Below, one piece after another: positions 1-64,000 of a DNA stretch of 64,000 bases. Origin of the DNA: Vicinamibacterales bacterium (GTDB lineage: Bacteria; Acidobacteriota; Vicinamibacteria; Vicinamibacterales; Fen-181). Within the stretch, counting starts at the first letter, position 1, and each line of letters begins with the position of its first letter. Both the position numbers and the translations under genes were made by a program. The notes below the pieces were generated by a model, which saw only the letters and a program-made list of their open reading frames with translations, searched no databases and had not been told where the DNA came from. The stretch spans positions 124,001 through 188,000 of the forward strand of contig DASXVO010000035.1 of the NCBI GenBank assembly GCA_036504215.1. The letters are read 5' to 3'.

Positions 1-474
1 GGGGAAGACCTCGGCCTGGAGGGGCAGAAAGGCGCCGCCGGAGTCGACCAGATAGAGACAGGGGAGCCGGTTCTCGAGCGCCACCTGCTGGGCACGCAGG
101 TGCTTCTTCACCGTGATCGGGAAGTACGTGCCGCCTTTGACCGTGGCATCGTTGGCGACGACCATCACCTCGCGGCCGCTGACCCGGCCGATGCCGGTGA
201 CAAGACCAGCCGACGGCGCCTCGCCACGGTACATACCCCAGGCGGCAAGCGCAGACAACTCGAGCCACGGCGATTCGACGTCGAGGAGGCGCTCCACGCG
301 CTCCCGCACGGGCAGCTTGCCCTGCTCGCGATGACGAGCCAGGGCCCGTTCGCCGCCGCCAGCGCGTGCGGTCGCCATGCGCTCGCGCAGCTCCGCGACG
401 AGCCCCTCGAGGTGCGCCCGGTTGGTCCGGTACAGGTCGGAATCGGTCCGCAGGCGAGTCTCAATGACATCCAT
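1..474 (-). CDS. mccB: Acyl-CoA (methylcrotonyl-type) carboxylase carboxyltransferase subunit, N-terminal part
   Basis: Only the first 158 residues lie in the window; the gene runs off the left edge. The frame starts at the ATG at 474 and reads [13 protein letters not shown]. Family landmarks are [20 protein letters not shown] (about residues 48-67), [20 protein letters not shown] and the following [16 protein letters not shown] block, then [12 protein letters not shown], which together mark the biotin-dependent carboxyltransferase N-lobe. The VKGGTYFP form is typical of the 3-methylcrotonyl-CoA carboxylase beta subunit of leucine degradation rather than the propionyl-CoA type. That assignment is family knowledge; the biotin carboxylase partner is not visible here. 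An overlapping ATG at 470 is in another frame and does not give this protein. Confidence 0.88.
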
Positions 475-574
475 TCCTACGCCGCCTCCAGATTAGGTGG
501 AACACCCAGCTCCTCATTATTTCAGAATTCGGCCGGATTTGGACCGTACTAAAACCGAACAGCCTGTCAGCCCA

Positions 575-602
575 TTGACATATTGGCCAATGAGTGTATG
601 TT
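575..602 (+). promoter_or_regulatory. Candidate sigma70-type promoter of the NtrC-like gene
   Basis: TTGACA at 575-580 is followed after 16 bases by TATGTT at 597-602. It is the only close match in the 195-base gap 475-669 between the divergent carboxyltransferase and response-regulator genes. The spacer holds the 8-base palindrome TTGGCCAA (583-590). Inferred from sequence match only. Confidence 0.4.
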
Positions 603-669
603 TTTCTGATTGCCAGAGCTGATATCGCACTCCTGTTCAGAGAGCGGATCCTGCTCGAGGTGAGAAGGC

Positions 670-2073
<1,404 letters not shown>

Positions 2074-2162
2074 GTAGGGAGGAAGGATGAAGGAGGAAGG
2101 ATGAAGGATGAAGGAGGAAGGAGGAGGGTGGAAACAGGAAGGATGAAGGAGGAAGGATGAAG
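2074..2162 (+). repeat. Purine-only tandem GGAAGGATGAAGGA-type repeat
   Basis: Between the NtrC-like stop and the next start the coding strand consists almost entirely of A and G, built from imperfect copies of GGAGGAAGGATGAAGGA. The last copy supplies both the Shine-Dalgarno sequence (GGAGGAAGG) and the ATG of the YihY-like gene. A reverse-oriented pair of the same unit occurs at 41847-41864, so it is a dispersed family rather than a one-off low-complexity tract. Confidence 0.75.
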
Positions 2163-3074
2163 GCTGGACGGGGCTGGGCCGCCTGGCGTCTGCCGTTTCG
2201 CGCGCTCGCCGACTGGGTGCGCCTCGTGGGACGTGCCTTCTGGCGCGGGTCCGTGGCCTTCTACAACGGCGACGACCTGACCTATGCCGCGTCGGTGGCA
2301 TACTACGGCCTCCTGTCGCTGTTCCCCTTCTGCCTGCTGGCCTTCTCGATTCTCGCCGGCGTGACGTCCGACGTCGAACGGCGCGCCTCCATCGTTACGT
2401 TCCTGCTGCAGTACTTTCCCACGCACTTCGACTTCCTGAGCGCGCAACTCGACGCGCTGCAGCAGATGCGCGTGAGGCTCGGCATTGGCGGCGCCATCGC
2501 CCTCACCTGGGCTGCGCTCGGGGTGTTCAGCGCGATCAGCTCAGCAGTCAACCATGCATGGGGCGTCGAGACGCAACGCAGTTACCTCAAGCACAAGCTG
2601 TTCTCCTTCTTCATGCTGGTCGCCGCCGGCGCCGTCCTGGCCGTGGCGCTCCTGCTCCTCAGCGCCTTTCAGATCGTGCATGCGACGTGGTCATCGGAGG
2701 TCGTCTCGCGATTTCCAACCCTGAGCGTGCTGGGCAGCCTCGTCGTGCGGTACGCGACCATGCTGCTGCTCATGGTTGTCGTCGGGCTGATCTATTACTT
2801 CGTGCCGAACACGATGGTACGATTCCGCGATGTGTGGCCGGGCGCCATCCTCACCGGGTTGCTGTGGCAGGGGGCGCTCGAGGGATTCTCGGTCTACCTG
2901 CACGACATGAGTCGCTTCAGGCTCATCCATGGTTCCGTCGCGGCTGTGGTTGTCTTCCTCGTCTGGGTCTACACCTCGGCAGTCATCCTTCTGTACGGCG
3001 TGCAGTTCACCGCCGCGTATGCACGACTGCTGCGCGCCCGCGCCGACGCCACTCACGTCGCTCCAGTCTCCTGA
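2157..3074 (+). CDS. YihY/BrkB family inner-membrane protein
   Basis: A 305-residue polytopic membrane protein of the YihY/BrkB family (once misnamed ribonuclease BN). The signature GDDLTYAASVAYYGLLSLFP lies near residues 38-57, followed by about six hydrophobic segments: 50-70, 110-130, 150-172, 190-215, 225-245 and 260-285. The family motif YYFVPNTMVRFRDVWPGAIL is intact. Its function is not established; family members have been discussed as permease-like. The start is fixed by an AGGAGGAAGG ribosome-binding site lying in the repeat directly upstream. A DUF255 gene follows on the same strand. Confidence 0.88.
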   Translation: MKAGRGWAAWRLPFRALADWVRLVGRAFWRGSVAFYNGDDLTYAASVAYYGLLSLFPFCLLAFSILAGVTSDVERRASIVTFLLQYFPTHFDFLSAQLDALQQMRVRLGIGGAIALTWAALGVFSAISSAVNHAWGVETQRSYLKHKLFSFFMLVAAGAVLAVALLLLSAFQIVHATWSSEVVSRFPTLSVLGSLVVRYATMLLLMVVVGLIYYFVPNTMVRFRDVWPGAILTGLLWQGALEGFSVYLHDMSRFRLIHGSVAAVVVFLVWVYTSAVILLYGVQFTAAYARLLRARADATHVAPVS

Positions 3075-3187
3075 ATCCCGAATCCTGAACCCTGTCTTTG
3101 GCCTCCTCTGGCATCTGCCTGGTGACTTCAACCCCCTGCCCCGGACCCCCTCCTCCTGTTACGATGGACGTGGGTGGGTTCCCACGC

Positions 3188-5350
<2,163 letters not shown>

Positions 5351-5431
5351 GAGATTGTCTTCGGGGAACGGCGGCCTCTGGGGAACCGCAGCGGTCCGCG
5401 GTTCGTCTGGTTAGGGTAGAACGGAGGATCG

Positions 5432-5626
5432 ATGAGACTCCTGCTGTGGCTGATCCTGCTTGTGCTCTGCTGGCCGGTGGCGCTGATTGCGTTACTGCTC
5501 TATCCGATCGTGTGGCTCCTCCTGTTGCCGTTCCGTCTGGTGGGCATCGCGTTCGAGGGCGTGTTCGAGCTGCTGCGCGCGATCCTGCTGCTGCCTGCGC
5601 GCGTGCTCGGCGGTGCGAGGCGCTGA
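5432..5626 (+). CDS. Small hydrophobic membrane protein
   Basis: 64 residues, starting MRLLLWLILLVLCWPVALIA. Two nearly continuous hydrophobic stretches (residues 3-32 and about 36-58) end in a basic tail. A good ribosome-binding site (GGAGG, 5428 region) precedes the ATG. It lies alone between the DUF255 gene and the leucine tRNA. No family recognised; coding is supported by the ribosome-binding site, consistent membrane composition and lack of any overlapping alternative. Confidence 0.6.
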   Translation: MRLLLWLILLVLCWPVALIALLLYPIVWLLLLPFRLVGIAFEGVFELLRAILLLPARVLGGARR

Positions 5627-5699
5627 CACAGTGCCGGGGTGAGGTCGTGCGATGCGGCGTGACGCCCTGCGGGGTTCCTGCTATCGTGTTCCCGGACGG

Positions 5700-5785
5700 G
5701 CCGGGGTGGCGAAACTGGCAGACGCACGGGACTTAAAATCCCGGGGAGTTCACGCTCCGTGCGGGTTCGATCCCCGCCCCCGGCA
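5700..5785 (+). tRNA. tRNA-Leu (UAA)
   Basis: An 86-base class II tRNA. The acceptor stem GCCGGGG (5700-5706) pairs with CCCCGGC (5778-5784), with discriminator A5785. The anticodon loop CTTAAAA is closed by CGGGA/TCCCG, giving anticodon TAA. There is a long variable arm, and the T arm is GCGGG-TTCGATC-CCCGC (5761-5777). The 3' CCA is not encoded (CAC follows). The glycosyltransferase reading frame is open backwards into this tRNA, but its real start is downstream. Confidence 0.97.
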
Positions 5786-5881
5786 CAGAGTTGGCCCATC
5801 GATGCTTCGAAACGAGTCCGGCCCGATGCCGCAGACCGAGAACCGGCGACACCGCCGGACCAGGCGCCCCCGCTGTCGACC

Positions 5882-7045
5882 ATGAGAGTGCTCTTTCAAA
5901 ACCGGCCCGACTCGTTCGCAATCACCGGCGGGGACACCGTCCAGATGCAGAAGACGATGGAGCACCTCGCCGCCCGGGGGGTCGAGGGCACCATCGATCT
6001 GACGCTCGAGCCGGACCTCACTGACATCGACCTCGTTCACGTCTTCAACATCAATACGGTCCACCCGTCGTACTTCCAGATTCGAAATGCCAGGCGGCAG
6101 GGGAAGCCGGTGGTGCTATCCACCGTCTTCACGCCGAACCTCGCCGAGTGGGACAGGAAGGGCCGATACGGCCTGTCCCGCCATTTCTTCGAACACGCGA
6201 GCGAGCAGACCAAAGAGCGAGCCAAGTGCCTGGTTCGCCTGCTGCGGCCGCACGGCCATCAGCGGCGGGCGCTCGTCCACCAGATGGCCGTCGGCTACCG
6301 AAGACAGGTGGTGGGGGCGCTCCGCGCGGCCGACATGCTGCTGCCGAATTCGCAGATGGAGTCGGAGACCGTCGCGCGTGTCTTCGGCGTGCAGCGGCCC
6401 TCCCGGATTGTCCCGAATGGGGTGGATCCGTCGTTTGCCGACGTGCCCCGCGGCCGGTTCGAACGGGAGTTCGGGATACGGAATTATGTGCTGTGCGTTG
6501 CGAACTTCTACAGCGTGAAGAACCAGTTGGCACTGGCCCGTGCGATGGCGGCACGACCGGATATTCCCGTGGTCTTCGTCGGGAGGAAGAGCGAAAACCA
6601 CCTGAGTTACTACAGGGCCTTCGTGGAATTCGTTCGCGTGCAGCCGCAGATGCGGGTGCTGGACTTCATGCCGCAGGAGCAGTTGGCATACGCCTACGCC
6701 GACGCCCGAGTGCACGTCCTCCCGGGCTGGAGCGAGACGACCGGGCTGGCTAGCCTCGAGGCGGGCTTGGCCGGCTGCAATGTGGTGACGACCGACCGCG
6801 GCTACACGCGCGAGTACTTCGAGGACTACGCTTGGTACTGTTCACCGGACAGCGTGGAGTCGATTCGCCAGGCAACGCTCGAGGCCTACCAGGCGGCCCC
6901 TCGGTCGGGACTGAAGGACCGGATCCTCGCCCGCTTCACATGGGACCGAGCCGCAGACGCGACGCTCGACGCCTATCGGGCGGTGCTCGAGAATCCCCAG
7001 CGAGACCCTACCGATCGGCAGGCGAGATGCCGAAAGAAGAACTGA
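5882..7045 (+). CDS. Glycosyltransferase family 4-like protein
   Basis: 387 residues, GT-B fold, glycogen-phosphorylase/GT1 superfamily. The N-lobe starts MRVLFQNRPDSFAITGGDTV, the usual nucleotide-sugar glycosyltransferase opening with a GGD loop. The C-lobe has RIVPNGVDPSF (near residue 180), a Rossmann strand YVLCVANFYSVKNQ, then LPGWSETTGLASLEAGLAG, the E-x7-E type donor-binding motif. The frame extends upstream into the tRNA, but the ATG at 5882 is where homology starts. It probably transfers a sugar to a cell-surface polymer; donor and acceptor are unknown. No other polysaccharide genes flank it. Confidence 0.88.
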   Translation: MRVLFQNRPDSFAITGGDTVQMQKTMEHLAARGVEGTIDLTLEPDLTDIDLVHVFNINTVHPSYFQIRNARRQGKPVVLSTVFTPNLAEWDRKGRYGLSRHFFEHASEQTKERAKCLVRLLRPHGHQRRALVHQMAVGYRRQVVGALRAADMLLPNSQMESETVARVFGVQRPSRIVPNGVDPSFADVPRGRFEREFGIRNYVLCVANFYSVKNQLALARAMAARPDIPVVFVGRKSENHLSYYRAFVEFVRVQPQMRVLDFMPQEQLAYAYADARVHVLPGWSETTGLASLEAGLAGCNVVTTDRGYTREYFEDYAWYCSPDSVESIRQATLEAYQAAPRSGLKDRILARFTWDRAADATLDAYRAVLENPQRDPTDRQARCRKKN

Positions 7046-7107
7046 TCGGCGTTCGTTCGCGTGTTTCGCCGAGGCATCTCAAACCGTTCAATCCCCGGAG
7101 GCTGACT

Positions 7108-7791
7108 ATGCGCACGTGTCTGGTTCTCGGTCTGGCGACCTTCTGTCTGGCACTGGCGGTTCCCGCCAGCTGGGCGCAGACCAACGCCCAACAGGCCCAG
7201 GCCCAATCGTTCAAGAACGACAAGGACTCGCTGCGTGACTACATCTCGCCCTATATCGGGCTCGACACGGGCGGCACGCTGTTCAAGGCGGCGACCCCGC
7301 TCGGTGGCCTGGATCAGGGAAATCCGAAGGTGTTCGGCGTCGCGCTCGGGTTCTGGGGCAAGGGCATGCTGTCGGGAGAGCTCGACTTCGCGTACCACAA
7401 GGACTTCTTCGGACCGGTGGGCAGTCCCTACATCTTCACCAATCAGCGGGGCACGCTCGGCTCGAACAACCTGATGACCATCACCGGCAGCTTCGTCATC
7501 AACCCGTCGATTGACATCGGGTCGCAGCGGATCAGGCCGTACGTCCTGGTCGGTGGCGGGTTGATGCGATCGACCATCGAGGGATTCTCCAACCTTGGCA
7601 AGAACACGGACAACCGGGGGATCGTCAATGTCGGCGGCGGCCTTCAGTACTACCCCGTCAAGCGTGTTGGCATCCGGGCGGACTTCCGCTACAACCTCGG
7701 CGTGGGCGCCAACTCGAGCGACAACGGTTGGGGCTGGATGGACAATTGGAACTTCTACCGGTTCGTGGTCGGCCCCGCGTTCACGTTCTGA
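7108..7791 (+). CDS. Outer-membrane beta-barrel-like secreted protein
   Basis: 227 residues. The N-terminal signal peptide ends near SWAQ (about residue 22) and GGAG lies 7 bases before the ATG. The mature part has alternating hydrophobic strands rich in Gly, Tyr and Phe (ISPYIGLDTGG, GVALGFWG, GELDFAYHKDFFG, RPYVLVGGGLMRS, VGIRADFRYNLG) and ends in Phe (FVVGPAFTF), the usual outer-membrane barrel terminus. About eight strands are possible, as in OmpA/OmpX-size barrels. No specific function can be given. It is followed by a strong hairpin. Confidence 0.85.
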   Translation: MRTCLVLGLATFCLALAVPASWAQTNAQQAQAQSFKNDKDSLRDYISPYIGLDTGGTLFKAATPLGGLDQGNPKVFGVALGFWGKGMLSGELDFAYHKDFFGPVGSPYIFTNQRGTLGSNNLMTITGSFVINPSIDIGSQRIRPYVLVGGGLMRSTIEGFSNLGKNTDNRGIVNVGGGLQYYPVKRVGIRADFRYNLGVGANSSDNGWGWMDNWNFYRFVVGPAFTF

Positions 7792-7811
7792 GTTGCACCC
7801 CGGCTACCGAG

Positions 7812-7843
7812 GCGGCAAGGCGCGGCAATGCGCGTCTTGCCGC
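7812..7843 (+). terminator. Strong hairpin after the barrel-protein gene
   Basis: A 13-bp stem (7812-7824 with 7831-7843, one G-U pair) with a 6-base loop starts 20 bases after the stop codon. No T-run follows, so it may work as a transcript-end stabiliser or imperfect terminator. The remainder of the 316-base gap 7792-8107 shows nothing else I can support. Confidence 0.55.
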
Positions 7844-8107
7844 AGCTTCTGAGCGGCCGGCATCGACGGTATTCTCCCGTCTTGACGCCGATTGTTCGAC
7901 ACCTTCTCGCTCGACCATCACCTTCGCCGCGAGCGGTCATCGCGTCCAGACTCTCCGTGCAGATTTCGACGCGGCCCGTCGTGGCTGGTGCGCAGAACTC
8001 TTCGCCCCGTTCTCTCGTCCATTCAGAGTGAAGATGGACGATCAGTCGAGGGCACAGCGGTCCCTGGACCGCACACGCCGATCGAGACGCGGCAGATGGA
8101 GGGAGAA

Positions 8108-8425
8108 ATGGCCGAGGAACGAACGTGGTGGGAGACGATCAAGGTTGAGGGCGGCGACCTGCTCGAGCGGGTGAAGACGCTCATCCATGAGGGGAATGTC
8201 CGGCGGATCGTCATCCGGCAGGGCAATCGGTCGGTCGCCGAGTTTCCGTTGACGATCGGCGTGGTCGGAACGGTCGCCGCGCCCATCCTGGCCGCCGTCG
8301 GCGCGCTCGCCGCGCTGCTCACGAACTGCGCGATAGAGGTGCAGCGGGTGACGACCACCGACGCGCCCGGCCCCGAGGCGGGTCCAGGGGCAGGCCCTGA
8401 GCCGCCGGCCGACCCACACACCTGA
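8108..8425 (+). CDS. DUF4342-like small membrane-associated protein
   Basis: 105 residues. The N-terminal half is a charged helix pair (residues 5-30) followed by VRRIVIRQGNRSVAEFPLT. Residues 53-75 form a hydrophobic segment (GVVGTVAAPILAAVGALAAL), and a Pro/Gly/Ala-rich tail ends the protein. This layout (helix, basic RRI-I strand, PLT-GVVG, membrane helix, CxIEV strand) matches the DUF4342 family, whose function is unknown. I chose the ATG at 8108 because GGAGGGAG lies 5 bases upstream; the frame is open much further upstream but that part has no family character. Confidence 0.72.
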   Translation: MAEERTWWETIKVEGGDLLERVKTLIHEGNVRRIVIRQGNRSVAEFPLTIGVVGTVAAPILAAVGALAALLTNCAIEVQRVTTTDAPGPEAGPGAGPEPPADPHT

Positions 8426-8497
8426 CACCCGAGACAGGTCTTCCGGTCACGGCACCTTCTCTCCGTAACCTTTGACTTCGCGCCGGCAAACGCCTGA

Positions 8498-11209
8498 ATG
8501 AGGTGTGACGTGTGGCGCGAAGTCTTCATCCTTGCCTGCTGTCTCGCGACATTCGGGCCTGCCGGTGCACAGGCGGCTGTTCCCCCTTCACAGGACGGTG
8601 TGGCCGCGTTGTTGTCCCGCCTGGAGCAGGTGCTCGGCTCCGGGAATCCTGGTGCGTATCGCAGCCTGCTGTCCTCAGTGGCGGACGCCAAGGCGGCTGA
8701 GGCCTTCGCAAGCGCCGTTGTCGATCCGGGCGCCTCGCGCGTCGTGGTGCGCGAGCGCACCCGGTCGGATCTCGAGGGGACGCTCCCCGGGGACGGCTAC
8801 CAGTTGATGGTGGAGGTGCTCGTCGAGCGGGGGCCACAGGCCCAGCTTTCGACCTGGTGCCTCGATGTGAAGCGTATCGGCCGCCGCGCTTCAGACGATG
8901 ACGTCGGCGAGTGGGGCATTGTCTACCAGAAAGTGATTGGCGGCCTGCCGACGCTGCATCGTCTCGGGCTGAATCCCCGCCGACAGTTCACCGGACGCGA
9001 TGTCGTCGTCGCGGTAGACGACGTGCGGTTGGCGTTCACCGACGCGAGCCTGTTCGTGGCGGAAGCCGGCGGCGGTGTGACAGGGGTGGTCGTGCTGGGC
9101 CGGGGCCAGATGCGGTTTGCGCCCGAGCCGGCGTCCGAGCGCGGTCAACTCAGGTTGTTTGCGGGGACCGACGTGCTCGAGACGCCGATCGATGCCGTGT
9201 TCCTGCGCGTCTCGCCCCAGGAATTCACCCGCCGCGTGACCGGGACGATGGTAGGGCGTCCCGTTGACCAACACGAGTGGACGCGCGCCAACGAGATCTT
9301 CCGAGAGGACGTGGGGAAGTCCTACGGACTCGACCTCGGTGATCTGAGCCGGGACGTCTGGTCGCTGCTGCCGATGCCAGGCGACCTGCTTGCCGAGATT
9401 CGGACGAAGCGTTTCGGCGAGTTGACGTACACCAAGGCCATGAGCGAGGCCGAGGACATCTCGCTCTTCGACCGCACGACGCGTCGCAATATCGCGGTCT
9501 ACGCCTCGACGGACCAGTTGGCGCGTCGCGGTCGGTTCTTCAGCGACGAGGACCGGGCGGACTACGCGGTGGCGTCGTACGACATCGACGCCGCGTTCGA
9601 CCCGGCCCGGCGCTGGCTGGACGGTCGAACACGCCTGAAGCTCAAGGTACTGGCGCCGTCGGTCAGCACGCTGTCGCTCAAGCTGGCCGACTCGCTCGAC
9701 GTCGAGTCGGTCATCTCCCGCGAGTACGGACGGCTGCTGGCGGTTCGCGTGAGGAATCAGAACAGCATCGTGGTGACGCTGCCGGCGCCAGTTGCCGAGG
9801 GATCGAGCATCACGCTCGACGTGTCGTATTCGGGCGCGATTACCCCGCAGGCCGTGGACCGAGAGACGGTCGGCCAGGTGCGCGGCGAAGAGAATCCCGA
9901 CGTACGATTCGAGGAGAGCTATCTCTACAGCAACCAGACCTACTGGTACCCGCAGGGGACGTCTGGCGGCTATGCGACGGCCACGCTGCGGGTGAGAGTG
10001 CCGCAGAACTTCTCGTGCGTGGCGAGCGGGGAACTGGTGGAGGCGGTGGCAGCGGCCGCGACTGGCAGGTCTGCTCAGCCGGGACGGCAGTTCACGTTCG
10101 TGGCGCCCCAGCCGGCGCGGTACTTCGCGTGTCTGATCACGCCGCTCGTCCAGGTCGCGTCCCGTGTGCTGCGGGTCGGCGTCCGAGATGGAACGGAGCC
10201 GGCGGCGCATCCGGCAGGCGTGCGATACGCGAGCGTCAACCTCGACGTGAAGACGAACCCCAGATTGCAGTCGCAGGTGCGTTCCCTGGCCGACAAGGCA
10301 GGGGAAATCCTCCAGTACTATTCGACCCTCATGGGCGATTCACCGTATCCGGGAGCAACGGTCGCGGCGGTCGAGTGGAGGCTGCCCGGCGGCCATAGCC
10401 CGGCCTACATGGCGGTGCTGAATCAGCCCCTCCCCGGCACCACGACGGTATCGTGGCGAAACGACCCGGCGTGTTTCGACAACTACCCGGAGTTCTTCGT
10501 TGCACACGAGTTGGCGCATCAGTGGTGGGGGCAGGCGATCGGCGGCAAGAACTACCACGAGCAGTGGCTGAGCGAGGGGATCGCGCAGTACTTTGCGGCG
10601 CTCTATGCGGGGCAGGCGCGCGGTCGCGACGTGTTCGACAGCATCATCCGGCGATTCCGGCAGTGGGGCATGGAGAAGTCGGACCAGGGTCCGATCTATC
10701 TCGGCTATCGTGTGGGCCACATCAAGGGAGACTCGCGGGTCTTCCGTGCCGTCGTCTACAACAAGAGCGCGGCGGTGCTCCACATGCTCCGTCGGTTCAT
10801 CGGCGACAAGGCGTTCTTCGACGGCCTGCGTCGCTTCTACGCCGAGTGGCGGTTCCACAAGGCGGGATCCGACGATCTGCGGCACGCCATGGAGCAGGAG
10901 TCCGGGCGCGATCTGTCCCGGTTCTTCGAGCGGTGGATCTACGGGTCGAGCCTGCCCACGGTCATCTTCAGCTCGCACGTTGAAGAGACGTCACGCGGAC
11001 CCGAGGTCGTGGTGCGGTTCGACCAGGTGGGCGAGTTGTTCGATGTTCCAGTGACGGTGTCGCTCGACTACGCCGACCGACCGACGACCGACCTGGTCGT
11101 CCGCATCAGCGACCGTACGACCGAGACGCGCCTGCCGCTGGCCGGCACGCTCCGAAAAGTCGAAGCCAACCGCGACGGGGCGTCGCTCATCACGGTGACG
11201 GGGAAGTAG
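8498..11209 (+). CDS. Secreted M1-family zinc metallopeptidase
   Basis: 903 residues with a signal peptide ending near GAQA (residue 26). The gluzincin site is HELAH at 670-674, and the third zinc ligand E693 is in WLSEG, i.e. HExxH-X18-E. The upstream half has the M1 beta-saddle (ASYDIDAAFDPARRWLDG, IDVSYSG-like strands). The substrate loop normally reading GxMEN is replaced here by LPGGHSPAYM, so the N-terminal amine-binding glutamate cannot be placed. A C-terminal immunoglobulin-like beta domain follows (about 790-900). It is probably periplasmic or cell-surface, and hydrolysis of peptides is likely; aminopeptidase specificity is uncertain. Confidence 0.9.
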   Translation: MRCDVWREVFILACCLATFGPAGAQAAVPPSQDGVAALLSRLEQVLGSGNPGAYRSLLSSVADAKAAEAFASAVVDPGASRVVVRERTRSDLEGTLPGDGYQLMVEVLVERGPQAQLSTWCLDVKRIGRRASDDDVGEWGIVYQKVIGGLPTLHRLGLNPRRQFTGRDVVVAVDDVRLAFTDASLFVAEAGGGVTGVVVLGRGQMRFAPEPASERGQLRLFAGTDVLETPIDAVFLRVSPQEFTRRVTGTMVGRPVDQHEWTRANEIFREDVGKSYGLDLGDLSRDVWSLLPMPGDLLAEIRTKRFGELTYTKAMSEAEDISLFDRTTRRNIAVYASTDQLARRGRFFSDEDRADYAVASYDIDAAFDPARRWLDGRTRLKLKVLAPSVSTLSLKLADSLDVESVISREYGRLLAVRVRNQNSIVVTLPAPVAEGSSITLDVSYSGAITPQAVDRETVGQVRGEENPDVRFEESYLYSNQTYWYPQGTSGGYATATLRVRVPQNFSCVASGELVEAVAAAATGRSAQPGRQFTFVAPQPARYFACLITPLVQVASRVLRVGVRDGTEPAAHPAGVRYASVNLDVKTNPRLQSQVRSLADKAGEILQYYSTLMGDSPYPGATVAAVEWRLPGGHSPAYMAVLNQPLPGTTTVSWRNDPACFDNYPEFFVAHELAHQWWGQAIGGKNYHEQWLSEGIAQYFAALYAGQARGRDVFDSIIRRFRQWGMEKSDQGPIYLGYRVGHIKGDSRVFRAVVYNKSAAVLHMLRRFIGDKAFFDGLRRFYAEWRFHKAGSDDLRHAMEQESGRDLSRFFERWIYGSSLPTVIFSSHVEETSRGPEVVVRFDQVGELFDVPVTVSLDYADRPTTDLVVRISDRTTETRLPLAGTLRKVEANRDGASLITVTGK

Positions 11210-11231
11210 GGGCACCGACCGTGATGGGGGC

Positions 11232-11906
11232 CTACCACTCCTGTCCCGTCTTCGTGCTGGCCCTCGATATCACCAGGCCGGCGACCATGCCACTCACGGT
11301 CAGGACCACGATCGCGGCCACGTGCGATGACAGGACGTGGAACGGGTCGGTGATCTCGCAGTAGGTGCGCCAGCTGGCGTCGGAAAGCAGACCCGCGCCG
11401 AGACCGGCCAGGGTGCCAGTGAGGGCGGGGCGCGTGGGGTAGGCGCGGAAGGCGAGGACGATCGTGACGAGCAGCGACGGCAGGCCGATGAGAATCGGTG
11501 TGCTGAAGCAGTGGCCCCAGTAGAGGGCTTCCTTGCCGATCGGGACGTGGCTCACGTGGGTATTCCACGTGACCGACGTCACGGTCAGAACGACGCCGAG
11601 GCCAACCAGCAGCAGGACGGCGGCCATCCGGTGCTCGAGCATCCGCCCGGGCACGGCCTCACGCAGGGCCGACACGATCAGCAGTACGCCATAGAGGACC
11701 TGGAGCGCGGAAAGGCCCCACAGCACGGCATCGCCGAGCGTTTTGGCATCCGGCCGAACACCGAACTGGCGATACACGACCCACGCGACCAGCGCGGCAA
11801 GCCCCGAGACCGCGAGGGCTCGCTGCCACGGCCTGGCCAGACGACGAACCGGCCTGAGATCGGCGAGGATCAACTGTTCGATCGAGCCGCGCTCATTCGT
11901 GTTCAT
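11232..11906 (-). CDS. NrsF/DUF1109-like six-helix membrane anti-sigma factor (copy 1)
   Basis: 224 residues. A short cytoplasmic N-terminus (LILADLRPVRRLARPWQRAL) is followed by six hydrophobic segments, and near the end the motif GLLSDASWRTYCEITDPFHV is followed by a second His. Size, topology and the late Cys/His motif fit NrsF-type (DUF1109) anti-sigma factors that hold an ECF sigma factor at the membrane. Its ATG overlaps the end of the upstream sigma gene by 14 bases, which implies translational coupling. A paralogous pair is at 31981-33229. Its signal is unknown; the conserved Cys/His might bind metal, as in the founding nickel-responsive example. Confidence 0.8.
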   Translation of the reverse strand: MNTNERGSIEQLILADLRPVRRLARPWQRALAVSGLAALVAWVVYRQFGVRPDAKTLGDAVLWGLSALQVLYGVLLIVSALREAVPGRMLEHRMAAVLLLVGLGVVLTVTSVTWNTHVSHVPIGKEALYWGHCFSTPILIGLPSLLVTIVLAFRAYPTRPALTGTLAGLGAGLLSDASWRTYCEITDPFHVLSSHVAAIVVLTVSGMVAGLVISRASTKTGQEW

Positions 11907-12468
11907 GGTGGCTCTCGTCGTCTTCGAGCACTTGGCGGAGACGCGCCATGCCGCGGCTGGCCCGGGCTCGGAGCGCCGGACCCCGGATGCGGAGCCGGCG
12001 GGAGATCTCCTGGAACGTCAGGCCGTGCAGGTGGTGCATCAGCACGCTCTGCCGCGTGCTGCTGGAGAGCTGAGAGAGTGCGTGGCGGACCTGTGACCGG
12101 GCGATCAGCGCTTCTTCCTGAGCCGACGCGTGATGGTCGGTCGCATCGTCGAGTGGTTCCCGGTGGGAGAGATCGCCGCGCCGCTGGCGGTAGCGGCAGT
12201 CCATCAGGAAGACGTGGCGGGCGATCGCGCACGCCCAGGGGCGGACTGGAAACGCGGGGTCGTACGATTGCCGCGCGCGGTGGATCTGGAGGAACGTCTC
12301 CTGGATGAGATCGTCCACGCGGCTGGTGTCGCGGGCGAGCCGAAGCAGGTACCGTCGCAGGATCGGCGCCAGCTCGGTGTGGAGCCGCTCGAATGCCTCG
12401 CGGTCGCCCGCCTGATAGCCGAGCATCGACGATCGCAGTACCTCGTCGGCCGCATCCCGCACGCTCAC
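11893..12468 (-). CDS. ECF-type RNA polymerase sigma factor (copy 1)
   Basis: 191 residues from the GTG at 12468. Region 2 has LQRYLLRLARD-like and DDLIQETFLQIHRARQSYDP (2.2-2.4). Region 4 has SQLSSSTRQSVLMHHLHGLT followed by FQEISRRLRIRGPALRARAS, a helix-turn-helix for the -35 element. The start is supported by GGAGG 5 bases upstream and by the paralogue at 31981, which begins MSVREV where this one begins VSVRDA. An ATG at 12567 would add 33 residues with no family character. It is coupled to the NrsF-like gene. Probably released on an envelope signal; target promoters are unknown. Confidence 0.88.
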   Translation of the reverse strand: MSVRDAADEVLRSSMLGYQAGDREAFERLHTELAPILRRYLLRLARDTSRVDDLIQETFLQIHRARQSYDPAFPVRPWACAIARHVFLMDCRYRQRRGDLSHREPLDDATDHHASAQEEALIARSQVRHALSQLSSSTRQSVLMHHLHGLTFQEISRRLRIRGPALRARASRGMARLRQVLEDDESHHEHE

Positions 12469-12806
12469 GGCGCCCTCCGCTCGCGGTCGGCGCCCAGCCG
12501 TCGGTCCAACCGCGGCCTCATTATGCGCCAGGACGGGCTGCCACGTCGCTGTCAGGGTCGCCTGCATAGTCCTCCAGTTCTCCCGGTGCCTTCTCTGCCC
12601 CCTATTCCCCGGATTGGCCGTGCCTTGGCGAGTGTGACATGGTGAGATGGCAGACACCGAATATAGCCCCTTTGTGGTCGGGCGGCCGGCAGCGCTCGAC
12701 CCGCCAATACGGCCGACAGGCCGGCGGCCGGACGCTCGCGGTCGAGGTGACGGGAACAGTGTCGTCGAAGATCGTTCCGATGCCGCAGCTGGGATATGCT
12801 GGGAGG
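12469..12806. other. Divergent intergenic region sigma/gpmI
   Basis: 338 bases between the outward-facing sigma factor and gpmI genes. It should hold both promoters, but I see no convincing -35/-10 pair and no strong hairpin. The frame of gpmI stays open through most of it. Confidence 0.4.
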
Positions 12807-14435
12807 ATGGACCTGCGACTCGAACCTCTGCCCGGCTACCATGCCTTCTCCGGTCCAGTCGTCCTTGTCATCATGGACGGCGTCGGCCTCGGCAGGCGCG
12901 ACGACTCGGACGGCGTCTTCCTTGCGAACACGCCGACGCTCGATGAACTGCTCCGGGAGCCGCTGTTCGTGACACTCAAGGCGCACGGGACGGCCGTCGG
13001 CCTGCCGTCCGACGAGGACATGGGGAATTCCGAGGTCGGTCACAACGCGCTTGGCGCGGGGCGGGTGTTCGCCCAGGGTGCGCGGCTCGTCAACGACGCC
13101 ATTGCGACCGGCGCGATCTTTGGTGGCGCGGCATGGCGGTCGGTCGTCGAGCGCGGGACGTCGGGCGGAACCGTGCACTTCATCGGGCTGCTCTCGGACG
13201 GCAACGTCCACAGCCACATCGGCCACCTCTTCGCGCTTCTCGATCGGTGTGCGCAGGACGGGGTGACTCGCGTCCGCATCCACCCTCTCCTCGACGGGCG
13301 CGACGTTGGTGAGCGCAGCGCCTTGACGTATCTCGGCGCGCTGGAGGCGCATCTCGCCACGCTGAACGCGGCGGGCGGTCGCGACTACCGGGTTGCGTCG
13401 GGTGGCGGGCGCATGGTCACGACGATGGATCGGTACGGCGCGAATTGGAGCGTCGTCGAGCGTGGGTGGAAGGCGCACGTGCTCGGGATCGGCCGGCAGT
13501 TTCCGTCGGCCACCGAGGCGGTGGAGACCTACTACCGGGAAGATCCGACGAGCACTGACCAGTACCTCGACAGCTTCGTGATCGCGGAGAACGGGAAGCC
13601 GATCGGCACCATCAACGATGGCGACGCCGTCGTTTGCTTCAATTTCCGCGGCGATCGGGCGATCGAGATCTCGCGGGCCTTCGAAGAGGCCGACTTCGTT
13701 GAGTTCGACCGCGTGCGCGCGCCGAAGGTGTTCTATGCCGGCATCATGCAGTACGACGGCGACGCGCAGATCCCGAAGCAGTTCCTCGTGGAGCCGCCGG
13801 CGATCGACGGCACGGTGTCGCAGTACCTGTGCGCCGCCGGGGTCACGTCGTATGCGATCTCGGAGACGCAGAAGTTCGGCCACGTGACGTACTTCTGGAA
13901 CGGCAACAACTCGGGCTACATCGATGAGCGCCTCGAGAGGTACGTCGAAATTGCGTCGGACCGTGTGAGATTCGACCAGCGGCCGTGGATGAAGTCGGCG
14001 GAGATTACCGATGCGACGATCGACGCCGTGACGTCCGGGCGCCACAAGTTCATCAGGCTGAACTATCCGAACGGCGACATGGTGGGGCACACGGGTATCG
14101 TGCCGGCCATCCGCATCGCGGTGGAAACGGTGGACCTCGGCCTGCAGCGCCTGCTGCCGGCCATCAAGGCCGCCGGCGGCATCCTGGTGGTCACGGCCGA
14201 CCACGGCAACGCGGACTGCATGTTCACCGAGAAGAAGGGACGGCGCGAGCCGATGGTCGCGCACACCCTCAACCCGGTGCCGTTGGTCGTCAAGGACTTT
14301 TCGGGCGCGAACCGCCTGGAATTGACACGGGTCGGCTCCCCGGGTCTCAGCAACGTGGCCGCGACCCTTTTGACGCTGCTCGGCTACCGCAAGCCCGACG
14401 CCTACGACCCGTCGCTGATCCAACTGGCTGGCTGA
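12807..14435 (+). CDS. gpmI: 2,3-bisphosphoglycerate-independent phosphoglycerate mutase
   Basis: 542 residues. Interconverts 3- and 2-phosphoglycerate in glycolysis using two Mn ions and a phosphoserine. The first metal site is VLVIMDGVGLG (near residue 20), the catalytic Ser is in EDMGNSEVGHNALGAG, and phosphatase-domain residues are FNFRGDRAIE and VVTADHGNADCM; HTLNPVPLVV closes the alkaline-phosphatase core. The start is uncertain: ATG 12807 begins where homology starts, but GGGAGG directly abuts it, which is too close for a normal ribosome-binding site; ATG 12780 is the alternative. A PatB-like aminotransferase gene follows on the same strand. Confidence 0.93.
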   Translation: MDLRLEPLPGYHAFSGPVVLVIMDGVGLGRRDDSDGVFLANTPTLDELLREPLFVTLKAHGTAVGLPSDEDMGNSEVGHNALGAGRVFAQGARLVNDAIATGAIFGGAAWRSVVERGTSGGTVHFIGLLSDGNVHSHIGHLFALLDRCAQDGVTRVRIHPLLDGRDVGERSALTYLGALEAHLATLNAAGGRDYRVASGGGRMVTTMDRYGANWSVVERGWKAHVLGIGRQFPSATEAVETYYREDPTSTDQYLDSFVIAENGKPIGTINDGDAVVCFNFRGDRAIEISRAFEEADFVEFDRVRAPKVFYAGIMQYDGDAQIPKQFLVEPPAIDGTVSQYLCAAGVTSYAISETQKFGHVTYFWNGNNSGYIDERLERYVEIASDRVRFDQRPWMKSAEITDATIDAVTSGRHKFIRLNYPNGDMVGHTGIVPAIRIAVETVDLGLQRLLPAIKAAGGILVVTADHGNADCMFTEKKGRREPMVAHTLNPVPLVVKDFSGANRLELTRVGSPGLSNVAATLLTLLGYRKPDAYDPSLIQLAG

Positions 14436-14501
14436 GCGCCGCGGGGCCTCTGCGGCCTCGGCGCGCTCCGCGGTTGAGAGCGATCGAGGTACGATAGGGC
14501 C

Positions 14502-15686
14502 ATGCTGTTCGACTTCGATGCCGTGCTCGATCGCCGGCGCACGCACTCGCTCAAGTGGGACCACTGCGCCACCGAATTCGGACTCGACGATGTGATTCCG
14601 ATGTGGGTGGCCGATATGGATTTTGCCGCGCCGCCGGCGGTGGTCGAGGCCGTGAAGGCCCGGGCCGCACATGGCGCCTACGGATACGTCTCTGTTCCGG
14701 AGTCCTTCTGGCAGGCGGTCATCGAATGGCTCCGCACCCGCCACGGCTGGGATGTCGAGCGCGGCTGGCTGTTGCGGGCGCCGGGCGTCGTCCCGGCCCT
14801 GAGCTTGTGCATAAACGCGCTCACGGAGCCAGGCGACGCCATCATCGTCCAATCGCCCGTGTACTACCCGTTCTTCAGCGCGGTGACGCGCAACGGGCGT
14901 CGTCTCGTGAGAAATCCGCTCGTCGTGGACGAGAACGGCGCCTATCGGATGGATTTCGACGATCTCGAGAGCCGGATCGATTCCGGGACCCGGATGCTGA
15001 TCCTCTGCAGCCCGCACAACCCGGTGGGCCGGGTGTGGACGCGGGCGGAGCTCACACGCCTCGGCGAGGTGTGCGAGCGGCACAACCTGCTCGTGCTATC
15101 CGACGAGATCCACATGGACCTCGTGTTCGACGGCCGTCGCCACGTGCCGTTCGCGTCCATCGCACCGAACCTCGCGGCCCGCACGGTGACCTGCGTCGCG
15201 CCGAGCAAGACATTCAACGTAGCCGGGCTCTCGATGTCCATCGTCGTGGCGAGCAATCCTGAGCTGCACGCACGGTACGAGGCGGCGTTCGCGGCCTCCG
15301 GCCTCGGGATTCCGAACCTGTTCGGCACCGTCGGGCTCGAGGCGGCGTACCGCGGCGGCGCCGAGTGGCTCGATGAGTTGCTGCGCTATCTCGAGACGAA
15401 CGTGGCGTTCGCCGATCGCTTCATTCACGACCGGATTCCGCAACTCCGCTTCGTCCGGCCGGAGGGGACGTATCTCGCGCTGATCGATGGTCGCGGCCTG
15501 GGGATGGCGCAGGCGGCGCTCGACGAGTTCTTCCTGCGCGAGGCCGGCGTGTACTTCGACAGCGGCCCGTGGTTCGGCGAGGAGTGTCAGGGCTTCGAGC
15601 GGATCAATCTCGGTTGCCCGCGCGCGACGCTGGCCGAGGCGCTCACGCGGATCGAACGAGCGGTCAACGCGCGGCGGACGACGTGA
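14502..15686 (+). CDS. MalY/PatB family PLP enzyme (cystathionine beta-lyase type)
   Basis: 394 residues, fold-type I aminotransferase. Signature opening is RRTHSLKWDHCATEFGLDDV (RR..S.KWD), then VIPMWVADMDFAAPPAVVEA. SPVYYPFFS and SPHNPVGRVWT are substrate/PLP-binding motifs, LVLSDEIHMDLVF holds the PLP-ring Asp, and the Schiff-base lysine is in VAPSKTFNVAG (about residue 238). PatB/MalY members cleave cystathionine or related C-S bonds. It reaches into the end of the oppositely oriented cutC gene (overlap 15664-15686), so the two are convergent. Confidence 0.92.
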   Translation: MLFDFDAVLDRRRTHSLKWDHCATEFGLDDVIPMWVADMDFAAPPAVVEAVKARAAHGAYGYVSVPESFWQAVIEWLRTRHGWDVERGWLLRAPGVVPALSLCINALTEPGDAIIVQSPVYYPFFSAVTRNGRRLVRNPLVVDENGAYRMDFDDLESRIDSGTRMLILCSPHNPVGRVWTRAELTRLGEVCERHNLLVLSDEIHMDLVFDGRRHVPFASIAPNLAARTVTCVAPSKTFNVAGLSMSIVVASNPELHARYEAAFAASGLGIPNLFGTVGLEAAYRGGAEWLDELLRYLETNVAFADRFIHDRIPQLRFVRPEGTYLALIDGRGLGMAQAALDEFFLREAGVYFDSGPWFGEECQGFERINLGCPRATLAEALTRIERAVNARRTT

Positions 15687-16428
15687 GGTGCCCCGCGGCA
15701 GCGATGATGGCGGCAACCGATTCGGGGCGCGTCACGTCCCGCGAGTATTCCGGCGGGCGCAGCGTGCCGCCCATGAAGACGCGCGAGTTGCGGTATTGCA
15801 TTCGGCCCTCGGACGACTCGAGGCTCGCAAAGTGCAGTTCGCGCGCACCGCTGGCGGCGGCGATGCGCGCCACGGTCCGTTCGGTGATGCCGCCGCCCGG
15901 CATGATGATGACGCGCCCATCCGCCTGCTGCACGAGCCGGGTGAGCAGGTCGAGGCCCTCGAGCACGGTCGGCTCCTGGCCGGACGTGAGAATGCGGGCC
16001 ACCCCAAGCTCGATGAGCGTCTCGAGTGCTTCGAACGGATGTCGCGTGACATCGAACGCGCGGTGGAAGGTGACCGGCAGCGGGTGCGCCAGCGCGACGA
16101 GTTCAGCGGTGCGCGGACGATCGACGGTCCCGTCAGGGGCGAGGATCCCGAACACAATCCCGTTGGCGCCCAGAGCCTTCGCCGCCGTCAGATCGTGCCG
16201 CATCACGGTGAACTCGGTATCCGAGTAGCAGAAGTCGCCGCCGCGGGGCCGCACCATGGCCATGATCGCGATGTGGAGGCGGTCCCGTGCCACCTGCAGC
16301 GTGCCGTGGCTCGGCGTCAGTCCGCCCTCGAGCAGGTCGCTGCACAATTCCACGCGCGCGGCGCCGCCCGCTTGCGCCGCAAGGGCCGCTTCCGCCGAAT
16401 CCACGCAGACTTCGAACGTCAAGCTCAT
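15664..16428 (-). CDS. cutC: Copper homeostasis protein CutC family
   Basis: 254 residues, TIM-barrel family. Typical motifs are FEVCVDSAEAALAAQAGGAA, RVELCSDLLEGGLTPSHG, MVRPRGGDFCYSD (the family MIRPR-GGDF block), TFHRAFDVTRHPFEALE, RILTSGQEPTVLEGLD and IIMPGGGITERTV. The Cu-binding role is inferred from early E. coli genetics and is disputed; an enzyme function is possible. It is the last gene downstream of the tyrosine operon, separated from fahA by a 60-base gap holding a dispersed repeat. Confidence 0.93.
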   Translation of the reverse strand: MSLTFEVCVDSAEAALAAQAGGAARVELCSDLLEGGLTPSHGTLQVARDRLHIAIMAMVRPRGGDFCYSDTEFTVMRHDLTAAKALGANGIVFGILAPDGTVDRPRTAELVALAHPLPVTFHRAFDVTRHPFEALETLIELGVARILTSGQEPTVLEGLDLLTRLVQQADGRVIIMPGGGITERTVARIAAASGARELHFASLESSEGRMQYRNSRVFMGGTLRPPEYSRDVTRPESVAAIIAAAGHLTSSAAR

Positions 16429-16437
16429 GGAGAGATT

Positions 16438-16488
16438 CTAGCGAAGCTTCGCCTCAAACCGCCACACGCGCTTCGCCAGCCCACCTCA

Positions 16489-16489
<1 letters not shown>
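16438..16489 (-). repeat. Dispersed post-stop repeat, copy A (divergent)
   Basis: Contains the palindrome GCGAAGCTTCGC and then a degenerate form of the unit seen at 33359-33518 and 46519-46590. As in those copies, it directly follows a minus-strand stop codon (fahA stop at 16489). It fills nearly the whole fahA-cutC gap. Confidence 0.6.
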
Positions 16490-17814
<1,325 letters not shown>

Positions 17815-17821
17815 GCCTTGC

Positions 17822-18763
17822 TCACTCTCGGGTCGAGTGCGGGCCGAGCCAGCCGACCGCCTCGAGGTCGGCCAACGGTTCCCGGATCGAACACGAGCCG
17901 AACCGGCGCGCGAAATGGCGCGCGCGTTCGACCTGGGTGACGCTCGCGGCCTGGTCCCGCCACGTGATGCCGGCGTTGGAGAACCCGAACGCGTCCGGAC
18001 GCATCTCCTCGAGGACGGCCGACAGGTCGCGGATGTCGTGCCGACCGTCGTACGCCAGCACGGAAGCCATGAACACGTTGAGGAAACCGTGCATGACCTC
18101 GACGGGTGCCGCAGGACCATAAGTCAGCGGGTGACGCGATCGCACCGCGTGATGCAGACCCGCCGTCGCCTTGAACGGGACCCCGAGCACCGCGCACCGG
18201 CTGATGAACCGCGCGACCGCTCCGCTGTCCGGAATCGCCTCCGGCGTGACGCCGCCGGTCCGAATCTTCGCTGCCCGCCCGACATTACGAATCGCAACCA
18301 GCGATTCGTCGAGGCTGTCATCGAGCGTGCACTCGAAGAACAGCTCGATGTAGTCCGGCACCATCGCAGCGACCCGCCGGGTGTCGGCCGACGACGAGGG
18401 CTTCACTTCGAGCGCGTCGATATGGGCCGCATAGGCCGCCCCACCCGCGTGGCGCTGGTTGAACGCGGTGACGGCCGCCACCTCTCCTGTCAGGGGCGTG
18501 GCGGCGAGCACCGCCAGGCGCCACGCCTGCGCGCCCCGTTGCTCGGGCGAGAGCGCGCCAACCGCCTGCTCGAACTCCCCAAGCCGGGTGCATGGGACGA
18601 CGAACCGGCCGACCATCCATGCGTCGGGCGACAGCCGGTGGCGGGCGTACACGTCGACCGCCTCCTCGAGGCCCAGGGCTGCCGGTGGAAACAGGCCGGC
18701 ATAGTCGATGAGTTCGGCCAGGAGCGCCAACAGCGCCCCCGGGGTCCCGGTTCGTCTAGTCAT
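17822..18763 (-). CDS. Uncharacterised protein between hmgA and fahA
   Basis: 313 residues from the ATG at 18763, which overlaps the hmgA stop codon region by 8 bases. I recognise no characterised family. Visible features are LIDYAGLFPPAALGLEEAVD (residues about 12-31), WMVGRFVVPCTRL, DYIELFFECTLDD, a basic AKIRTGGVTPEAIPD block, VPFKATAGLHHAVR and HGFLNVFMASVLAYDG. The pattern of strands ending in short charged loops suggests an alpha/beta barrel. No signal peptide, no membrane span. Its place in the operon coincides with the step normally done by maleylacetoacetate isomerase, which is otherwise missing; that link is inference. Confidence 0.8.
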   Translation of the reverse strand: MTRRTGTPGALLALLAELIDYAGLFPPAALGLEEAVDVYARHRLSPDAWMVGRFVVPCTRLGEFEQAVGALSPEQRGAQAWRLAVLAATPLTGEVAAVTAFNQRHAGGAAYAAHIDALEVKPSSSADTRRVAAMVPDYIELFFECTLDDSLDESLVAIRNVGRAAKIRTGGVTPEAIPDSGAVARFISRCAVLGVPFKATAGLHHAVRSRHPLTYGPAAPVEVMHGFLNVFMASVLAYDGRHDIRDLSAVLEEMRPDAFGFSNAGITWRDQAASVTQVERARHFARRFGSCSIREPLADLEAVGWLGPHSTRE

Positions 18764-19913
18764 CCAGCCACGAGCGGAAGTACTGCTCGTCCTCAATCGT
18801 CAGGGCATCGGCGCTGACCTGGAGCGGGTGGAACGTATCGACCATCACCGCCAGTTCGTCGGTCCCCGCCTGCCCGATCGAGGCCTCGGCGCGGCCCGGC
18901 TGCGGACCGTGCGGCAGGCCATCCGGATGCAGCGTGATCGATCCGAGCTCGATCCCCTTCCGGCTCGTGAACTCCGAGCTGGCGTAGTAGAGCACCTCGT
19001 CGGACATGACGTTCGAATGGTTGTACGGCGCCGGCACCGCGTCCGGATGGAAATCGTAGGGCCGCGGGCAGAAGGAGCACACGACGAAGCCGTCGCCTTC
19101 GAAGGTCTGGTGCACCGGTGGCGGCAGGTGCACGCGTCCGACGCGCGGCTCGAAGTCGTGGATATTGAGCGCCCACGGGTAGTAGTAGCCGTCCCAGCCC
19201 ACGATGTCGAATGGATGGTACGACAGCACCATCTCGACCAGTTCATGGTCCTTCTTGACGACGATGGGGAAGTCGCCCCGCTCGTCGTACGGCTCGGTCC
19301 ATTCCGGCCGCCGAATGTCGCGTTCGGAGAACGGGCTGTGCTCGAGCAATTGGCCGTGCTCGTTCCGGTAGCGCTTTGGCGTGCGGACGTACCCCGCGCT
19401 CTCGATCACCAGACAGCAAGCCGGCCCGGCGTCGAACCGGTAACGGTGGAGGATTCCGCGCGGGACCACCACGTAGTCGCCGCTGCGGAAGGGCAGGAGG
19501 CCCAGCGGTGATTCGAGAATGCCGCTGCCCTCCGTGACGTAGGTGATCTCGTCGCCCTGCGCGTTCCGATAGAAGACGTCATCGTTCCGCTGCGGCCGTG
19601 CCACCGACAACGCGACATCGGCGTTGAACAGTATCGGGACGCGGTCGAACACGAGGCTGGGGCCGGCCTGCACCCGCGCGGTGCGGAAATGCCGGTGGCG
19701 GAGCAGCCGGTCGGGTTCGCTCTTCCAGTCCAGGCCACCGAGCCGGCGGACGCTCTCGACGCAGGTCGGCGGGTGCAAATGGTAGAGGAGCGAAGCCGGC
19801 CCCGTGAAGCCGTGGTTGCCGATCAGTTCCTCTGGCAGGAGTTGCCCCTGCTCGCCCCGGAAGGCGAGGTGGCGCTTGCGTGGAACACGTCCGAGCCGAT
19901 GGTAGATGGGCAT
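18756..19913 (-). CDS. hmgA: Homogentisate 1,2-dioxygenase
   Basis: 385 residues. Opens the ring of homogentisate with O2 to give maleylacetoacetate; cupin fold with non-haem iron. Motifs are RNDDVFYRNAQGDEITYVTE (cupin), VVVPRGILHRYRFD, SYHPFDIVGWDGYYYPWALN, EGDGFVVCSFCPRPYDFHPD and HSNVMSDEVLYY then LHPDGLPHGPQPG, which carry the His/Glu iron ligands. It is about 50 residues shorter than the human/Pseudomonas type, as in other short bacterial homologues. The start lies 3 bases after the hpd stop; the end overlaps the next gene. Confidence 0.94.
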   Translation of the reverse strand: MPIYHRLGRVPRKRHLAFRGEQGQLLPEELIGNHGFTGPASLLYHLHPPTCVESVRRLGGLDWKSEPDRLLRHRHFRTARVQAGPSLVFDRVPILFNADVALSVARPQRNDDVFYRNAQGDEITYVTEGSGILESPLGLLPFRSGDYVVVPRGILHRYRFDAGPACCLVIESAGYVRTPKRYRNEHGQLLEHSPFSERDIRRPEWTEPYDERGDFPIVVKKDHELVEMVLSYHPFDIVGWDGYYYPWALNIHDFEPRVGRVHLPPPVHQTFEGDGFVVCSFCPRPYDFHPDAVPAPYNHSNVMSDEVLYYASSEFTSRKGIELGSITLHPDGLPHGPQPGRAEASIGQAGTDELAVMVDTFHPLQVSADALTIEDEQYFRSWLDD

Positions 19914-19915
19914 AT

Positions 19916-21004
19916 TCAGAGGTTCCCGCGGAGCGCCTGTTCGCGTTCGATCGCCTCGAACAGTGCCCGGAAATTGCCCTTCCCGAACCCGTGGCTGCCC
20001 TTCCGCTCGATGATCTCGAAGAACACCGTCGGTCGGTCCTCGACCGGTCGCGTGAACACCTGCAGGAGGTAGCCGTCCTGATCGCGGTCCACGAGGATGG
20101 CCAGCTGGCGGAGTTGGTCCATCGATTCCGCGATGCCGCCCACCCGTTCCGGTAGCGACACGTAGTAGCTCTCCGGCACGCGCAGGAACTCGACGCCGTT
20201 GTCGCGCAGACGGCCGACCGTATCGCAGATGTCCCTCACCTGGAAGGCGATGTGCTGCACGCCAGGCCCCCGGTAGTACTCGAGGTACTCATCGATCTGG
20301 CTCTTCTTCCGGCCCGGCGCCGGTTCGTTGATCGGGAACTTGATCGATTGGGACTCATCCGACATCACGACGCTCATCAGCGCGCTGTATTCGGTGGAGA
20401 TGTCCTTGTCGTCGAAGCTGACGAACCGATCGAAACCGAGGATGCGGCGGTACCACTCGGCCCATTCGTTCATCCGGCCCAGTTCGACGTTCCCGACCAC
20501 GTGGTCGATCCGAAGCAGGCCGATGTCCTCGCCCGGCACATGACGCTCGACGAAGCCCGGGAGGAACGGGCCCGTGTACCCCTCGTCCGAGATGAACGAG
20601 TGCAGCGTGTCGCCGTAGGTGTGAATGGCCGCGTGGCGGACGGCACCGTGCTGGTCGCGCAGGTCGCGCGGCTCGACGGCCGGCCTCGCTCCGCGCTTGA
20701 CGGCCTCCTCGAACGCCCGATCCGCGTCGTCCACCTGGAAGGCGATATCGCGCACGCCGTCGCCGTGGCGCCTCAGGTGCTCGCTGGCCGGCACATCGGG
20801 GGAGAGCGGCGTCGTCAGGACGAACCGGATCCTGCCCTGCGTGAGCACGTACGACGTGTGCTCGCGTTGGCCGGTCTCGAGGCCAGCATATGCGGACTCC
20901 GAGAAGCCGAAGGCTCGGCGGTAGAAGTAGGCCGCCTGTCTCGCGTTCCCGACCCAGAACTCCACGTGGTGGATGCTTCTGAGCCGTAGCGGATGCTGCT
21001 GCAT
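19916..21004 (-). CDS. hpd: 4-hydroxyphenylpyruvate dioxygenase
   Basis: 362 residues, two vicinal-oxygen-chelate repeats. Converts 4-hydroxyphenylpyruvate to homogentisate with Fe(II) and O2. The N-terminal domain begins [20 protein letters not shown]. The catalytic C-domain has [20 protein letters not shown] (first iron His), [11 protein letters not shown] (second His) and [19 protein letters not shown] (Glu ligand and gating C-terminal helix). First gene of the operon hpd-hmgA-unknown-fahA. A 9-bp inverted repeat lies 10 bases upstream of its start. Confidence 0.96.
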
Positions 21005-21013
21005 GGGAGTGCC

Positions 21014-21045
21014 CCCCTGCTCCTAAAGGTGGCATAGAGCAGGGG
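21014..21045 (-). promoter_or_regulatory. Inverted repeat upstream of hpd
   Basis: CCCCTGCTC (21014-21022) and GAGCAGGGG (21037-21045) form a perfect 9-bp inverted repeat with 14 bases between. It sits between the NmrA-like stop (21072) and the hpd start (21004), so it could be a leader hairpin or operator for the tyrosine operon, or a terminator for the gene upstream. No T-run follows on the minus strand. Confidence 0.5.
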
Positions 21046-21071
21046 AGCCGGGCAAGTGGGATGGCGCTCGG

Positions 21072-21935
21072 TCAGGCCTGGACCAGCTTCTTCCAGTCCG
21101 GCGCCAGTTCGGCGACGAACCGCTCGAATGTCCGCGGCGCGTGGCCGAGGACCTGCTCCTGCGCCGCGAAGTCGCGGCCGCTCGGCAGCAGGCCGTGCGT
21201 GATGAAGTAGTCGTACATGATTCGAAAATCGTGCACCATCCACGGCGGGAACATCGTCGAGGCCTGCTGCGCCCACGCCTCGAGATCGTCGCCGGCGTAG
21301 CGGACCGGACGCCCGAGCGCCTCGCTGTAGACGCGGGCCGTGTCGTCGCCGGTCAGGCCGCGAGGCCCATGGAGCGGGAAGAGGCCGCTGATGCCCTTCG
21401 TAAACGCGTTGGCGGCGGCATCGGCAATATCGCGAACGTCCACGCGGTTGCAGCCGCGACCGCCGAGCGGCTGGGGGTAGACGCCGTGCTTCGCGATCGG
21501 ATCGCGCAGCCAGAGATCATTCTGGAAGAAGTTGTTCGGTCGGAGAATCGTCCACGGAATTCCCGATGCCTGGATGGATCGCTCCACCGGGATCTTCGAG
21601 GCAAAGTGCGGTATGACGTCCGAGCCGGGCGGCATCGCGACCGAGAGGTAGACGATCCGCTGGACGCCAGCCGCTCGCGCGGCCTCCACCGCCGCGAGGC
21701 TCTGTGTCGTTTCAGTCGGGCTGACTGTCGCGGCCAGGAAGACCGCCTCGACGTCCGTGAACGCCGCGGACAGCGTCGCGGGCTTCTCCAGATCTGCCAC
21801 GACCGCCGGGGCGGGCTGCCGGGCCGCCTTTTCCGTCGATCGCGTCATGACCGTGGGTTGGTGCCCGTCTGCCAGCAACTTCTCCAGCACGGCGTGACCG
21901 ACGGTGCCGGTGCCGCCGATGATCAGGACCTTCAT
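21072..21935 (-). CDS. NmrA-like NAD(P)-binding protein
   Basis: 287 residues, atypical short-chain dehydrogenase. The Rossmann loop GGTGTVGHAVLEKLL starts at residue 7; MTRSTEKA follows strand 2 (NADP preference suggested by Arg), then VFLAATVSPTETTQSLAAVE and VQRIVYLSVAMPPGSD. WTILRPNNFFQND and DVRDIADAAANAFTKG are the usual NmrA/HSCARG motifs. The classical YxxxK pair is absent, so it may sense redox state rather than catalyse; a quinone-reductase or sensor role are both possible. Preceded by GGAG. It lies upstream of hpd on the same strand. Confidence 0.88.
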   Translation of the reverse strand: MKVLIIGGTGTVGHAVLEKLLADGHQPTVMTRSTEKAARQPAPAVVADLEKPATLSAAFTDVEAVFLAATVSPTETTQSLAAVEAARAAGVQRIVYLSVAMPPGSDVIPHFASKIPVERSIQASGIPWTILRPNNFFQNDLWLRDPIAKHGVYPQPLGGRGCNRVDVRDIADAAANAFTKGISGLFPLHGPRGLTGDDTARVYSEALGRPVRYAGDDLEAWAQQASTMFPPWMVHDFRIMYDYFITHGLLPSGRDFAAQEQVLGHAPRTFERFVAELAPDWKKLVQA

Positions 21936-22279
21936 GCACGTCTCCTTTGAGGACAGATCCGCGTCTGGTCATGGTGACCCAAAGACGTGAGGGTGGCAAG
22001 ATATGCCGAAGGCCCGCTTGCGCCAGGCGAGGAGAAAAGGGTGCGCGGCCGGTCTTGGGGAACCAGCCGCGCACTAGCGCGAAGAGGATGTACCGCGATT
22101 CCAGCAAGCGCGGTGCCAGGAGGGCTGGCGGCGGACCGTGCGGAATTGGGCCGTTTTGGACACGTCGAGCCGGAGCCGGCGCTGACTGGCGACCTCGCCG
22201 GCGGACGTCCGGGCTCGATCCCGAGGACAGTCGGGTGCCCGAATGCTACAGTTAGTGGACGGAAGGAGCGACAGACACG
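21936..22279. other. Divergent intergenic region with a T-tailed hairpin
   Basis: 344 bases between the outward-facing NmrA-like gene and the 22280 gene. The hairpin at 22041-22074 is described separately. Near the right side TGCTACAGT (22244-22252) resembles an extended -10 for the 22280 gene. I see nothing else, and no protein frame with a ribosome-binding site. Confidence 0.45.
22041..22074 (-). terminator. Terminator-like hairpin on the minus strand in a divergent intergenic region
   Basis: GTGCGCGGC (22041-22049) pairs with GCCGCGCAC (22066-22074), with a further GGT/ACC inside after one mismatch. Read on the minus strand it is followed by CCCTTTTCT, a short T-run. It lies upstream of the NmrA-like start (21935), not after a protein gene. 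Confidence 0.5.
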
Positions 22280-22600
22280 ATGCGAATCGAACAGGGCCAC
22301 CAGTTGAGCCTGGACGAAGCCATGGGGCGGGTCGACCAGTTCCTCGACGGGCTGGCGCAGCAGACGCTACCCGGTGGCTTGACCATCAAGGACCCCCTCA
22401 AGGTCTGGGAGGGCAATCGCATGACCTTCTCGTTCACCGCCGCGAAAGACGCGTTCGGGTTGACGATTCGAGGCGCCGTGGAGGTCACCGACCAGCACGC
22501 GTTGGTTGAGACCGACCTGCCGGCGCTCGTCAAGACCTTCATCGGCGAGGATCGGATCAAGGATCTCGTCTCGCGCGAGCTCGGCAAGGTGCTGGCCTAG
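22280..22600 (+). CDS. Polyhydroxyalkanoic acid system (PHA_gran_rgn)-like small protein
   Basis: 106 residues: MRIEQGHQLSLDEAMGRVDQ, then FLDGLAQQTLPGGLTIKDPL, WEGNRMTFSFTAAKDAFGLT, GAVEVTDQHALVETDLPALV and a C-terminal helix with RELGKVLA. This layout matches the small PHA-system family, whose members have an SRPBCC-like beta sheet with a hydrophobic groove; binding of granules or lipid-like ligands is suggested. The stop abuts the glgX start with no gap. No PHA synthase is nearby, so a PHA role here is doubtful. Confidence 0.75.
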   Translation: MRIEQGHQLSLDEAMGRVDQFLDGLAQQTLPGGLTIKDPLKVWEGNRMTFSFTAAKDAFGLTIRGAVEVTDQHALVETDLPALVKTFIGEDRIKDLVSRELGKVLA

Positions 22601-24703
22601 ATGCCTCAGCCTGGATGTCCGCAGGACCGGTGGAGCGAGCGGGAGGGCACGCCTTCACCTCTCGGCGCGAGTTGGATCGAGGAGAGCAGGGCCTGGAACT
22701 TCGCCCTCTACTCCAAGCACGCCACCGCGGTCACGCTGCTGGTCTACAGTGCCGAGGACCACGCCCGTCCGCTGTTTCGAATTCCGTTCGACCACCTCCT
22801 CAACAAGTCGGGACGCGTGTGGCACTGCCGGGTTCCAGAGGCCTCCATCGCCGGCGCCCGCTACTACGCCTACCAGGTTGAAGGGCCGTTCGACGCCGAG
22901 CTGGGATTTCGATTCGACCCGGACAAGATCCTGCTCGACCCATACGCGCGCGGCGTCTTCTTCCCGCCCACCTTCGATCGCGAGGCGGCCAAGCACCCCG
23001 GCTCGAATGCCGGCGCGGCGCCGCTCGGAGTCCTCGAAGCCAGCCGCTTCGTCAATGGCTTCGTCGAGCCGTGCCGGCCTCATCACACGTCGGACACGGT
23101 GTTCTACGAGATGCACGTGCGAGGGTTCACACGCCGTCCGAACTCCGGCGTGGCACCCGAGCACCGCGGCACGTTTGCAGGGGTGATTGAGAAGATCCCG
23201 TACCTGCAGGATCTCGGCGTGACCGTCGTCGAGTTGCTGCCGGTGGCCCAACGCGATCCCCAGGAGCGCAATTACTGGGGCTACATGCCCCTCTGCTTCT
23301 TCGCGCCCCACAGCGAGTACGCGGCGGCTGGCACACCGGAGGGGGCCATCGCCGAGATGCGCGAGATGGTGCGCGCCCTCCATGCGGCCGGCATCGAAGT
23401 CGTGGTCGACGTCGTGTACAACCACACGGTCGAAGCCGACGAAATCGGCCCGACCTATTCCTATCGCGGCATCGACAACACGACCTACTACCTCCTCGAC
23501 GCCGACCGCCGGCTCTATCGGAACGACACCGGCACCGGGAACGTCCTCCACACGGCAAACATGGTCGTCCGGAAGATGGTCGTGGACAGCATGCGCTTCT
23601 GGGCGAAGGAGATGCACGTCGACGGCTTCCGGTTCGACCTCGCGTCCATCTTCACCCGAAGGACCGACGGGTCGATCGACCTCGACGATCCGCCGATGAT
23701 CTCGGCCATCGATGCGGACCCCGACTTCAGACACATCCGGCTCATCGCAGAAGCCTGGGACCTCCAAAGTTATCAACTGGGACGCCGCTTTCCCGGCATC
23801 GAGTGGTATCAGTGGAACGATCGCTTCCGCGACGAGTTGCGCGCGTTCGTGCGTGGCGATCGTGGAACGGTGGGCAGCCTGATGACGCGGCTGTACGGCA
23901 GCAGCGATCAGTTCCCCGACGACCTGATCGACGCCTATCACGCATTCCAGAGCGTGAACCTGATCACCTCGCACGATGGGTTCTGCCTGTACGATCTCGT
24001 GTCGTACAACGCCAAGCATAACGAAGCCAACGGTGAGCGCAACGCCGATGGCATGGACCACAACCTCAGCTGGAACTGCGGCTGGGAGGGCGACGACGGG
24101 GCGCCGCCAGCCGTGCTGGCGCTCCGTCGCCAGCAAGTGAAGAATTTCTGCGCTCTCCTGTTCCTGGCCAACGGCACGCCGATGTTCTGCGCGGGCGACG
24201 AGTTCATGCAGACTCAGGGCGGCAACAACAACCCGTTCAACCAGGACAACCTCACGACCTGGCTCGACTGGGATCTGCTGGAGCGGAACCGCGACATCCA
24301 CCGATTCTTCAAGGCGATGATCGCGTTCCGGAAGGCGCATCCGTCGATCGGCCGGAGCCGTTTCTGGCGCGATGACGTGCACTGGTGCGGGGTGGGGCCT
24401 GCCGTGGACTGGAGCGACACGTCGCACGACGTCGCCTACTGTCTGCATGGCGCGTCAGAGGACGATCGGGACCTCTACGTGATGATCAACGGCAGCAGCG
24501 AGAACCTCGTCTTCGACGTGCAGGAAGGGGCGGCGGCAGAGTGGCGCAGGGTCATCGACACGAATCGGCCCGCTCCGGCCGACGTCCTCGAGGAGTCCGC
24601 TGCGCCGACGCTGGAGAGCCTCGCGCAACCGGTCGCGGCGCGATCGGTCGTCGTGCTGGTGCGGGACGTCGGCACGAAGCCGACGTCCGCCCAGCGCGCG
24701 TGA
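22601..24703 (+). CDS. glgX: Glycogen debranching enzyme GlgX-type (GH13)
   Basis: 700 residues. Hydrolyses alpha-1,6 branches of glycogen/limit dextrin. The N-terminal CBM48 domain (PLGASWIEESRAWNFALYSK) precedes the (beta/alpha)8 barrel: VVDVVYNHT (region I), GFRFDLASIF (region II, nucleophile Asp), LIAEAWD (region III, acid Glu) and VNLITSHDGF (region IV). NGTPMFCAGDEFMQTQGGNN is typical of isoamylase/GlgX. It starts directly at the stop of the preceding small gene, so co-expression is likely. A 9-bp hairpin lies inside its last codons. Confidence 0.95.
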   Translation: MPQPGCPQDRWSEREGTPSPLGASWIEESRAWNFALYSKHATAVTLLVYSAEDHARPLFRIPFDHLLNKSGRVWHCRVPEASIAGARYYAYQVEGPFDAELGFRFDPDKILLDPYARGVFFPPTFDREAAKHPGSNAGAAPLGVLEASRFVNGFVEPCRPHHTSDTVFYEMHVRGFTRRPNSGVAPEHRGTFAGVIEKIPYLQDLGVTVVELLPVAQRDPQERNYWGYMPLCFFAPHSEYAAAGTPEGAIAEMREMVRALHAAGIEVVVDVVYNHTVEADEIGPTYSYRGIDNTTYYLLDADRRLYRNDTGTGNVLHTANMVVRKMVVDSMRFWAKEMHVDGFRFDLASIFTRRTDGSIDLDDPPMISAIDADPDFRHIRLIAEAWDLQSYQLGRRFPGIEWYQWNDRFRDELRAFVRGDRGTVGSLMTRLYGSSDQFPDDLIDAYHAFQSVNLITSHDGFCLYDLVSYNAKHNEANGERNADGMDHNLSWNCGWEGDDGAPPAVLALRRQQVKNFCALLFLANGTPMFCAGDEFMQTQGGNNNPFNQDNLTTWLDWDLLERNRDIHRFFKAMIAFRKAHPSIGRSRFWRDDVHWCGVGPAVDWSDTSHDVAYCLHGASEDDRDLYVMINGSSENLVFDVQEGAAAEWRRVIDTNRPAPADVLEESAAPTLESLAQPVAARSVVVLVRDVGTKPTSAQRA

Positions 24704-24716
24704 CCGTGGAACGGTC
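24664..24716. terminator. Double hairpin at the glgX / BNR-gene convergent junction
   Basis: GGACGTCGG (24664-24672) pairs perfectly with CCGACGTCC (24680-24688) inside the glgX 3' end. A second small hairpin GACCGT-GGA-ACGGTC (24702-24716) spans the glgX stop. With only 12 bases between the two convergent stops, these are the only candidates for a bidirectional terminator. Confidence 0.5.
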
Positions 24717-27700
24717 TATGTCCCGAACTCGTCGGAGTCGATCACGATCGTGGTCGTGTAATCCTTGCCGCCAACCGTCAGCTTGACCAAATAGGTACCG
24801 GGTTCGACGGGCTGGCCCTGGAGCAGGCGTCCGCCGAAGCCGCCGCCCCCGCCCATCCGCTCGGACCCGGCCGGGCGGGCAGGCGGCGCCGTGCGGAAGT
24901 CCCACTGGACGCGGTTCAGTCCGGCGGCAGGCGTACCGTCCAGCGACCGAACGACCTTGCCCGCCACGTCGGAAATCACGATCTTGACGTCGCCGGCCTG
25001 CGCCGACTTCAGGTAGTAGCTGATCGCCGCGCCGTCCAGCGGGTTCGCGCCGCGGAAGTGCTTCGCGCCTCCGATCGACCGGCTCAGCGTCACATCGGTC
25101 TTCCACTGCACGCCGGGCCGGACGTCGAACAGATGCACGTCCGCCTGCGTGACCTTCTCGTTCATCTGCTGGAGTGCCGTGATGTCGTCGAGGATGTAGA
25201 TGCTGCGTCCGTGCGTGGCGACGATGAGGTCGTTCTCTCGGGGATGCACCATGACGTCGTCCACACGGACGATGGGCATGCCGTTCATGAACCGTTTCCA
25301 CTCCGCGCCGCCGTTCAGCGAGATGTACAGGCCGTATTCGGTGCCGACATAGAGCAGGTTCCGGTTCTTCGGGTCCTCCTTGATGACGTTGACGTTGCCG
25401 ACCGTCGGCAGGTTGTTCGCGATCGCCTTCCAGGTGGCGCCATAGTCGCGCGTGACGAACACGTACGGTTTCATGTCGTCCGTGCGATGGGCGTCGAAGG
25501 ACACGTAGGAGGTGGCCGCGTCGAAATGGGACGCTTCGACACGTGAGACGTGGGCTTCCTTCGGCACGCCCGGAACCGCCTCACCGACGTTCTTCCACGT
25601 CGCGCTGCCGTCACGGGTCAGTTGGACGTTACCGTCGTTGGTTCCCACCCAAATGACGCCCGGAATGACCGGCGACTCGCTGATGGTGACGATGCTGCTG
25701 TAGGCGCCGGCGCCGTCGTGCTTCGACGCCATCGGCGCGTCACCGGCGACGCCCATGATCGGTCGCACGAAGCGGCTCACGTTCTTCGTGAGATCCGGCG
25801 ATCCGGTATAGGTGTTCCCGCGGTCGACGGACCGGAACAGCTGGTTCGCGCCGATGTAGACGACCCGCGGATTGTGCGGCGACAGGAGGATGGGCGTGTT
25901 CCAAAAGAATCGGAATTGTTCGCCTTCCGGCGGCACCGGCACGATGTTCGCCGTTCGGGGCTGGCCGAAGCCGAGTTGCGCAGCCAGCGCGGCCATCTGT
26001 TCGCCCGGCTGCACTTCGCCACCCGCCGCCCCGGTCGCCTGTCGCGCGGCGGCAGCGGCGCGTGGGCGGATGTTCACCGGTCGGCCGGTGCGCAGGTCGA
26101 GGCGCTGTACGTTGCCGTCCTGCGATTCGACGTACACCGTGTTGAAGTCGGTCGGATCGACCTGGGTGTAGAACCCGTCGCCCCCCCCCACTCGGAACCA
26201 CTCGGCGTTGGTGATGCCCGCCTGGTTGCGCACCGCACTCGGCGCGCCCCACGTCCCGTTGTCCTGGAGCCCTCCGTAGACGTAGTAGGGCTTCCGCATG
26301 TCGGCGCTCACGGCGTAGAACTGACCAACCGGGAGCGTGTTGACGAATTCCCAGGTGTCCCCCTGGTCGTAGCTGATGTCGAGGCCACCGTCGTTTCCGA
26401 GGACGAGATGCCGCGGGTTCTTGGGGTCGATCCACATCGCGTGGTGGTCGCTGTGCGCGATGCCCTGCACCACCTTGAACGTCTTGCCGCCGTCGGTGGA
26501 CTTGTGGAACGGCGCGCCCATCGTGTAGACGATCTGGTCGTTGGTCGGATCGACACGAATCTGGCTGTAGTACATCGGCCGGTCGTCGTTGTTGCTCGCC
26601 AACGACCACGTCTTGCCCTTGTCCTGTGATCGCCACACGCCGCTCTTCTTCGGATCCGGTGGGGGAGTCGGCTGGCCGGCCTGCGGCCGCGGCCCCCCGC
26701 CTCCAAATCCCGCGCCGCCTGCGCCCGGTTGCGGCGGCTTGCCGTCGGCAGTGACGTTGCCGCCCGTGCCCGCGCTCGCTCCGACCTCGATCTGCGCGTA
26801 GACGACGTTCGGTTTCGAGGCCGACACGGCCAGGCCGATCCGGCCCAGCAGACCCTCCGGCAGGCCGCCGCCCTGGAGCCGCTTCCACGTTCTTCCCGCG
26901 TCGGCGGATTTCCAAATCCCGCTGCCCGGCCCGCCGCCGTTGAAGCCCCACGGCACCCGCCGACGCTGATACGACGCGGCGTAGAGGGTCTTCGAATCGC
27001 TCGGATCCATGGTGATGTCGATGAATCCCGTGTCGGCATCGATGCTCTTGACGAGGGTCCAGTTCTTCCCGCCGTCAACCGTCCTGTAGACGCCGCGCTC
27101 GGGGTTCGGGCCGAACAGGTGGCCGGCCGCGGCAACGTAGACGACGTTCGAGTCCTTCGGATCGATGACGATGCGCGCGATCGACTGCGTCTCCTTCAGC
27201 CCGATGTTCACGAACGTCTTGCCGCCGTCGGTGGACTTGTAGATGCCGTCGCCGAACGACGAACTCTGCCGGTTGTTCGCCTCGCCGGTGCCCACCCACA
27301 GGACGTTCGGATTCTTCTGGTCAACGGCCAGCGCGCCGATCGAGCAGACCGAATACGTGTCGAAGATTGGCATCCAGGTCGTCCCGTTGTTGGTGGTCTT
27401 CCAGACGCCGCCCGTCGCGAGCCCGACGTACATGGTCGAGGGATCGTTCTCCACCACGGCGAAATCGTCGATGCGGCCGCCCATGCTCGCCGGTCCGATG
27501 GAGCGGAAACGGAATGGCTTCAGCCACGGGTCGTCCGACGTATTGATCGGCGGTGGGGGAGGCGGGGTCGGCTCGGCGGCTCGCTCCTGCTCCTGGCCGG
27601 GCCTCGGTTGCGGCTGTGCGGCTGGTGGCTGCGGCTTCTGGGCCTGCACGGCCTGCGTCTGTTTGGCCTGGGGCGTCGTCGCCTGCTTGGGTGCGCCCTG

Positions 27701-27790
27701 GGGGGCCTGTGCAGAGGCCGCAATCCAGAGCACGCACACGCAGGCGGCTACGACAGTCACAACCTGGGTTCGGAATCTTCGCTTCATCAA
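24716..27790 (-). CDS. Large secreted BNR/sortilin-type beta-propeller protein
   Basis: 1024 residues. Signal peptide ends near SAQA (residue 28), then a Gln/Pro/Ala-rich spacer of about 55 residues. The rest is many BNR-like repeats with S-x-D-x-G-x-T/N-W cores (STDGGKTFVNIG, SADAGRTWKRLQ, SQDKGKTWSLAS, SYDQGDTWEFVN, SVDRGNTYTGSP). A Gly/Pro-rich insert sits near residue 330. The end is an Ig/FlgD-like domain (VKIVISDVAGKVVRSLDGTP, PGTYLVKLTVGGKDY). Such proteins are common as exported sortilin-like or sialidase-like propellers; no catalytic residues can be named, so a binding or surface role is as likely as hydrolysis. Confidence 0.88.
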   Translation of the reverse strand: MMKRRFRTQVVTVVAACVCVLWIAASAQAPQGAPKQATTPQAKQTQAVQAQKPQPPAAQPQPRPGQEQERAAEPTPPPPPPINTSDDPWLKPFRFRSIGPASMGGRIDDFAVVENDPSTMYVGLATGGVWKTTNNGTTWMPIFDTYSVCSIGALAVDQKNPNVLWVGTGEANNRQSSSFGDGIYKSTDGGKTFVNIGLKETQSIARIVIDPKDSNVVYVAAAGHLFGPNPERGVYRTVDGGKNWTLVKSIDADTGFIDITMDPSDSKTLYAASYQRRRVPWGFNGGGPGSGIWKSADAGRTWKRLQGGGLPEGLLGRIGLAVSASKPNVVYAQIEVGASAGTGGNVTADGKPPQPGAGGAGFGGGGPRPQAGQPTPPPDPKKSGVWRSQDKGKTWSLASNNDDRPMYYSQIRVDPTNDQIVYTMGAPFHKSTDGGKTFKVVQGIAHSDHHAMWIDPKNPRHLVLGNDGGLDISYDQGDTWEFVNTLPVGQFYAVSADMRKPYYVYGGLQDNGTWGAPSAVRNQAGITNAEWFRVGGGDGFYTQVDPTDFNTVYVESQDGNVQRLDLRTGRPVNIRPRAAAAARQATGAAGGEVQPGEQMAALAAQLGFGQPRTANIVPVPPEGEQFRFFWNTPILLSPHNPRVVYIGANQLFRSVDRGNTYTGSPDLTKNVSRFVRPIMGVAGDAPMASKHDGAGAYSSIVTISESPVIPGVIWVGTNDGNVQLTRDGSATWKNVGEAVPGVPKEAHVSRVEASHFDAATSYVSFDAHRTDDMKPYVFVTRDYGATWKAIANNLPTVGNVNVIKEDPKNRNLLYVGTEYGLYISLNGGAEWKRFMNGMPIVRVDDVMVHPRENDLIVATHGRSIYILDDITALQQMNEKVTQADVHLFDVRPGVQWKTDVTLSRSIGGAKHFRGANPLDGAAISYYLKSAQAGDVKIVISDVAGKVVRSLDGTPAAGLNRVQWDFRTAPPARPAGSERMGGGGGFGGRLLQGQPVEPGTYLVKLTVGGKDYTTTIVIDSDEFGT

Positions 27791-27869
27791 TGGCGCCTTT
27801 CGCTTCAGGGAGACGCGTTCGTGGACAGAGAATGACTGTCGCGGTATACGCCGCGAGACTCGAGGATGC

Positions 27870-29084
27870 TTACCTGGGACGGATGGTGACGCTCCCGGAC
27901 GCGGCGATATCGCGGCTGGGGATCGCGTCGATCCAGGCGCTCACCGACAGGAACGGCAGGCCGGAATCCACGCGACTGCCGGCCGCCGGACCGTAGCGGT
28001 AGAAGAGACGCGCGACCGCCCGGGCAGGCGTCCCTCGTGGAATCGCGAACGACGCGCGTTCGACCCGCCGCTCACCGGGCGCGAGCCGGGTGTCGCTGAC
28101 GGTCTTGGCGCCCCGCATGAACATGCCAGCCTCGTCGCCGAGGTCCTTGCCCGTCTCATCCACGATTACGCGGGCGAATGTGCGGCTGACCGTCTGTCGG
28201 GCGCCAACGCCGTTGTCAGCCTCGATGACCAGGACGATGCTGCGGAGCGGCGAACCCGTGGGGACCTTGTGCCCGGCGCCTCGGTTCGTCACCGTCACCG
28301 ACACATCGAGCGTGTCGCCCTTTCGCTCGGCGGAGATTTGGGCCTGAAGGGCGCGGTTCAACTCGGTCACCGAATGTCCGCCCGGCATCTCGTGGAGGTT
28401 CACGGAGAGTACGCTCGAGCGCTTCACCTTCGGATCGACGACGTTCCCGGTTGTCGCCCGCATGTGGCAACTCTGGCACGTCGTCTCTCGGGCCGCATAG
28501 GGGCTGGCCTGCCACTCGGCGTACGTGGAGAGGATGTCGATCTTCCTGTCGTTGACGTACTGATGACACGGTGCGCAGAGCGTCGACGACGTGTAGACGT
28601 CGGAGTAGGCCGCCTCGTGCTCCGTGGGCGTCACATCGCGCAGCGGGCCGGTCTTCACGCGGCCCGGCTCGAGCTGGAACGGGCGGTCCGTTCCAATGCG
28701 GACGGCTCGCACAGAATGGCAGAAGTCACAGGTTACACCCTCCCAACTCGTCTTCTTCTCCCACTTAACGTCCCGCATGTAGACGGCGGCCGGCGCGTGG
28801 CAGGACAGGCAGCCCGGGTCTCCCGACGAGGCTTGGCGTGCCTTGGCGAGCGCCGCCTGGAAGCGCGAGTTGTCGGCGGCCTGCGCGTGGAGGGACCCCT
28901 TCCAGTAGCGATGGATGTCCTCGTGGCATCGAGCGCACTCCTCGGCCGACGTCAGGTCTGTCCCGGTGACCGCCGCCCGGCGGGTGACGGCGAGCGAGGG
29001 AGTGGCCGTCAGAACGAGAGCGCCAACGAACGAGAGAACCAGAAACCCTCGCCGCGCGAACACACAGATGCGCCGATCCAACAT
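27870..29084 (-). CDS. Secreted pentaheme c-type cytochrome with C-terminal beta domain
   Basis: 404 residues from the ATG at 29084 (GAGGAGGG just upstream). Signal peptide about 1-30. Five CxxCH haem sites are visible: CARCH, CLSCH, CDFCH, CAPCH and CQSCH, all in the N-terminal 220 residues. A beta-rich domain with the motif GAGHKVPTGSPLR follows, as seen in exported multihaem cytochromes. Periplasmic electron carrier or oxidoreductase; substrate unknown. Divergent from the tetraheme/FeS/NrfD genes across a 366-base intergenic region, which suggests shared control. Confidence 0.9.
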   Translation of the reverse strand: MLDRRICVFARRGFLVLSFVGALVLTATPSLAVTRRAAVTGTDLTSAEECARCHEDIHRYWKGSLHAQAADNSRFQAALAKARQASSGDPGCLSCHAPAAVYMRDVKWEKKTSWEGVTCDFCHSVRAVRIGTDRPFQLEPGRVKTGPLRDVTPTEHEAAYSDVYTSSTLCAPCHQYVNDRKIDILSTYAEWQASPYAARETTCQSCHMRATTGNVVDPKVKRSSVLSVNLHEMPGGHSVTELNRALQAQISAERKGDTLDVSVTVTNRGAGHKVPTGSPLRSIVLVIEADNGVGARQTVSRTFARVIVDETGKDLGDEAGMFMRGAKTVSDTRLAPGERRVERASFAIPRGTPARAVARLFYRYGPAAGSRVDSGLPFLSVSAWIDAIPSRDIAASGSVTIRPR

Positions 29085-29450
29085 GGACCCTCCTCGAGAG
29101 GCTGCGGTGGCCGACGTAGGGGCCTGAGTATGACGATGTCGGAATGAGATTGGTGCTTGAATACCGCGAGGTCTATCGCGAGTCAAGCGTTTTCAGCGGC
29201 GTTGCCGACGTGAGCGCCGCCGCTGGCTGCCGGATTTCCGGCAAGGGCGAGGGCGGGACAGCAACCGACGGGAGTGGCGCCTCAGCATTTGACGTGGATT
29301 TCAACGACCATCTCGGGCTCGGGCGTTGTGGCAGCGCGATTGCTTTCTCTGCCGCGATCCCTCGTCATCCCGGAGTGCTCTGTCGGTGCGGCTGTCGGAT
29401 CGTCGTTTCCAGGTGGCTGGGTTCGAGCGGAATCGGCCAAGGAGCGTTCG
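29085..29450. other. Divergent intergenic region of the redox locus
   Basis: 366 bases between the pentaheme and tetraheme cytochrome genes. The only clear element is the sigma54-like site at 29329-29344. Frames crossing the region lack ribosome-binding sites and family character. Confidence 0.5.
29329..29344 (+). promoter_or_regulatory. Candidate sigma54 (-24/-12) promoter
   Basis: TGGCA-GCGCGA-TTGCT has the GG and GC dinucleotides exactly 10 bases apart, matching the -24/-12 consensus TGGCACG-N4-TTGC except for two swapped bases. It would start transcription near 29356, about 95 bases before the tetraheme cytochrome gene. No activator gene is adjacent. Confidence 0.5.
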
Positions 29451-29912
29451 ATGAGCGGTTGGCTGAAGGACAAGGAACACCTGGCGCGGATGGCGCTGCT
29501 GTTTGCCGTCGGGATCACCGCGTTTCTGCTGCTCCGATGGCTGCTGGTGCCGCCTGGGTTCGGCCTCTACGGGCACTACCGGGCCGGTGCCCTCGACGAC
29601 AATCGCGCTCGTCCCCTTCACTTTGCCGGCCGTGCCGCCTGCGAAGACTGTCATACCGACGTCGTCGAGGCCCGGAAGGGGAGCCGTCACGCCCGGATCG
29701 GGTGCGAAGCATGCCACGGCGCTTCGATGGCGCACGTGCAGGCAGGCGGCGAGAGAAAGCCCGTGCGGCCCGACCCGCGCGCGGTGTGCCTGCGGTGTCA
29801 CCAGGCGGGCGCCTGGAAACCGAAGACGTTCCCCCAGATCGTCGTTGCGGACCATGCGGCGGAAGGCCCGTGCACCGCGTGTCACAAGGCACACGCCCCG
29901 AAGATCTCCTGA
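29451..29912 (+). CDS. Membrane-anchored tetraheme cytochrome c
   Basis: 153 residues. One N-terminal membrane anchor (residues 11-33, ALLFAVGITAFLLLRWLLV). Four CxxCH sites follow: CEDCH, CEACH, CLRCH and CTACH. AAGGAG is 6 bases upstream of the ATG. Layout is similar to NrfH/cytochrome c7-like small quinol-linked cytochromes. The ferredoxin gene starts 12 bases later, then NrfD, so the three are an operon; electrons probably pass between the FeS/NrfD complex and this cytochrome in the periplasm. Confidence 0.9.
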   Translation: MSGWLKDKEHLARMALLFAVGITAFLLLRWLLVPPGFGLYGHYRAGALDDNRARPLHFAGRAACEDCHTDVVEARKGSRHARIGCEACHGASMAHVQAGGERKPVRPDPRAVCLRCHQAGAWKPKTFPQIVVADHAAEGPCTACHKAHAPKIS

Positions 29913-29924
29913 GAGCCAGGCGCC

Positions 29925-30689
29925 ATGAACAGTGACCGACGCGACTTCCTGCTGAAGACGGGCAAACTGCTGGTGCTCTCGTCCGCTGCCGCCGCCGCGT
30001 GGGAGGCGATCCTCGCCGGTCGGGCGGAGACCGCGGACAACTACAAGATGAGCGATCACTGGTGGGGCATGGTGATCGACATCGAGGCGTGCATCGGCTG
30101 CGGCAACTGCGTTCGTGCGTGCAAGGAAGAGAACGACGTGCCACGCGATCCGCGCTACTTCCGGACGTGGGTCGAGCGGTACACGGTCGAATCGGACGAC
30201 CTCGAACACCCGCACGTGGATTCGCCCAACGGCGGCTACGACGGGTTCCCCGAGAAGCCAGGCGCCGACCCGCGCGCCAAGCACTTCTTCGTGCCGAAGC
30301 TGTGCAACCACTGCGCGCATTCGCCGTGCGTCCAGGTGTGCCCGGTCGGGGCGACGTTCGAGAGTCCGGACGGCGTGGTGCTGGTGGACAAAGCGTACTG
30401 CCTCGGCTGCCGCTACTGCGTGCAGGCCTGTCCGTACGGCTGCCGCTTCATCAACCCCGCGACCGAGACCGTGGACAAGTGCTCGCTGTGCTACCACCGG
30501 ATCACCAAGGGCCTGACGACCGCCTGCTGTGAGACGTGCCCGACCGGTGCCCGCCAGCTGGGCGATCTGAAGAACCCGAACGATCCGATCCACCAGTTCC
30601 TGCGTGACCACGCCGTGCACGTGCTGAAGCCGCAGATGGCGACCGGCGCGAAGGTGTACTACAACGGCCTCGACGGGTCGGTCCGGTAG
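29925..30689 (+). CDS. Tat-exported four-cluster ferredoxin subunit (NrfC/CISM B-type)
   Basis: 254 residues. N-terminal twin-arginine signal SDRRDFLLKTGKLLVL. Cysteine groups for four [4Fe-4S] clusters: CIGCGNCVRACKEEN, CNHCAHSPCVQVCPVG, CLGCRYCVQACPYG, and CSLCYHR with CCETCPTG. This is the electron-transfer subunit of complex iron-sulfur molybdoenzyme-like systems (NrfC, PsrB, DmsB). It is encoded between a tetraheme cytochrome and NrfD and should form a membrane complex with NrfD on the periplasmic side. No molybdopterin catalytic subunit is encoded nearby. Confidence 0.94.
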   Translation: MNSDRRDFLLKTGKLLVLSSAAAAAWEAILAGRAETADNYKMSDHWWGMVIDIEACIGCGNCVRACKEENDVPRDPRYFRTWVERYTVESDDLEHPHVDSPNGGYDGFPEKPGADPRAKHFFVPKLCNHCAHSPCVQVCPVGATFESPDGVVLVDKAYCLGCRYCVQACPYGCRFINPATETVDKCSLCYHRITKGLTTACCETCPTGARQLGDLKNPNDPIHQFLRDHAVHVLKPQMATGAKVYYNGLDGSVR

Positions 30690-30712
30690 CGAGAGCATTC
30701 GAGGAGCATCGC

Positions 30713-31897
30713 ATGGAGAGCGTGCTGCAGGCGGTTCAGGGCTACATGTATCCGAACGAGGTGGAGCTCCAATGGAGCATCCTCATCGTGCTCTACCCGT
30801 TCATCACCGGCCTGGTGGCGGGCGCCTTCATCCTCGCGTCGCTCGAGCGGGTCTTCAACGTGCAGGCGGTCAAGCCGACCTATCGCCTGGCGCTGCTGAC
30901 CGCCCTGGCGTTTCTGCTCGTCGCCCCGCTCCCGCTGCAGTTGCACCTCGGCCACCCGGAGCGATCGCTCGAGATGTATCTCACGCCGCACACCGCGTCC
31001 GCGATGGCGATGTTCGGGTTCGTGTACCTCTGGTACCTGATGGTCGTGCTCGTCCTCGAGATCTGGCTCGACTACCGGAAGGACATCGTGCTGATGTGGC
31101 GGGAGTCGTCCGGCCTGCGCCGAACGATGTACGGCGCGATGGCGCTGTGGTCCGACAACATCAGCCCGCGCGCGCTGGCGATCGACGACTACCTCGGACG
31201 GGCGATCACCGTCATCGGCGTCCCCTCGGCGTTCCTGCTGCACGGCTACGTCGGCTTCATCTTCGGGTCGGTCAAGGCCAATCCGTGGTGGTCGACACCG
31301 CTGATGCCGATCGTCTTCCTGTTCTCCGCCATCGTCTCCGGCATCGCGGGCGTGATGCTGGTCTACATGTACGCCGCCTGGCGACGCGGCCGGTCGTTCG
31401 ACATGGCGTGTCTCGATACGGTGGCGCGCTACTTGTTCTACGCCTTCGTCATCGACTTCTCGCTCGAGATGCTCGACCTCATCCACCGGATCTACGAAGC
31501 CGACGAGTCGTTTCGCGCGCTCGACTTCATGGTGCACACCCGCCTGTTCGTCTCGCAGGTGGTCCTGCAGATCGGTATCGGCACGCTCATACCGCTCTCC
31601 CTGCTCGCTCTCGTGCAGCTCGTCCGGCTCGGCGAACGCGCGCGCCGGCGGATCTACCTGACGTCTGGGCTGCTGACCGTCATGGGGATCTTCGCGATGC
31701 GGTGGAACGTCGTGATCGGCGGCCAGCTCTTCTCGAAGAGCTTCCTCGGGTTCACGACGTACAAGATGGCCTTTGCGACCCGCGAAGGATTGCTGCCGGC
31801 GGTGGCGCTCCTGATCCTGCCGCTGGTGATTCTCTACGTGCTGATCCGTGTCCTGCCGCCGTGGAAGGCCCACGAATCGGCTTCGCCGGTTTCGTGA
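30713..31897 (+). CDS. NrfD/PsrC-type integral membrane quinone-interacting subunit
   Basis: 394 residues with about nine or ten hydrophobic segments from residue 20 to 385. Opening NEVELQWSILIVLYPFITGL and the charged loop LHLGHPERSLEMYLTPHTAS are characteristic of the NrfD/polysulfide-reductase C family. NrfD proteins exchange electrons with menaquinol and anchor the four-cluster ferredoxin. Start is 23 bases after the ferredoxin stop, with GAGGAG upstream. Completes the operon tetraheme-ferredoxin-NrfD. Confidence 0.92.
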   Translation: MESVLQAVQGYMYPNEVELQWSILIVLYPFITGLVAGAFILASLERVFNVQAVKPTYRLALLTALAFLLVAPLPLQLHLGHPERSLEMYLTPHTASAMAMFGFVYLWYLMVVLVLEIWLDYRKDIVLMWRESSGLRRTMYGAMALWSDNISPRALAIDDYLGRAITVIGVPSAFLLHGYVGFIFGSVKANPWWSTPLMPIVFLFSAIVSGIAGVMLVYMYAAWRRGRSFDMACLDTVARYLFYAFVIDFSLEMLDLIHRIYEADESFRALDFMVHTRLFVSQVVLQIGIGTLIPLSLLALVQLVRLGERARRRIYLTSGLLTVMGIFAMRWNVVIGGQLFSKSFLGFTTYKMAFATREGLLPAVALLILPLVILYVLIRVLPPWKAHESASPVS

Positions 31898-31980
31898 CAC
31901 CTTCCGCGCCTATCGGGCACATCTCCTCGTGAAGCCGCCGCCGCGGAACTTTCCTCCGCGCCCGGCGTCTACTTCGGAGG

Positions 31981-32559
31981 ATGTCTGTCCGCGAGGTGCG
32001 CCCCTCCGACGGTCGGCCCCTGACGGCCCTGATGATCGCCTACCAGGGTGGCGATCTGTCGGCTTTCGACGGGCTGTATGCGGGGCTGGCGCCGGTGCTG
32101 CGGCGGTATCTCCTGTCGCGCACGCGGGACGCGGCGTGGACGGACGATCTCCTGCAGGAGACGTTCCTCCAGATTCACCGCTCGCGCCGAACGTACAATG
32201 CCGCCTACCCGGTTGAACCGTGGTCGATTGCCATCGCGCGCCACGTGTTCCTGATGAGCCGCCGTGGGCGGGTGCGCAAGCACGATTTCGATGCCGGGCC
32301 GGTCGAGGAACTCGAGCACGCGTCAATCCGGGGTCACGAGACGGCGATTCTCGCTCGCGACCGGGTGTCGCGGGGCCTGGCCGAGTTGACTCCCGGCACG
32401 CGGCGGGCGGTGTGGTTGCATCACGTCTGGGGCTGGAGCTTCGAGGAAGTCGGGGCGAAGCTCGGGATTCGCGAAGCGGCCGCGAAGCTCCGGGCGAGTC
32501 GGGGAATGGCGGTGTTGCGACGGGCGCTGACCGAGAAGCGGCGGGACGATGGTGACTGA
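31981..32559 (+). CDS. ECF-type RNA polymerase sigma factor (copy 2)
   Basis: 192 residues. Region 2: LRRYLLSRTRDAAWTDDLLQ and ETFLQIHRSRRTY. Region 4: LTPGTRRAVWLHHVWGWSFE and EVGAKLGIREAAAKLRAS. It aligns end to end with the factor at 11893-12468 (shared YQ-GD, LLQETFLQIHR/LIQETFLQIHR, IAIARHVFLM/CAIARHVFLM). GGAGG directly abuts the ATG, an unusually short spacing; the paralogue comparison still supports this start. The NrsF-like gene overlaps its end by 11 bases. Confidence 0.9.
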   Translation: MSVREVRPSDGRPLTALMIAYQGGDLSAFDGLYAGLAPVLRRYLLSRTRDAAWTDDLLQETFLQIHRSRRTYNAAYPVEPWSIAIARHVFLMSRRGRVRKHDFDAGPVEELEHASIRGHETAILARDRVSRGLAELTPGTRRAVWLHHVWGWSFEEVGAKLGIREAAAKLRASRGMAVLRRALTEKRRDDGD

Positions 32560-33229
32560 AGACGTGGCTCCCCGTGCGCTGCGCGAGCGGATCGCGGCCG
32601 ATATCCGGCCGGTGCGGCCGCTCCGCGTCCCGTGGCAGCGTGCGGTGTCCGCCGCGCCGTTTGCCGCGCTGCTCGTCGTCGCGGCGCCCCTGGTGTTGTT
32701 CTCAGTGCGCACCGACGCGGATCGCGTCAGCCCCTTCCTGACGTGGGGACTCTCCGTCGCGCAGGCGCTCGCGGGTGTGGTCCTGGCGGGGGCCGCGTTC
32801 CGTCAGGCGGTCCCCGGACGGGCCCGTGGCGTGCGCATGCTGACGCTGCTGTTCACCGTGGGATTGGCCGTGGCCGCGAGCGTGATGTTGTTCACGTGGC
32901 GCATGGAGCCGATCAGCCTGCCGCCGCAGTACTGGCGTCAGTTCACGATCGGCTGTTTCATCTTCTCGCTGGTCGACGGACTCCCGCTGCTGCTGATCTT
33001 CCTCGTGTTCGCGGCGCGCGGTCTGCTGACGCGACCGGCGGCCGTCGGCGGGCTGGCCGGCCTGGCGGCGGGTGTCGTGTCCGACGCCTCGTGGCGGATG
33101 GTGTGTGTCGTGACGGAACCGTCACACGTCTTTGCCGGCCACTACGCCTCGCTCGCGGCGCTGTCGGTGCTCGGCGCGGTCCTGCTGTCGGTCTGGTCCC
33201 GCGTCGCCCGCGCCTTCCGCCGACACTGA
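32549..33229 (+). CDS. NrsF/DUF1109-like six-helix membrane anti-sigma factor (copy 2)
   Basis: 226 residues. N-terminal segment RIAADIRPVRPLRVPWQRAV matches copy 1 almost residue for residue (ADLRPVRRLARPWQRAL). Six hydrophobic helices follow, and the late motif VSDASWRMVCVVTEPSHVFA with a following His also matches. Probably tethers the sigma factor encoded by the overlapping upstream gene. A perfect 8-bp hairpin with 3-base loop lies 5 bases after its stop. Confidence 0.82.
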   Translation: MVTEDVAPRALRERIAADIRPVRPLRVPWQRAVSAAPFAALLVVAAPLVLFSVRTDADRVSPFLTWGLSVAQALAGVVLAGAAFRQAVPGRARGVRMLTLLFTVGLAVAASVMLFTWRMEPISLPPQYWRQFTIGCFIFSLVDGLPLLLIFLVFAARGLLTRPAAVGGLAGLAAGVVSDASWRMVCVVTEPSHVFAGHYASLAALSVLGAVLLSVWSRVARAFRRH

Positions 33230-33233
33230 GTGG

Positions 33234-33252
33234 CCCGGGCGTCTCGCCCGGG
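33234..33252 (+). terminator. Hairpin after the second sigma/anti-sigma pair
   Basis: CCCGGGCG-TCT-CGCCCGGG is a perfect 8-bp stem starting 5 bases after the anti-sigma stop. No T-run follows. It begins a 286-base intergenic region (33230-33515) that is otherwise filled by hairpins and the dispersed repeat. Confidence 0.5.
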
Positions 33253-33358
33253 TAGTGCCTGGCGAGGCGGGCCTCGGACTGCCTCGCTTGAAACGACGGT
33301 CCCACGGCCCGCGCCGCCAGAACCAGAAACGCTGTCGGTGGGCCCCGCAAAGCGGAGG

Positions 33359-33518
33359 GCGTCTAGCGAAACTTCGCCTCGAACCACCGAACTCGCTTCG
33401 CCGGCCCACGTCGTTTCTGGACGACGCCTCCTGCGTCGTCGTCGACATCTTCCAGGGGCGGAAGCGAGGCGCGAGAACCTGCTTCATTCGTCACGCTCTG
33501 ACCTCTGGAAGATGTCTA
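33359..33518 (-). repeat. Dispersed post-stop repeat, copy B (interrupted)
   Basis: The left part (33359-33404) carries TAGCGAAACTTCGCCTCGAA and CACCGAACTCGCTTCGCC. The right part (33478-33518) carries GCTTCATTCGTCACGCTCTG ending in GGAAGATGTCTA. An 8-bp hairpin (33420-33440) lies between, and GACATCTTCCAG (33444-33455) is an exact inverted copy of CTGGAAGATGTC (33505-33516). The terminal CTA is the stop codon of the minus-strand hydrolase gene. Compare copy C at 46519-46590. Confidence 0.7.
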
Positions 33519-34613
33519 GCGCTCCGTCACCCCTTTCAGCCACTCCCTGAAGTACTCCTGCCAGATGACCGGGAATGAATGCGTGCCGTGACCGCGCGTC
33601 TCGCTCGTAATGGGGAGCAGGACGTACCGGCCTCGTGCCACGCGCGGCATCAGCTTCTCCATGAGGCCCAGTTCGGGCGGGTTGATCAGATCGTCGGCCG
33701 AGTTGATGGCGAGCAGCGGTGCCGTGATTCGGTCGAGGCCGGCCGAGGGGTCGTACTCGCGCGACGAATCGAACTGGTACAGCATGTCGTTGGCATCGAC
33801 GCCGGCGCCCCGCGACCCAAGCTGGGTGACGAGCAGCGCATCCGCGCCGTCGCGCGTCGGGGCGTCCCTCTGCGCCTGCACGGTGGAGCCGGCCATCAGC
33901 GTCAGGATTCGCACGGCCCCCTCGAGGCCGCGCGGTTGTTTCGCATACTCGCCGCCGTTCCATTCCGGGTCGTTCCGGATGCTGTCCATGAGCATCCTGC
34001 GCCACATCCGATTGCGTCCGGCAATCTGCGTCGGAACACTGGCGAGCGGCACGAGGCCGTCCATGAAGTCAGGGTACGTCTCGCCCCACACCCACGTGTG
34101 CATGCCGCCCATGGACGTGCCCATGACGAAGCGAAGATGGTTCACCTTAAGGCCTTCGGTCAGCAGGCGGTACTGCGCTCGCACCATGTCGTCGTAGGTA
34201 TAGCGGGGGAACTTCGCGTGCAGGCCGTCGCTCGGTTTGCTGCTCTGCCCATGGCCGATTCCGTCTGGCAGGATGAGAAAATGCGTGCGGGCATCGAGCA
34301 GTTGGCCGGGCCCGAAGAGGACGTCGGCGAAGTTCTTCGAGAGGAACTGCCGTCCGGTTCCGCCCGTGCCGTGGAGAATCAGGACGGCGTTCCGGACGAC
34401 GCCCTTGTCATCGCGACGCGGCTGGCCAAGGGTGATGTAGTGGAGCTTCAGGTCTGGCAGAGTCTCGCCCGTCGCGAATCGGAAGTCGCGAAGGACGAAG
34501 TCACCAGCCACGGGCGCCGGCGCCTGCCCGAAGGCAGCCTGCGCCGTCAGACACACGAACGCCGCGAAGGCGCAGCGAAGGATGGTGGTGACATTCTCGA
34601 AGCGATTGGACAT
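33516..34613 (-). CDS. Secreted alpha/beta hydrolase (MetX-like fold)
   Basis: 365 residues from the ATG at 34613. Signal peptide ends near AAFGQ (residue 30). The hydrolase core has LILHGTGGTGRQF (oxyanion), LPDGIGHGQSS, nucleophile elbow MGTSMGG (Ser), NSADDLINPPELG (Asp) and RGHGTHS (His). Sequence style is close to homoserine O-acetyltransferase relatives, but the signal peptide argues against methionine synthesis. Esterase or acyltransferase of unknown substrate in the periplasm. Last gene of a four-gene minus-strand group; its stop codon is part of the dispersed repeat. Confidence 0.87.
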   Translation of the reverse strand: MSNRFENVTTILRCAFAAFVCLTAQAAFGQAPAPVAGDFVLRDFRFATGETLPDLKLHYITLGQPRRDDKGVVRNAVLILHGTGGTGRQFLSKNFADVLFGPGQLLDARTHFLILPDGIGHGQSSKPSDGLHAKFPRYTYDDMVRAQYRLLTEGLKVNHLRFVMGTSMGGMHTWVWGETYPDFMDGLVPLASVPTQIAGRNRMWRRMLMDSIRNDPEWNGGEYAKQPRGLEGAVRILTLMAGSTVQAQRDAPTRDGADALLVTQLGSRGAGVDANDMLYQFDSSREYDPSAGLDRITAPLLAINSADDLINPPELGLMEKLMPRVARGRYVLLPITSETRGHGTHSFPVIWQEYFREWLKGVTER

Positions 34614-34647
34614 GACTGCCTCCGGCCTTGCAGGGTGACCCTCCGCC

Positions 34648-35445
34648 CTACTGGGTGTTCTCGCTGCGCCAGCCCTGCCACAAGTAGTACATCCGCGCGA
34701 GGTACTCGTGGCAGGCATCGTCGCTCTGCCGCAGGGCGAAGTACCTGGGACGAATCTGGTGGATGAGACCGGTCGGTGTGGCGCTCTCGAAGGCCGCCAC
34801 CGACGGGATTGGCTCGATGTGCTCCGCACGAAACTCGGCGACGGCGCGCTGCATGTGCCGGGAATTGGTGACGAGGACCACGCGCCGGACACCGCGCGGA
34901 CGCAGGAGCGCGGCGGAGTACTGCGCGTTCTCCCGCGTGGTTCGCGATTGACCTTCGACGATGATTCGTTCGCGCGGGACGCCGAGCCGCACGAGACCGT
35001 CGGCCACCGCGTCTGCTTCGCTTCGCTGCTGCTGGCCAGCCGAGACGATGCCGCCGGACACCACGACGGTTGGTGCGCCGAGCAGCGAGTACAGACGCGC
35101 GGCCTCGATCGCGTTCTGCGCCGAATTCGAGCTCATCTGGACGATCTCTCGACCGTTCGCGCGATAGACCTCCGACCCGGAGGTGAGCACGACCACCACG
35201 GTCGCGTCCTTCGCCTGCTCACGCGACGTCAGCGCCCCGTACTGCCGTGCCAGTGGCGCCGAAACCAGCTCGGCGCCGATCGGAGTCGCGAGCAACCCGT
35301 ACACGGCGAGGAGCGCGGTCAGCCAGCGTCGACCCCAGCGCTGAGCGGACTGGCCGCCGTAGAGGAGGCCGACGCCGAGGACGAGGCCGAGGACGAGGAA
35401 CGGGATCGATCCCGGCACGAGAAACCACTTCACAGCGTTGACCAT
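34648..35445 (-). CDS. YdcF/SanA (DUF218) family membrane-anchored protein
   Basis: 265 residues. Two N-terminal hydrophobic segments (residues 8-30 and 38-60) precede the DUF218 domain: TVVVVLTSGSEVYRANGREI, ARLYSLLGAPTVVVSGGIVS, ERIIVEGQSRTTRENAQYSA and RVVLVTNSRHMQRAVAEFRA. ElyC/SanA relatives act in envelope or polyisoprenoid-linked sugar metabolism; the exact reaction is unproven. The gene begins 6 bases after the symporter stop. Confidence 0.87.
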   Translation of the reverse strand: MVNAVKWFLVPGSIPFLVLGLVLGVGLLYGGQSAQRWGRRWLTALLAVYGLLATPIGAELVSAPLARQYGALTSREQAKDATVVVVLTSGSEVYRANGREIVQMSSNSAQNAIEAARLYSLLGAPTVVVSGGIVSAGQQQRSEADAVADGLVRLGVPRERIIVEGQSRTTRENAQYSAALLRPRGVRRVVLVTNSRHMQRAVAEFRAEHIEPIPSVAAFESATPTGLIHQIRPRYFALRQSDDACHEYLARMYYLWQGWRSENTQ

Positions 35446-35451
35446 GTGTCG

Positions 35452-36951
35452 CTACCGTTCCATCTGCCCGGCCGGCCGAGTGGGTGCGGGCCGCAGCAAA
35501 CTCACCGTGTAGCCCACGGTCACGCAGATGGCGGTGCCCACCACCACGTACCACGTCCAGGCCAGCGGCGTGTAGATCTTGATGGCGAGCATGCACACCA
35601 GCGAGACGCCAATGCCCGCCATCACTCCGGTCTGATTGGCGCGCGTCGTCAGGACGCCCATCAGGAATGCGCCCAGCATCGGTCCGTACACCAGAGAGGC
35701 AATCGACAATCCGACGGTGAACACCGAACCCCAGTCGCGTGCGATGAACGCGATGGCGATCAGCACGGCGCCCCAGGCTGCAGTGCACCACCGCGAGAGA
35801 CGGAGCAGCGAACTGTCGCTGCGAGTGCCTCCGGCGAGCGGTTTGTAGAAATCGAGCACGGTCGTCGAGGCCAGCGAGTTGAGCGAACCGCTCAGGTTCG
35901 ACATCGCCGCGGCGAAAATGGCCGCAATGACGAGACCCGCAATCCCGTGCGGGAGGCTGTGCACGATGAAGGCGGGGAAGATCTCGTCGTTGCTGGCGAG
36001 TGGCGGCAGTGGCGTGTGCTTGTAGTACGCGAACAGCATCACGCCGATCAGCAGGAACAGCGCGAACTGCACGAGAACGATGAAGCCGCTCGTGATCAGG
36101 GCCTTCTGGCTGTCACGCTTGTTCCGGCAGGTGAGCAGCCGCTGGACCAGCAGTTGATCGGTGCCGTGGGAGGCCATCGTCAGGAACGTGCCTCCGATGA
36201 GGCCCGCCCAGAACGTGAATGGCAGCCGCAGATCCCATGAAAAGGAGATGATCTGGAACTTGTTCGCCGCTTCGGCGTGCGCCGCGATGGTCGGCCATCC
36301 TCCGGGTACGAGATGCAGCAGTTGCCACGCGGCGAGGAACGACCCTCCCAGGTAGATCACGAGCTGTATCAGGTCCGTCCAGATCACCGCCGCGATCCCG
36401 CCCTCGAACGTGTAGATCAGCGTCAGCACCCCGACGATGAGGATCGACCAGGCCCAGAGATGGGGCAGCCCGGGGAGACTGGAACTGATCACTGCGGCGA
36501 GCACCAGCGACGCCGCGTACACGCGGACGCCCTCGGCGAGCGCACGCATCACGAGGAAGAGCGACGCGGCAAAGTGCTTGGCCTGCGCCCCGAATCGCCG
36601 GAGCAGCAGCTCGTACGCCGTCAGGAGATCGCCCTGGAAGTACGCCGGGATGAACAACAGGCTGATGATGACCCGCGCAATGATGTAACCGACCACCACC
36701 TGCAGGTACATGAGGCCGCCCTGTTCGGGCCGGGCGTACGTCGTGTACGCCATCGCCGGCACCCCGATCAGCGTCAGCGTGCTCGTCTCGGTCGCGACGA
36801 TCGACAGGCTGATGACGAGCCAGTGGGTATTCTTCGCACCGACGAAATAGTCCTTGACGGTGTGCTGCGTCCGGCGGAAGAGCGTGCCGAAGATCGTGAT
36901 GCCGACCAGATACAGGAGGAGGACGAAGTAGTCGATCGTCGAGAATCCCAT
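35452..36951 (-). CDS. Sodium:solute symporter (SSS family)
   Basis: 499 residues with about 13 hydrophobic helices, full length for the family. Starts MGFSTIDYFVLLLYLVGITI; LVISLSIVATETSTLTLIGV matches the conserved SSS helix 1/2 region, FEGGIAAVIWTDLIQLVIYL the sodium-site region, and IFAAAMSNLSGSLNSLAS the late signature near residue 330. It imports an organic solute with Na+. The substrate cannot be read; neighbours (secreted hydrolase, FG-GAP-like exoprotein) might supply it. Confidence 0.93.
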   Translation of the reverse strand: MGFSTIDYFVLLLYLVGITIFGTLFRRTQHTVKDYFVGAKNTHWLVISLSIVATETSTLTLIGVPAMAYTTYARPEQGGLMYLQVVVGYIIARVIISLLFIPAYFQGDLLTAYELLLRRFGAQAKHFAASLFLVMRALAEGVRVYAASLVLAAVISSSLPGLPHLWAWSILIVGVLTLIYTFEGGIAAVIWTDLIQLVIYLGGSFLAAWQLLHLVPGGWPTIAAHAEAANKFQIISFSWDLRLPFTFWAGLIGGTFLTMASHGTDQLLVQRLLTCRNKRDSQKALITSGFIVLVQFALFLLIGVMLFAYYKHTPLPPLASNDEIFPAFIVHSLPHGIAGLVIAAIFAAAMSNLSGSLNSLASTTVLDFYKPLAGGTRSDSSLLRLSRWCTAAWGAVLIAIAFIARDWGSVFTVGLSIASLVYGPMLGAFLMGVLTTRANQTGVMAGIGVSLVCMLAIKIYTPLAWTWYVVVGTAICVTVGYTVSLLRPAPTRPAGQMER

Positions 36952-36960
36952 AGGTCGGTC

Positions 36961-37761
36961 TCATTTCTCCTTCTTCAGCTTGCGCCCGCGCGCGGCTGCC
37001 CAGTCGCGGACTCTCGGCCGCAGGCGTTCGAGCCACTTCATCACGACGTCGCTGCGCGTGGTCTGGAGCACGGCGCTCAGGCTTTGCTCCTCCTCGCCCA
37101 GCAGGACCGCGATGGCGAGGACGCCAAGGGCCGCGCCCCTGACCTCCTGCTCGTCGTCTTCGGACGTCGGCGGGTGAAGCCGGCCGGAATAGATCTTCAT
37201 CCGGGCGCGCAGGATCTCGGGAAAACGCGTCGTACAATCCTGGAACCGGTCGACGGCGAAGCAGGCGACCAGCGGAATCGACGCCGGCGAGCTGGCGTAC
37301 GAGAGATCGTCGAAGTACGCGAGCCCATCGTCGCCCAGCAGGAGTTCCTTCCGTCCGTCGCCATCCAGATCGCGGACCTCGAGATCGGTGGCGTTCCCGC
37401 CTTCGTAGTCGAGGAGGGGCTTCGGCGACAATCCGAGCGACCAGATGTGGAGTGTGGCGCAGCAGTGCGCGCCCCCGCTGTGCGTCGAGACCAGGAGTTC
37501 GAGCGTCGAATCGCCGTTGATGTCCTCGCACGACAGCGCGGTGATGGCCCAGTCGCTGACGTTGACGAGCAGGCGGCCGTTCTTCTGAATGCTCAGACGG
37601 CTGGGCCGTCCCTCCGCGCCCACCGCACTGGGCACCGCTTCGTAGGCCCCGCATGCGAGGCGGCGGACGGGAGCGTCCTGGGCGGACACCGATTCGGCAG
37701 ACGCCAGCATCAGGATGGCGAGCGGCAGCAGGCTGAGGCAGGACGTCGGCCGGGCGATCAT
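36961..37761 (-). CDS. Secreted FG-GAP/VCBS-like protein of unknown function
   Basis: 266 residues, signal peptide ending near VSAQ (residue 27). Contains calcium-loop-like aspartate motifs DINGDSTLELLVSTHSGGAH and DLDGDGRKELLLGDDGLAYF, typical of FG-GAP beta-propeller repeats, though only two or three are visible. Conserved-looking Cys residues occur (LACGAYEAVPS, CCATLHIWSL). The C-terminus is a charged helix ending in KKLKKEK. First gene of the minus-strand group ending at 33516; 9 bases precede the symporter. Confidence 0.75.
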   Translation of the reverse strand: MIARPTSCLSLLPLAILMLASAESVSAQDAPVRRLACGAYEAVPSAVGAEGRPSRLSIQKNGRLLVNVSDWAITALSCEDINGDSTLELLVSTHSGGAHCCATLHIWSLGLSPKPLLDYEGGNATDLEVRDLDGDGRKELLLGDDGLAYFDDLSYASSPASIPLVACFAVDRFQDCTTRFPEILRARMKIYSGRLHPPTSEDDEQEVRGAALGVLAIAVLLGEEEQSLSAVLQTTRSDVVMKWLERLRPRVRDWAAARGRKLKKEK

Positions 37762-37881
37762 TGGCGCTCCATTCGTCCGACATTATTGCAGCGAACCGGC
37801 CCGCGTCCAAGCATTCGACCACCCCGGCCGAATGTGCCAAAGTAGAGAAGTCGGCATCCAGCAGGGCGAGGGAGGACCCCA

Positions 37882-39144
37882 GTGGCGGAACATACGCCCG
37901 AGATTTCGAACGAACTCGTCGCCTGTGAGGCGGGGCGCGCCGAGTGGCTGCACGAGGTGCGCTGCCAGGACTGTCTCGCCTGCACCGTCGAGATGAAGGT
38001 GATGCGGCCGGACCTCGAGCGGTTCGTGGCCAGCGTGCTCGGATATCACCGCGTCCCTGCCGCCGATGCGGCCGTGACCGCGCGTGTCCTCGTGTCGGCC
38101 GACCTGCGCGGGATCGCCAGCCACGGCGTGGCGCGTCTCGGCCGGTACGTCTCGGGGCTGAAGGACGGGTACATCGTGCCCGGCGTCGAGTTCGACGTGC
38201 GGGAACCGGCGCCGGCCATCGGCGTCATCGACGCCAGGAACGGCATCGGCCAGGTCGTCGCCGACCGCGCCATGGACCTGGCCATCCGCAAGGCAGCCGC
38301 GAACGGGATAGGCGCCGTGACCGTGCGGAACAGCAACCACTTTGGCATCGCCGGCTACTACGTCCAGAAGGCCATCGCGCAGGGCATGATTGGCATCTGT
38401 CTCACCAACTCGGCGCCGCTCGTCGTGCCCACGCACGGTGCGGAAGCGATCCTGGGCACGAATCCGATCGCGTTCGGTGCGCCCGGAGGGGACGATCTCG
38501 ATTTCGTCCTGGACATGGCGACGAGCGTCGTCCCGCGAGGCAAGCTCGAGGTGTACGATCGCAACCGGAAGCAGATGCCTGTCGGCTGGGCGGTGGACGC
38601 GCACGGTTACGACTCGCAGAATCCGGGATTCGTGCTTGCGAATCTCGTGAAGCGACTGGGCGGCGGGATTCTGCCGCTCGGCGGCCGCGGCGATGAGTTC
38701 GGCGGCTACAAGGGCTACGGCCTCGCGCTGATGGTGGATGTGCTGTGCGGGGTCCTGGCTGGCTCGGCGTTCGGCCCCGATGTCGACAACCTGCACCGGG
38801 CTCCGGAGCCGGGTGAGGTCGTGGCCCCGCGTGTGGGGCATTTCTTCCTCGCGCTGGACATCGGCCGGTTCATGCCGATCATGGAGTTCCGTCAGCGCCT
38901 GGCGGAGTTGTTCGGGGTGCTGAAGCACTCGAGGAAAGCGCTGGATCGCACCGAGATCTTCATCCACGGCGAGAAGGAGCAGCGGCGGACCCAGTTCCAC
39001 GAGCGGTCGGGTATTCCGCTCGCCGAGAACGTGCTGGCGGCTCTGCAGAAGATCGGCGCGGCCTGCGGGCTGCCGGGGCCGGTGAGCGTCGCGGAGCGTC
39101 TGCGGCGACAGACCGATGGCCCCCTGGAAGGACGACGCGGGTGA
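37882..39144 (+). CDS. Ldh2-type (malate/L-lactate-like) dehydrogenase
   Basis: 420 residues from the GTG at 37882 (GGGAGGA upstream); homology starts at the internal ATG at 37993 (MKVMRPDLERFVASVLGYHR), so the first 37 residues, with four Cys, are either an extension or untranslated. Motifs: SADLRGIASHGVARLGRYVS, GIGAVTVRNSNHFGIAGYYV, GTNPIAFGAPGG, LDMATSVVPRGKLEVYDR and GYKGYGLALMVDVLCG (NAD(P) fold of the YlbC/LDH2 family). These enzymes reduce 2-oxoacids with NAD(P)H; substrate not readable. It overlaps lhgO by TGATG, hinting at a linked 2-hydroxyacid cycle. Confidence 0.88.
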   Translation: MAEHTPEISNELVACEAGRAEWLHEVRCQDCLACTVEMKVMRPDLERFVASVLGYHRVPAADAAVTARVLVSADLRGIASHGVARLGRYVSGLKDGYIVPGVEFDVREPAPAIGVIDARNGIGQVVADRAMDLAIRKAAANGIGAVTVRNSNHFGIAGYYVQKAIAQGMIGICLTNSAPLVVPTHGAEAILGTNPIAFGAPGGDDLDFVLDMATSVVPRGKLEVYDRNRKQMPVGWAVDAHGYDSQNPGFVLANLVKRLGGGILPLGGRGDEFGGYKGYGLALMVDVLCGVLAGSAFGPDVDNLHRAPEPGEVVAPRVGHFFLALDIGRFMPIMEFRQRLAELFGVLKHSRKALDRTEIFIHGEKEQRRTQFHERSGIPLAENVLAALQKIGAACGLPGPVSVAERLRRQTDGPLEGRRG

Positions 39145-40349
39145 TGAGCAGAACATGGGACGTGGCGATCATCGGTGGCGGCATTGTCGGCACGGCGACG
39201 GCAATGGCGCTCGTCGGCCGCCCGAAGGTCAGCGTCGTCGTGCTCGAGGCGGAGCGGAAACTGGCGGCCCACCAGACCGGGAACAACAGCGGGGTCATCC
39301 ACTCCGGGCTCTACTACAAGCCCGGCTCGCTCAAGGCGGGCAACTGCGTGACGGGTCGCGAGGCCATGTACCGGTTTTGTCAGGAGCACCAGATCCCGCA
39401 CGATCGATGCGGCAAGCTGGTGGTGGCCACCGACCCGTCGCAGCTTCCAGCGCTCGAAGAGCTCGAGCGGCGCGGCCGGGCCAACGGCTTGCAGGGGCTG
39501 CGCCGACTCACGGCCGGGGAACTGACGGAGTATGAGCCCGCCGTCGCCGGGATCGCGGGCCTTCACGTCCTCGAGACCGGGATTGTGGACTATGAGGCGG
39601 TCACCAACGCCTTCGCCCAGGTGGTCCGCGAGCGAGGTGGCGAGGTCCGGACCGGCGCGCGTGTGACCCGCGTCGTCTGTGGCACGGACACGCTGGCGAT
39701 CGAGACGACGAGCGGCGCCGTCGAGGCACGCACGCTGATCAACTGTGCGGGTCTCCAGTCGGACCGGGTGGCGCGGCTGTGCGGCGTCGAGCCCGGCGTG
39801 AAGATTGTTCCGTTCCGTGGCGAGTACTACGAGTTGGCGCCGGCGCGCCAGTCGCTCGTTCGGAATCTCGTGTACCCGGTGCCCGATCCGCGCTTTCCCT
39901 TCCTCGGCGTTCATTTCACCCGCATGATTCGCGGCGGCGTCGAAGCCGGGCCGAATGCCGTGCTGGCCTTCCGCCGAGAGGGCTACACGCGCACGAGCTT
40001 CTCGTTGGGCGACACGCTCGACCTGCTCGCCTACCCCGGCTTCTGGCGGATGGGGGCGAAGTACTGGCGGATGGGTCTCGGCGAATTCCACCGATCCTTC
40101 AGCAAGGCGGCATTCGTCCGTGCGCTGCAGGCACTGGTGCCAGAGCTTCGCGACGAGGACGTCCATCCGGGCGGTGCGGGCGTTCGTGCGCAAGCCCTCG
40201 ATCCGAAGGGCGGGCTGCTCGACGATTTCCGCATCGCGGAAGCCAGACGCATGATTCATGTGCTGAATGCGCCGTCGCCGGCCGCCACCGCGTCGATCAG
40301 CATCGGTCAGACGATCGCCGAGATGGCCGTTCGATCGTTCGGGATGTGA
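39144..40349 (+). CDS. lhgO: L-2-hydroxyglutarate oxidase
   Basis: 401 residues, FAD-dependent DAO fold. The dinucleotide loop AIIGGGIVGTATAMAL starts near residue 8. The family motif AAHQTGNNSGVIHSGLYYKP is intact, followed by KLVVATDPSQLPALEELERR, INCAGLQSDRVARLCG and GVHFTRMIRGGVEAGPNAVL. It oxidises L-2-hydroxyglutarate to 2-oxoglutarate, passing electrons to the quinone pool. The start ATG shares a base with the stop of the Ldh2-type gene. Citrate synthase follows 71 bases later. Confidence 0.92.
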   Translation: MSRTWDVAIIGGGIVGTATAMALVGRPKVSVVVLEAERKLAAHQTGNNSGVIHSGLYYKPGSLKAGNCVTGREAMYRFCQEHQIPHDRCGKLVVATDPSQLPALEELERRGRANGLQGLRRLTAGELTEYEPAVAGIAGLHVLETGIVDYEAVTNAFAQVVRERGGEVRTGARVTRVVCGTDTLAIETTSGAVEARTLINCAGLQSDRVARLCGVEPGVKIVPFRGEYYELAPARQSLVRNLVYPVPDPRFPFLGVHFTRMIRGGVEAGPNAVLAFRREGYTRTSFSLGDTLDLLAYPGFWRMGAKYWRMGLGEFHRSFSKAAFVRALQALVPELRDEDVHPGGAGVRAQALDPKGGLLDDFRIAEARRMIHVLNAPSPAATASISIGQTIAEMAVRSFGM

Positions 40350-40420
40350 AGGCGACGATTTCGGTTTAGAATGTTGTATCCGTTGGGTGCAACCACAATC
40401 AACCGAACAGGAAGACGCCT

Positions 40421-41761
40421 ATGCCCGAGACTGCCACGCTCCAGGTGCAGGGGAAGTCGTACAGCCTTCCGGTGGTGACCGGAAGCGAGCACGAAGTCGC
40501 AATCGACATCACCAAGCTGCGCGCCGAGTCCGGCGTCATCACCCTTGATGACGGCTACAGCAACACGGGTTCGTGCCGATCGGCGATCACGTTCATCGAC
40601 GGCGAACAGGGCATCCTGCGCTACCGCGGCATTCCCATCGAACAGGTTGCCGAACACAGCACGTTCCCCGAGACCGCCTGGCTGCTCATCTACGGCGAAC
40701 TGCCGACGGCCCAGCAGCTCGAGTGCTGGAGCAATCTACTCACCAAGCATGAGATGCTGCACGAGGGCCTGTACAAGCACTACGACGGCTTTCCCTCGCA
40801 GAGCCACCCGATGGCGATCCTCTCCGCGATGATCAACGCCGCGAGCTGCTACAACCCCGAGATCGTCAAGATGGAGAGTCCGGAGACCTTCCAGAGCGCG
40901 GCGGCGCGCCTGCTGAGCAAGACCCGGACGATTGCCGCGGCGGCCTACAAGGCGTCGATCGGTCAGCCGCTGGTGTATCCCAAGCCCCACCTCGACTACT
41001 GCGCGAACTTCCTTCACATGATGTTCTCGATCCCGTTCGAAGAGTACGAACCGGATCCTGACATCGTGCAGGCGCTGCAGTTGATTCTCGTGCTGCACGC
41101 GGACCACGAGCAGAACTGCTCGACGAGCACCGTCCGGATGGTCGCATCGAGCGGCGCCAACCTGTTCGCGAGCTGCGCGGCCGGCGTCTGCGCGCTGTGG
41201 GGGCCGCTCCACGGTGGCGCGAACGCGGCGGTGATCGAGATGCTGCAGTACATCCACGACAGCGGCATCTCGGTGAAGGACTACGTGGCGCGCGTGAAGG
41301 ACAAGACGTCGCACATCAAGCTGATGGGCTTCGGCCATCGGGTCTACAAGAACTACGACCCGCGCGCCAAGATCATCAAGCAGGCCGCCGACCGCGTCCT
41401 CAACAAGCTGCAGATCCACGACCCGATGCTCGATCTCGCCCGTGCGCTCGAGGAAGCGGCGCTCAGCGACGACTACTTCAAGGAGAAGAAGCTGTACCCG
41501 AACGTCGACTTCTACTCCGGCATCATCATGCGGGCGATCGGCATCCCGCTCGACATGTTCACGGTCATGTTCGCCATCGGCCGCATGCCCGGTTGGATCG
41601 CCAACTGGAAGGAAGTCTGGGAAGGCGACACGCGCATCTACCGCCCGCGCCAGATCTACACGGGTCCGCCGCTCCGCGAGTACGTGACCATTGGCAACCG
41701 GAAACCGATCCCCATCCCGGGCTTGAGCGGGAAGAAGGTCGGTCAAGGGGCTTGCGTGTAG
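40421..41761 (+). CDS. gltA: Citrate synthase
   Basis: 446 residues, hexameric type II size. Condenses oxaloacetate with acetyl-CoA. Landmarks: ITLDDGYSNTGSCRSAITFI, ILRYRGIPIEQVAEHSTFPE (catalytic His region 1), VLHADHEQNCSTSTVRMVAS, GPLHGGANAAVIEMLQ (His), MGFGHRVYKNYDPRAKIIKQ (His/Arg), NVDFYSGIIMRAIGIP (catalytic Asp) and the C-terminal RPRQIYTG. GGAAG lies upstream of the ATG. Followed by a terminator-like hairpin. Confidence 0.97.
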   Translation: MPETATLQVQGKSYSLPVVTGSEHEVAIDITKLRAESGVITLDDGYSNTGSCRSAITFIDGEQGILRYRGIPIEQVAEHSTFPETAWLLIYGELPTAQQLECWSNLLTKHEMLHEGLYKHYDGFPSQSHPMAILSAMINAASCYNPEIVKMESPETFQSAAARLLSKTRTIAAAAYKASIGQPLVYPKPHLDYCANFLHMMFSIPFEEYEPDPDIVQALQLILVLHADHEQNCSTSTVRMVASSGANLFASCAAGVCALWGPLHGGANAAVIEMLQYIHDSGISVKDYVARVKDKTSHIKLMGFGHRVYKNYDPRAKIIKQAADRVLNKLQIHDPMLDLARALEEAALSDDYFKEKKLYPNVDFYSGIIMRAIGIPLDMFTVMFAIGRMPGWIANWKEVWEGDTRIYRPRQIYTGPPLREYVTIGNRKPIPIPGLSGKKVGQGACV

Positions 41762-41775
41762 GATCCAGGAGTCAG

Positions 41776-41803
41776 GGGTCAGGGGGCATGGTCCTCCTGA
41801 CCC
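41776..41803 (+). terminator. Terminator-like hairpin after gltA
   Basis: An 11-bp stem with one G-U pair (41776-41786 with 41793-41803, core GGGTCAGG/CCTGACCC) and a 6-base loop starts 14 bases after the gltA stop. The 3' side is C/T-rich but lacks a true T-run. Confidence 0.55.
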
Positions 41804-41846
41804 AGGCTCTCACCCTTCCGCCTGTCCGCCGATCCGCCTTCATCCT

Positions 41847-41880
41847 TCGGCCTTCATCCTTCCGCTATACTTCCCCCATG
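41847..41880 (+). promoter_or_regulatory. Reverse-oriented GAAGGATGAAGG repeat and probable leaderless promoter of the chrA-like gene
   Basis: Two CCTTCATCCTTC units (reverse of the 2074-2162 repeat) end at about 41862. They run into TATACT (41866-41871), which sits 6 bases before the ATG at 41878. The interval TTCCCCC contains no Shine-Dalgarno match. If TATACT is the -10, transcription would begin at the start codon. Confidence 0.5.
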
Positions 41881-42432
41881 CTGCTCTGGGACATCTTCCT
41901 CCTGTTCACGCGCGTCGCCGTCTTCTCCTGGGGAGGCGGGCCGGCGTCGCTGGCGCTGATGCAGCGCGAGGTGACCGCAGCTGGCTGGGTGTCGCCGACT
42001 GAGTTTGCCGATGCGGTCGCGCTCGGGAACGCGCTTCCCGGTCCAATCGCACCACAGGTGTCGGCATACGTGGGGTATAAGCTCGCGGGAACCGGGGGCG
42101 CGGTCGCGGCAGCCGGCGGCACTGTATTCCCGACCACGGTGCTCATGCTGGTCATGGTCGTGCTGTTCTTCGGTGTGAAGGAGAACCCCGTCATCAAGTC
42201 GATGCTGACCGCCGTCCGCCCCGTCGTGATCGGGCTCCTGATTTGGACGGCCTACGACATGGCCCGGTCGGTGCTCGGTGTTGGGAGCGCCGGCTGGGGG
42301 CAGGCGCTGGTGCAGCGGTGGGACGGGGTGCTGCTGGCTCTCGCGTCGTTTGCCGTATTGACGTTCACCGCGATCAACCCGGTGTGGGTGATCCTCGCCG
42401 CTGCCCTCGTCGGCGTCGTCATCTATCGGTGA
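41878..42432 (+). CDS. chrA: Half-size chromate transporter (CHR family)
   Basis: 184 residues, one CHR domain with about six membrane helices. The N-terminal FTRVAVFSWGGGPASLALMQ is the family F-x-GG-GP motif, then GWVSPTEFADAVALGNALPG and PIAPQVSAYVGYKLAG. Short-chain CHR proteins usually occur as adjacent pairs coding for opposite-facing halves; here no second half flanks it. Chromate or another anion is the expected substrate, from family knowledge only. The translation start lacks a ribosome-binding site. Confidence 0.86.
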   Translation: MLLWDIFLLFTRVAVFSWGGGPASLALMQREVTAAGWVSPTEFADAVALGNALPGPIAPQVSAYVGYKLAGTGGAVAAAGGTVFPTTVLMLVMVVLFFGVKENPVIKSMLTAVRPVVIGLLIWTAYDMARSVLGVGSAGWGQALVQRWDGVLLALASFAVLTFTAINPVWVILAAALVGVVIYR

Positions 42433-42648
42433 CCCCGCCCGAATTCCTCGATGCGAGGGGCGAAGAGGAGTCGCCTTCGCGGATTTCTAGAGAAAAGTCT
42501 GCTCGGCAGCAGATTACTTGCCGATCGGCGCAGAAAACTGGCGCATCCTGAGTCGATTTGCGGCATCATTCTTGAGGGTGTTCCACAAAGAGGCGAGCGA
42601 GTCATCAGGGCGCCGCGGGTCTGGTTTTTCTCCAGGGGACGGATACCA

Positions 42649-42912
42649 ATGGGTCGGATTGCAGACTACGTCGCAACGCTCACGCCTTCCGAGCGGGAGC
42701 AATTCAAGGATCTCATCGAAGAGTGCACGCTGCGCGAGGCGACGATTCACCGGAACGCTGCGCGGGCGGACCTCGGACTGATTCAGTTGGCCGAGCAACA
42801 CCAGCGGCTGTCAACGAAGATTCGCGACCTGGAGCAGGCAGGACAGCGTTTGATGGATACCGTCAGCCGAATGTACCTGCAGACCGTCCCGAAGCCGAGC
42901 AAGCTGCACTAA
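42649..42912 (+). CDS. Small coiled-coil protein, unknown
   Basis: 87 residues starting MGRIADYVATLTPSEREQFK. The middle (residues 25-75) is Leu/Ala/Gln-rich with heptad spacing, consistent with one long helix or coiled coil; there are no Cys, signal peptide or membrane span. The frame is open from 42451 but AGGGGACGG lies before this ATG. No family recognised. The 216-base gap before it (42433-42648) holds only a 6-bp hairpin (42498-42513). Confidence 0.6.
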   Translation: MGRIADYVATLTPSEREQFKDLIEECTLREATIHRNAARADLGLIQLAEQHQRLSTKIRDLEQAGQRLMDTVSRMYLQTVPKPSKLH

Positions 42913-43023
42913 ACCCTGAGTTCACGTGTATTGACCATGTTTCGCGCCCTGCGCACCGTGTGAAACGGGCGTTCCCTGCGCGAGACGTTGGTCAAAACCA
43001 CTGAGTCGACGGGTAGCGCCGAC

Positions 43024-43227
43024 TCATCTCGAATGGCGGCAGCGTCCGTCATCCCTCTGTACAGAGAACGTGCCATCGAGCCGGGCCACCATTGTCGCGT
43101 ACCGCCGTTCGATGTCGTCGAGCGCGAGCCGGGCCGCCTCGGCCGTCAGTGCTCCGGATTTCACCTGGCCGTCGATCCTCGCGCACTGGTCGTCGTACCA
43201 GCGATCAGGATCGAAGTTGTACGTCAC
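43024..43227 (-). CDS. Small hypothetical protein
   Basis: 67 residues from the GTG at 43227 (GGGGTGGA just upstream): VTYNFDPDRWYDDQCARIDG, followed by a helix with AEAARLALDDIERRYATMVA and a basic tail. Strong helix-forming composition and a W-Y-D-D motif, but no known domain. It lies downstream of the ferritin-like gene on the same strand. A longer upstream extension is open but has shadow-like Arg/Ala composition. Confidence 0.5.
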   Translation of the reverse strand: MTYNFDPDRWYDDQCARIDGQVKSGALTAEAARLALDDIERRYATMVARLDGTFSVQRDDGRCRHSR

Positions 43228-43304
43228 CGTCCACCCCCCGGCGCTTCGCAGCGGATTCAGGGCGCAGCGAGTTGCGCCCCTGCTCCTGGCTCCTGGCTTC
43301 TGTT

Positions 43305-43814
43305 TCAGAACGGCGAGAACGAGTTCTTCTCCCAGAAGTCGCTGCGGATGCTGTCGTAGAGTCCCTGCAGCGCGCGCAGATGCTGCTGCTCCCAATCGGC
43401 GAGGAACCCGTAGAACGCCCGCACCTCGGTCTCCGGAGTGTTCTGCATCGCGCCCGTGAAGTAGGCGATCGCGTTCTTCTCGAGCGTCATGCCCACCGAG
43501 AGCGCGGCCATCTCGAACGCCGCACCTTCCGCCTGCTCACGGAAGCGGTCGGTGAACACCTTCTCCGAGAACGCGCGCAAGTCGGGCAGGACGATCCCCA
43601 TCGCGAAGGCCGCGGTGCCCTTCTCGTCGTAGTTCTTCAGCACGCTGCGGAGGAATGCCTGGTGCTGCACCTCGTCCTCTGCCAGGCGGCCGAACAGTTC
43701 CTGAACCGCGGGCTTGTCGGCGCGATCCGCCGTCATGGAGTAGAACGTGTAGCCGTCAATCTCGATCTGATAGGCCTTGCGGAGAATGTCGATCATCTGG
43801 TCAGAAGCGGTCAT
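43305..43814 (-). CDS. Ferritin-like diiron-fold (rubrerythrin-type) protein
   Basis: 169 residues, four-helix bundle. Metal-ligand candidates are AYQIEIDGYTFY (Glu), LAEDEVQHQAFL (ExxH), MTLEKNAIAYF (Glu) and LADWEQQHLRALQ (ExxH), the two E and two ExxH pattern of ferritin-like proteins. No rubredoxin-type Cys4 domain is present. Likely peroxide or iron handling; exact activity unknown. A separate promoter is expected because the gene upstream is on the far side of a small gap and ends at 43863. Confidence 0.88.
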   Translation of the reverse strand: MTASDQMIDILRKAYQIEIDGYTFYSMTADRADKPAVQELFGRLAEDEVQHQAFLRSVLKNYDEKGTAAFAMGIVLPDLRAFSEKVFTDRFREQAEGAAFEMAALSVGMTLEKNAIAYFTGAMQNTPETEVRAFYGFLADWEQQHLRALQGLYDSIRSDFWEKNSFSPF

Positions 43815-43862
43815 GGCAGCGCCTCCAGCGCGATCACATCATAGCTCCATCGCCGTTCCCGC

Positions 43863-46484
43863 TCATTCTCTCGGTGGAATCGGCTGAAGGTATTCGTCGG
43901 CGTAGCGCTGCGGGATGCCGTCGCTCACGACCAGATTGTAGAGATCGCCGTCGATCGCCCCGGACTCTGCCATCTCACCAAGCACACGCATGGCCTCCGA
44001 GAGGCTCATGGCGCGCCGGTACGGCCGATCTCTCGCCGTCAATGCCTCGAGTACGTCGGCGATGCCGATGATCCGGCCCTGGATGGGGATGTCGGCACCG
44101 GCCAGTTTGAGCGGATAGCCGTTCCCGCTCACCTGCTCGTGGTGCGAGCCCGCGTACCGAGGGACGTTGCGAAGTCCCTTCGGGTAGGGCAGTCTCTCCA
44201 GCATTCGGATGGTGGAGACGACGTGGCCACAGATGATCTCGCGTTCCTCCGGGGTCAGCGTTCCCGACCGGACAGAGAGGTGGTACATCTCGTCGTCCGA
44301 CAGGAGCGATTCCCTCTGATGGCTGACGTTCGTCCAGCGGTACCGCGCGCCGATCTCCCGGATCCGCTCTCGCAGGTCGTCGGACATGTACTCGGTACCC
44401 ACGTTGCACGTTCGCAGGACAGCCAGGTCGTCCTCGAGTTGGAGGTCATGGTCGGCTGTTGTGGCGTCGATCCGGTTCAGCAGTTCACGGTTTCCTTCCG
44501 GCACAGCCTGTCGGACGGCCCGCTCCAGGAGTTCCACGCGGTGTTCGCGCCGGGCGATTTCCGCACGCGCCTCGACGAGATGGATACGGTCGAAGATGGT
44601 CTCGAGCTTCGTGGCCTTGTCCGTGAGGTGGACCGGCGTCGTCAGTTTCCCGCAGTCGTGCAGCAGCGCGGCGATTCTGAGTTCGTACAGTTCGTCGGCC
44701 GAGAGCGCCCGATCCCTCACCGTGCGGTCGGGGCTCCGGGCCATCGCCTCGGCGATCATCGAGCTCAGCGCGACGACTCGCCTGACGTGCCCGCCCGTGT
44801 GGGGAGATTGTTCGTCGATGGCCGTGCTGATGAGTTCCGTCAAGCCCTCGAACAGCCTCTTGAACTCGTGAACCAGCCTGTTCTTGGTCAGCGCAACGGC
44901 CGCCTGCGAGGCCAGCGATTCCGCCAGTCGTTGATCCGCGTCGGAGAACGGCACGATCGCTCCCGTCGTCCTTGCCTGCGCATTGATCAGATGCAGAATG
45001 CCGATGACCGCGTTCTCGTGATTCCGAAGCGGCAGGCCGAGGAAGGACCGCGAGCGATAGCCCGACCGCCGGTCGAAGTCGATCAAGGCCGCGAAATCGT
45101 CACCGGTCGCCGAGTGGACGTCGGGTGTCGAGATCGTCCTCTTCGTCGCTTCGTGTATGGCCGGCATCGCAGGCGCGTCGTGGCGCGAGCCGCCGTACGG
45201 ACTGAGCGTGGCCTCGGCGCCGGCGCCGCGCTGCCACAACGAGAGGGATTTCACGTGCGCGAGGGCCAACTCGAGGCGGCCATCGTTCGACAGCAAATAC
45301 AGCGCGGCGCCGTCTGCGTTGAAGACCGCCTGCGCGCCGCAGAGCACCGTCTCGAGCAGTCTGGCTTCGTCCCTCTCGACCGACAGCGACACGCCGATGC
45401 TGTTGACCGTGTTCATGACGCTGAGATGAACCTCCATGCTCTCCGTCATGTCGTTGAACGCCGCGCCCAGCACGGCGAACTCGTCATCGCTGGCAATTCC
45501 GGTCCGATGCGAGAAGTCTCCTGCCTTCAGCTTCTGTGTCGCCTCCAGCAACTGTTCGACCGGGACCGTTCTCCGGCGGATCTGGCGCAGACTGGCGAAT
45601 GTGACGATCCAGAACGTGCACAGGGCGACCAGCGAGAACGTCCACGCGAACTCGCGCAGCGGCTGTTGCACCGCGCTTCGCTGCTCGCTCTGGATCAGCA
45701 CCCATGAGGCGAGGTAGGTCGGCCGCATGAACACGGTCCAATATCCGGCCACGTAGCGGTCGCTTCCGTGGGTCCACTCGAACCGCCCCGACGGTCCGTG
45801 ATTCTCGATGGACGCCTTCACTCGTCCGGCGAGCATCTTGTCGGGGAGCGTGGCATAGAGCGTCTCCCCGGCCTGTCCGAGCACGCACAGTTCCTGGCCT
45901 GGCGACACGAAGCCATCTCCGCCCCAGAGATAGTCCGGGTTGACTTCCCCCACGAGCATGTCCCCGTCAGGCGCCGCGGGATCGAGCAGCCGGGCGATGA
46001 AGACGGCGTTCGCGCCGTTGGCCGCCGGAGCGGTGGTCACCAGCGTCCCGCCCGACCGGACGTGGCTGCGTTGGTCGTTCGCCAGGCGTGGAGAGACCGT
46101 GTCCCCTCCACTCAGCGACGAGACCACGCGGTTGTCGCCGGCCACGACCGCCAGGTTGCGAAAGCGCCTGGCGAGCCTGTCTCCGAGGGTGCGGGTCGAC
46201 TTGTCCAGCGATCCAATGCCCGTAGACAGGAGGTTGACCGAGATCAGGTCCAGATCCGGCTCGAGGGACGAGATGCGCTCGACGATCGTCATCCCGGCCG
46301 ACTTGCTGGCCTGGTGCAGACGCCCCTCGGACAGGTTGGTGAGGTGGGACCGAACGTCGAGGAACGAGAAGAGCGCCAACACTCCGACAGGGAGGAGGGC
46401 GCATCCGACGAATAGAAGGAACATGCGCCGCGCGACCCGGCTGCGCAGCATGCCGAACTTGATCCAGTAGTTTTCCGGCGTCAT
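43863..46484 (-). CDS. Membrane sensor with Cache-like, HAMP, GAF and HD-GYP domains
   Basis: 873 residues from the ATG at 46484. Membrane helix about 20-42, then a periplasmic Cache-like sensor of roughly 250 residues, a second helix near 300, HAMP (about 325-375), GAF (about 400-560) and HD-GYP (about 580-840). Catalytic motifs intact: LLHDCGK (HD) and HHEQVSGNGYP (the HHExxxGxGYP signature). It should degrade cyclic di-GMP (or a related cyclic dinucleotide) in response to an external ligand and a GAF signal. The pseudopilin gene lies just upstream on the same strand, so it may tie second-messenger turnover to secretion or pili. Confidence 0.92.
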   Translation of the reverse strand: MTPENYWIKFGMLRSRVARRMFLLFVGCALLPVGVLALFSFLDVRSHLTNLSEGRLHQASKSAGMTIVERISSLEPDLDLISVNLLSTGIGSLDKSTRTLGDRLARRFRNLAVVAGDNRVVSSLSGGDTVSPRLANDQRSHVRSGGTLVTTAPAANGANAVFIARLLDPAAPDGDMLVGEVNPDYLWGGDGFVSPGQELCVLGQAGETLYATLPDKMLAGRVKASIENHGPSGRFEWTHGSDRYVAGYWTVFMRPTYLASWVLIQSEQRSAVQQPLREFAWTFSLVALCTFWIVTFASLRQIRRRTVPVEQLLEATQKLKAGDFSHRTGIASDDEFAVLGAAFNDMTESMEVHLSVMNTVNSIGVSLSVERDEARLLETVLCGAQAVFNADGAALYLLSNDGRLELALAHVKSLSLWQRGAGAEATLSPYGGSRHDAPAMPAIHEATKRTISTPDVHSATGDDFAALIDFDRRSGYRSRSFLGLPLRNHENAVIGILHLINAQARTTGAIVPFSDADQRLAESLASQAAVALTKNRLVHEFKRLFEGLTELISTAIDEQSPHTGGHVRRVVALSSMIAEAMARSPDRTVRDRALSADELYELRIAALLHDCGKLTTPVHLTDKATKLETIFDRIHLVEARAEIARREHRVELLERAVRQAVPEGNRELLNRIDATTADHDLQLEDDLAVLRTCNVGTEYMSDDLRERIREIGARYRWTNVSHQRESLLSDDEMYHLSVRSGTLTPEEREIICGHVVSTIRMLERLPYPKGLRNVPRYAGSHHEQVSGNGYPLKLAGADIPIQGRIIGIADVLEALTARDRPYRRAMSLSEAMRVLGEMAESGAIDGDLYNLVVSDGIPQRYADEYLQPIPPRE

Positions 46485-46518
46485 GATGCCAGCGCCATGC
46501 TCCGTCCTGCGCCCTGGT

Positions 46519-46590
46519 AGCCAGCGAAGCTTCGCCTCAGACCGCCGAACTCGCTTCATTCGTCACGCTCTGACCCCCGGAAGATGTCTA
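46519..46590 (-). repeat. Dispersed post-stop repeat, copy C (complete)
   Basis: The continuous unit runs GCGAAGCTTCGCCTCAGACC, GCCGAACTCGCTTCATTCGT, CACGCTCTGACC and GGAAGATGTCTA. Its last three bases are the stop codon (CTA on plus, TAG on minus) of the pseudopilin gene. Same arrangement as copy B at the hydrolase stop. Confidence 0.7.
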
Positions 46591-47082
46591 GTAGTCGGCG
46601 GCGAGACCGATGAAGCCGCCGCTGTTCGCGCGCACGACGTCGTCCCGGCTGGCCTTCGCGGTCAGCGGACCCGCGCTCGCCCCGTCCTTCCCCATGCTGT
46701 AGAGGTCGAAGTCATCGTTGAGCGGGACGAGGTTCTTGTCTTTTCTCGCCCCTCCGCGGTTCTTCGTCCCAAAGAGCTTCAGATACTGGTACGAATGGCC
46801 CCACGGGTCCAGGAGATCGGCGAAGCCCGCGTCGGCCAGCGAATCGGGGTAGGTTCCCGTCTGAACCATGCGGACGCTGATGGTCAACGAGATGTTCTTG
46901 ATGTCACCGATCGCGCGGGTGACCCTGGCTCTCTCCAGGGCACGGAAGTAGGTTGGAATGGAGATCGCGGCCAGCGTGCCCAGGAGACCGACCACGAGCA
47001 ACAGTTCCAGCAGGGTGAACCCGGTCCGCGAAGATCGGATCCGACGCGAAGCGGGCGGGGCGCCGTCTTTCGTGGCGATCAT
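46588..47082 (-). CDS. GspG-like type II secretion/type IV pseudopilin
   Basis: 164 residues. Prepilin signal: basic leader ending TGFTLLELLLVVGLLGTLAA, with G-F-T-L-L-E around the peptidase site (cleavage after the Gly, Glu at +5). The C-domain has LLDPWGHSYQYL and DDFDLYSMGKDG, the GspG-type calcium-loop region. Its start overlaps the stop of the HAMP protein gene (ATGA). No other T2SS genes are in the window, so it is an orphan pseudopilin; it lies upstream of the HD-GYP gene. Confidence 0.9.
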   Translation of the reverse strand: MIATKDGAPPASRRIRSSRTGFTLLELLLVVGLLGTLAAISIPTYFRALERARVTRAIGDIKNISLTISVRMVQTGTYPDSLADAGFADLLDPWGHSYQYLKLFGTKNRGGARKDKNLVPLNDDFDLYSMGKDGASAGPLTAKASRDDVVRANSGGFIGLAADY

Positions 47083-47708
47083 TGGCGCGGGATCGCCGGA
47101 GCGTGTCCGGTATCGGGCCAGGCCTCACAACTCAGCCCGGCGAGCGCGTCGTGAAGGCGCTGCTCTGTGCGGACGATGTCGGCCAGGACGGCACCGGCTG
47201 CGGCGTCGTCGCGAGAGGAGGCCGACAGATCACGATAGGTGGAGACGGACTCATGAAGCCTTGTCGCTTCCCGCTGGGCCTGGACAACCAGCGTCCGCCA
47301 GCGGTCGAGCATGGCGTTGACGACATCCATTTCCGTCTTGAGGTGGTCGTGCTCTCTGAGCGTGACCGGCTTCGGTACGACTCCGGCCGCCATCGCCTCA
47401 CACACGCGGCGAAAGCGATAGATCGGTCCGGCTATTCTGTGGCTGGCGCTCACCGAGTGAAGTGCGATGGCGAGCAGCGTCAACAGGACCGGAAGCCAGT
47501 ACGTCTCGTGGAGGTAGATAATCCGAAGCGCGGCGTCGGATGCGTCGGTGGCGTTCAACTCCGGCCGGCTCAATTGGAGGATCAGCGGCGCGAACAGGGC
47601 CGTCGACACCACCAGCACCAGGAGGCCGACGTAGCACAGGCTCGTCGCCATCATGCTGAACTGGAGCTTGCGGTTGATGACGAACGTTCTTCTTCGCAGG
47701 ATCAACAC
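47079..47708 (-). CDS. Two-helix membrane protein with HAMP domain, no output domain
   Basis: 209 residues. Membrane helices about 20-45 and 68-90 enclose a short periplasmic loop; a HAMP-like linker follows (HRIAGPIYRFRRVCEAMAAG), then a long charged helix to the end. Neither kinase nor methyl-accepting signalling domain is present. Overlap with the pseudopilin start implies translational coupling. It may pass a signal to a partner protein; function unknown. Confidence 0.82.
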   Translation of the reverse strand: MLILRRRTFVINRKLQFSMMATSLCYVGLLVLVVSTALFAPLILQLSRPELNATDASDAALRIIYLHETYWLPVLLTLLAIALHSVSASHRIAGPIYRFRRVCEAMAAGVVPKPVTLREHDHLKTEMDVVNAMLDRWRTLVVQAQREATRLHESVSTYRDLSASSRDDAAAGAVLADIVRTEQRLHDALAGLSCEAWPDTGHAPAIPRQ

Positions 47709-48060
47709 TTTCGTCGCCCTCGATCGACGCCGACAGTTGCGACGGGCGGTTGCTCCCGGCGAAGCTGCCCGTACGATCTATCGGCACAATTGCACGGCGG
47801 TGTAGTCGGCTTCTCACATCCGACCCCGCCTTGACAGGGTCTGCCGCCCGAGGGAGACTAGAAAGGTTCGTGCCGGGCCGTCCGAGGCCGGCGTCTCGCG
47901 TCCTCCGAATCCAGCCCCCTCCCGCGTCGCTCCGGAGTTCCAGGTGCACATTCCAGGTCTCCGCATCGACGCGTCCGGTGTATTCGCAGAATTTATGCGT
48001 CCATAAACCCGGCTGATAGATTACCGCCTGACGACAGCACTCATCAGGACCCTGACTGCC
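47709..48060. other. Divergent intergenic region with 16-base palindrome
   Basis: 352 bases between the HAMP-protein and phosphotransacylase genes. TTTATG-CGTC-CATAAA (47992-48007) is a perfect 6-4-6 dyad. TAGATT (48017-48022) downstream could be a -10 for the oxidoreductase operon, in which case the dyad overlaps the -35. Nothing else is apparent. Confidence 0.5.
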
Positions 48061-48963
48061 ATGCCACCTGTGACCTCCATCTGTGATCTCCACGCCGTCG
48101 CCCGGAAGGGCACGCCGCGCACGATTGCCGTTGCCTGTCCCCACGACGAGGACGTCCTGATGTCGCTCGACAGGGCAGCCGCTGCCGGCGTCGTCCGGCC
48201 GCTGCTCATCGGCCGCCCGGCGACGATTGAAGCGCTCTGCAAGAGTCTGAAACTCGATCGGTTCAACCCCGACATCGTCGAATGCGCAGACGATGCGGGC
48301 GCCGTCGAGGTGGCGGTGCGCAAGGTGCGCAGTGGCGAGGCTCAGATGCTGATGAAGGGGATGGTGTCCACCGGCACCTTCCTCAAGGGCATCCTGAACA
48401 AGGAATTCGGCCTGCGCAAACGCGCGCTCCTCAGCCACGTCGCGGTCTTCGAGGTACAGGACCCGCGGCGCCTGGTGCTCATGAGCGATGCGGCCATGAA
48501 CATCGCGCCGGACCTGCTGCAAAAGGTCCAGATCCTCGAGAATGCCGTCGACCTGTCGCACGCGCTGGGCGTGGAGCGTCCGGCTGTTGCCGCGATTGCC
48601 GCCGTCGAAACGGTCAACCCCGAGATGCCGGCCACCGTGGACGCGGCATCCCTGGCCAAGATGGCGGACCGCGGGCAGATCAAGGGCTGCATCGTGGATG
48701 GACCACTGGCCCTCGACAACGCGCTCTCGGTTGAGGCGGCGCGTCACAAGGGGATCGCGAGCCCGGTGGCAGGCGTCGCCGACATTCTGGTGGTGCCCGA
48801 CATCGAGGCGGGCAACGTCCTCTACAAGGCCCTGGGACTCCTCGGCTCCTGGCCGATGGCGGCGATCATCGTCGGCGCGAGCGCGCCGGTCGTGCTCACG
48901 TCGCGGGCCGACTCCGACGAGACCAAGTTCAACTCGATCGCGCTGGCGGCGGCCATCTCGTAG
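48061..48963 (+). CDS. ptb: Phosphate acetyl/butyryltransferase family enzyme
   Basis: 300 residues, the usual Ptb length. Motifs: IAVACPHDEDVLMSLDRAAA, LLIGRPATIEALCKSL, EAQMLMKGMVSTGTFLKGIL (family KG-v-T/S-T motif), RALLSHVAVFEV, LVLMSDAAMNIAPDLLQK and GAGAPVVLTSRAD-like SAPVVLTSRADSDETKFNSI. It transfers acyl groups between CoA and phosphate; beside a 2-oxoacid oxidoreductase the acyl is probably branched-chain or butyryl. No kinase partner (buk) is encoded beside it. It starts the operon. Confidence 0.9.
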   Translation: MPPVTSICDLHAVARKGTPRTIAVACPHDEDVLMSLDRAAAAGVVRPLLIGRPATIEALCKSLKLDRFNPDIVECADDAGAVEVAVRKVRSGEAQMLMKGMVSTGTFLKGILNKEFGLRKRALLSHVAVFEVQDPRRLVLMSDAAMNIAPDLLQKVQILENAVDLSHALGVERPAVAAIAAVETVNPEMPATVDAASLAKMADRGQIKGCIVDGPLALDNALSVEAARHKGIASPVAGVADILVVPDIEAGNVLYKALGLLGSWPMAAIIVGASAPVVLTSRADSDETKFNSIALAAAIS

Positions 48964-48973
48964 GAGTAGGCGA

Positions 48974-49693
48974 GTGTCAGTCAATGCGGATCGGCGCCTG
49001 ACCGTCATCAGCGGCGCCTTCGGGACGGGGAAGACGGAGATCGCGATCAACCTCGCGCTGTCGCTGCGGGAGGAAGGCCATCCCATCGTCACGCTGGTGG
49101 ACCTCGACATCGTCAACCTGTATTTCCGGTCCCGCCAGAAGGCGTACGACCTCGAGCAACGGGGAATCCGGATGATCTCGAGCGTCGCGGGCATGGAGAA
49201 TGCCGACCTGCCTGCCCTCTCGCCAGAGATCAACGCCTGTTTCGACCGCAAGGACGGGCCGGTGGTGTTCGACCTGGGCGGCAGCGACCTCGGCGGTCTC
49301 GTCGCCGCATACCTGCACCGCGGGTTCGCGAGCGAACCGACCAACCACTGGCTCGTGGTCAACCCGTACCGCCCCTTCAACCAGACGGCCGAGGCGACAC
49401 TTCAGATGGCGGCCATGATCGAGGAGAAGTCGCGTCTCCCCATCACCGGCATGATCGCCAATCCTCACCTCATCAACGAGACGACGTCCGAGATCATCCG
49501 CCGCGGGTTCGAGCAGATCCGCGGCATCACGCAATATCCGCTGGTATGTCTGGCCGTGATGGAGGAGTACTACGCGCCCGGCGAATTCGACGACCTGGGC
49601 GTGCCGGTTCAGGTCATCCGTAAGCAGATGAAACAGCCGTGGGAGGCTGGAGGTATCATGATGTCCGGAAAAAGGGGGAAGCGATGCCCATGA
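48974..49693 (+). CDS. P-loop ATPase of the MinD/CobQ type
   Basis: 239 residues from the GTG at 48974 (AGGAG 7 bases upstream). Walker A GAFGTGKTEIAINLA near residue 15, a DLDIVNLYFRSR switch-like block, VVFDLGGSDLGG (Walker B-like) and LVVNPYRPFNQT. Deviant Walker proteins of this kind act as metal/cofactor inserters or scaffolds. Encoded between the phosphotransacylase and ferredoxin of a 2-oxoacid oxidoreductase operon; its end overlaps the ferredoxin start by 10 bases. A role in assembling the Fe-S enzyme is plausible but unproven. Confidence 0.85.
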   Translation: MSVNADRRLTVISGAFGTGKTEIAINLALSLREEGHPIVTLVDLDIVNLYFRSRQKAYDLEQRGIRMISSVAGMENADLPALSPEINACFDRKDGPVVFDLGGSDLGGLVAAYLHRGFASEPTNHWLVVNPYRPFNQTAEATLQMAAMIEEKSRLPITGMIANPHLINETTSEIIRRGFEQIRGITQYPLVCLAVMEEYYAPGEFDDLGVPVQVIRKQMKQPWEAGGIMMSGKRGKRCP

Positions 49694-49884
49694 TCGCGAT
49701 CAACGAGGACAGGTGCAAGGGATGCGCGCTCTGCGTCCGTGTCTGTCCCACGCATGTCATCGAGATGGGGAAGCACCTGAACGTCAAGGGTTTCTACCCG
49801 GCAACGTATACCGGTGGGAAGTGCACGGCGTGCAAGGCGTGCGCACTGATCTGTCCGGATATCTGCATCGAGGTTTTCAAGTAG
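49684..49884 (+). CDS. 2[4Fe-4S] ferredoxin subunit of 2-oxoacid oxidoreductase
   Basis: 66 residues. Two cluster motifs: CKGCALCVRVCP and CTACKACALICP. AGGGGGAAG lies before the ATG at 49684; in-frame upstream ATG at 49639 is less likely. This is the delta-type electron-transfer subunit of VOR/KOR enzymes, passing electrons from the TPP site to free ferredoxin. It precedes vorB by 37 bases. Confidence 0.93.
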   Translation: MPMIAINEDRCKGCALCVRVCPTHVIEMGKHLNVKGFYPATYTGGKCTACKACALICPDICIEVFK

Positions 49885-49921
49885 GGCGAGGCTTCAGCCT
49901 TGCCGCAGGAGTCGCACTTAT

Positions 49922-50968
49922 ATGAAAGTGCTCATGAAAGGGAACGAGGCGCTCTCCGAGGCCGCCATCCGCGCGGGCGCCACCCTGTACTTCGGGTATC
50001 CGATCACGCCGCAGAACGAGATCGGCGAGTACATGTCGCGGCGCCTTCCGATGGTGCCCGGCGGTGCGTACATCCAGGCCGAGACGGAAGTGGCGTCGAT
50101 CAACATGGTCTACGGGGCGGTGTGCACGGGGCGGCGCGCGCTCACCAGTTCGTCCTCTCCGGGCATCAGCCTGATGATGGAAGGGATCTCGTACCTGGCC
50201 GGGGCGGAGCTGCCGGCGGTCATCGTCAGCATCATGCGCGGCGGGCCGGGGCTCGGCAACATCAACCCGGAGCAGGCCGACTACTTCCAGGCGACCAAGG
50301 GCGGTGGACACGGCAGCTACCGGATGATCGCCCTCGCGCCGGCATCGGTGCAGGAGATGACCGATCTGACCGTGCTCGCCTTCGACCTGGCCGACAAGTA
50401 CCGCAATCCCGTGATGGTCCTGGCCGACGGCAACCTCGGCCAGATGATGGAGCCGGTCGAGCTCCAGGACTCCTACCCGAGCACGCACGACCATTCCGGG
50501 TGGGCGCTGACCGGCCCGAAGGGGCGCAAAGGCCACACGGTCACGTCCATCTATCTCGATGCCGACGAGATGGAGGAGTACGTCCACAAGCTCTATCGGA
50601 AGTACGACGAGATCGAACGCCAGGAGACGCGCTTCGAGGAATTCCAGACCGAGGATGCCGAGGTTGTCATCGTCGCCTACGGCATCGTGTCACGTGTCGT
50701 CCGGAGTGCCGTGGAGTCATTGCGTCAGGACGGGATCAAGGCGGGCATGGTCCGCCCGATTACGCTCTGGCCGTACCCGAAAGCCCCGCTGCAGCGGCTG
50801 GCACGCCAGGCGAAGTTCTTCCTCGCCTGCGAGATGTCGATGGGGCAGATGGTCGAGGACGTGATGCTCTCGGTGAACGGCGTGCGCCCGGTGTACTTCT
50901 ACGGCCGGTCGGGAGGCAACGTGCCGACGCCCGCAGAAGTGGTGGCGGCGGTCAAGCAGCGGATGTGA
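49922..50968 (+). CDS. vorB: 2-oxoacid (VOR-type) ferredoxin oxidoreductase alpha subunit
   Basis: 348 residues. Starts KVLMKGNEALSEAAIRAGAT; FGYPITPQNEIGEYMS is the substrate/CoA-facing motif, then QAETEVASINMVYGAVCTGR, TSSSSPGISLMMEGISYLAG and GPGLGNINPEQADYFQATKG. These match VorB of branched-chain 2-oxoacid (2-oxoisovalerate) oxidoreductases. The product would be acyl-CoA, CO2 and reduced ferredoxin. The TPP subunit gene follows 7 bases later. Confidence 0.93.
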   Translation: MKVLMKGNEALSEAAIRAGATLYFGYPITPQNEIGEYMSRRLPMVPGGAYIQAETEVASINMVYGAVCTGRRALTSSSSPGISLMMEGISYLAGAELPAVIVSIMRGGPGLGNINPEQADYFQATKGGGHGSYRMIALAPASVQEMTDLTVLAFDLADKYRNPVMVLADGNLGQMMEPVELQDSYPSTHDHSGWALTGPKGRKGHTVTSIYLDADEMEEYVHKLYRKYDEIERQETRFEEFQTEDAEVVIVAYGIVSRVVRSAVESLRQDGIKAGMVRPITLWPYPKAPLQRLARQAKFFLACEMSMGQMVEDVMLSVNGVRPVYFYGRSGGNVPTPAEVVAAVKQRM

Positions 50969-50975
50969 GGGAGCC

Positions 50976-51731
50976 ATGCAGAAGGTATTCGAGCGGCCCA
51001 AGTCGCTCAACGATAGACCGTTTCACTACTGTCCCGGCTGCGGCCACGGCATCGTCCACCGGATGATTGCGGAAGCGCTCGACGAGCTCGGGTTGCAGGA
51101 ACGGACCGTGCTCATTTCGCCCGTCGGATGCTCGGTGTTCGCCTACTGGTACTTCGAAACCGACAACGTGCAGGCGGCACACGGGCGCGCGCCGGCCGTC
51201 GGCACCGGGCTGAAGCGTGCAAACCCCGATTCGATCGTCATCTCGTACCAGGGTGACGGCGATCTGGCGTCATCCGGCACTGCCGAGATCATCCACGCGG
51301 CGGCGCGTGGCGAGAACTTCACGGTCATCTTCATCAACAACGCGATCTACGGCATGACGGGCGGCCAAATGGCGCCGACGACGCTCGTGGGCCAGGCGAC
51401 TTCGACATCGCCGTACGGTCGCGATCCCAAGTTCGCCGGCCATCCCATCCACGTCAGCGAGATGCTCGCCTCGCTGAAGGCGCCGCGGTACATCGAACGA
51501 ACCTCGCTCAACAACGTCGCCAACCTGACCCGCACGAAGCGCGCGATCAAGAAGGCGCTCGACCTGCAGAACAAGGGGGAGGGCTTCACCTTCGTCGAGG
51601 TTCTCGCGCCGTGCCCCACCAACTGGGGCGTCGATCCGGGCGAGGCGATCGACTGGATGGAGTCCACGATGATGCCCGAGTACCCGCTGGGCGTGTTCCG
51701 CGACGTGAAGGGGGCGGAGGTGAAGTCATGA
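50976..51731 (+). CDS. 2-oxoacid:ferredoxin oxidoreductase TPP-binding beta subunit
   Basis: 251 residues. Starts MQKVFERPKSLNDRPFHYCP; CPGCGHGIVHR, VGCSVFAYWYF and the TPP motif YQGDGDLASSGTAEIIHAAA through NNAIYGMTGGQMAPTTLVGQ (GDG-x26-NN type) are visible. It binds thiamine diphosphate and magnesium. Stop overlaps the gamma-subunit start (ATGA), so expression is coupled. Confidence 0.94.
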   Translation: MQKVFERPKSLNDRPFHYCPGCGHGIVHRMIAEALDELGLQERTVLISPVGCSVFAYWYFETDNVQAAHGRAPAVGTGLKRANPDSIVISYQGDGDLASSGTAEIIHAAARGENFTVIFINNAIYGMTGGQMAPTTLVGQATSTSPYGRDPKFAGHPIHVSEMLASLKAPRYIERTSLNNVANLTRTKRAIKKALDLQNKGEGFTFVEVLAPCPTNWGVDPGEAIDWMESTMMPEYPLGVFRDVKGAEVKS

Positions 51732-52273
51732 CCTACGAGATCGTCCTCGCAGGCTTTGGCGGACAGGGCATCCTGTTCCTCGGGAAGATGATCGCGCTGG
51801 CCGGGATGATGGACGGCAAGGAAGTGTCGTGGATCCCGTCCTACGGGCCGGAGATGCGCGGCGGCACGGCGAACTGCTCGGTGGTTGTGTCCGACCGGCA
51901 AATCGGGACCCCGGTCGTGAGCCACCCGAACGTCCTGGTGGCCATGAACCGGCCGTCGCTCGAGAAGTTCGAGCCGAAGATCCAGCCGGGCGGTTTCCTG
52001 CTGATCAACAAGACGTTGATCGAGATCCCGCACACGCGGCTGGACATCAAGGTCAGCTACCTGGAGATCACGGGGCTCGCGGGGGAACTCGGGAATCCCC
52101 GGCTGGCGAACATCGTGGCGCTTGGCGGGCTGATCGCGCGCGTGCCCATAGTCGGCAAGGACGCGGTCCTCAAAGCGCTGAAATACGAGCTCTCCGGGAA
52201 GAAAGCGGCGTTACTGGATCTGAACACGCGGGCGCTCGATATGGGCATGCAGGCGGCCCTGGAGCCGGCTTAG
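51728..52273 (+). CDS. 2-oxoacid:ferredoxin oxidoreductase gamma subunit
   Basis: 181 residues: YEIVLAGFGGQGILFLGKMI (start), SWIPSYGPEMRGGTANCSVV, and FLLINKTLIEIP are the hallmark gamma-domain motifs. The ATG at 51728 overlaps the previous stop. Completes a four-subunit (ferredoxin, alpha, beta, gamma) VOR-type enzyme. Last gene of the operon that starts with the phosphotransacylase. Confidence 0.93.
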   Translation: MTYEIVLAGFGGQGILFLGKMIALAGMMDGKEVSWIPSYGPEMRGGTANCSVVVSDRQIGTPVVSHPNVLVAMNRPSLEKFEPKIQPGGFLLINKTLIEIPHTRLDIKVSYLEITGLAGELGNPRLANIVALGGLIARVPIVGKDAVLKALKYELSGKKAALLDLNTRALDMGMQAALEPA

Positions 52274-52329
52274 GTGTCCGGGAGGAAGCCCTCTGTTTCC
52301 AATCTGATACACAGAATGCAGCCAGGGCC

Positions 52330-52358
52330 TTGACATCCGGATCCAGCTGACCGATAGT
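52330..52358 (+). promoter_or_regulatory. Candidate sigma70-type promoter of the 52459 gene
   Basis: TTGACA (52330-52335), a 17-base spacer and GATAGT (52353-52358). Transcription would start near 52365, leaving a leader of about 94 bases before the ATG. Confidence 0.45.
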
Positions 52359-52458
52359 AAGGGACGCCCGGGCTGTGCGTGTATCGCGTCGGATGGCGTC
52401 GGCCACGCGGTCGCGGCACAATCTTCGCGGTACGGTCATCTCCATAGGGGGAAACTCG

Positions 52459-52962
52459 ATGAAACGTGTTCTTGCGCTTGCACTTGTCGTTGCTCTTGTG
52501 AGTCTCGGAGTGCCGACGGCGTCGTTCGCCGCTGCGCCGCGTCAGGCCAATGGCTCGATCGCGGGCATCGCGAAGGATGCAGGCGGGACGCCGCTTGGCA
52601 ACTACACCGTGCGCCTGCGCAACACGGGCACTGGCGCAATCAGCGGAACGACGCAGACGAGCGCGGCCGGCGAGTTCAGCTTTGCCAGCCTGCCGACGGG
52701 CAACTATGTCGTTGAGATCACCGATTCGACGGGGAAGATCATCGCGACGAGTTCGGCGCTGAATCTCGGCGCTGGTGCGACCCTGACGGGCGTGGCGGTT
52801 GCGGCCAGTGCGGCGGGTGCGGCGGCCGCAGCGGCGGCCGTTGGTGGCGGCGCCGGGGCGTTCTTCACCTCGACGGCCGGCATCCTCATCCTCGTGGCGG
52901 CCGGCGCCGGCACGGTGGCTGCAATCGTGGCGACCCGCGGAGACAGCAGCCCGAAGAAGTAG
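52459..52962 (+). CDS. Secreted CnaB-like protein with Ala/Gly-rich membrane anchor
   Basis: 167 residues. Signal peptide (1-25, ends near SFAAAP). Residues 30-100 form a beta-sandwich of carboxypeptidase-regulatory/CnaB type (GSIAGIAKDAGGTPLGNYTV, GEFSFASLPTGNYVVEI). Residues 105-160 are an Ala/Gly-rich hydrophobic region ending RGDSSPKK, perhaps an anchor. GGGGGAAA lies before the ATG. Function unknown; such modules bind or decorate the cell surface. A strong terminator follows. Confidence 0.82.
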   Translation: MKRVLALALVVALVSLGVPTASFAAAPRQANGSIAGIAKDAGGTPLGNYTVRLRNTGTGAISGTTQTSAAGEFSFASLPTGNYVVEITDSTGKIIATSSALNLGAGATLTGVAVAASAAGAAAAAAAVGGGAGAFFTSTAGILILVAAGAGTVAAIVATRGDSSPKK

Positions 52963-53002
52963 ACTCGGACTGACGGCCTGCGGCAGTTCAGGCTCTGACA
53001 CC

Positions 53003-53043
53003 AAAGGGAGGGCATCTGCTCGATGCCCTCCCTTTCTGTTTCT
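53003..53043 (+). terminator. Rho-independent terminator
   Basis: Perfect 14-bp stem (53003-53016 with 53022-53035), 5-base loop, and a T-rich tail (CTGTTTCT). It ends the 52459 gene and may serve the convergent ahcY transcript too. Confidence 0.88.
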
Positions 53044-53086
53044 ACGGGGGAATGCCCGGCCGGCAGACCGGGTGCAACCGCATCCG

Positions 53087-54502
53087 CTAGTACCTGTAGT
53101 GATCGGTCTTATACGGCCCTTCAACCGGCACGTTGATGTACGCGGCCTGTTGCGGCGTGAGCTCGGTCAGTTTCGCGCCGAGATGGTCGAGGTGGAGTCG
53201 CGCCACCTCCTCATCCAGCTTCTTGTCCAGCGTGTAGACATTGATCTCGTGTTTCGCCTTCCAGAGCCGAATCTGCGCCAGCGTCTGGTTCGTGAAGCTG
53301 CTGGACATCACGAAGCTCGGATGACCGGTCGCGCAGCCGAGATTCACGAGACGACCTTCGGCGAGCAGGATGATCGAGTGGCCGTCGGGAAACGTGAAGA
53401 TGTCCACCTGCGGTTTGACTGTCGTCCGCTTGATGCCCGGGTACTCCATCAGCTTCTCGACTTCGATCTCGTTGTCGAAATGGCCGATGTTGCAGACGAC
53501 CGCGTTGTTCTTCATCTTCGCCATGTGCGCGATCGTGATGACATTGCAGCAGCCGGTGGTCGTGACGAACAGGTCGGCGATGGACAGCGCATCCTCGACG
53601 GTCGTCACCGAGTAGCCGGCCATGCAGGCCTGTAGCGCGCAGATGGGGTCGATTTCGGTGACGTGGACGCGCATCTTCGACGAGGCCAGCGACTGCGCCG
53701 AGCCCTTGCCCACGTCGCCAAAGCCGCACACGACGGCGACCTTGCCGGCGAGCATCAGGTCGGTCGCGCGGCGGATGCCGTCGACGAGCGATTCGCGGCA
53801 GCCGTAGACGTTGTCGAACTTCGACTTGGTCACCGAGTCGTTCACGTTGATCGCGGGGAACAGCAGCTTGCCCTGCTCGTGGAGTTGATAGAGCCGGTGC
53901 ACGCCGGTCGTGGTCTCCTCCGACACCCCGCGCAGGTCCCTCACGACGGCGTGAAAGAAGCGCTGGCGTGAGGCGATGGTTCTCTTCAGCAGCGCGTTGA
54001 CGATCTGGAGCTCTTTGTTGTCGGTCGGCTCGTCGAGAATCGACGGGTCATCTTCCGCCGCGTAGCCGCGATGGATGAGCAGGGTGGCGTCCCCGCCGTC
54101 ATCCACGATCAGTTGCGGGCCCTGCCCGTCAGGCCACGTCAACGCCTTCAGCGTGTACTCCCAGTACTCCTCGAGGCTCTCGCCCTTGAAGGCAAACACC
54201 GGAACACCGGCGGCGGCGACGGCCGCGGCGGCATGATCCTGCGTGGAGAAGATGTTGCACGATGCCCACCGCACGTCCGCACCCAGTTCCTGCAGGGTTT
54301 CGATGAGGACCGCGGTCTGGATCGTCATGTGGAGCGAGCCCATGACGCGCGCGCCCTCGAGGGGCTTCTCCGGGCCGTACTTGCGGCGCGTGGACATCAG
54401 GCCCGGCATCTCATGCTCGGCCAGGGCCATTTCCTTCCGACCGAATTCGGCAAGGCTCGGATCCTTCACGACGAAATCACGTACGGCAGTCGCAGCCTTC
54501 AC
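53087..54502 (-). CDS. ahcY: Adenosylhomocysteinase
   Basis: 471 residues, full length. Splits S-adenosylhomocysteine to adenosine and homocysteine in the methyl cycle, using NAD. Landmarks: [56 protein letters not shown] (catalytic Lys/Asp region), [15 protein letters not shown] (NAD loop), [15 protein letters not shown] and the C-terminal KTDHYRY. It starts with GTG at 54502; GGAGAAGGAG lies 7 bases upstream. No SAH riboswitch is visible before it. Confidence 0.97.
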
Positions 54503-54518
54503 GCTATGCTCCTTCTCC

Positions 54519-54638
54519 GACGGGGCGATGCCCGTCCTGCTTGCGCCTCACGGGCGGGACGCCCGTGCCACTCGCCACGCCTCACCGGCGGGACGCCCGT
54601 GCCACTCGATCGGTGGCGGGGGATGCCCGTGCCACTCG
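54519..54638. repeat. GGCACGGGCGTCCCGCC-type short repeats
   Basis: Near-identical 30-base units at 54545-54574 and 54579-54608 (plus-strand core GGCGGGACGCCCGTGCCACT) are flanked by partial copies at 54519-54540 and 54612-54638. The first has a 7-bp hairpin. The units run across the stop codon (54582) and last codons of the cyclase-fusion gene, encoding its repeated VARAS tail. Confidence 0.8.
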
Positions 54639-55388
54639 GCGACCGGCGGCTGGCCGGTCAATTCTCACCTCGTAGATCGCCAACGGTTCGGCAAGCCCCG
54701 GGATGCCGGCCCGGCCGCGCTCGACAGGGGCCGATCCCGGCGGCAGCTGATCGACGAACGCCTGTGTCACCCCGATGCCGCCCGGGCAGTGCGCCGCGAC
54801 GAATGGCATGGCCAGGAAGGCGGTGTTCACCGTGTGGCCCATGATGTCGGTGCGCGCGTAGTCCGGATGTCCGGCCGACCCGAGGAAGATCTCTCCTGCA
54901 TGCAACACGACCACGAGGTCGGGCAGTTCGAAGAGCCCTTTGGCCTGGCGGGCGGCGTGCAGCGCGCGGTCGGCCTGATCCGGGCCCGCGAAGAACCCGA
55001 GGAACCCGTCGCCCACGCACTTGACCGGCACGCCGTCGAACCGCAGCACGGCCTCGGTGACCGCGTAGTGGATCGTGTTCGACCACGCTGCGAGGTCGGC
55101 AGGCGGCACCCGCGCGGCCCGCTCGGCAAAACCGTTCAGGCTCGTGCACAAGACGACGGCGGGGAACGTGCCCGGCGCCTCCTGGCGGCCCGTCAGGATC
55201 CACTCCACCGAGACGCCGAGCAGACGGGCCAAATCCACCAACACGGCGATGTCCGGCGCGTTCTCGCCACGTTCCCACTTCGACACCGCCTGCGCGGTCA
55301 GCCGAAGCGCACTGGCAATGTCCGCTTGACGGAGTTGCCGCTTCTCACGCTGTTGCTTGATGCGCTGGCCGAGCCTGCCCAGGTCCAT
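54582..55388 (-). CDS. XRE helix-turn-helix fused to a class III cyclase homology domain
   Basis: 268 residues. Residues 8-62 are a Cro/CI-type HTH (LRQADIASALRLTAQAVSKW, ERGENAPDIAVLVDLARLLG). Residues about 75-250 resemble a class III adenylate/guanylate cyclase: VVLCTSLNGF, VPVKCVGDGFLGFFAG and MGHTVNTAF. The first metal Asp expected in F-x-D-x-x-GF is replaced (LCTSLNGF), the second is kept (VGDG), and the transition-state Arg expected after VN is not seen. It is therefore likely a ligand-binding, not catalytic, cyclase fold. The tail is extended by repeats. Upstream of ahcY on the same strand. Confidence 0.82.
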   Translation of the reverse strand: MDLGRLGQRIKQQREKRQLRQADIASALRLTAQAVSKWERGENAPDIAVLVDLARLLGVSVEWILTGRQEAPGTFPAVVLCTSLNGFAERAARVPPADLAAWSNTIHYAVTEAVLRFDGVPVKCVGDGFLGFFAGPDQADRALHAARQAKGLFELPDLVVVLHAGEIFLGSAGHPDYARTDIMGHTVNTAFLAMPFVAAHCPGGIGVTQAFVDQLPPGSAPVERGRAGIPGLAEPLAIYEVRIDRPAAGRRVARASPATDRVARASRR

Positions 55389-55440
55389 CGAGAGCTAAAG
55401 TACCGTGTTTGGCCGGTCCGCACAATGGCGCAGTGGTTGT

Positions 55441-55475
55441 GAGGGGTGGCGGGATGGTTCATCTCGCCACCCCTC
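55441..55475. terminator. 11-bp hairpin between clpA and the cyclase fusion
   Basis: GAGGGGTGGCG (55441-55451) pairs exactly with CGCCACCCCTC (55465-55475) across 13 bases. It lies about 150 bases after the clpA stop, with no T-run. The rest of the 235-base gap 55389-55623 shows nothing else. Confidence 0.45.
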
Positions 55476-55623
55476 TCCCGGGCGCGATCGCTGCCAGTCA
55501 CAGCCTGTCGTCGCCCGCTGCATCGCCTGTACGGATGACGCTGACGACCGTCTCGTCTCGTGCCGGTTCGGTCGCGGGCGCGATCGCGACGGCCTCGTCG
55601 ATTCGGCGATCGGCGAACAGGCC

Positions 55624-58098
<2,475 letters not shown>

Positions 58099-58125
58099 GG
58101 CGCGCCCCTCGCGACCTGGAATGTT

Positions 58126-58440
58126 TCACGCCTCTTCGAGGCTGGCCCGGAGCGGGAATCCTCGCTCGCGAGCCAGACCGTGCACGAGGCCGACCTTGGT
58201 TTCGGCGATCTCGAACGGGTACACGCCGCAGATGCCCTTCCCCTGCTGGTGCACCTGCAGCATCACCCGGTACGCCTGGGCCGGGTGCATCAGGAAGACG
58301 GTCTCCAGCACCTCCACGACGAAGTCCATCGTCGTGTAGTCGTCGTTGTGGAGCACGACCTGGTAAAGGACCGGGCGCTGCACCGCCTGTTCCGGCTGGT
58401 CCAGGACCTCGGTACTCCGCTTGCGCTGTTCGTCGGGCAT
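58126..58440 (-). CDS. clpS: ClpS adaptor (N-end rule)
   Basis: 104 residues from the ATG at 58440. The core motif [20 protein letters not shown] has the NDD-x-TPMEFV equivalent (here TTMDFV). [20 protein letters not shown] and [13 protein letters not shown] form the ClpA-binding face. Delivers N-degron substrates to ClpAP; clpA follows after 27 bases. Upstream in-frame ATG at 58545 adds a segment without family character. Confidence 0.95.
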
Positions 58441-58655
58441 CCGCGTCGTGACGCGGGCAGCGGCCCGCGTCCCGTTATCCTCCTGGCGTTGGCATCTGGG
58501 CGAGTAGCCACCAGTATACCAGCCCGATCGGATGCCGAAGAACACGTCCTGAGCCCTGAACGGAGGACGAAGGCCGCGGCTTCCCGGCGGCAGGGGGGCG
58601 ACGCGAGGAGGCGCGACGTGCCGCCGTGCCGGGGAGCGGGGGGCGCGTCGTGTGG

Positions 58656-58677
58656 TAGAATGACCAGATAGTCATTC
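58656..58677. promoter_or_regulatory. TetR-type operator over a -10-like site
   Basis: GAATGAC-CAGATA-GTCATTC (58658-58677) is a perfect 7-bp palindrome with a 6-base centre. TAGAAT (58656-58661) at its left edge could be the -10 of the tetR gene starting at 58725. Such a dyad upstream of a TetR gene is the usual autoregulatory operator, inferred from position. Confidence 0.6.
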
Positions 58678-58724
58678 ATCTGACCGCGCAGACAGACGAA
58701 CGCCCGAGGAGTGGATCCGCGAGC

Positions 58725-59333
58725 ATGCCCCGCACCAAGAAGGACGTCGTCACCGAGTTTCGGACGGCTGCAATCCTGCAAGCTGCCGGCCACGTGTTCG
58801 CCGAACGCGGGTTCGACCAGGCGACGATCGCCGCGATCGCCGAGGCGGCCGGCGTGGGCAAGGGCACCGTCTACCTCTACTATCGTTCGAAGCGCGAAGT
58901 GTATTGGGCGGCGCTCAGTCGGAGCTTCCTGGAACTCCACGCCGAAACGCGTCGGGCGGTGGACGCGGCCCAGGGAGTCGAGGACAAGGTGCGAGCCTTC
59001 ATCGACACGAAAGTGCGCTACTTCGAAGCCCATCGGGATTTCTTTCGGATCTACTTCTCCGAATTCGGTCGGTCCGTGGCCCGTCACGCGCAGTTCCAGC
59101 GGCAGATGGACGACTTGTTCCTCGAGCAGGTGCGCACGCTCGAGGCGGTGTTGCAGCAGGGTGTCCGCCACAAGGTCGTCCGCCCGCTGCGCCTCGATGC
59201 GGCGGCCTTTGGCGTCTTCGACATCACCCGGGGCGTCATCACGCAGCGCCTGCGCGGCTGGAGCCGCGCATCGGTCGATGACGATATCGCGTTTGCGTTC
59301 GACTTCGCGTGGAAAGGACTCGGACAGCGATGA
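58725..59333 (+). CDS. TetR/AcrR family repressor of the efflux operon
   Basis: 202 residues. N-terminal HTH: ILQAAGHVFAERGFDQATIA, then AIAEAAGVGKGTVYLYYRSK. The C-domain is helical (ligand pocket), no known motif. It is followed with ATGA overlap by TolC-type, HlyD-type and EmrB-type genes, so it very likely represses this efflux operon and itself, via the palindrome upstream. Inducer unknown. Confidence 0.93.
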   Translation: MPRTKKDVVTEFRTAAILQAAGHVFAERGFDQATIAAIAEAAGVGKGTVYLYYRSKREVYWAALSRSFLELHAETRRAVDAAQGVEDKVRAFIDTKVRYFEAHRDFFRIYFSEFGRSVARHAQFQRQMDDLFLEQVRTLEAVLQQGVRHKVVRPLRLDAAAFGVFDITRGVITQRLRGWSRASVDDDIAFAFDFAWKGLGQR

Positions 59334-60796
59334 GCACGAGGCTGAGAGTGTGCGCGGCGCTGCTGGCGGCGGCCGGGCTGGCCGCCGCGCCAGCACGCGC
59401 CCAGGCGCCCGGCGGCGAGCCGCAGGTCCCGCGAGACGGCGGCCAGCCGCTATCGCTGGCCGCCGCAGGAGCCGCAATGGCCGGCAGCGGCCTGTTCATG
59501 GGCGGCGTGCCGTCGGGGCAGGCGACGCCGGGTGTTATGCCCCTGTCGCTCACCGATGCGCTCGCGCGTGGCCTCGAGCAGAACCTGGGGATCATCCTCG
59601 GCGAGCAGTCCGTGCGGTCCGCATCGGGGACGCGGCTCCAGGCCCTGAGCGGGTTGCTGCCGAACGCGTCGTTGCACCTGGGTGAGACGCGCGCGGAGAT
59701 CAACCTCGAGGAGTACGGATTCCCGGTGGCGCCCGGGCAGTCGCCCATCATCGGTCCTTTCAATGTCGCGGCGCTCCACATCATGGCCGGCGGGCCGCTG
59801 TTCGACTACGCGGCCATTCAGCGGGCACGGGCGGGCGGACAGGTCGCCAGTGCAGCGCAGCACGCTTTCAAGGACTCGCGTGACATTGTGGTGTACGTGA
59901 CCGCGAACCTGTATTTGCAGGCCGTGACCGGGGCCAGCCGGATCGAGACGGCGCGCGCCCAGTTGAAGACGGCGCAGGCCCTCTATGACCGGGCGGTGGC
60001 GCAGAAGCAGGCGGGCGTGATCGCGGGCATCGAAGTGCTCCGCGCGCAGGTTCAACTGCAGACGCAGCAACAGCGCCTGATCTTCTACGAGAACGAGTTC
60101 GCCAAGCAGAAGCTCTCGCTGGAGCGGGCGATCGGCATCCCGCTCGCCCAGCAGATCGACCTGACCGATCGCGTGGGGTACACACCGCTCGACACCCTCG
60201 ATCTGAAAGAGAGCCTCGAGCAGGCGTACGCCAACCGCGAGGATCTCCACGGCGCGCTCGCGCTGATGAAAGCGGCCGATCTTGGCAAGCAATCGATCTA
60301 CGGGGAGGCGCTCCCCACGGTCAATTTCGCCGCCGATTACGGCGAGAGCTCGAGCGCGTGGGATTCGCTCCACAACACCTACTCGGTGGCGGCGTCCGTG
60401 CGCGTGCCGCTGTTCCAGGGCGGCCGAGTGAGGGGGCGAGTGCTCCAGGCCGATGCGCAGGCCCGCCAGCAGCGGGCGCAGGTCGAGGACCTGAGGACGC
60501 GGATCGAGTTCGAGGTCCGGTCGGCCCTGCTCGACACAGAGGCATCCGACCAACGAGTGCGCGTCGCACGGAGCGCGGCGGACTTGGCCGACCAGCAACT
60601 GGTGCAGGCGCAGGACCGCTTCACCGCCGGTGTGAGCAGCAACATCGAGGTGGTGCAGGCGCAGGAAGTGGTGGCCACGGCCACCGAAAACTATCTCTCG
60701 GCGTTGTACGCCCACAACCTCGCCAAGATCTCGCTCGCACGCGCGATCGGTCTGTCCGAGGAGCGGGTCAGGAAGTTCCTGGGAGGCACGAAGTGA
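59330..60796 (+). CDS. TolC-type outer-membrane efflux protein
   Basis: 488 residues. Signal peptide ends near RAQA (residue 25). Two OEP repeats: PLSLTDALARGLEQNLGIIL with a helical barrel, and the second near residues 310-480 (LRTRIEFEVRSALLDTEASD, QDRFTAGVSSNIEVVQAQEV). The ATG overlaps the tetR stop, so it is translated in series. Outer-membrane channel for the tripartite pump encoded downstream. Confidence 0.93.
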   Translation: MSTRLRVCAALLAAAGLAAAPARAQAPGGEPQVPRDGGQPLSLAAAGAAMAGSGLFMGGVPSGQATPGVMPLSLTDALARGLEQNLGIILGEQSVRSASGTRLQALSGLLPNASLHLGETRAEINLEEYGFPVAPGQSPIIGPFNVAALHIMAGGPLFDYAAIQRARAGGQVASAAQHAFKDSRDIVVYVTANLYLQAVTGASRIETARAQLKTAQALYDRAVAQKQAGVIAGIEVLRAQVQLQTQQQRLIFYENEFAKQKLSLERAIGIPLAQQIDLTDRVGYTPLDTLDLKESLEQAYANREDLHGALALMKAADLGKQSIYGEALPTVNFAADYGESSSAWDSLHNTYSVAASVRVPLFQGGRVRGRVLQADAQARQQRAQVEDLRTRIEFEVRSALLDTEASDQRVRVARSAADLADQQLVQAQDRFTAGVSSNIEVVQAQEVVATATENYLSALYAHNLAKISLARAIGLSEERVRKFLGGTK

Positions 60797-62103
60797 TGGC
60801 CGGCAGCGTTGATAGAGAGCGGGAGCACCGCACGAAGAGCGAATCCTTCCAGTCAGGGGCCACGGAGTCCGCGGGCAATGGCGTCGCATCGTTCTTCAGG
60901 AGCAGGCCGCGCACACGGCTCACGGTGCTTGTCGGCGGCGTCGCCCTCGTGGCCGTCGTGGCGGTCATGTGGTGGTACTACAGCGGCCGTGAGGCGACCG
61001 ACGACGCGCAGGTGGACGGACACATCGTCCCGATTGCTGCGCGCGTGGGCGGTACGGTTCTGAACGTCAGGGTCGAGGACAACCAGGACGTGAAGGCCGG
61101 GACCGTGCTGGTTGAGATCGATCCGAAGGACTACCGCGTGGCGTTGCAGCGCGCCGAGGCCGACTTCGCCGACGCGCAGGCCGCGCTCGCCGCCGCAGAG
61201 GCCGGCATCCCGATTACGGCCACGATGACCGCGGGCCAGGTGAGCAGCGCGGGCGCCAACGTGGAACGCGCCGAGACGGGCCAGGAAGCGACGAACCGCG
61301 ACGTCGAGGCCGCCCGGGCTCGCCTGGCTGCCGCACAGGCGCGCCTGGCGGAGGCGACGGCCAACGCGACCCGTTTGACGCGCGACCTCGAACGCATGAA
61401 GCAGCTGGTGGCGAAGGACGAGATTTCCCAGCAGCAGTACGACGCAGCCGTGGCGGCTGCCGAGGCGGGGCGCGCCACGACCGAGTCGGCGCGGGCGGCG
61501 GTGACCGAGGCGACCGAGATCGTGTCGGTCGCGGGGAGCCGTCGCATGCAGGCGGCGAATGTGACCACGCAGGCCCGCGCGGAGTTGAGGACGGCCCACA
61601 CGGCCCCGGATCAGATCGCGGTGGCCAAGGCCAAGGCTCAATCCGCCCGAGCCCGGCTGCAGCAGGCCCAGGCAAACCTCGAGCAGGCGAGGATGAATCT
61701 GGCGTATGCGACCGTGGTGGCACCCGCGAACGGGCGTGTGAGCAAGAAAGGCGCCGAGCCCGGACAGGTGATCCAGCCCGGGCAGCCCTTGATGGCCATT
61801 GTCCCGCTCGAAGACATCTGGGTCACCGCGAACTTCAAGGAGACGCAGCTTCGGAACATCCGACCCGGTCAGGCGGTGTCGATTGCGGTCGACGCCTACG
61901 CGCGGTCGTACCGCGGTCACGTGGACAGCGTGGCGGCGGCGACGGGGGCGCGCTTCAGTCTTCTGCCGCCGGAGAACGCATCGGGCAATTACGTCAAGGT
62001 CGTGCAACGCGTGCCCGTCAGGATACTGCTGGACAAGGGGCAGGATCGGGAGCGCCTGCTCCGTCCGGGGATGTCGGTCGTGCCAACCGTCTTCACGCGG
62101 TAG
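60796..62103 (+). CDS. HlyD/EmrA-type membrane fusion protein
   Basis: 435 residues from the ATG at 60796 (TGATG overlap with the previous stop). Membrane helix about 40-60, then the biotinyl-lipoyl half-motif ATDDAQVDGHIVPIAARVGG, a long coiled coil (residues 120-285) and the second half-motif VVAPANGRVSKKGAEPGQVI. Bridges the EmrB-type pump and the TolC-type channel. The MFS gene starts 3 bases after its stop. Confidence 0.93.
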   Translation: MAGSVDREREHRTKSESFQSGATESAGNGVASFFRSRPRTRLTVLVGGVALVAVVAVMWWYYSGREATDDAQVDGHIVPIAARVGGTVLNVRVEDNQDVKAGTVLVEIDPKDYRVALQRAEADFADAQAALAAAEAGIPITATMTAGQVSSAGANVERAETGQEATNRDVEAARARLAAAQARLAEATANATRLTRDLERMKQLVAKDEISQQQYDAAVAAAEAGRATTESARAAVTEATEIVSVAGSRRMQAANVTTQARAELRTAHTAPDQIAVAKAKAQSARARLQQAQANLEQARMNLAYATVVAPANGRVSKKGAEPGQVIQPGQPLMAIVPLEDIWVTANFKETQLRNIRPGQAVSIAVDAYARSYRGHVDSVAAATGARFSLLPPENASGNYVKVVQRVPVRILLDKGQDRERLLRPGMSVVPTVFTR

Positions 62104-62106
62104 CCC

Positions 62107-63666
62107 ATGCCCGACCCGAAGCCGCCGGTCAGTCCCTGGCTCATCGCCGTCTCGGTGATGTTCGGCACGTTCATGGTCGTGCTCGACACGACGGTCGTGA
62201 ACGTGTCGTTGCCTCACATCGCGGGGAACCTGTCGTCGACCATCGAGGAGTCGACGTGGGCGCTCACCTCCTATCTCGCGGCGAACGCGATCATCCTGCC
62301 CATCACCGGCTGGCTCGCGAACTACTTCGGCCGCCGGCGCCTGCTGTTGATTTCCGTGGCCGGGTTCACCACGGCGTCGTTGCTGTGCGGACTCGCGACT
62401 TCTCTGCCCATCTTGATCCTGTGGCGCGTCGTCCAGGGGATGACGGGCGGCGTGATGCAGCCGCTGTCGCAGGCAATCATGCTCGAGGCCTTCGAGCCGA
62501 GGGATCGCGGGAAGGCGATGGCCTTCTTCGGCGTCGGGATTGTCGTGGCGCCCGTGCTCGGTCCCGTCCTCGGCGGCTGGCTGACCGACAACTGGTCGTG
62601 GCGGTGGGTGTTCTACGTCAACCTGCCGATCGGCATCTTGTCGTTCCTGATGCTGCGGGCGTACGTGTTCGACCCGCCGTACATCCGGCGGGGGACAGCC
62701 GGGATCGACTATTGGGGCATCGGCCTGCTGGCCGTCGGCATCGCGGCGCTGCAGATTGCGTTGGACCAGGGCCAGCAGAAGGACTGGCTGTCGTCGGACC
62801 TCATCGTCGTGCTGCTCGTGATGGCGGCCGGCGGCCTTGGGATCTTCATCCTGCACGCGTTCCACTCGCGGCACCCGGTGGTCGATCTGCGGTTGTTCCG
62901 CGAACCCACCTACGCGACCGGCGTCGTGCTGATCACGGCGATGAGTTTCGGGCTGTACAGCAGCCTCGTGCTGATGCCCGTGCTGCTGCAGACGCTGCTC
63001 GGCTACCCGTCACTCGAAGCTGGCTATGCAATGGCGCCGCGGGGGCTCGGGTCACTGCTCGCGATGCCACTGGTCGGCCTCCTGATGAACCGGACCGATC
63101 CCCGTCGGCTGATCGTCATCGGATTCCTCGTCAACGCCGTCTCGCTCTATTGGATGTCGTGGTTGAACCTGGAGGCGGGTTTCTGGGACATCTTCTGGCC
63201 GCAGTTCGTGCAGGGCGTCGGGATGGGGTTGCTCTTCGTGCCGCTCACCACCGTGACGATGGATCGGATCTCGCCCCGGGAGATGGGGCCGGCCACGAGC
63301 GTGTTCAACCTGCTCCGAAACATCGGTGGGAGCATCGGGATCGCGGTCATCCAGACCGTGCTCGCGCGCGACCGGCAGGAGCACTTCAACACGATCGGCG
63401 CGCACGTCAGCCAGTACTCGATGCAGACGCAGATGATGCTGAAGAACCTGACCGCGGCCTTCGTTGCGAAGGGCGCGGATCCGGTGACCGCCGCGAATCG
63501 CGCGTACGCCGGCGTGTTCGGCATGGTCCAGAAGCAGGCGGCGATGATCGCGTTCCTCGACGGGTTCAAGCTCCTGGCCGTGGTGTTCCTATTGCTGATA
63601 CCGCTCGTGCTCCTGATGCGGAAGCCCCGGCACCACGAGAGCCCGGGCATGATTGCGGGGGACTGA
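62107..63666 (+). CDS. DHA2-type MFS drug exporter (EmrB-like)
   Basis: 519 residues with about 14 membrane helices. VLDTTVVNVSLPHIAGNLSS (helix 1 motif D1), GWLANYFGRRRLLLIS (motif A), GPVLGGWLTDNWSWRWVFYV and NLPIGI (motif C and following) identify the DHA2 family. Exports drugs or other amphiphiles using proton motive force with the HlyD and TolC partners. Substrate unknown. Confidence 0.94.
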   Translation: MPDPKPPVSPWLIAVSVMFGTFMVVLDTTVVNVSLPHIAGNLSSTIEESTWALTSYLAANAIILPITGWLANYFGRRRLLLISVAGFTTASLLCGLATSLPILILWRVVQGMTGGVMQPLSQAIMLEAFEPRDRGKAMAFFGVGIVVAPVLGPVLGGWLTDNWSWRWVFYVNLPIGILSFLMLRAYVFDPPYIRRGTAGIDYWGIGLLAVGIAALQIALDQGQQKDWLSSDLIVVLLVMAAGGLGIFILHAFHSRHPVVDLRLFREPTYATGVVLITAMSFGLYSSLVLMPVLLQTLLGYPSLEAGYAMAPRGLGSLLAMPLVGLLMNRTDPRRLIVIGFLVNAVSLYWMSWLNLEAGFWDIFWPQFVQGVGMGLLFVPLTTVTMDRISPREMGPATSVFNLLRNIGGSIGIAVIQTVLARDRQEHFNTIGAHVSQYSMQTQMMLKNLTAAFVAKGADPVTAANRAYAGVFGMVQKQAAMIAFLDGFKLLAVVFLLLIPLVLLMRKPRHHESPGMIAGD

Positions 63667-63667
63667 C

Positions 63668-64000
63668 ATGGTGCACGCGATCGACCTCGAGTTCCTCGGC
63701 CGTCCGCGCGTGATTGCGTCCGGACTCATCGAACGGGCAGGCAGCCTGGCCGTCGTCGATCCCGGGCCGACCACCACCCTGAGCAGGCTCCGGACGGGAG
63801 TCGCGGCGCGGGGCCGGGCCTTCGAGGAAATCGACACGGTCCTCCTGACGCACGTTCATCTGGATCACGCCGGGGCCACCGGCGCCATCGTCCGGGCGCT
63901 GCCCCGCGTGCAGGTCTACGTGCACGAGCGCGGGGCACCGCACGTCATCGATCCGTCCAAACTGGTGCAGAGCGCGACCCGGCTGTACGGTGACGAGATG
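63668..64000 (+). CDS. Metallo-beta-lactamase-fold hydrolase, N-terminal part
   Basis: First 111 residues only; continues past the window. Starts MVHAIDLEFLGRPRVIASGL immediately after the MFS stop (2-base overlap-free gap). VVDPGPTTTLSRLRTGVAAR is followed by LLTHVHLDHAGATG, the HxHxDH metal motif. Glyoxalase II/MBL superfamily; substrate unknown. Same-strand and adjacent to the efflux genes, so it may belong to the operon. Confidence 0.88.
   Translation, partial: MVHAIDLEFLGRPRVIASGLIERAGSLAVVDPGPTTTLSRLRTGVAARGRAFEEIDTVLLTHVHLDHAGATGAIVRALPRVQVYVHERGAPHVIDPSKLVQSATRLYGDEM

Follow-up and report, generated by a model that had tools for sequence, protein, structure and literature searches.

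The operon described here raises the question of how one step of a textbook pathway, the breakdown of tyrosine and homogentisate, is carried out when the gene for the usual isomerase, maiA, is missing. The step lies between 4-maleylacetoacetate, the product of HmgA, and 4-fumarylacetoacetate, the substrate of FahA. The operon is found in a stretch of 64,000 nucleotides from a Vicinamibacterales bacterium (referred to below as the window), and carries an unnamed gene between hmgA and fahA. We propose, with a probability of about 0.72, that this gene encodes a glutathione-independent maleylacetoacetate isomerase that is not homologous to MaiA. The activity is inferred from genome context, and none has been measured.

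The operon and its unnamed gene

All genes of the operon lie on the minus strand, in the order hpd-hmgA-unnamed gene-fahA, and the junctions between them overlap or nearly do so. The products of hpd (19,916-21,004; 4-hydroxyphenylpyruvate dioxygenase, 362 aa) and fahA (16,489-17,814; fumarylacetoacetase, 441 aa, the next pathway step) were identified with NCBIfam equivalog models, scoring 457.6 bits against TIGR01263 (cut-off 277) and 537.2 bits against TIGR01266 (cut-off 375.3) respectively. The hmgA gene (18,756-19,913) encodes a divergent homogentisate 1,2-dioxygenase of 385 aa, which scored above the cut-off of PF20510 and only 42.5 bits against TIGR01015, far below the cut-off of that model. 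Identity between this protein and classical HmgA is about 25%, yet the position of its gene in the operon is unchanged. Upstream of hpd, also on the minus strand, is a gene for an NmrA-like NAD(P)-binding protein (21,072-21,935; PF05368), whose membership of the operon is uncertain.

The unnamed gene, our candidate for the isomerase gene, is an open reading frame of 313 aa on the minus strand (18,763-17,822), with its ATG at 18,763 and its stop codon at 17,824-17,822. Its first 8 bases are overlapped by hmgA, and a gap of 7 bases separates its stop codon from the start of fahA at 17,814. The position of the gene in the operon is a direct observation, and it agrees with the original prediction, which had described the overlap with hmgA, the 7-base spacing and an operon containing hpd, hmgA and fahA without an isomerase resembling glutathione S-transferase (GST). 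Nor was any maiA-like stretch found in the window.

That prediction allowed that the isomerase might be encoded elsewhere, and held that a maiA in the rest of the genome, combined with a lack of co-occurrence with homogentisate genes, would refute it. The window genome (Acidobacteriota, Vicinamibacterales; 5.92 Mb in 90 contigs, completeness estimate 100%) was searched in its entirety with TIGR01262 at E 0.001, and no match was obtained, so the first of these conditions did not hold; neither did the second (see below on co-occurrence). No glutathione synthetase scored above cut-off in the same genome.

A large uncharacterised protein family

The unnamed protein had no match in Pfam or NCBIfam at E up to 1, and none in the PDB by sequence or by profile. 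Pfam and NCBIfam searches with 68 or 23 family members did not lead to a known family either. The protein matched neither the MaiA model (TIGR01262, GST zeta) nor a GST domain, and so does not qualify as a MaiA. Homologues with 35-48% identity were observed in 34 of the 193 genomes of the class, together with one marginal match, and a single scan of representative genomes yielded at least 556 confirmed relatives. The best 80 of these came from Acidobacteriota, Planctomycetota, Gemmatimonadota, Chloroflexota, Cyanobacteriota, Ignavibacteriae, Fibrobacteres and unplaced records. Copies on plasmids add Bacillota (Priestia) and Actinomycetota (Streptomyces, Pseudonocardia, Rhodococcus, Nonomuraea) to this directly observed distribution; those annotated copies that we examined carry the label hypothetical protein. 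The protein is a member of a large uncharacterised family present in at least nine phyla.

Linkage to fahA

A fahA gene was present at 70 of the best 80 loci (out of at least 556 relatives). In homology alignments of the loci with fahA the gap between the family gene and fahA had a median of 30 bases, and was within 200 bases in 52 cases. All loci examined together contained 103 pairs of the two genes on the same strand, with the family gene directly upstream of fahA in 87 of them; no fusion of the two genes was found across these loci. The family gene adjoins fahA or hmgA in nine phyla, and keeps its place whether the neighbouring hmgA is of the window type or the classical type, which share about 25% identity. 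The constant partner of the family gene is fahA, whose product uses the product of the isomerase.

Gene orders on plasmids were hpd-family gene-fahA-hisC-hmgA in Priestia, hmgA-family gene-fahA-CoA transferase in Streptomyces, hmgA-family gene-fahA in Pseudonocardia, and a cupin of the HmgA kind followed by the family gene and fahA in Rhodococcus. The two types of hmgA alternate as neighbours of the family gene.

Co-occurrence with fahA and complementarity with maiA

The original prediction asked whether the family accompanies homogentisate genes in genomes that lack maiA. Of 199 Acidobacteriota genomes, drawn evenly, 42 had fahA above cut-off and 157 did not. The family was present in 33 of the 42 and in 1 of the 157 (Fisher p = 3e-28), a marginal match of 43 residues in one genome (G339) being left out of the count. 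The corresponding figures for the class were 33/43 fahA-positive and 1/150 fahA-negative genomes; the two samples overlap in some genomes and cannot be counted as independent.

Searches for maiA above cut-off were negative in all 50 family-positive genomes, drawn from several phyla, and in all 80 fahA-positive genomes of Acidobacteriota and Bacteroidota. The gene was found in one of the 193 genomes of the class (G117). This single maiA of the class (L114, 361-993) lies on a small contig of a fragmented genome, and was not taken as a genuine exception; contamination is probable, although not proven.

On Pseudomonadota plasmids maiA is located in the fahA operon. None of the 23 plasmid records that carry the family is from Pseudomonadota, whereas many of the 119 plasmid records that bear fahA are. 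For this phylum the complementarity rests on plasmid records, without a whole-genome sample. In the genomes sampled, most carriers of hmgA and fahA outside Pseudomonadota have no textbook isomerase. As maiA is nearly absent from the sampled phyla whether the family is present or not, the complementarity that we observe is between phyla and not within them.

Glutathione synthetase was detected above cut-off in 7 of the 68 genomes tested, all 7 of them cyanobacteria. Most hosts of the family could therefore not make use of a glutathione-dependent isomerase, although its presence in cyanobacteria means that it is not confined to hosts lacking glutathione synthetase. Taken with the absence of maiA from the window genome, the co-occurrence with homogentisate genes supports the reading of the unnamed protein as a non-homologous isomerase, again by inference from genome context: its gene accompanies hmgA and fahA where maiA is lacking, as the gene of such an enzyme should. 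The family probably replaces MaiA in many phyla, most of whose hosts have no glutathione synthetase.

The same data could reflect some other support of FahA or HmgA, such as removal of a toxic by-product (for example a succinylacetone-like or lactonised compound), repair, or a role as an assembly partner. Adjacency to fahA in nine phyla would fit any FahA-linked role, and the family gene is missing from some fahA-positive genomes. However, in the plasmid records the maiA operons of Pseudomonadota manage without the family gene even though fahA is common on these plasmids, the coincidence with the absence of maiA would have to be due to chance, and the pattern of conserved residues (see below) is that of an active site. 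We consider a supporting role unlikely.

fahA-positive genomes with neither gene

Neither the family gene nor maiA was found in 9 of the 42 fahA-positive genomes of the Acidobacteriota draw, 10 of the 43 of the class and 16 of the 28 of Bacteroidota; the 12 family-positive Bacteroidota include two with degenerate copies (G486 and G517). Some of the Acidobacteriota with neither gene have an operon hpd-phenylalanine hydroxylase-hmgA-fahA, complete save for the isomerase. The identity of the extra gene between hpd and hmgA is based on a reading of its translation, which looks like a phenylalanine hydroxylase. Operons with hmgA and fahA and without maiA or the family were seen at several Acidobacteriota loci (L144, L147, L149 and others), some of which also contain hpd and the phenylalanine hydroxylase-like gene.

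No shared candidate for a replacement isomerase was seen in the fahA-positive genomes with neither gene. These genomes are numerous, so a third solution to the isomerase step, or a way around it, must exist, and co-occurrence alone is no proof of the reaction. Their lineages may possess an unknown enzyme, their FahA may accept the cis compound, or isomerisation may be non-enzymatic. A bypass had been offered as an alternative explanation of the window operon; it holds good for other lineages, as one of two possibilities beside a third solution.

Predicted structure and conserved residues

The structure of the family protein was predicted with AlphaFold2 from 68 sequences. The model is a confident one (mean pLDDT 95.5, pTM 0.93) and its strands and helices alternate as in a TIM barrel. 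In a structural search, entries with the deoxyribose-phosphate aldolase fold ranked top (Z up to 14.9, rmsd 3.4, 219 residues aligned), and other TIM barrels followed with Z of 12.6 and lower. By its best Z of 14.9 the predicted model qualifies as a class I aldolase-like TIM barrel. A profile-profile comparison with 20 DeoC sequences indicated no relation (probability 2.4%), and in the absence of a Pfam, NCBIfam or profile match the protein cannot be counted as a DeoC. Homology to deoxyribose-phosphate aldolase (DERA) is not claimed, the likeness being at the level of the fold only.

These structural matches, the best that were obtained, would be expected if the protein were an enzyme similar to deoxyribose-phosphate aldolase that belongs to some unrelated metabolism and is present in the operon by chance. 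Linkage to fahA in more than 80 loci of nine phyla argues against this, as do the presence of a separate deoC above cut-off elsewhere in the window genome and the lack of any sequence-profile relation to DeoC. The linkage statistics largely refute this explanation, and we regard it as very improbable.

Alignment of 130 homologues revealed residues identical in all of them: D20, P27, E144, K166, R168, G170, G171, P178, K198, T200-L203, G226, G289 and C291. H204 was kept in 129 of the 130. The three blocks that had been picked out beforehand as suited to an active site, all encoded on the minus strand, are the best conserved in the family: DYAGLFPPA (residues 20-28; 18,680-18,706), with the invariant D20 and P27; AKIRTGGVTPEAIP (residues 165-178; 18,230-18,271), with K166 and R168; and VPFKATAGLHH (residues 195-205; 18,149-18,181), with K198. 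A fourth block, GSCS (residues 289-292; 17,888-17,899), which lies where the last strand ends and contains C291, had been overlooked.

When these residues are placed on the model, K166 and R168 fall on predicted strand 164-168, the sixth by our own count, K198 falls on predicted strand 197-200, the seventh, and C291 follows the last predicted strand, the eighth. The invariant K166 may thus sit on the sixth strand, where a Schiff-base lysine would be expected, but the strand numbering is our own and no residue-level superposition underlies it. Judged from the alignment, the invariant residues of the family are enzyme-like and resemble an active site, in which C291 is a candidate nucleophile.

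Linkage to fahA is absent for three divergent homologues, all of which have lost some of the conserved residues. One of them (L182) comes from the only fahA-negative genome with the family, an Acidobacteriota genome; its H204 and H205 are replaced by N and L, and the residues around C291 are changed. The other two (L192 and L193, from Bacteroidota) have lost both the HH pair and C291. Linkage to fahA thus coincides with an intact active site, although this rests on just three unlinked copies.

The L182 copy, which runs from position 132 onwards on the plus strand and has an altered GSCS block, sits on a 3-kb contig of a genome in which no fahA was detected and which may be incomplete. The degenerate Bacteroidota relatives (L192, 4,292-5,266; L193, 4,383-5,363) follow a HemW-like gene, and in another Bacteroidota genome (L150) fahA is found at that locus. 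These two copies are possibly a repurposed relic of the family gene-fahA pair.

Proposed reaction

As a maleylacetoacetate isomerase, the family protein would convert 4-maleylacetoacetate into its trans isomer. Isomerase activity is an inference, and the catalytic chemistry is inferred more weakly. In the mechanism that we envisage, R168, one lysine and H204, which are charged and invariant (H204 nearly so), would hold the dicarboxylate. The C4 ketone, which is conjugated to the cis double bond, would either be joined in an imine to K166 or K198 or be polarised by one of them. The thiol of C291 would then add reversibly to the cis double bond, the bond would rotate and the thiol would leave, C291 taking the role that the glutathione thiol has in MaiA. 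Activation of the cis-enedione by a lysine imine, with a protein cysteine replacing the glutathione thiol, would be a new isomerase chemistry; that the family is the unassigned glutathione-independent isomerase and works in this way we put forward as tentative, and are inclined to doubt in this precise form. If it is correct, a cis-trans isomerase has evolved on an aldolase-type barrel.

A fold closest to class I aldolases, with two invariant lysines on neighbouring predicted strands, would also suit an enzyme that splits maleylacetoacetate straight into acetoacetate and maleate or malate, either as a C-C hydrolase or as a lyase of the aldolase kind. Isomerisation would be bypassed, FahA acting in parallel on fumarylacetoacetate formed spontaneously, and genomes without any isomerase indicate that a bypass exists. 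However, fahA is nearly always present, directly downstream of the family gene. Direct cleavage would make FahA redundant, and loss of fahA would be expected more often than in 1 of 34 family-positive genomes. Direct cleavage therefore seems to us distinctly unlikely, and isomerisation remains the preferred reading.

Comparison with known systems

In deoxyribose-phosphate aldolase, strands six and seven bear the two catalytic lysines (K167 and K201 in the E. coli enzyme). DeoC, a class I aldolase, has the fold nearest to that predicted for the family, whose invariant lysines fall on predicted strands with these same numbers by our own count, without a residue-level superposition. The family differs from DeoC in having no sequence or profile similarity, in its invariant R168 and C291 and near-invariant H204, and in having no link to deoxynucleoside genes. 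Analogous cis-trans isomerisations are catalysed by two non-GST enzymes, mycothiol-dependent maleylpyruvate isomerase and maleate isomerase, the latter with a cysteine nucleophile. The folds of these enzymes differ from that predicted for the family, which has no Pfam match to either.

A glutathione-independent maleylacetoacetate isomerase activity was reportedly described in Gram-positive bacteria by Hagedorn and Chapman in 1985. We know of no gene for this activity. A literature search, which left most subscription journals outside its scope, found no paper naming the family or the gene of a glutathione-independent enzyme. The proposed reaction is the same and likewise needs no glutathione, and the family is present in hmgA-fahA clusters of Bacillota and Actinomycetota. 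We propose that the family accounts for the Gram-positive activity. A decades-old activity of Gram-positive extracts without a gene would then be assigned to a specific gene family, present in the culturable genera Priestia and Streptomyces.

The reaction itself is already known, and it is the enzyme family that is new. If the assignment is correct, an annotation gap in the pathway would be filled in at least nine phyla, and an unlisted protein family would receive a name. MaiA works through the glutathione thiol, which adds to the cis double bond and is expelled once this bond has rotated. MaiA (GST zeta, TIGR01262) and the family have the proposed reaction and the place in the operon in common. 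They differ in that the family has no sequence relation to MaiA, is predicted to form a TIM barrel instead of the GST fold, and has hosts that mostly lack glutathione synthetase. The two would then be unrelated enzymes for the same reaction, one of which employs a small-molecule thiol while the other does without.
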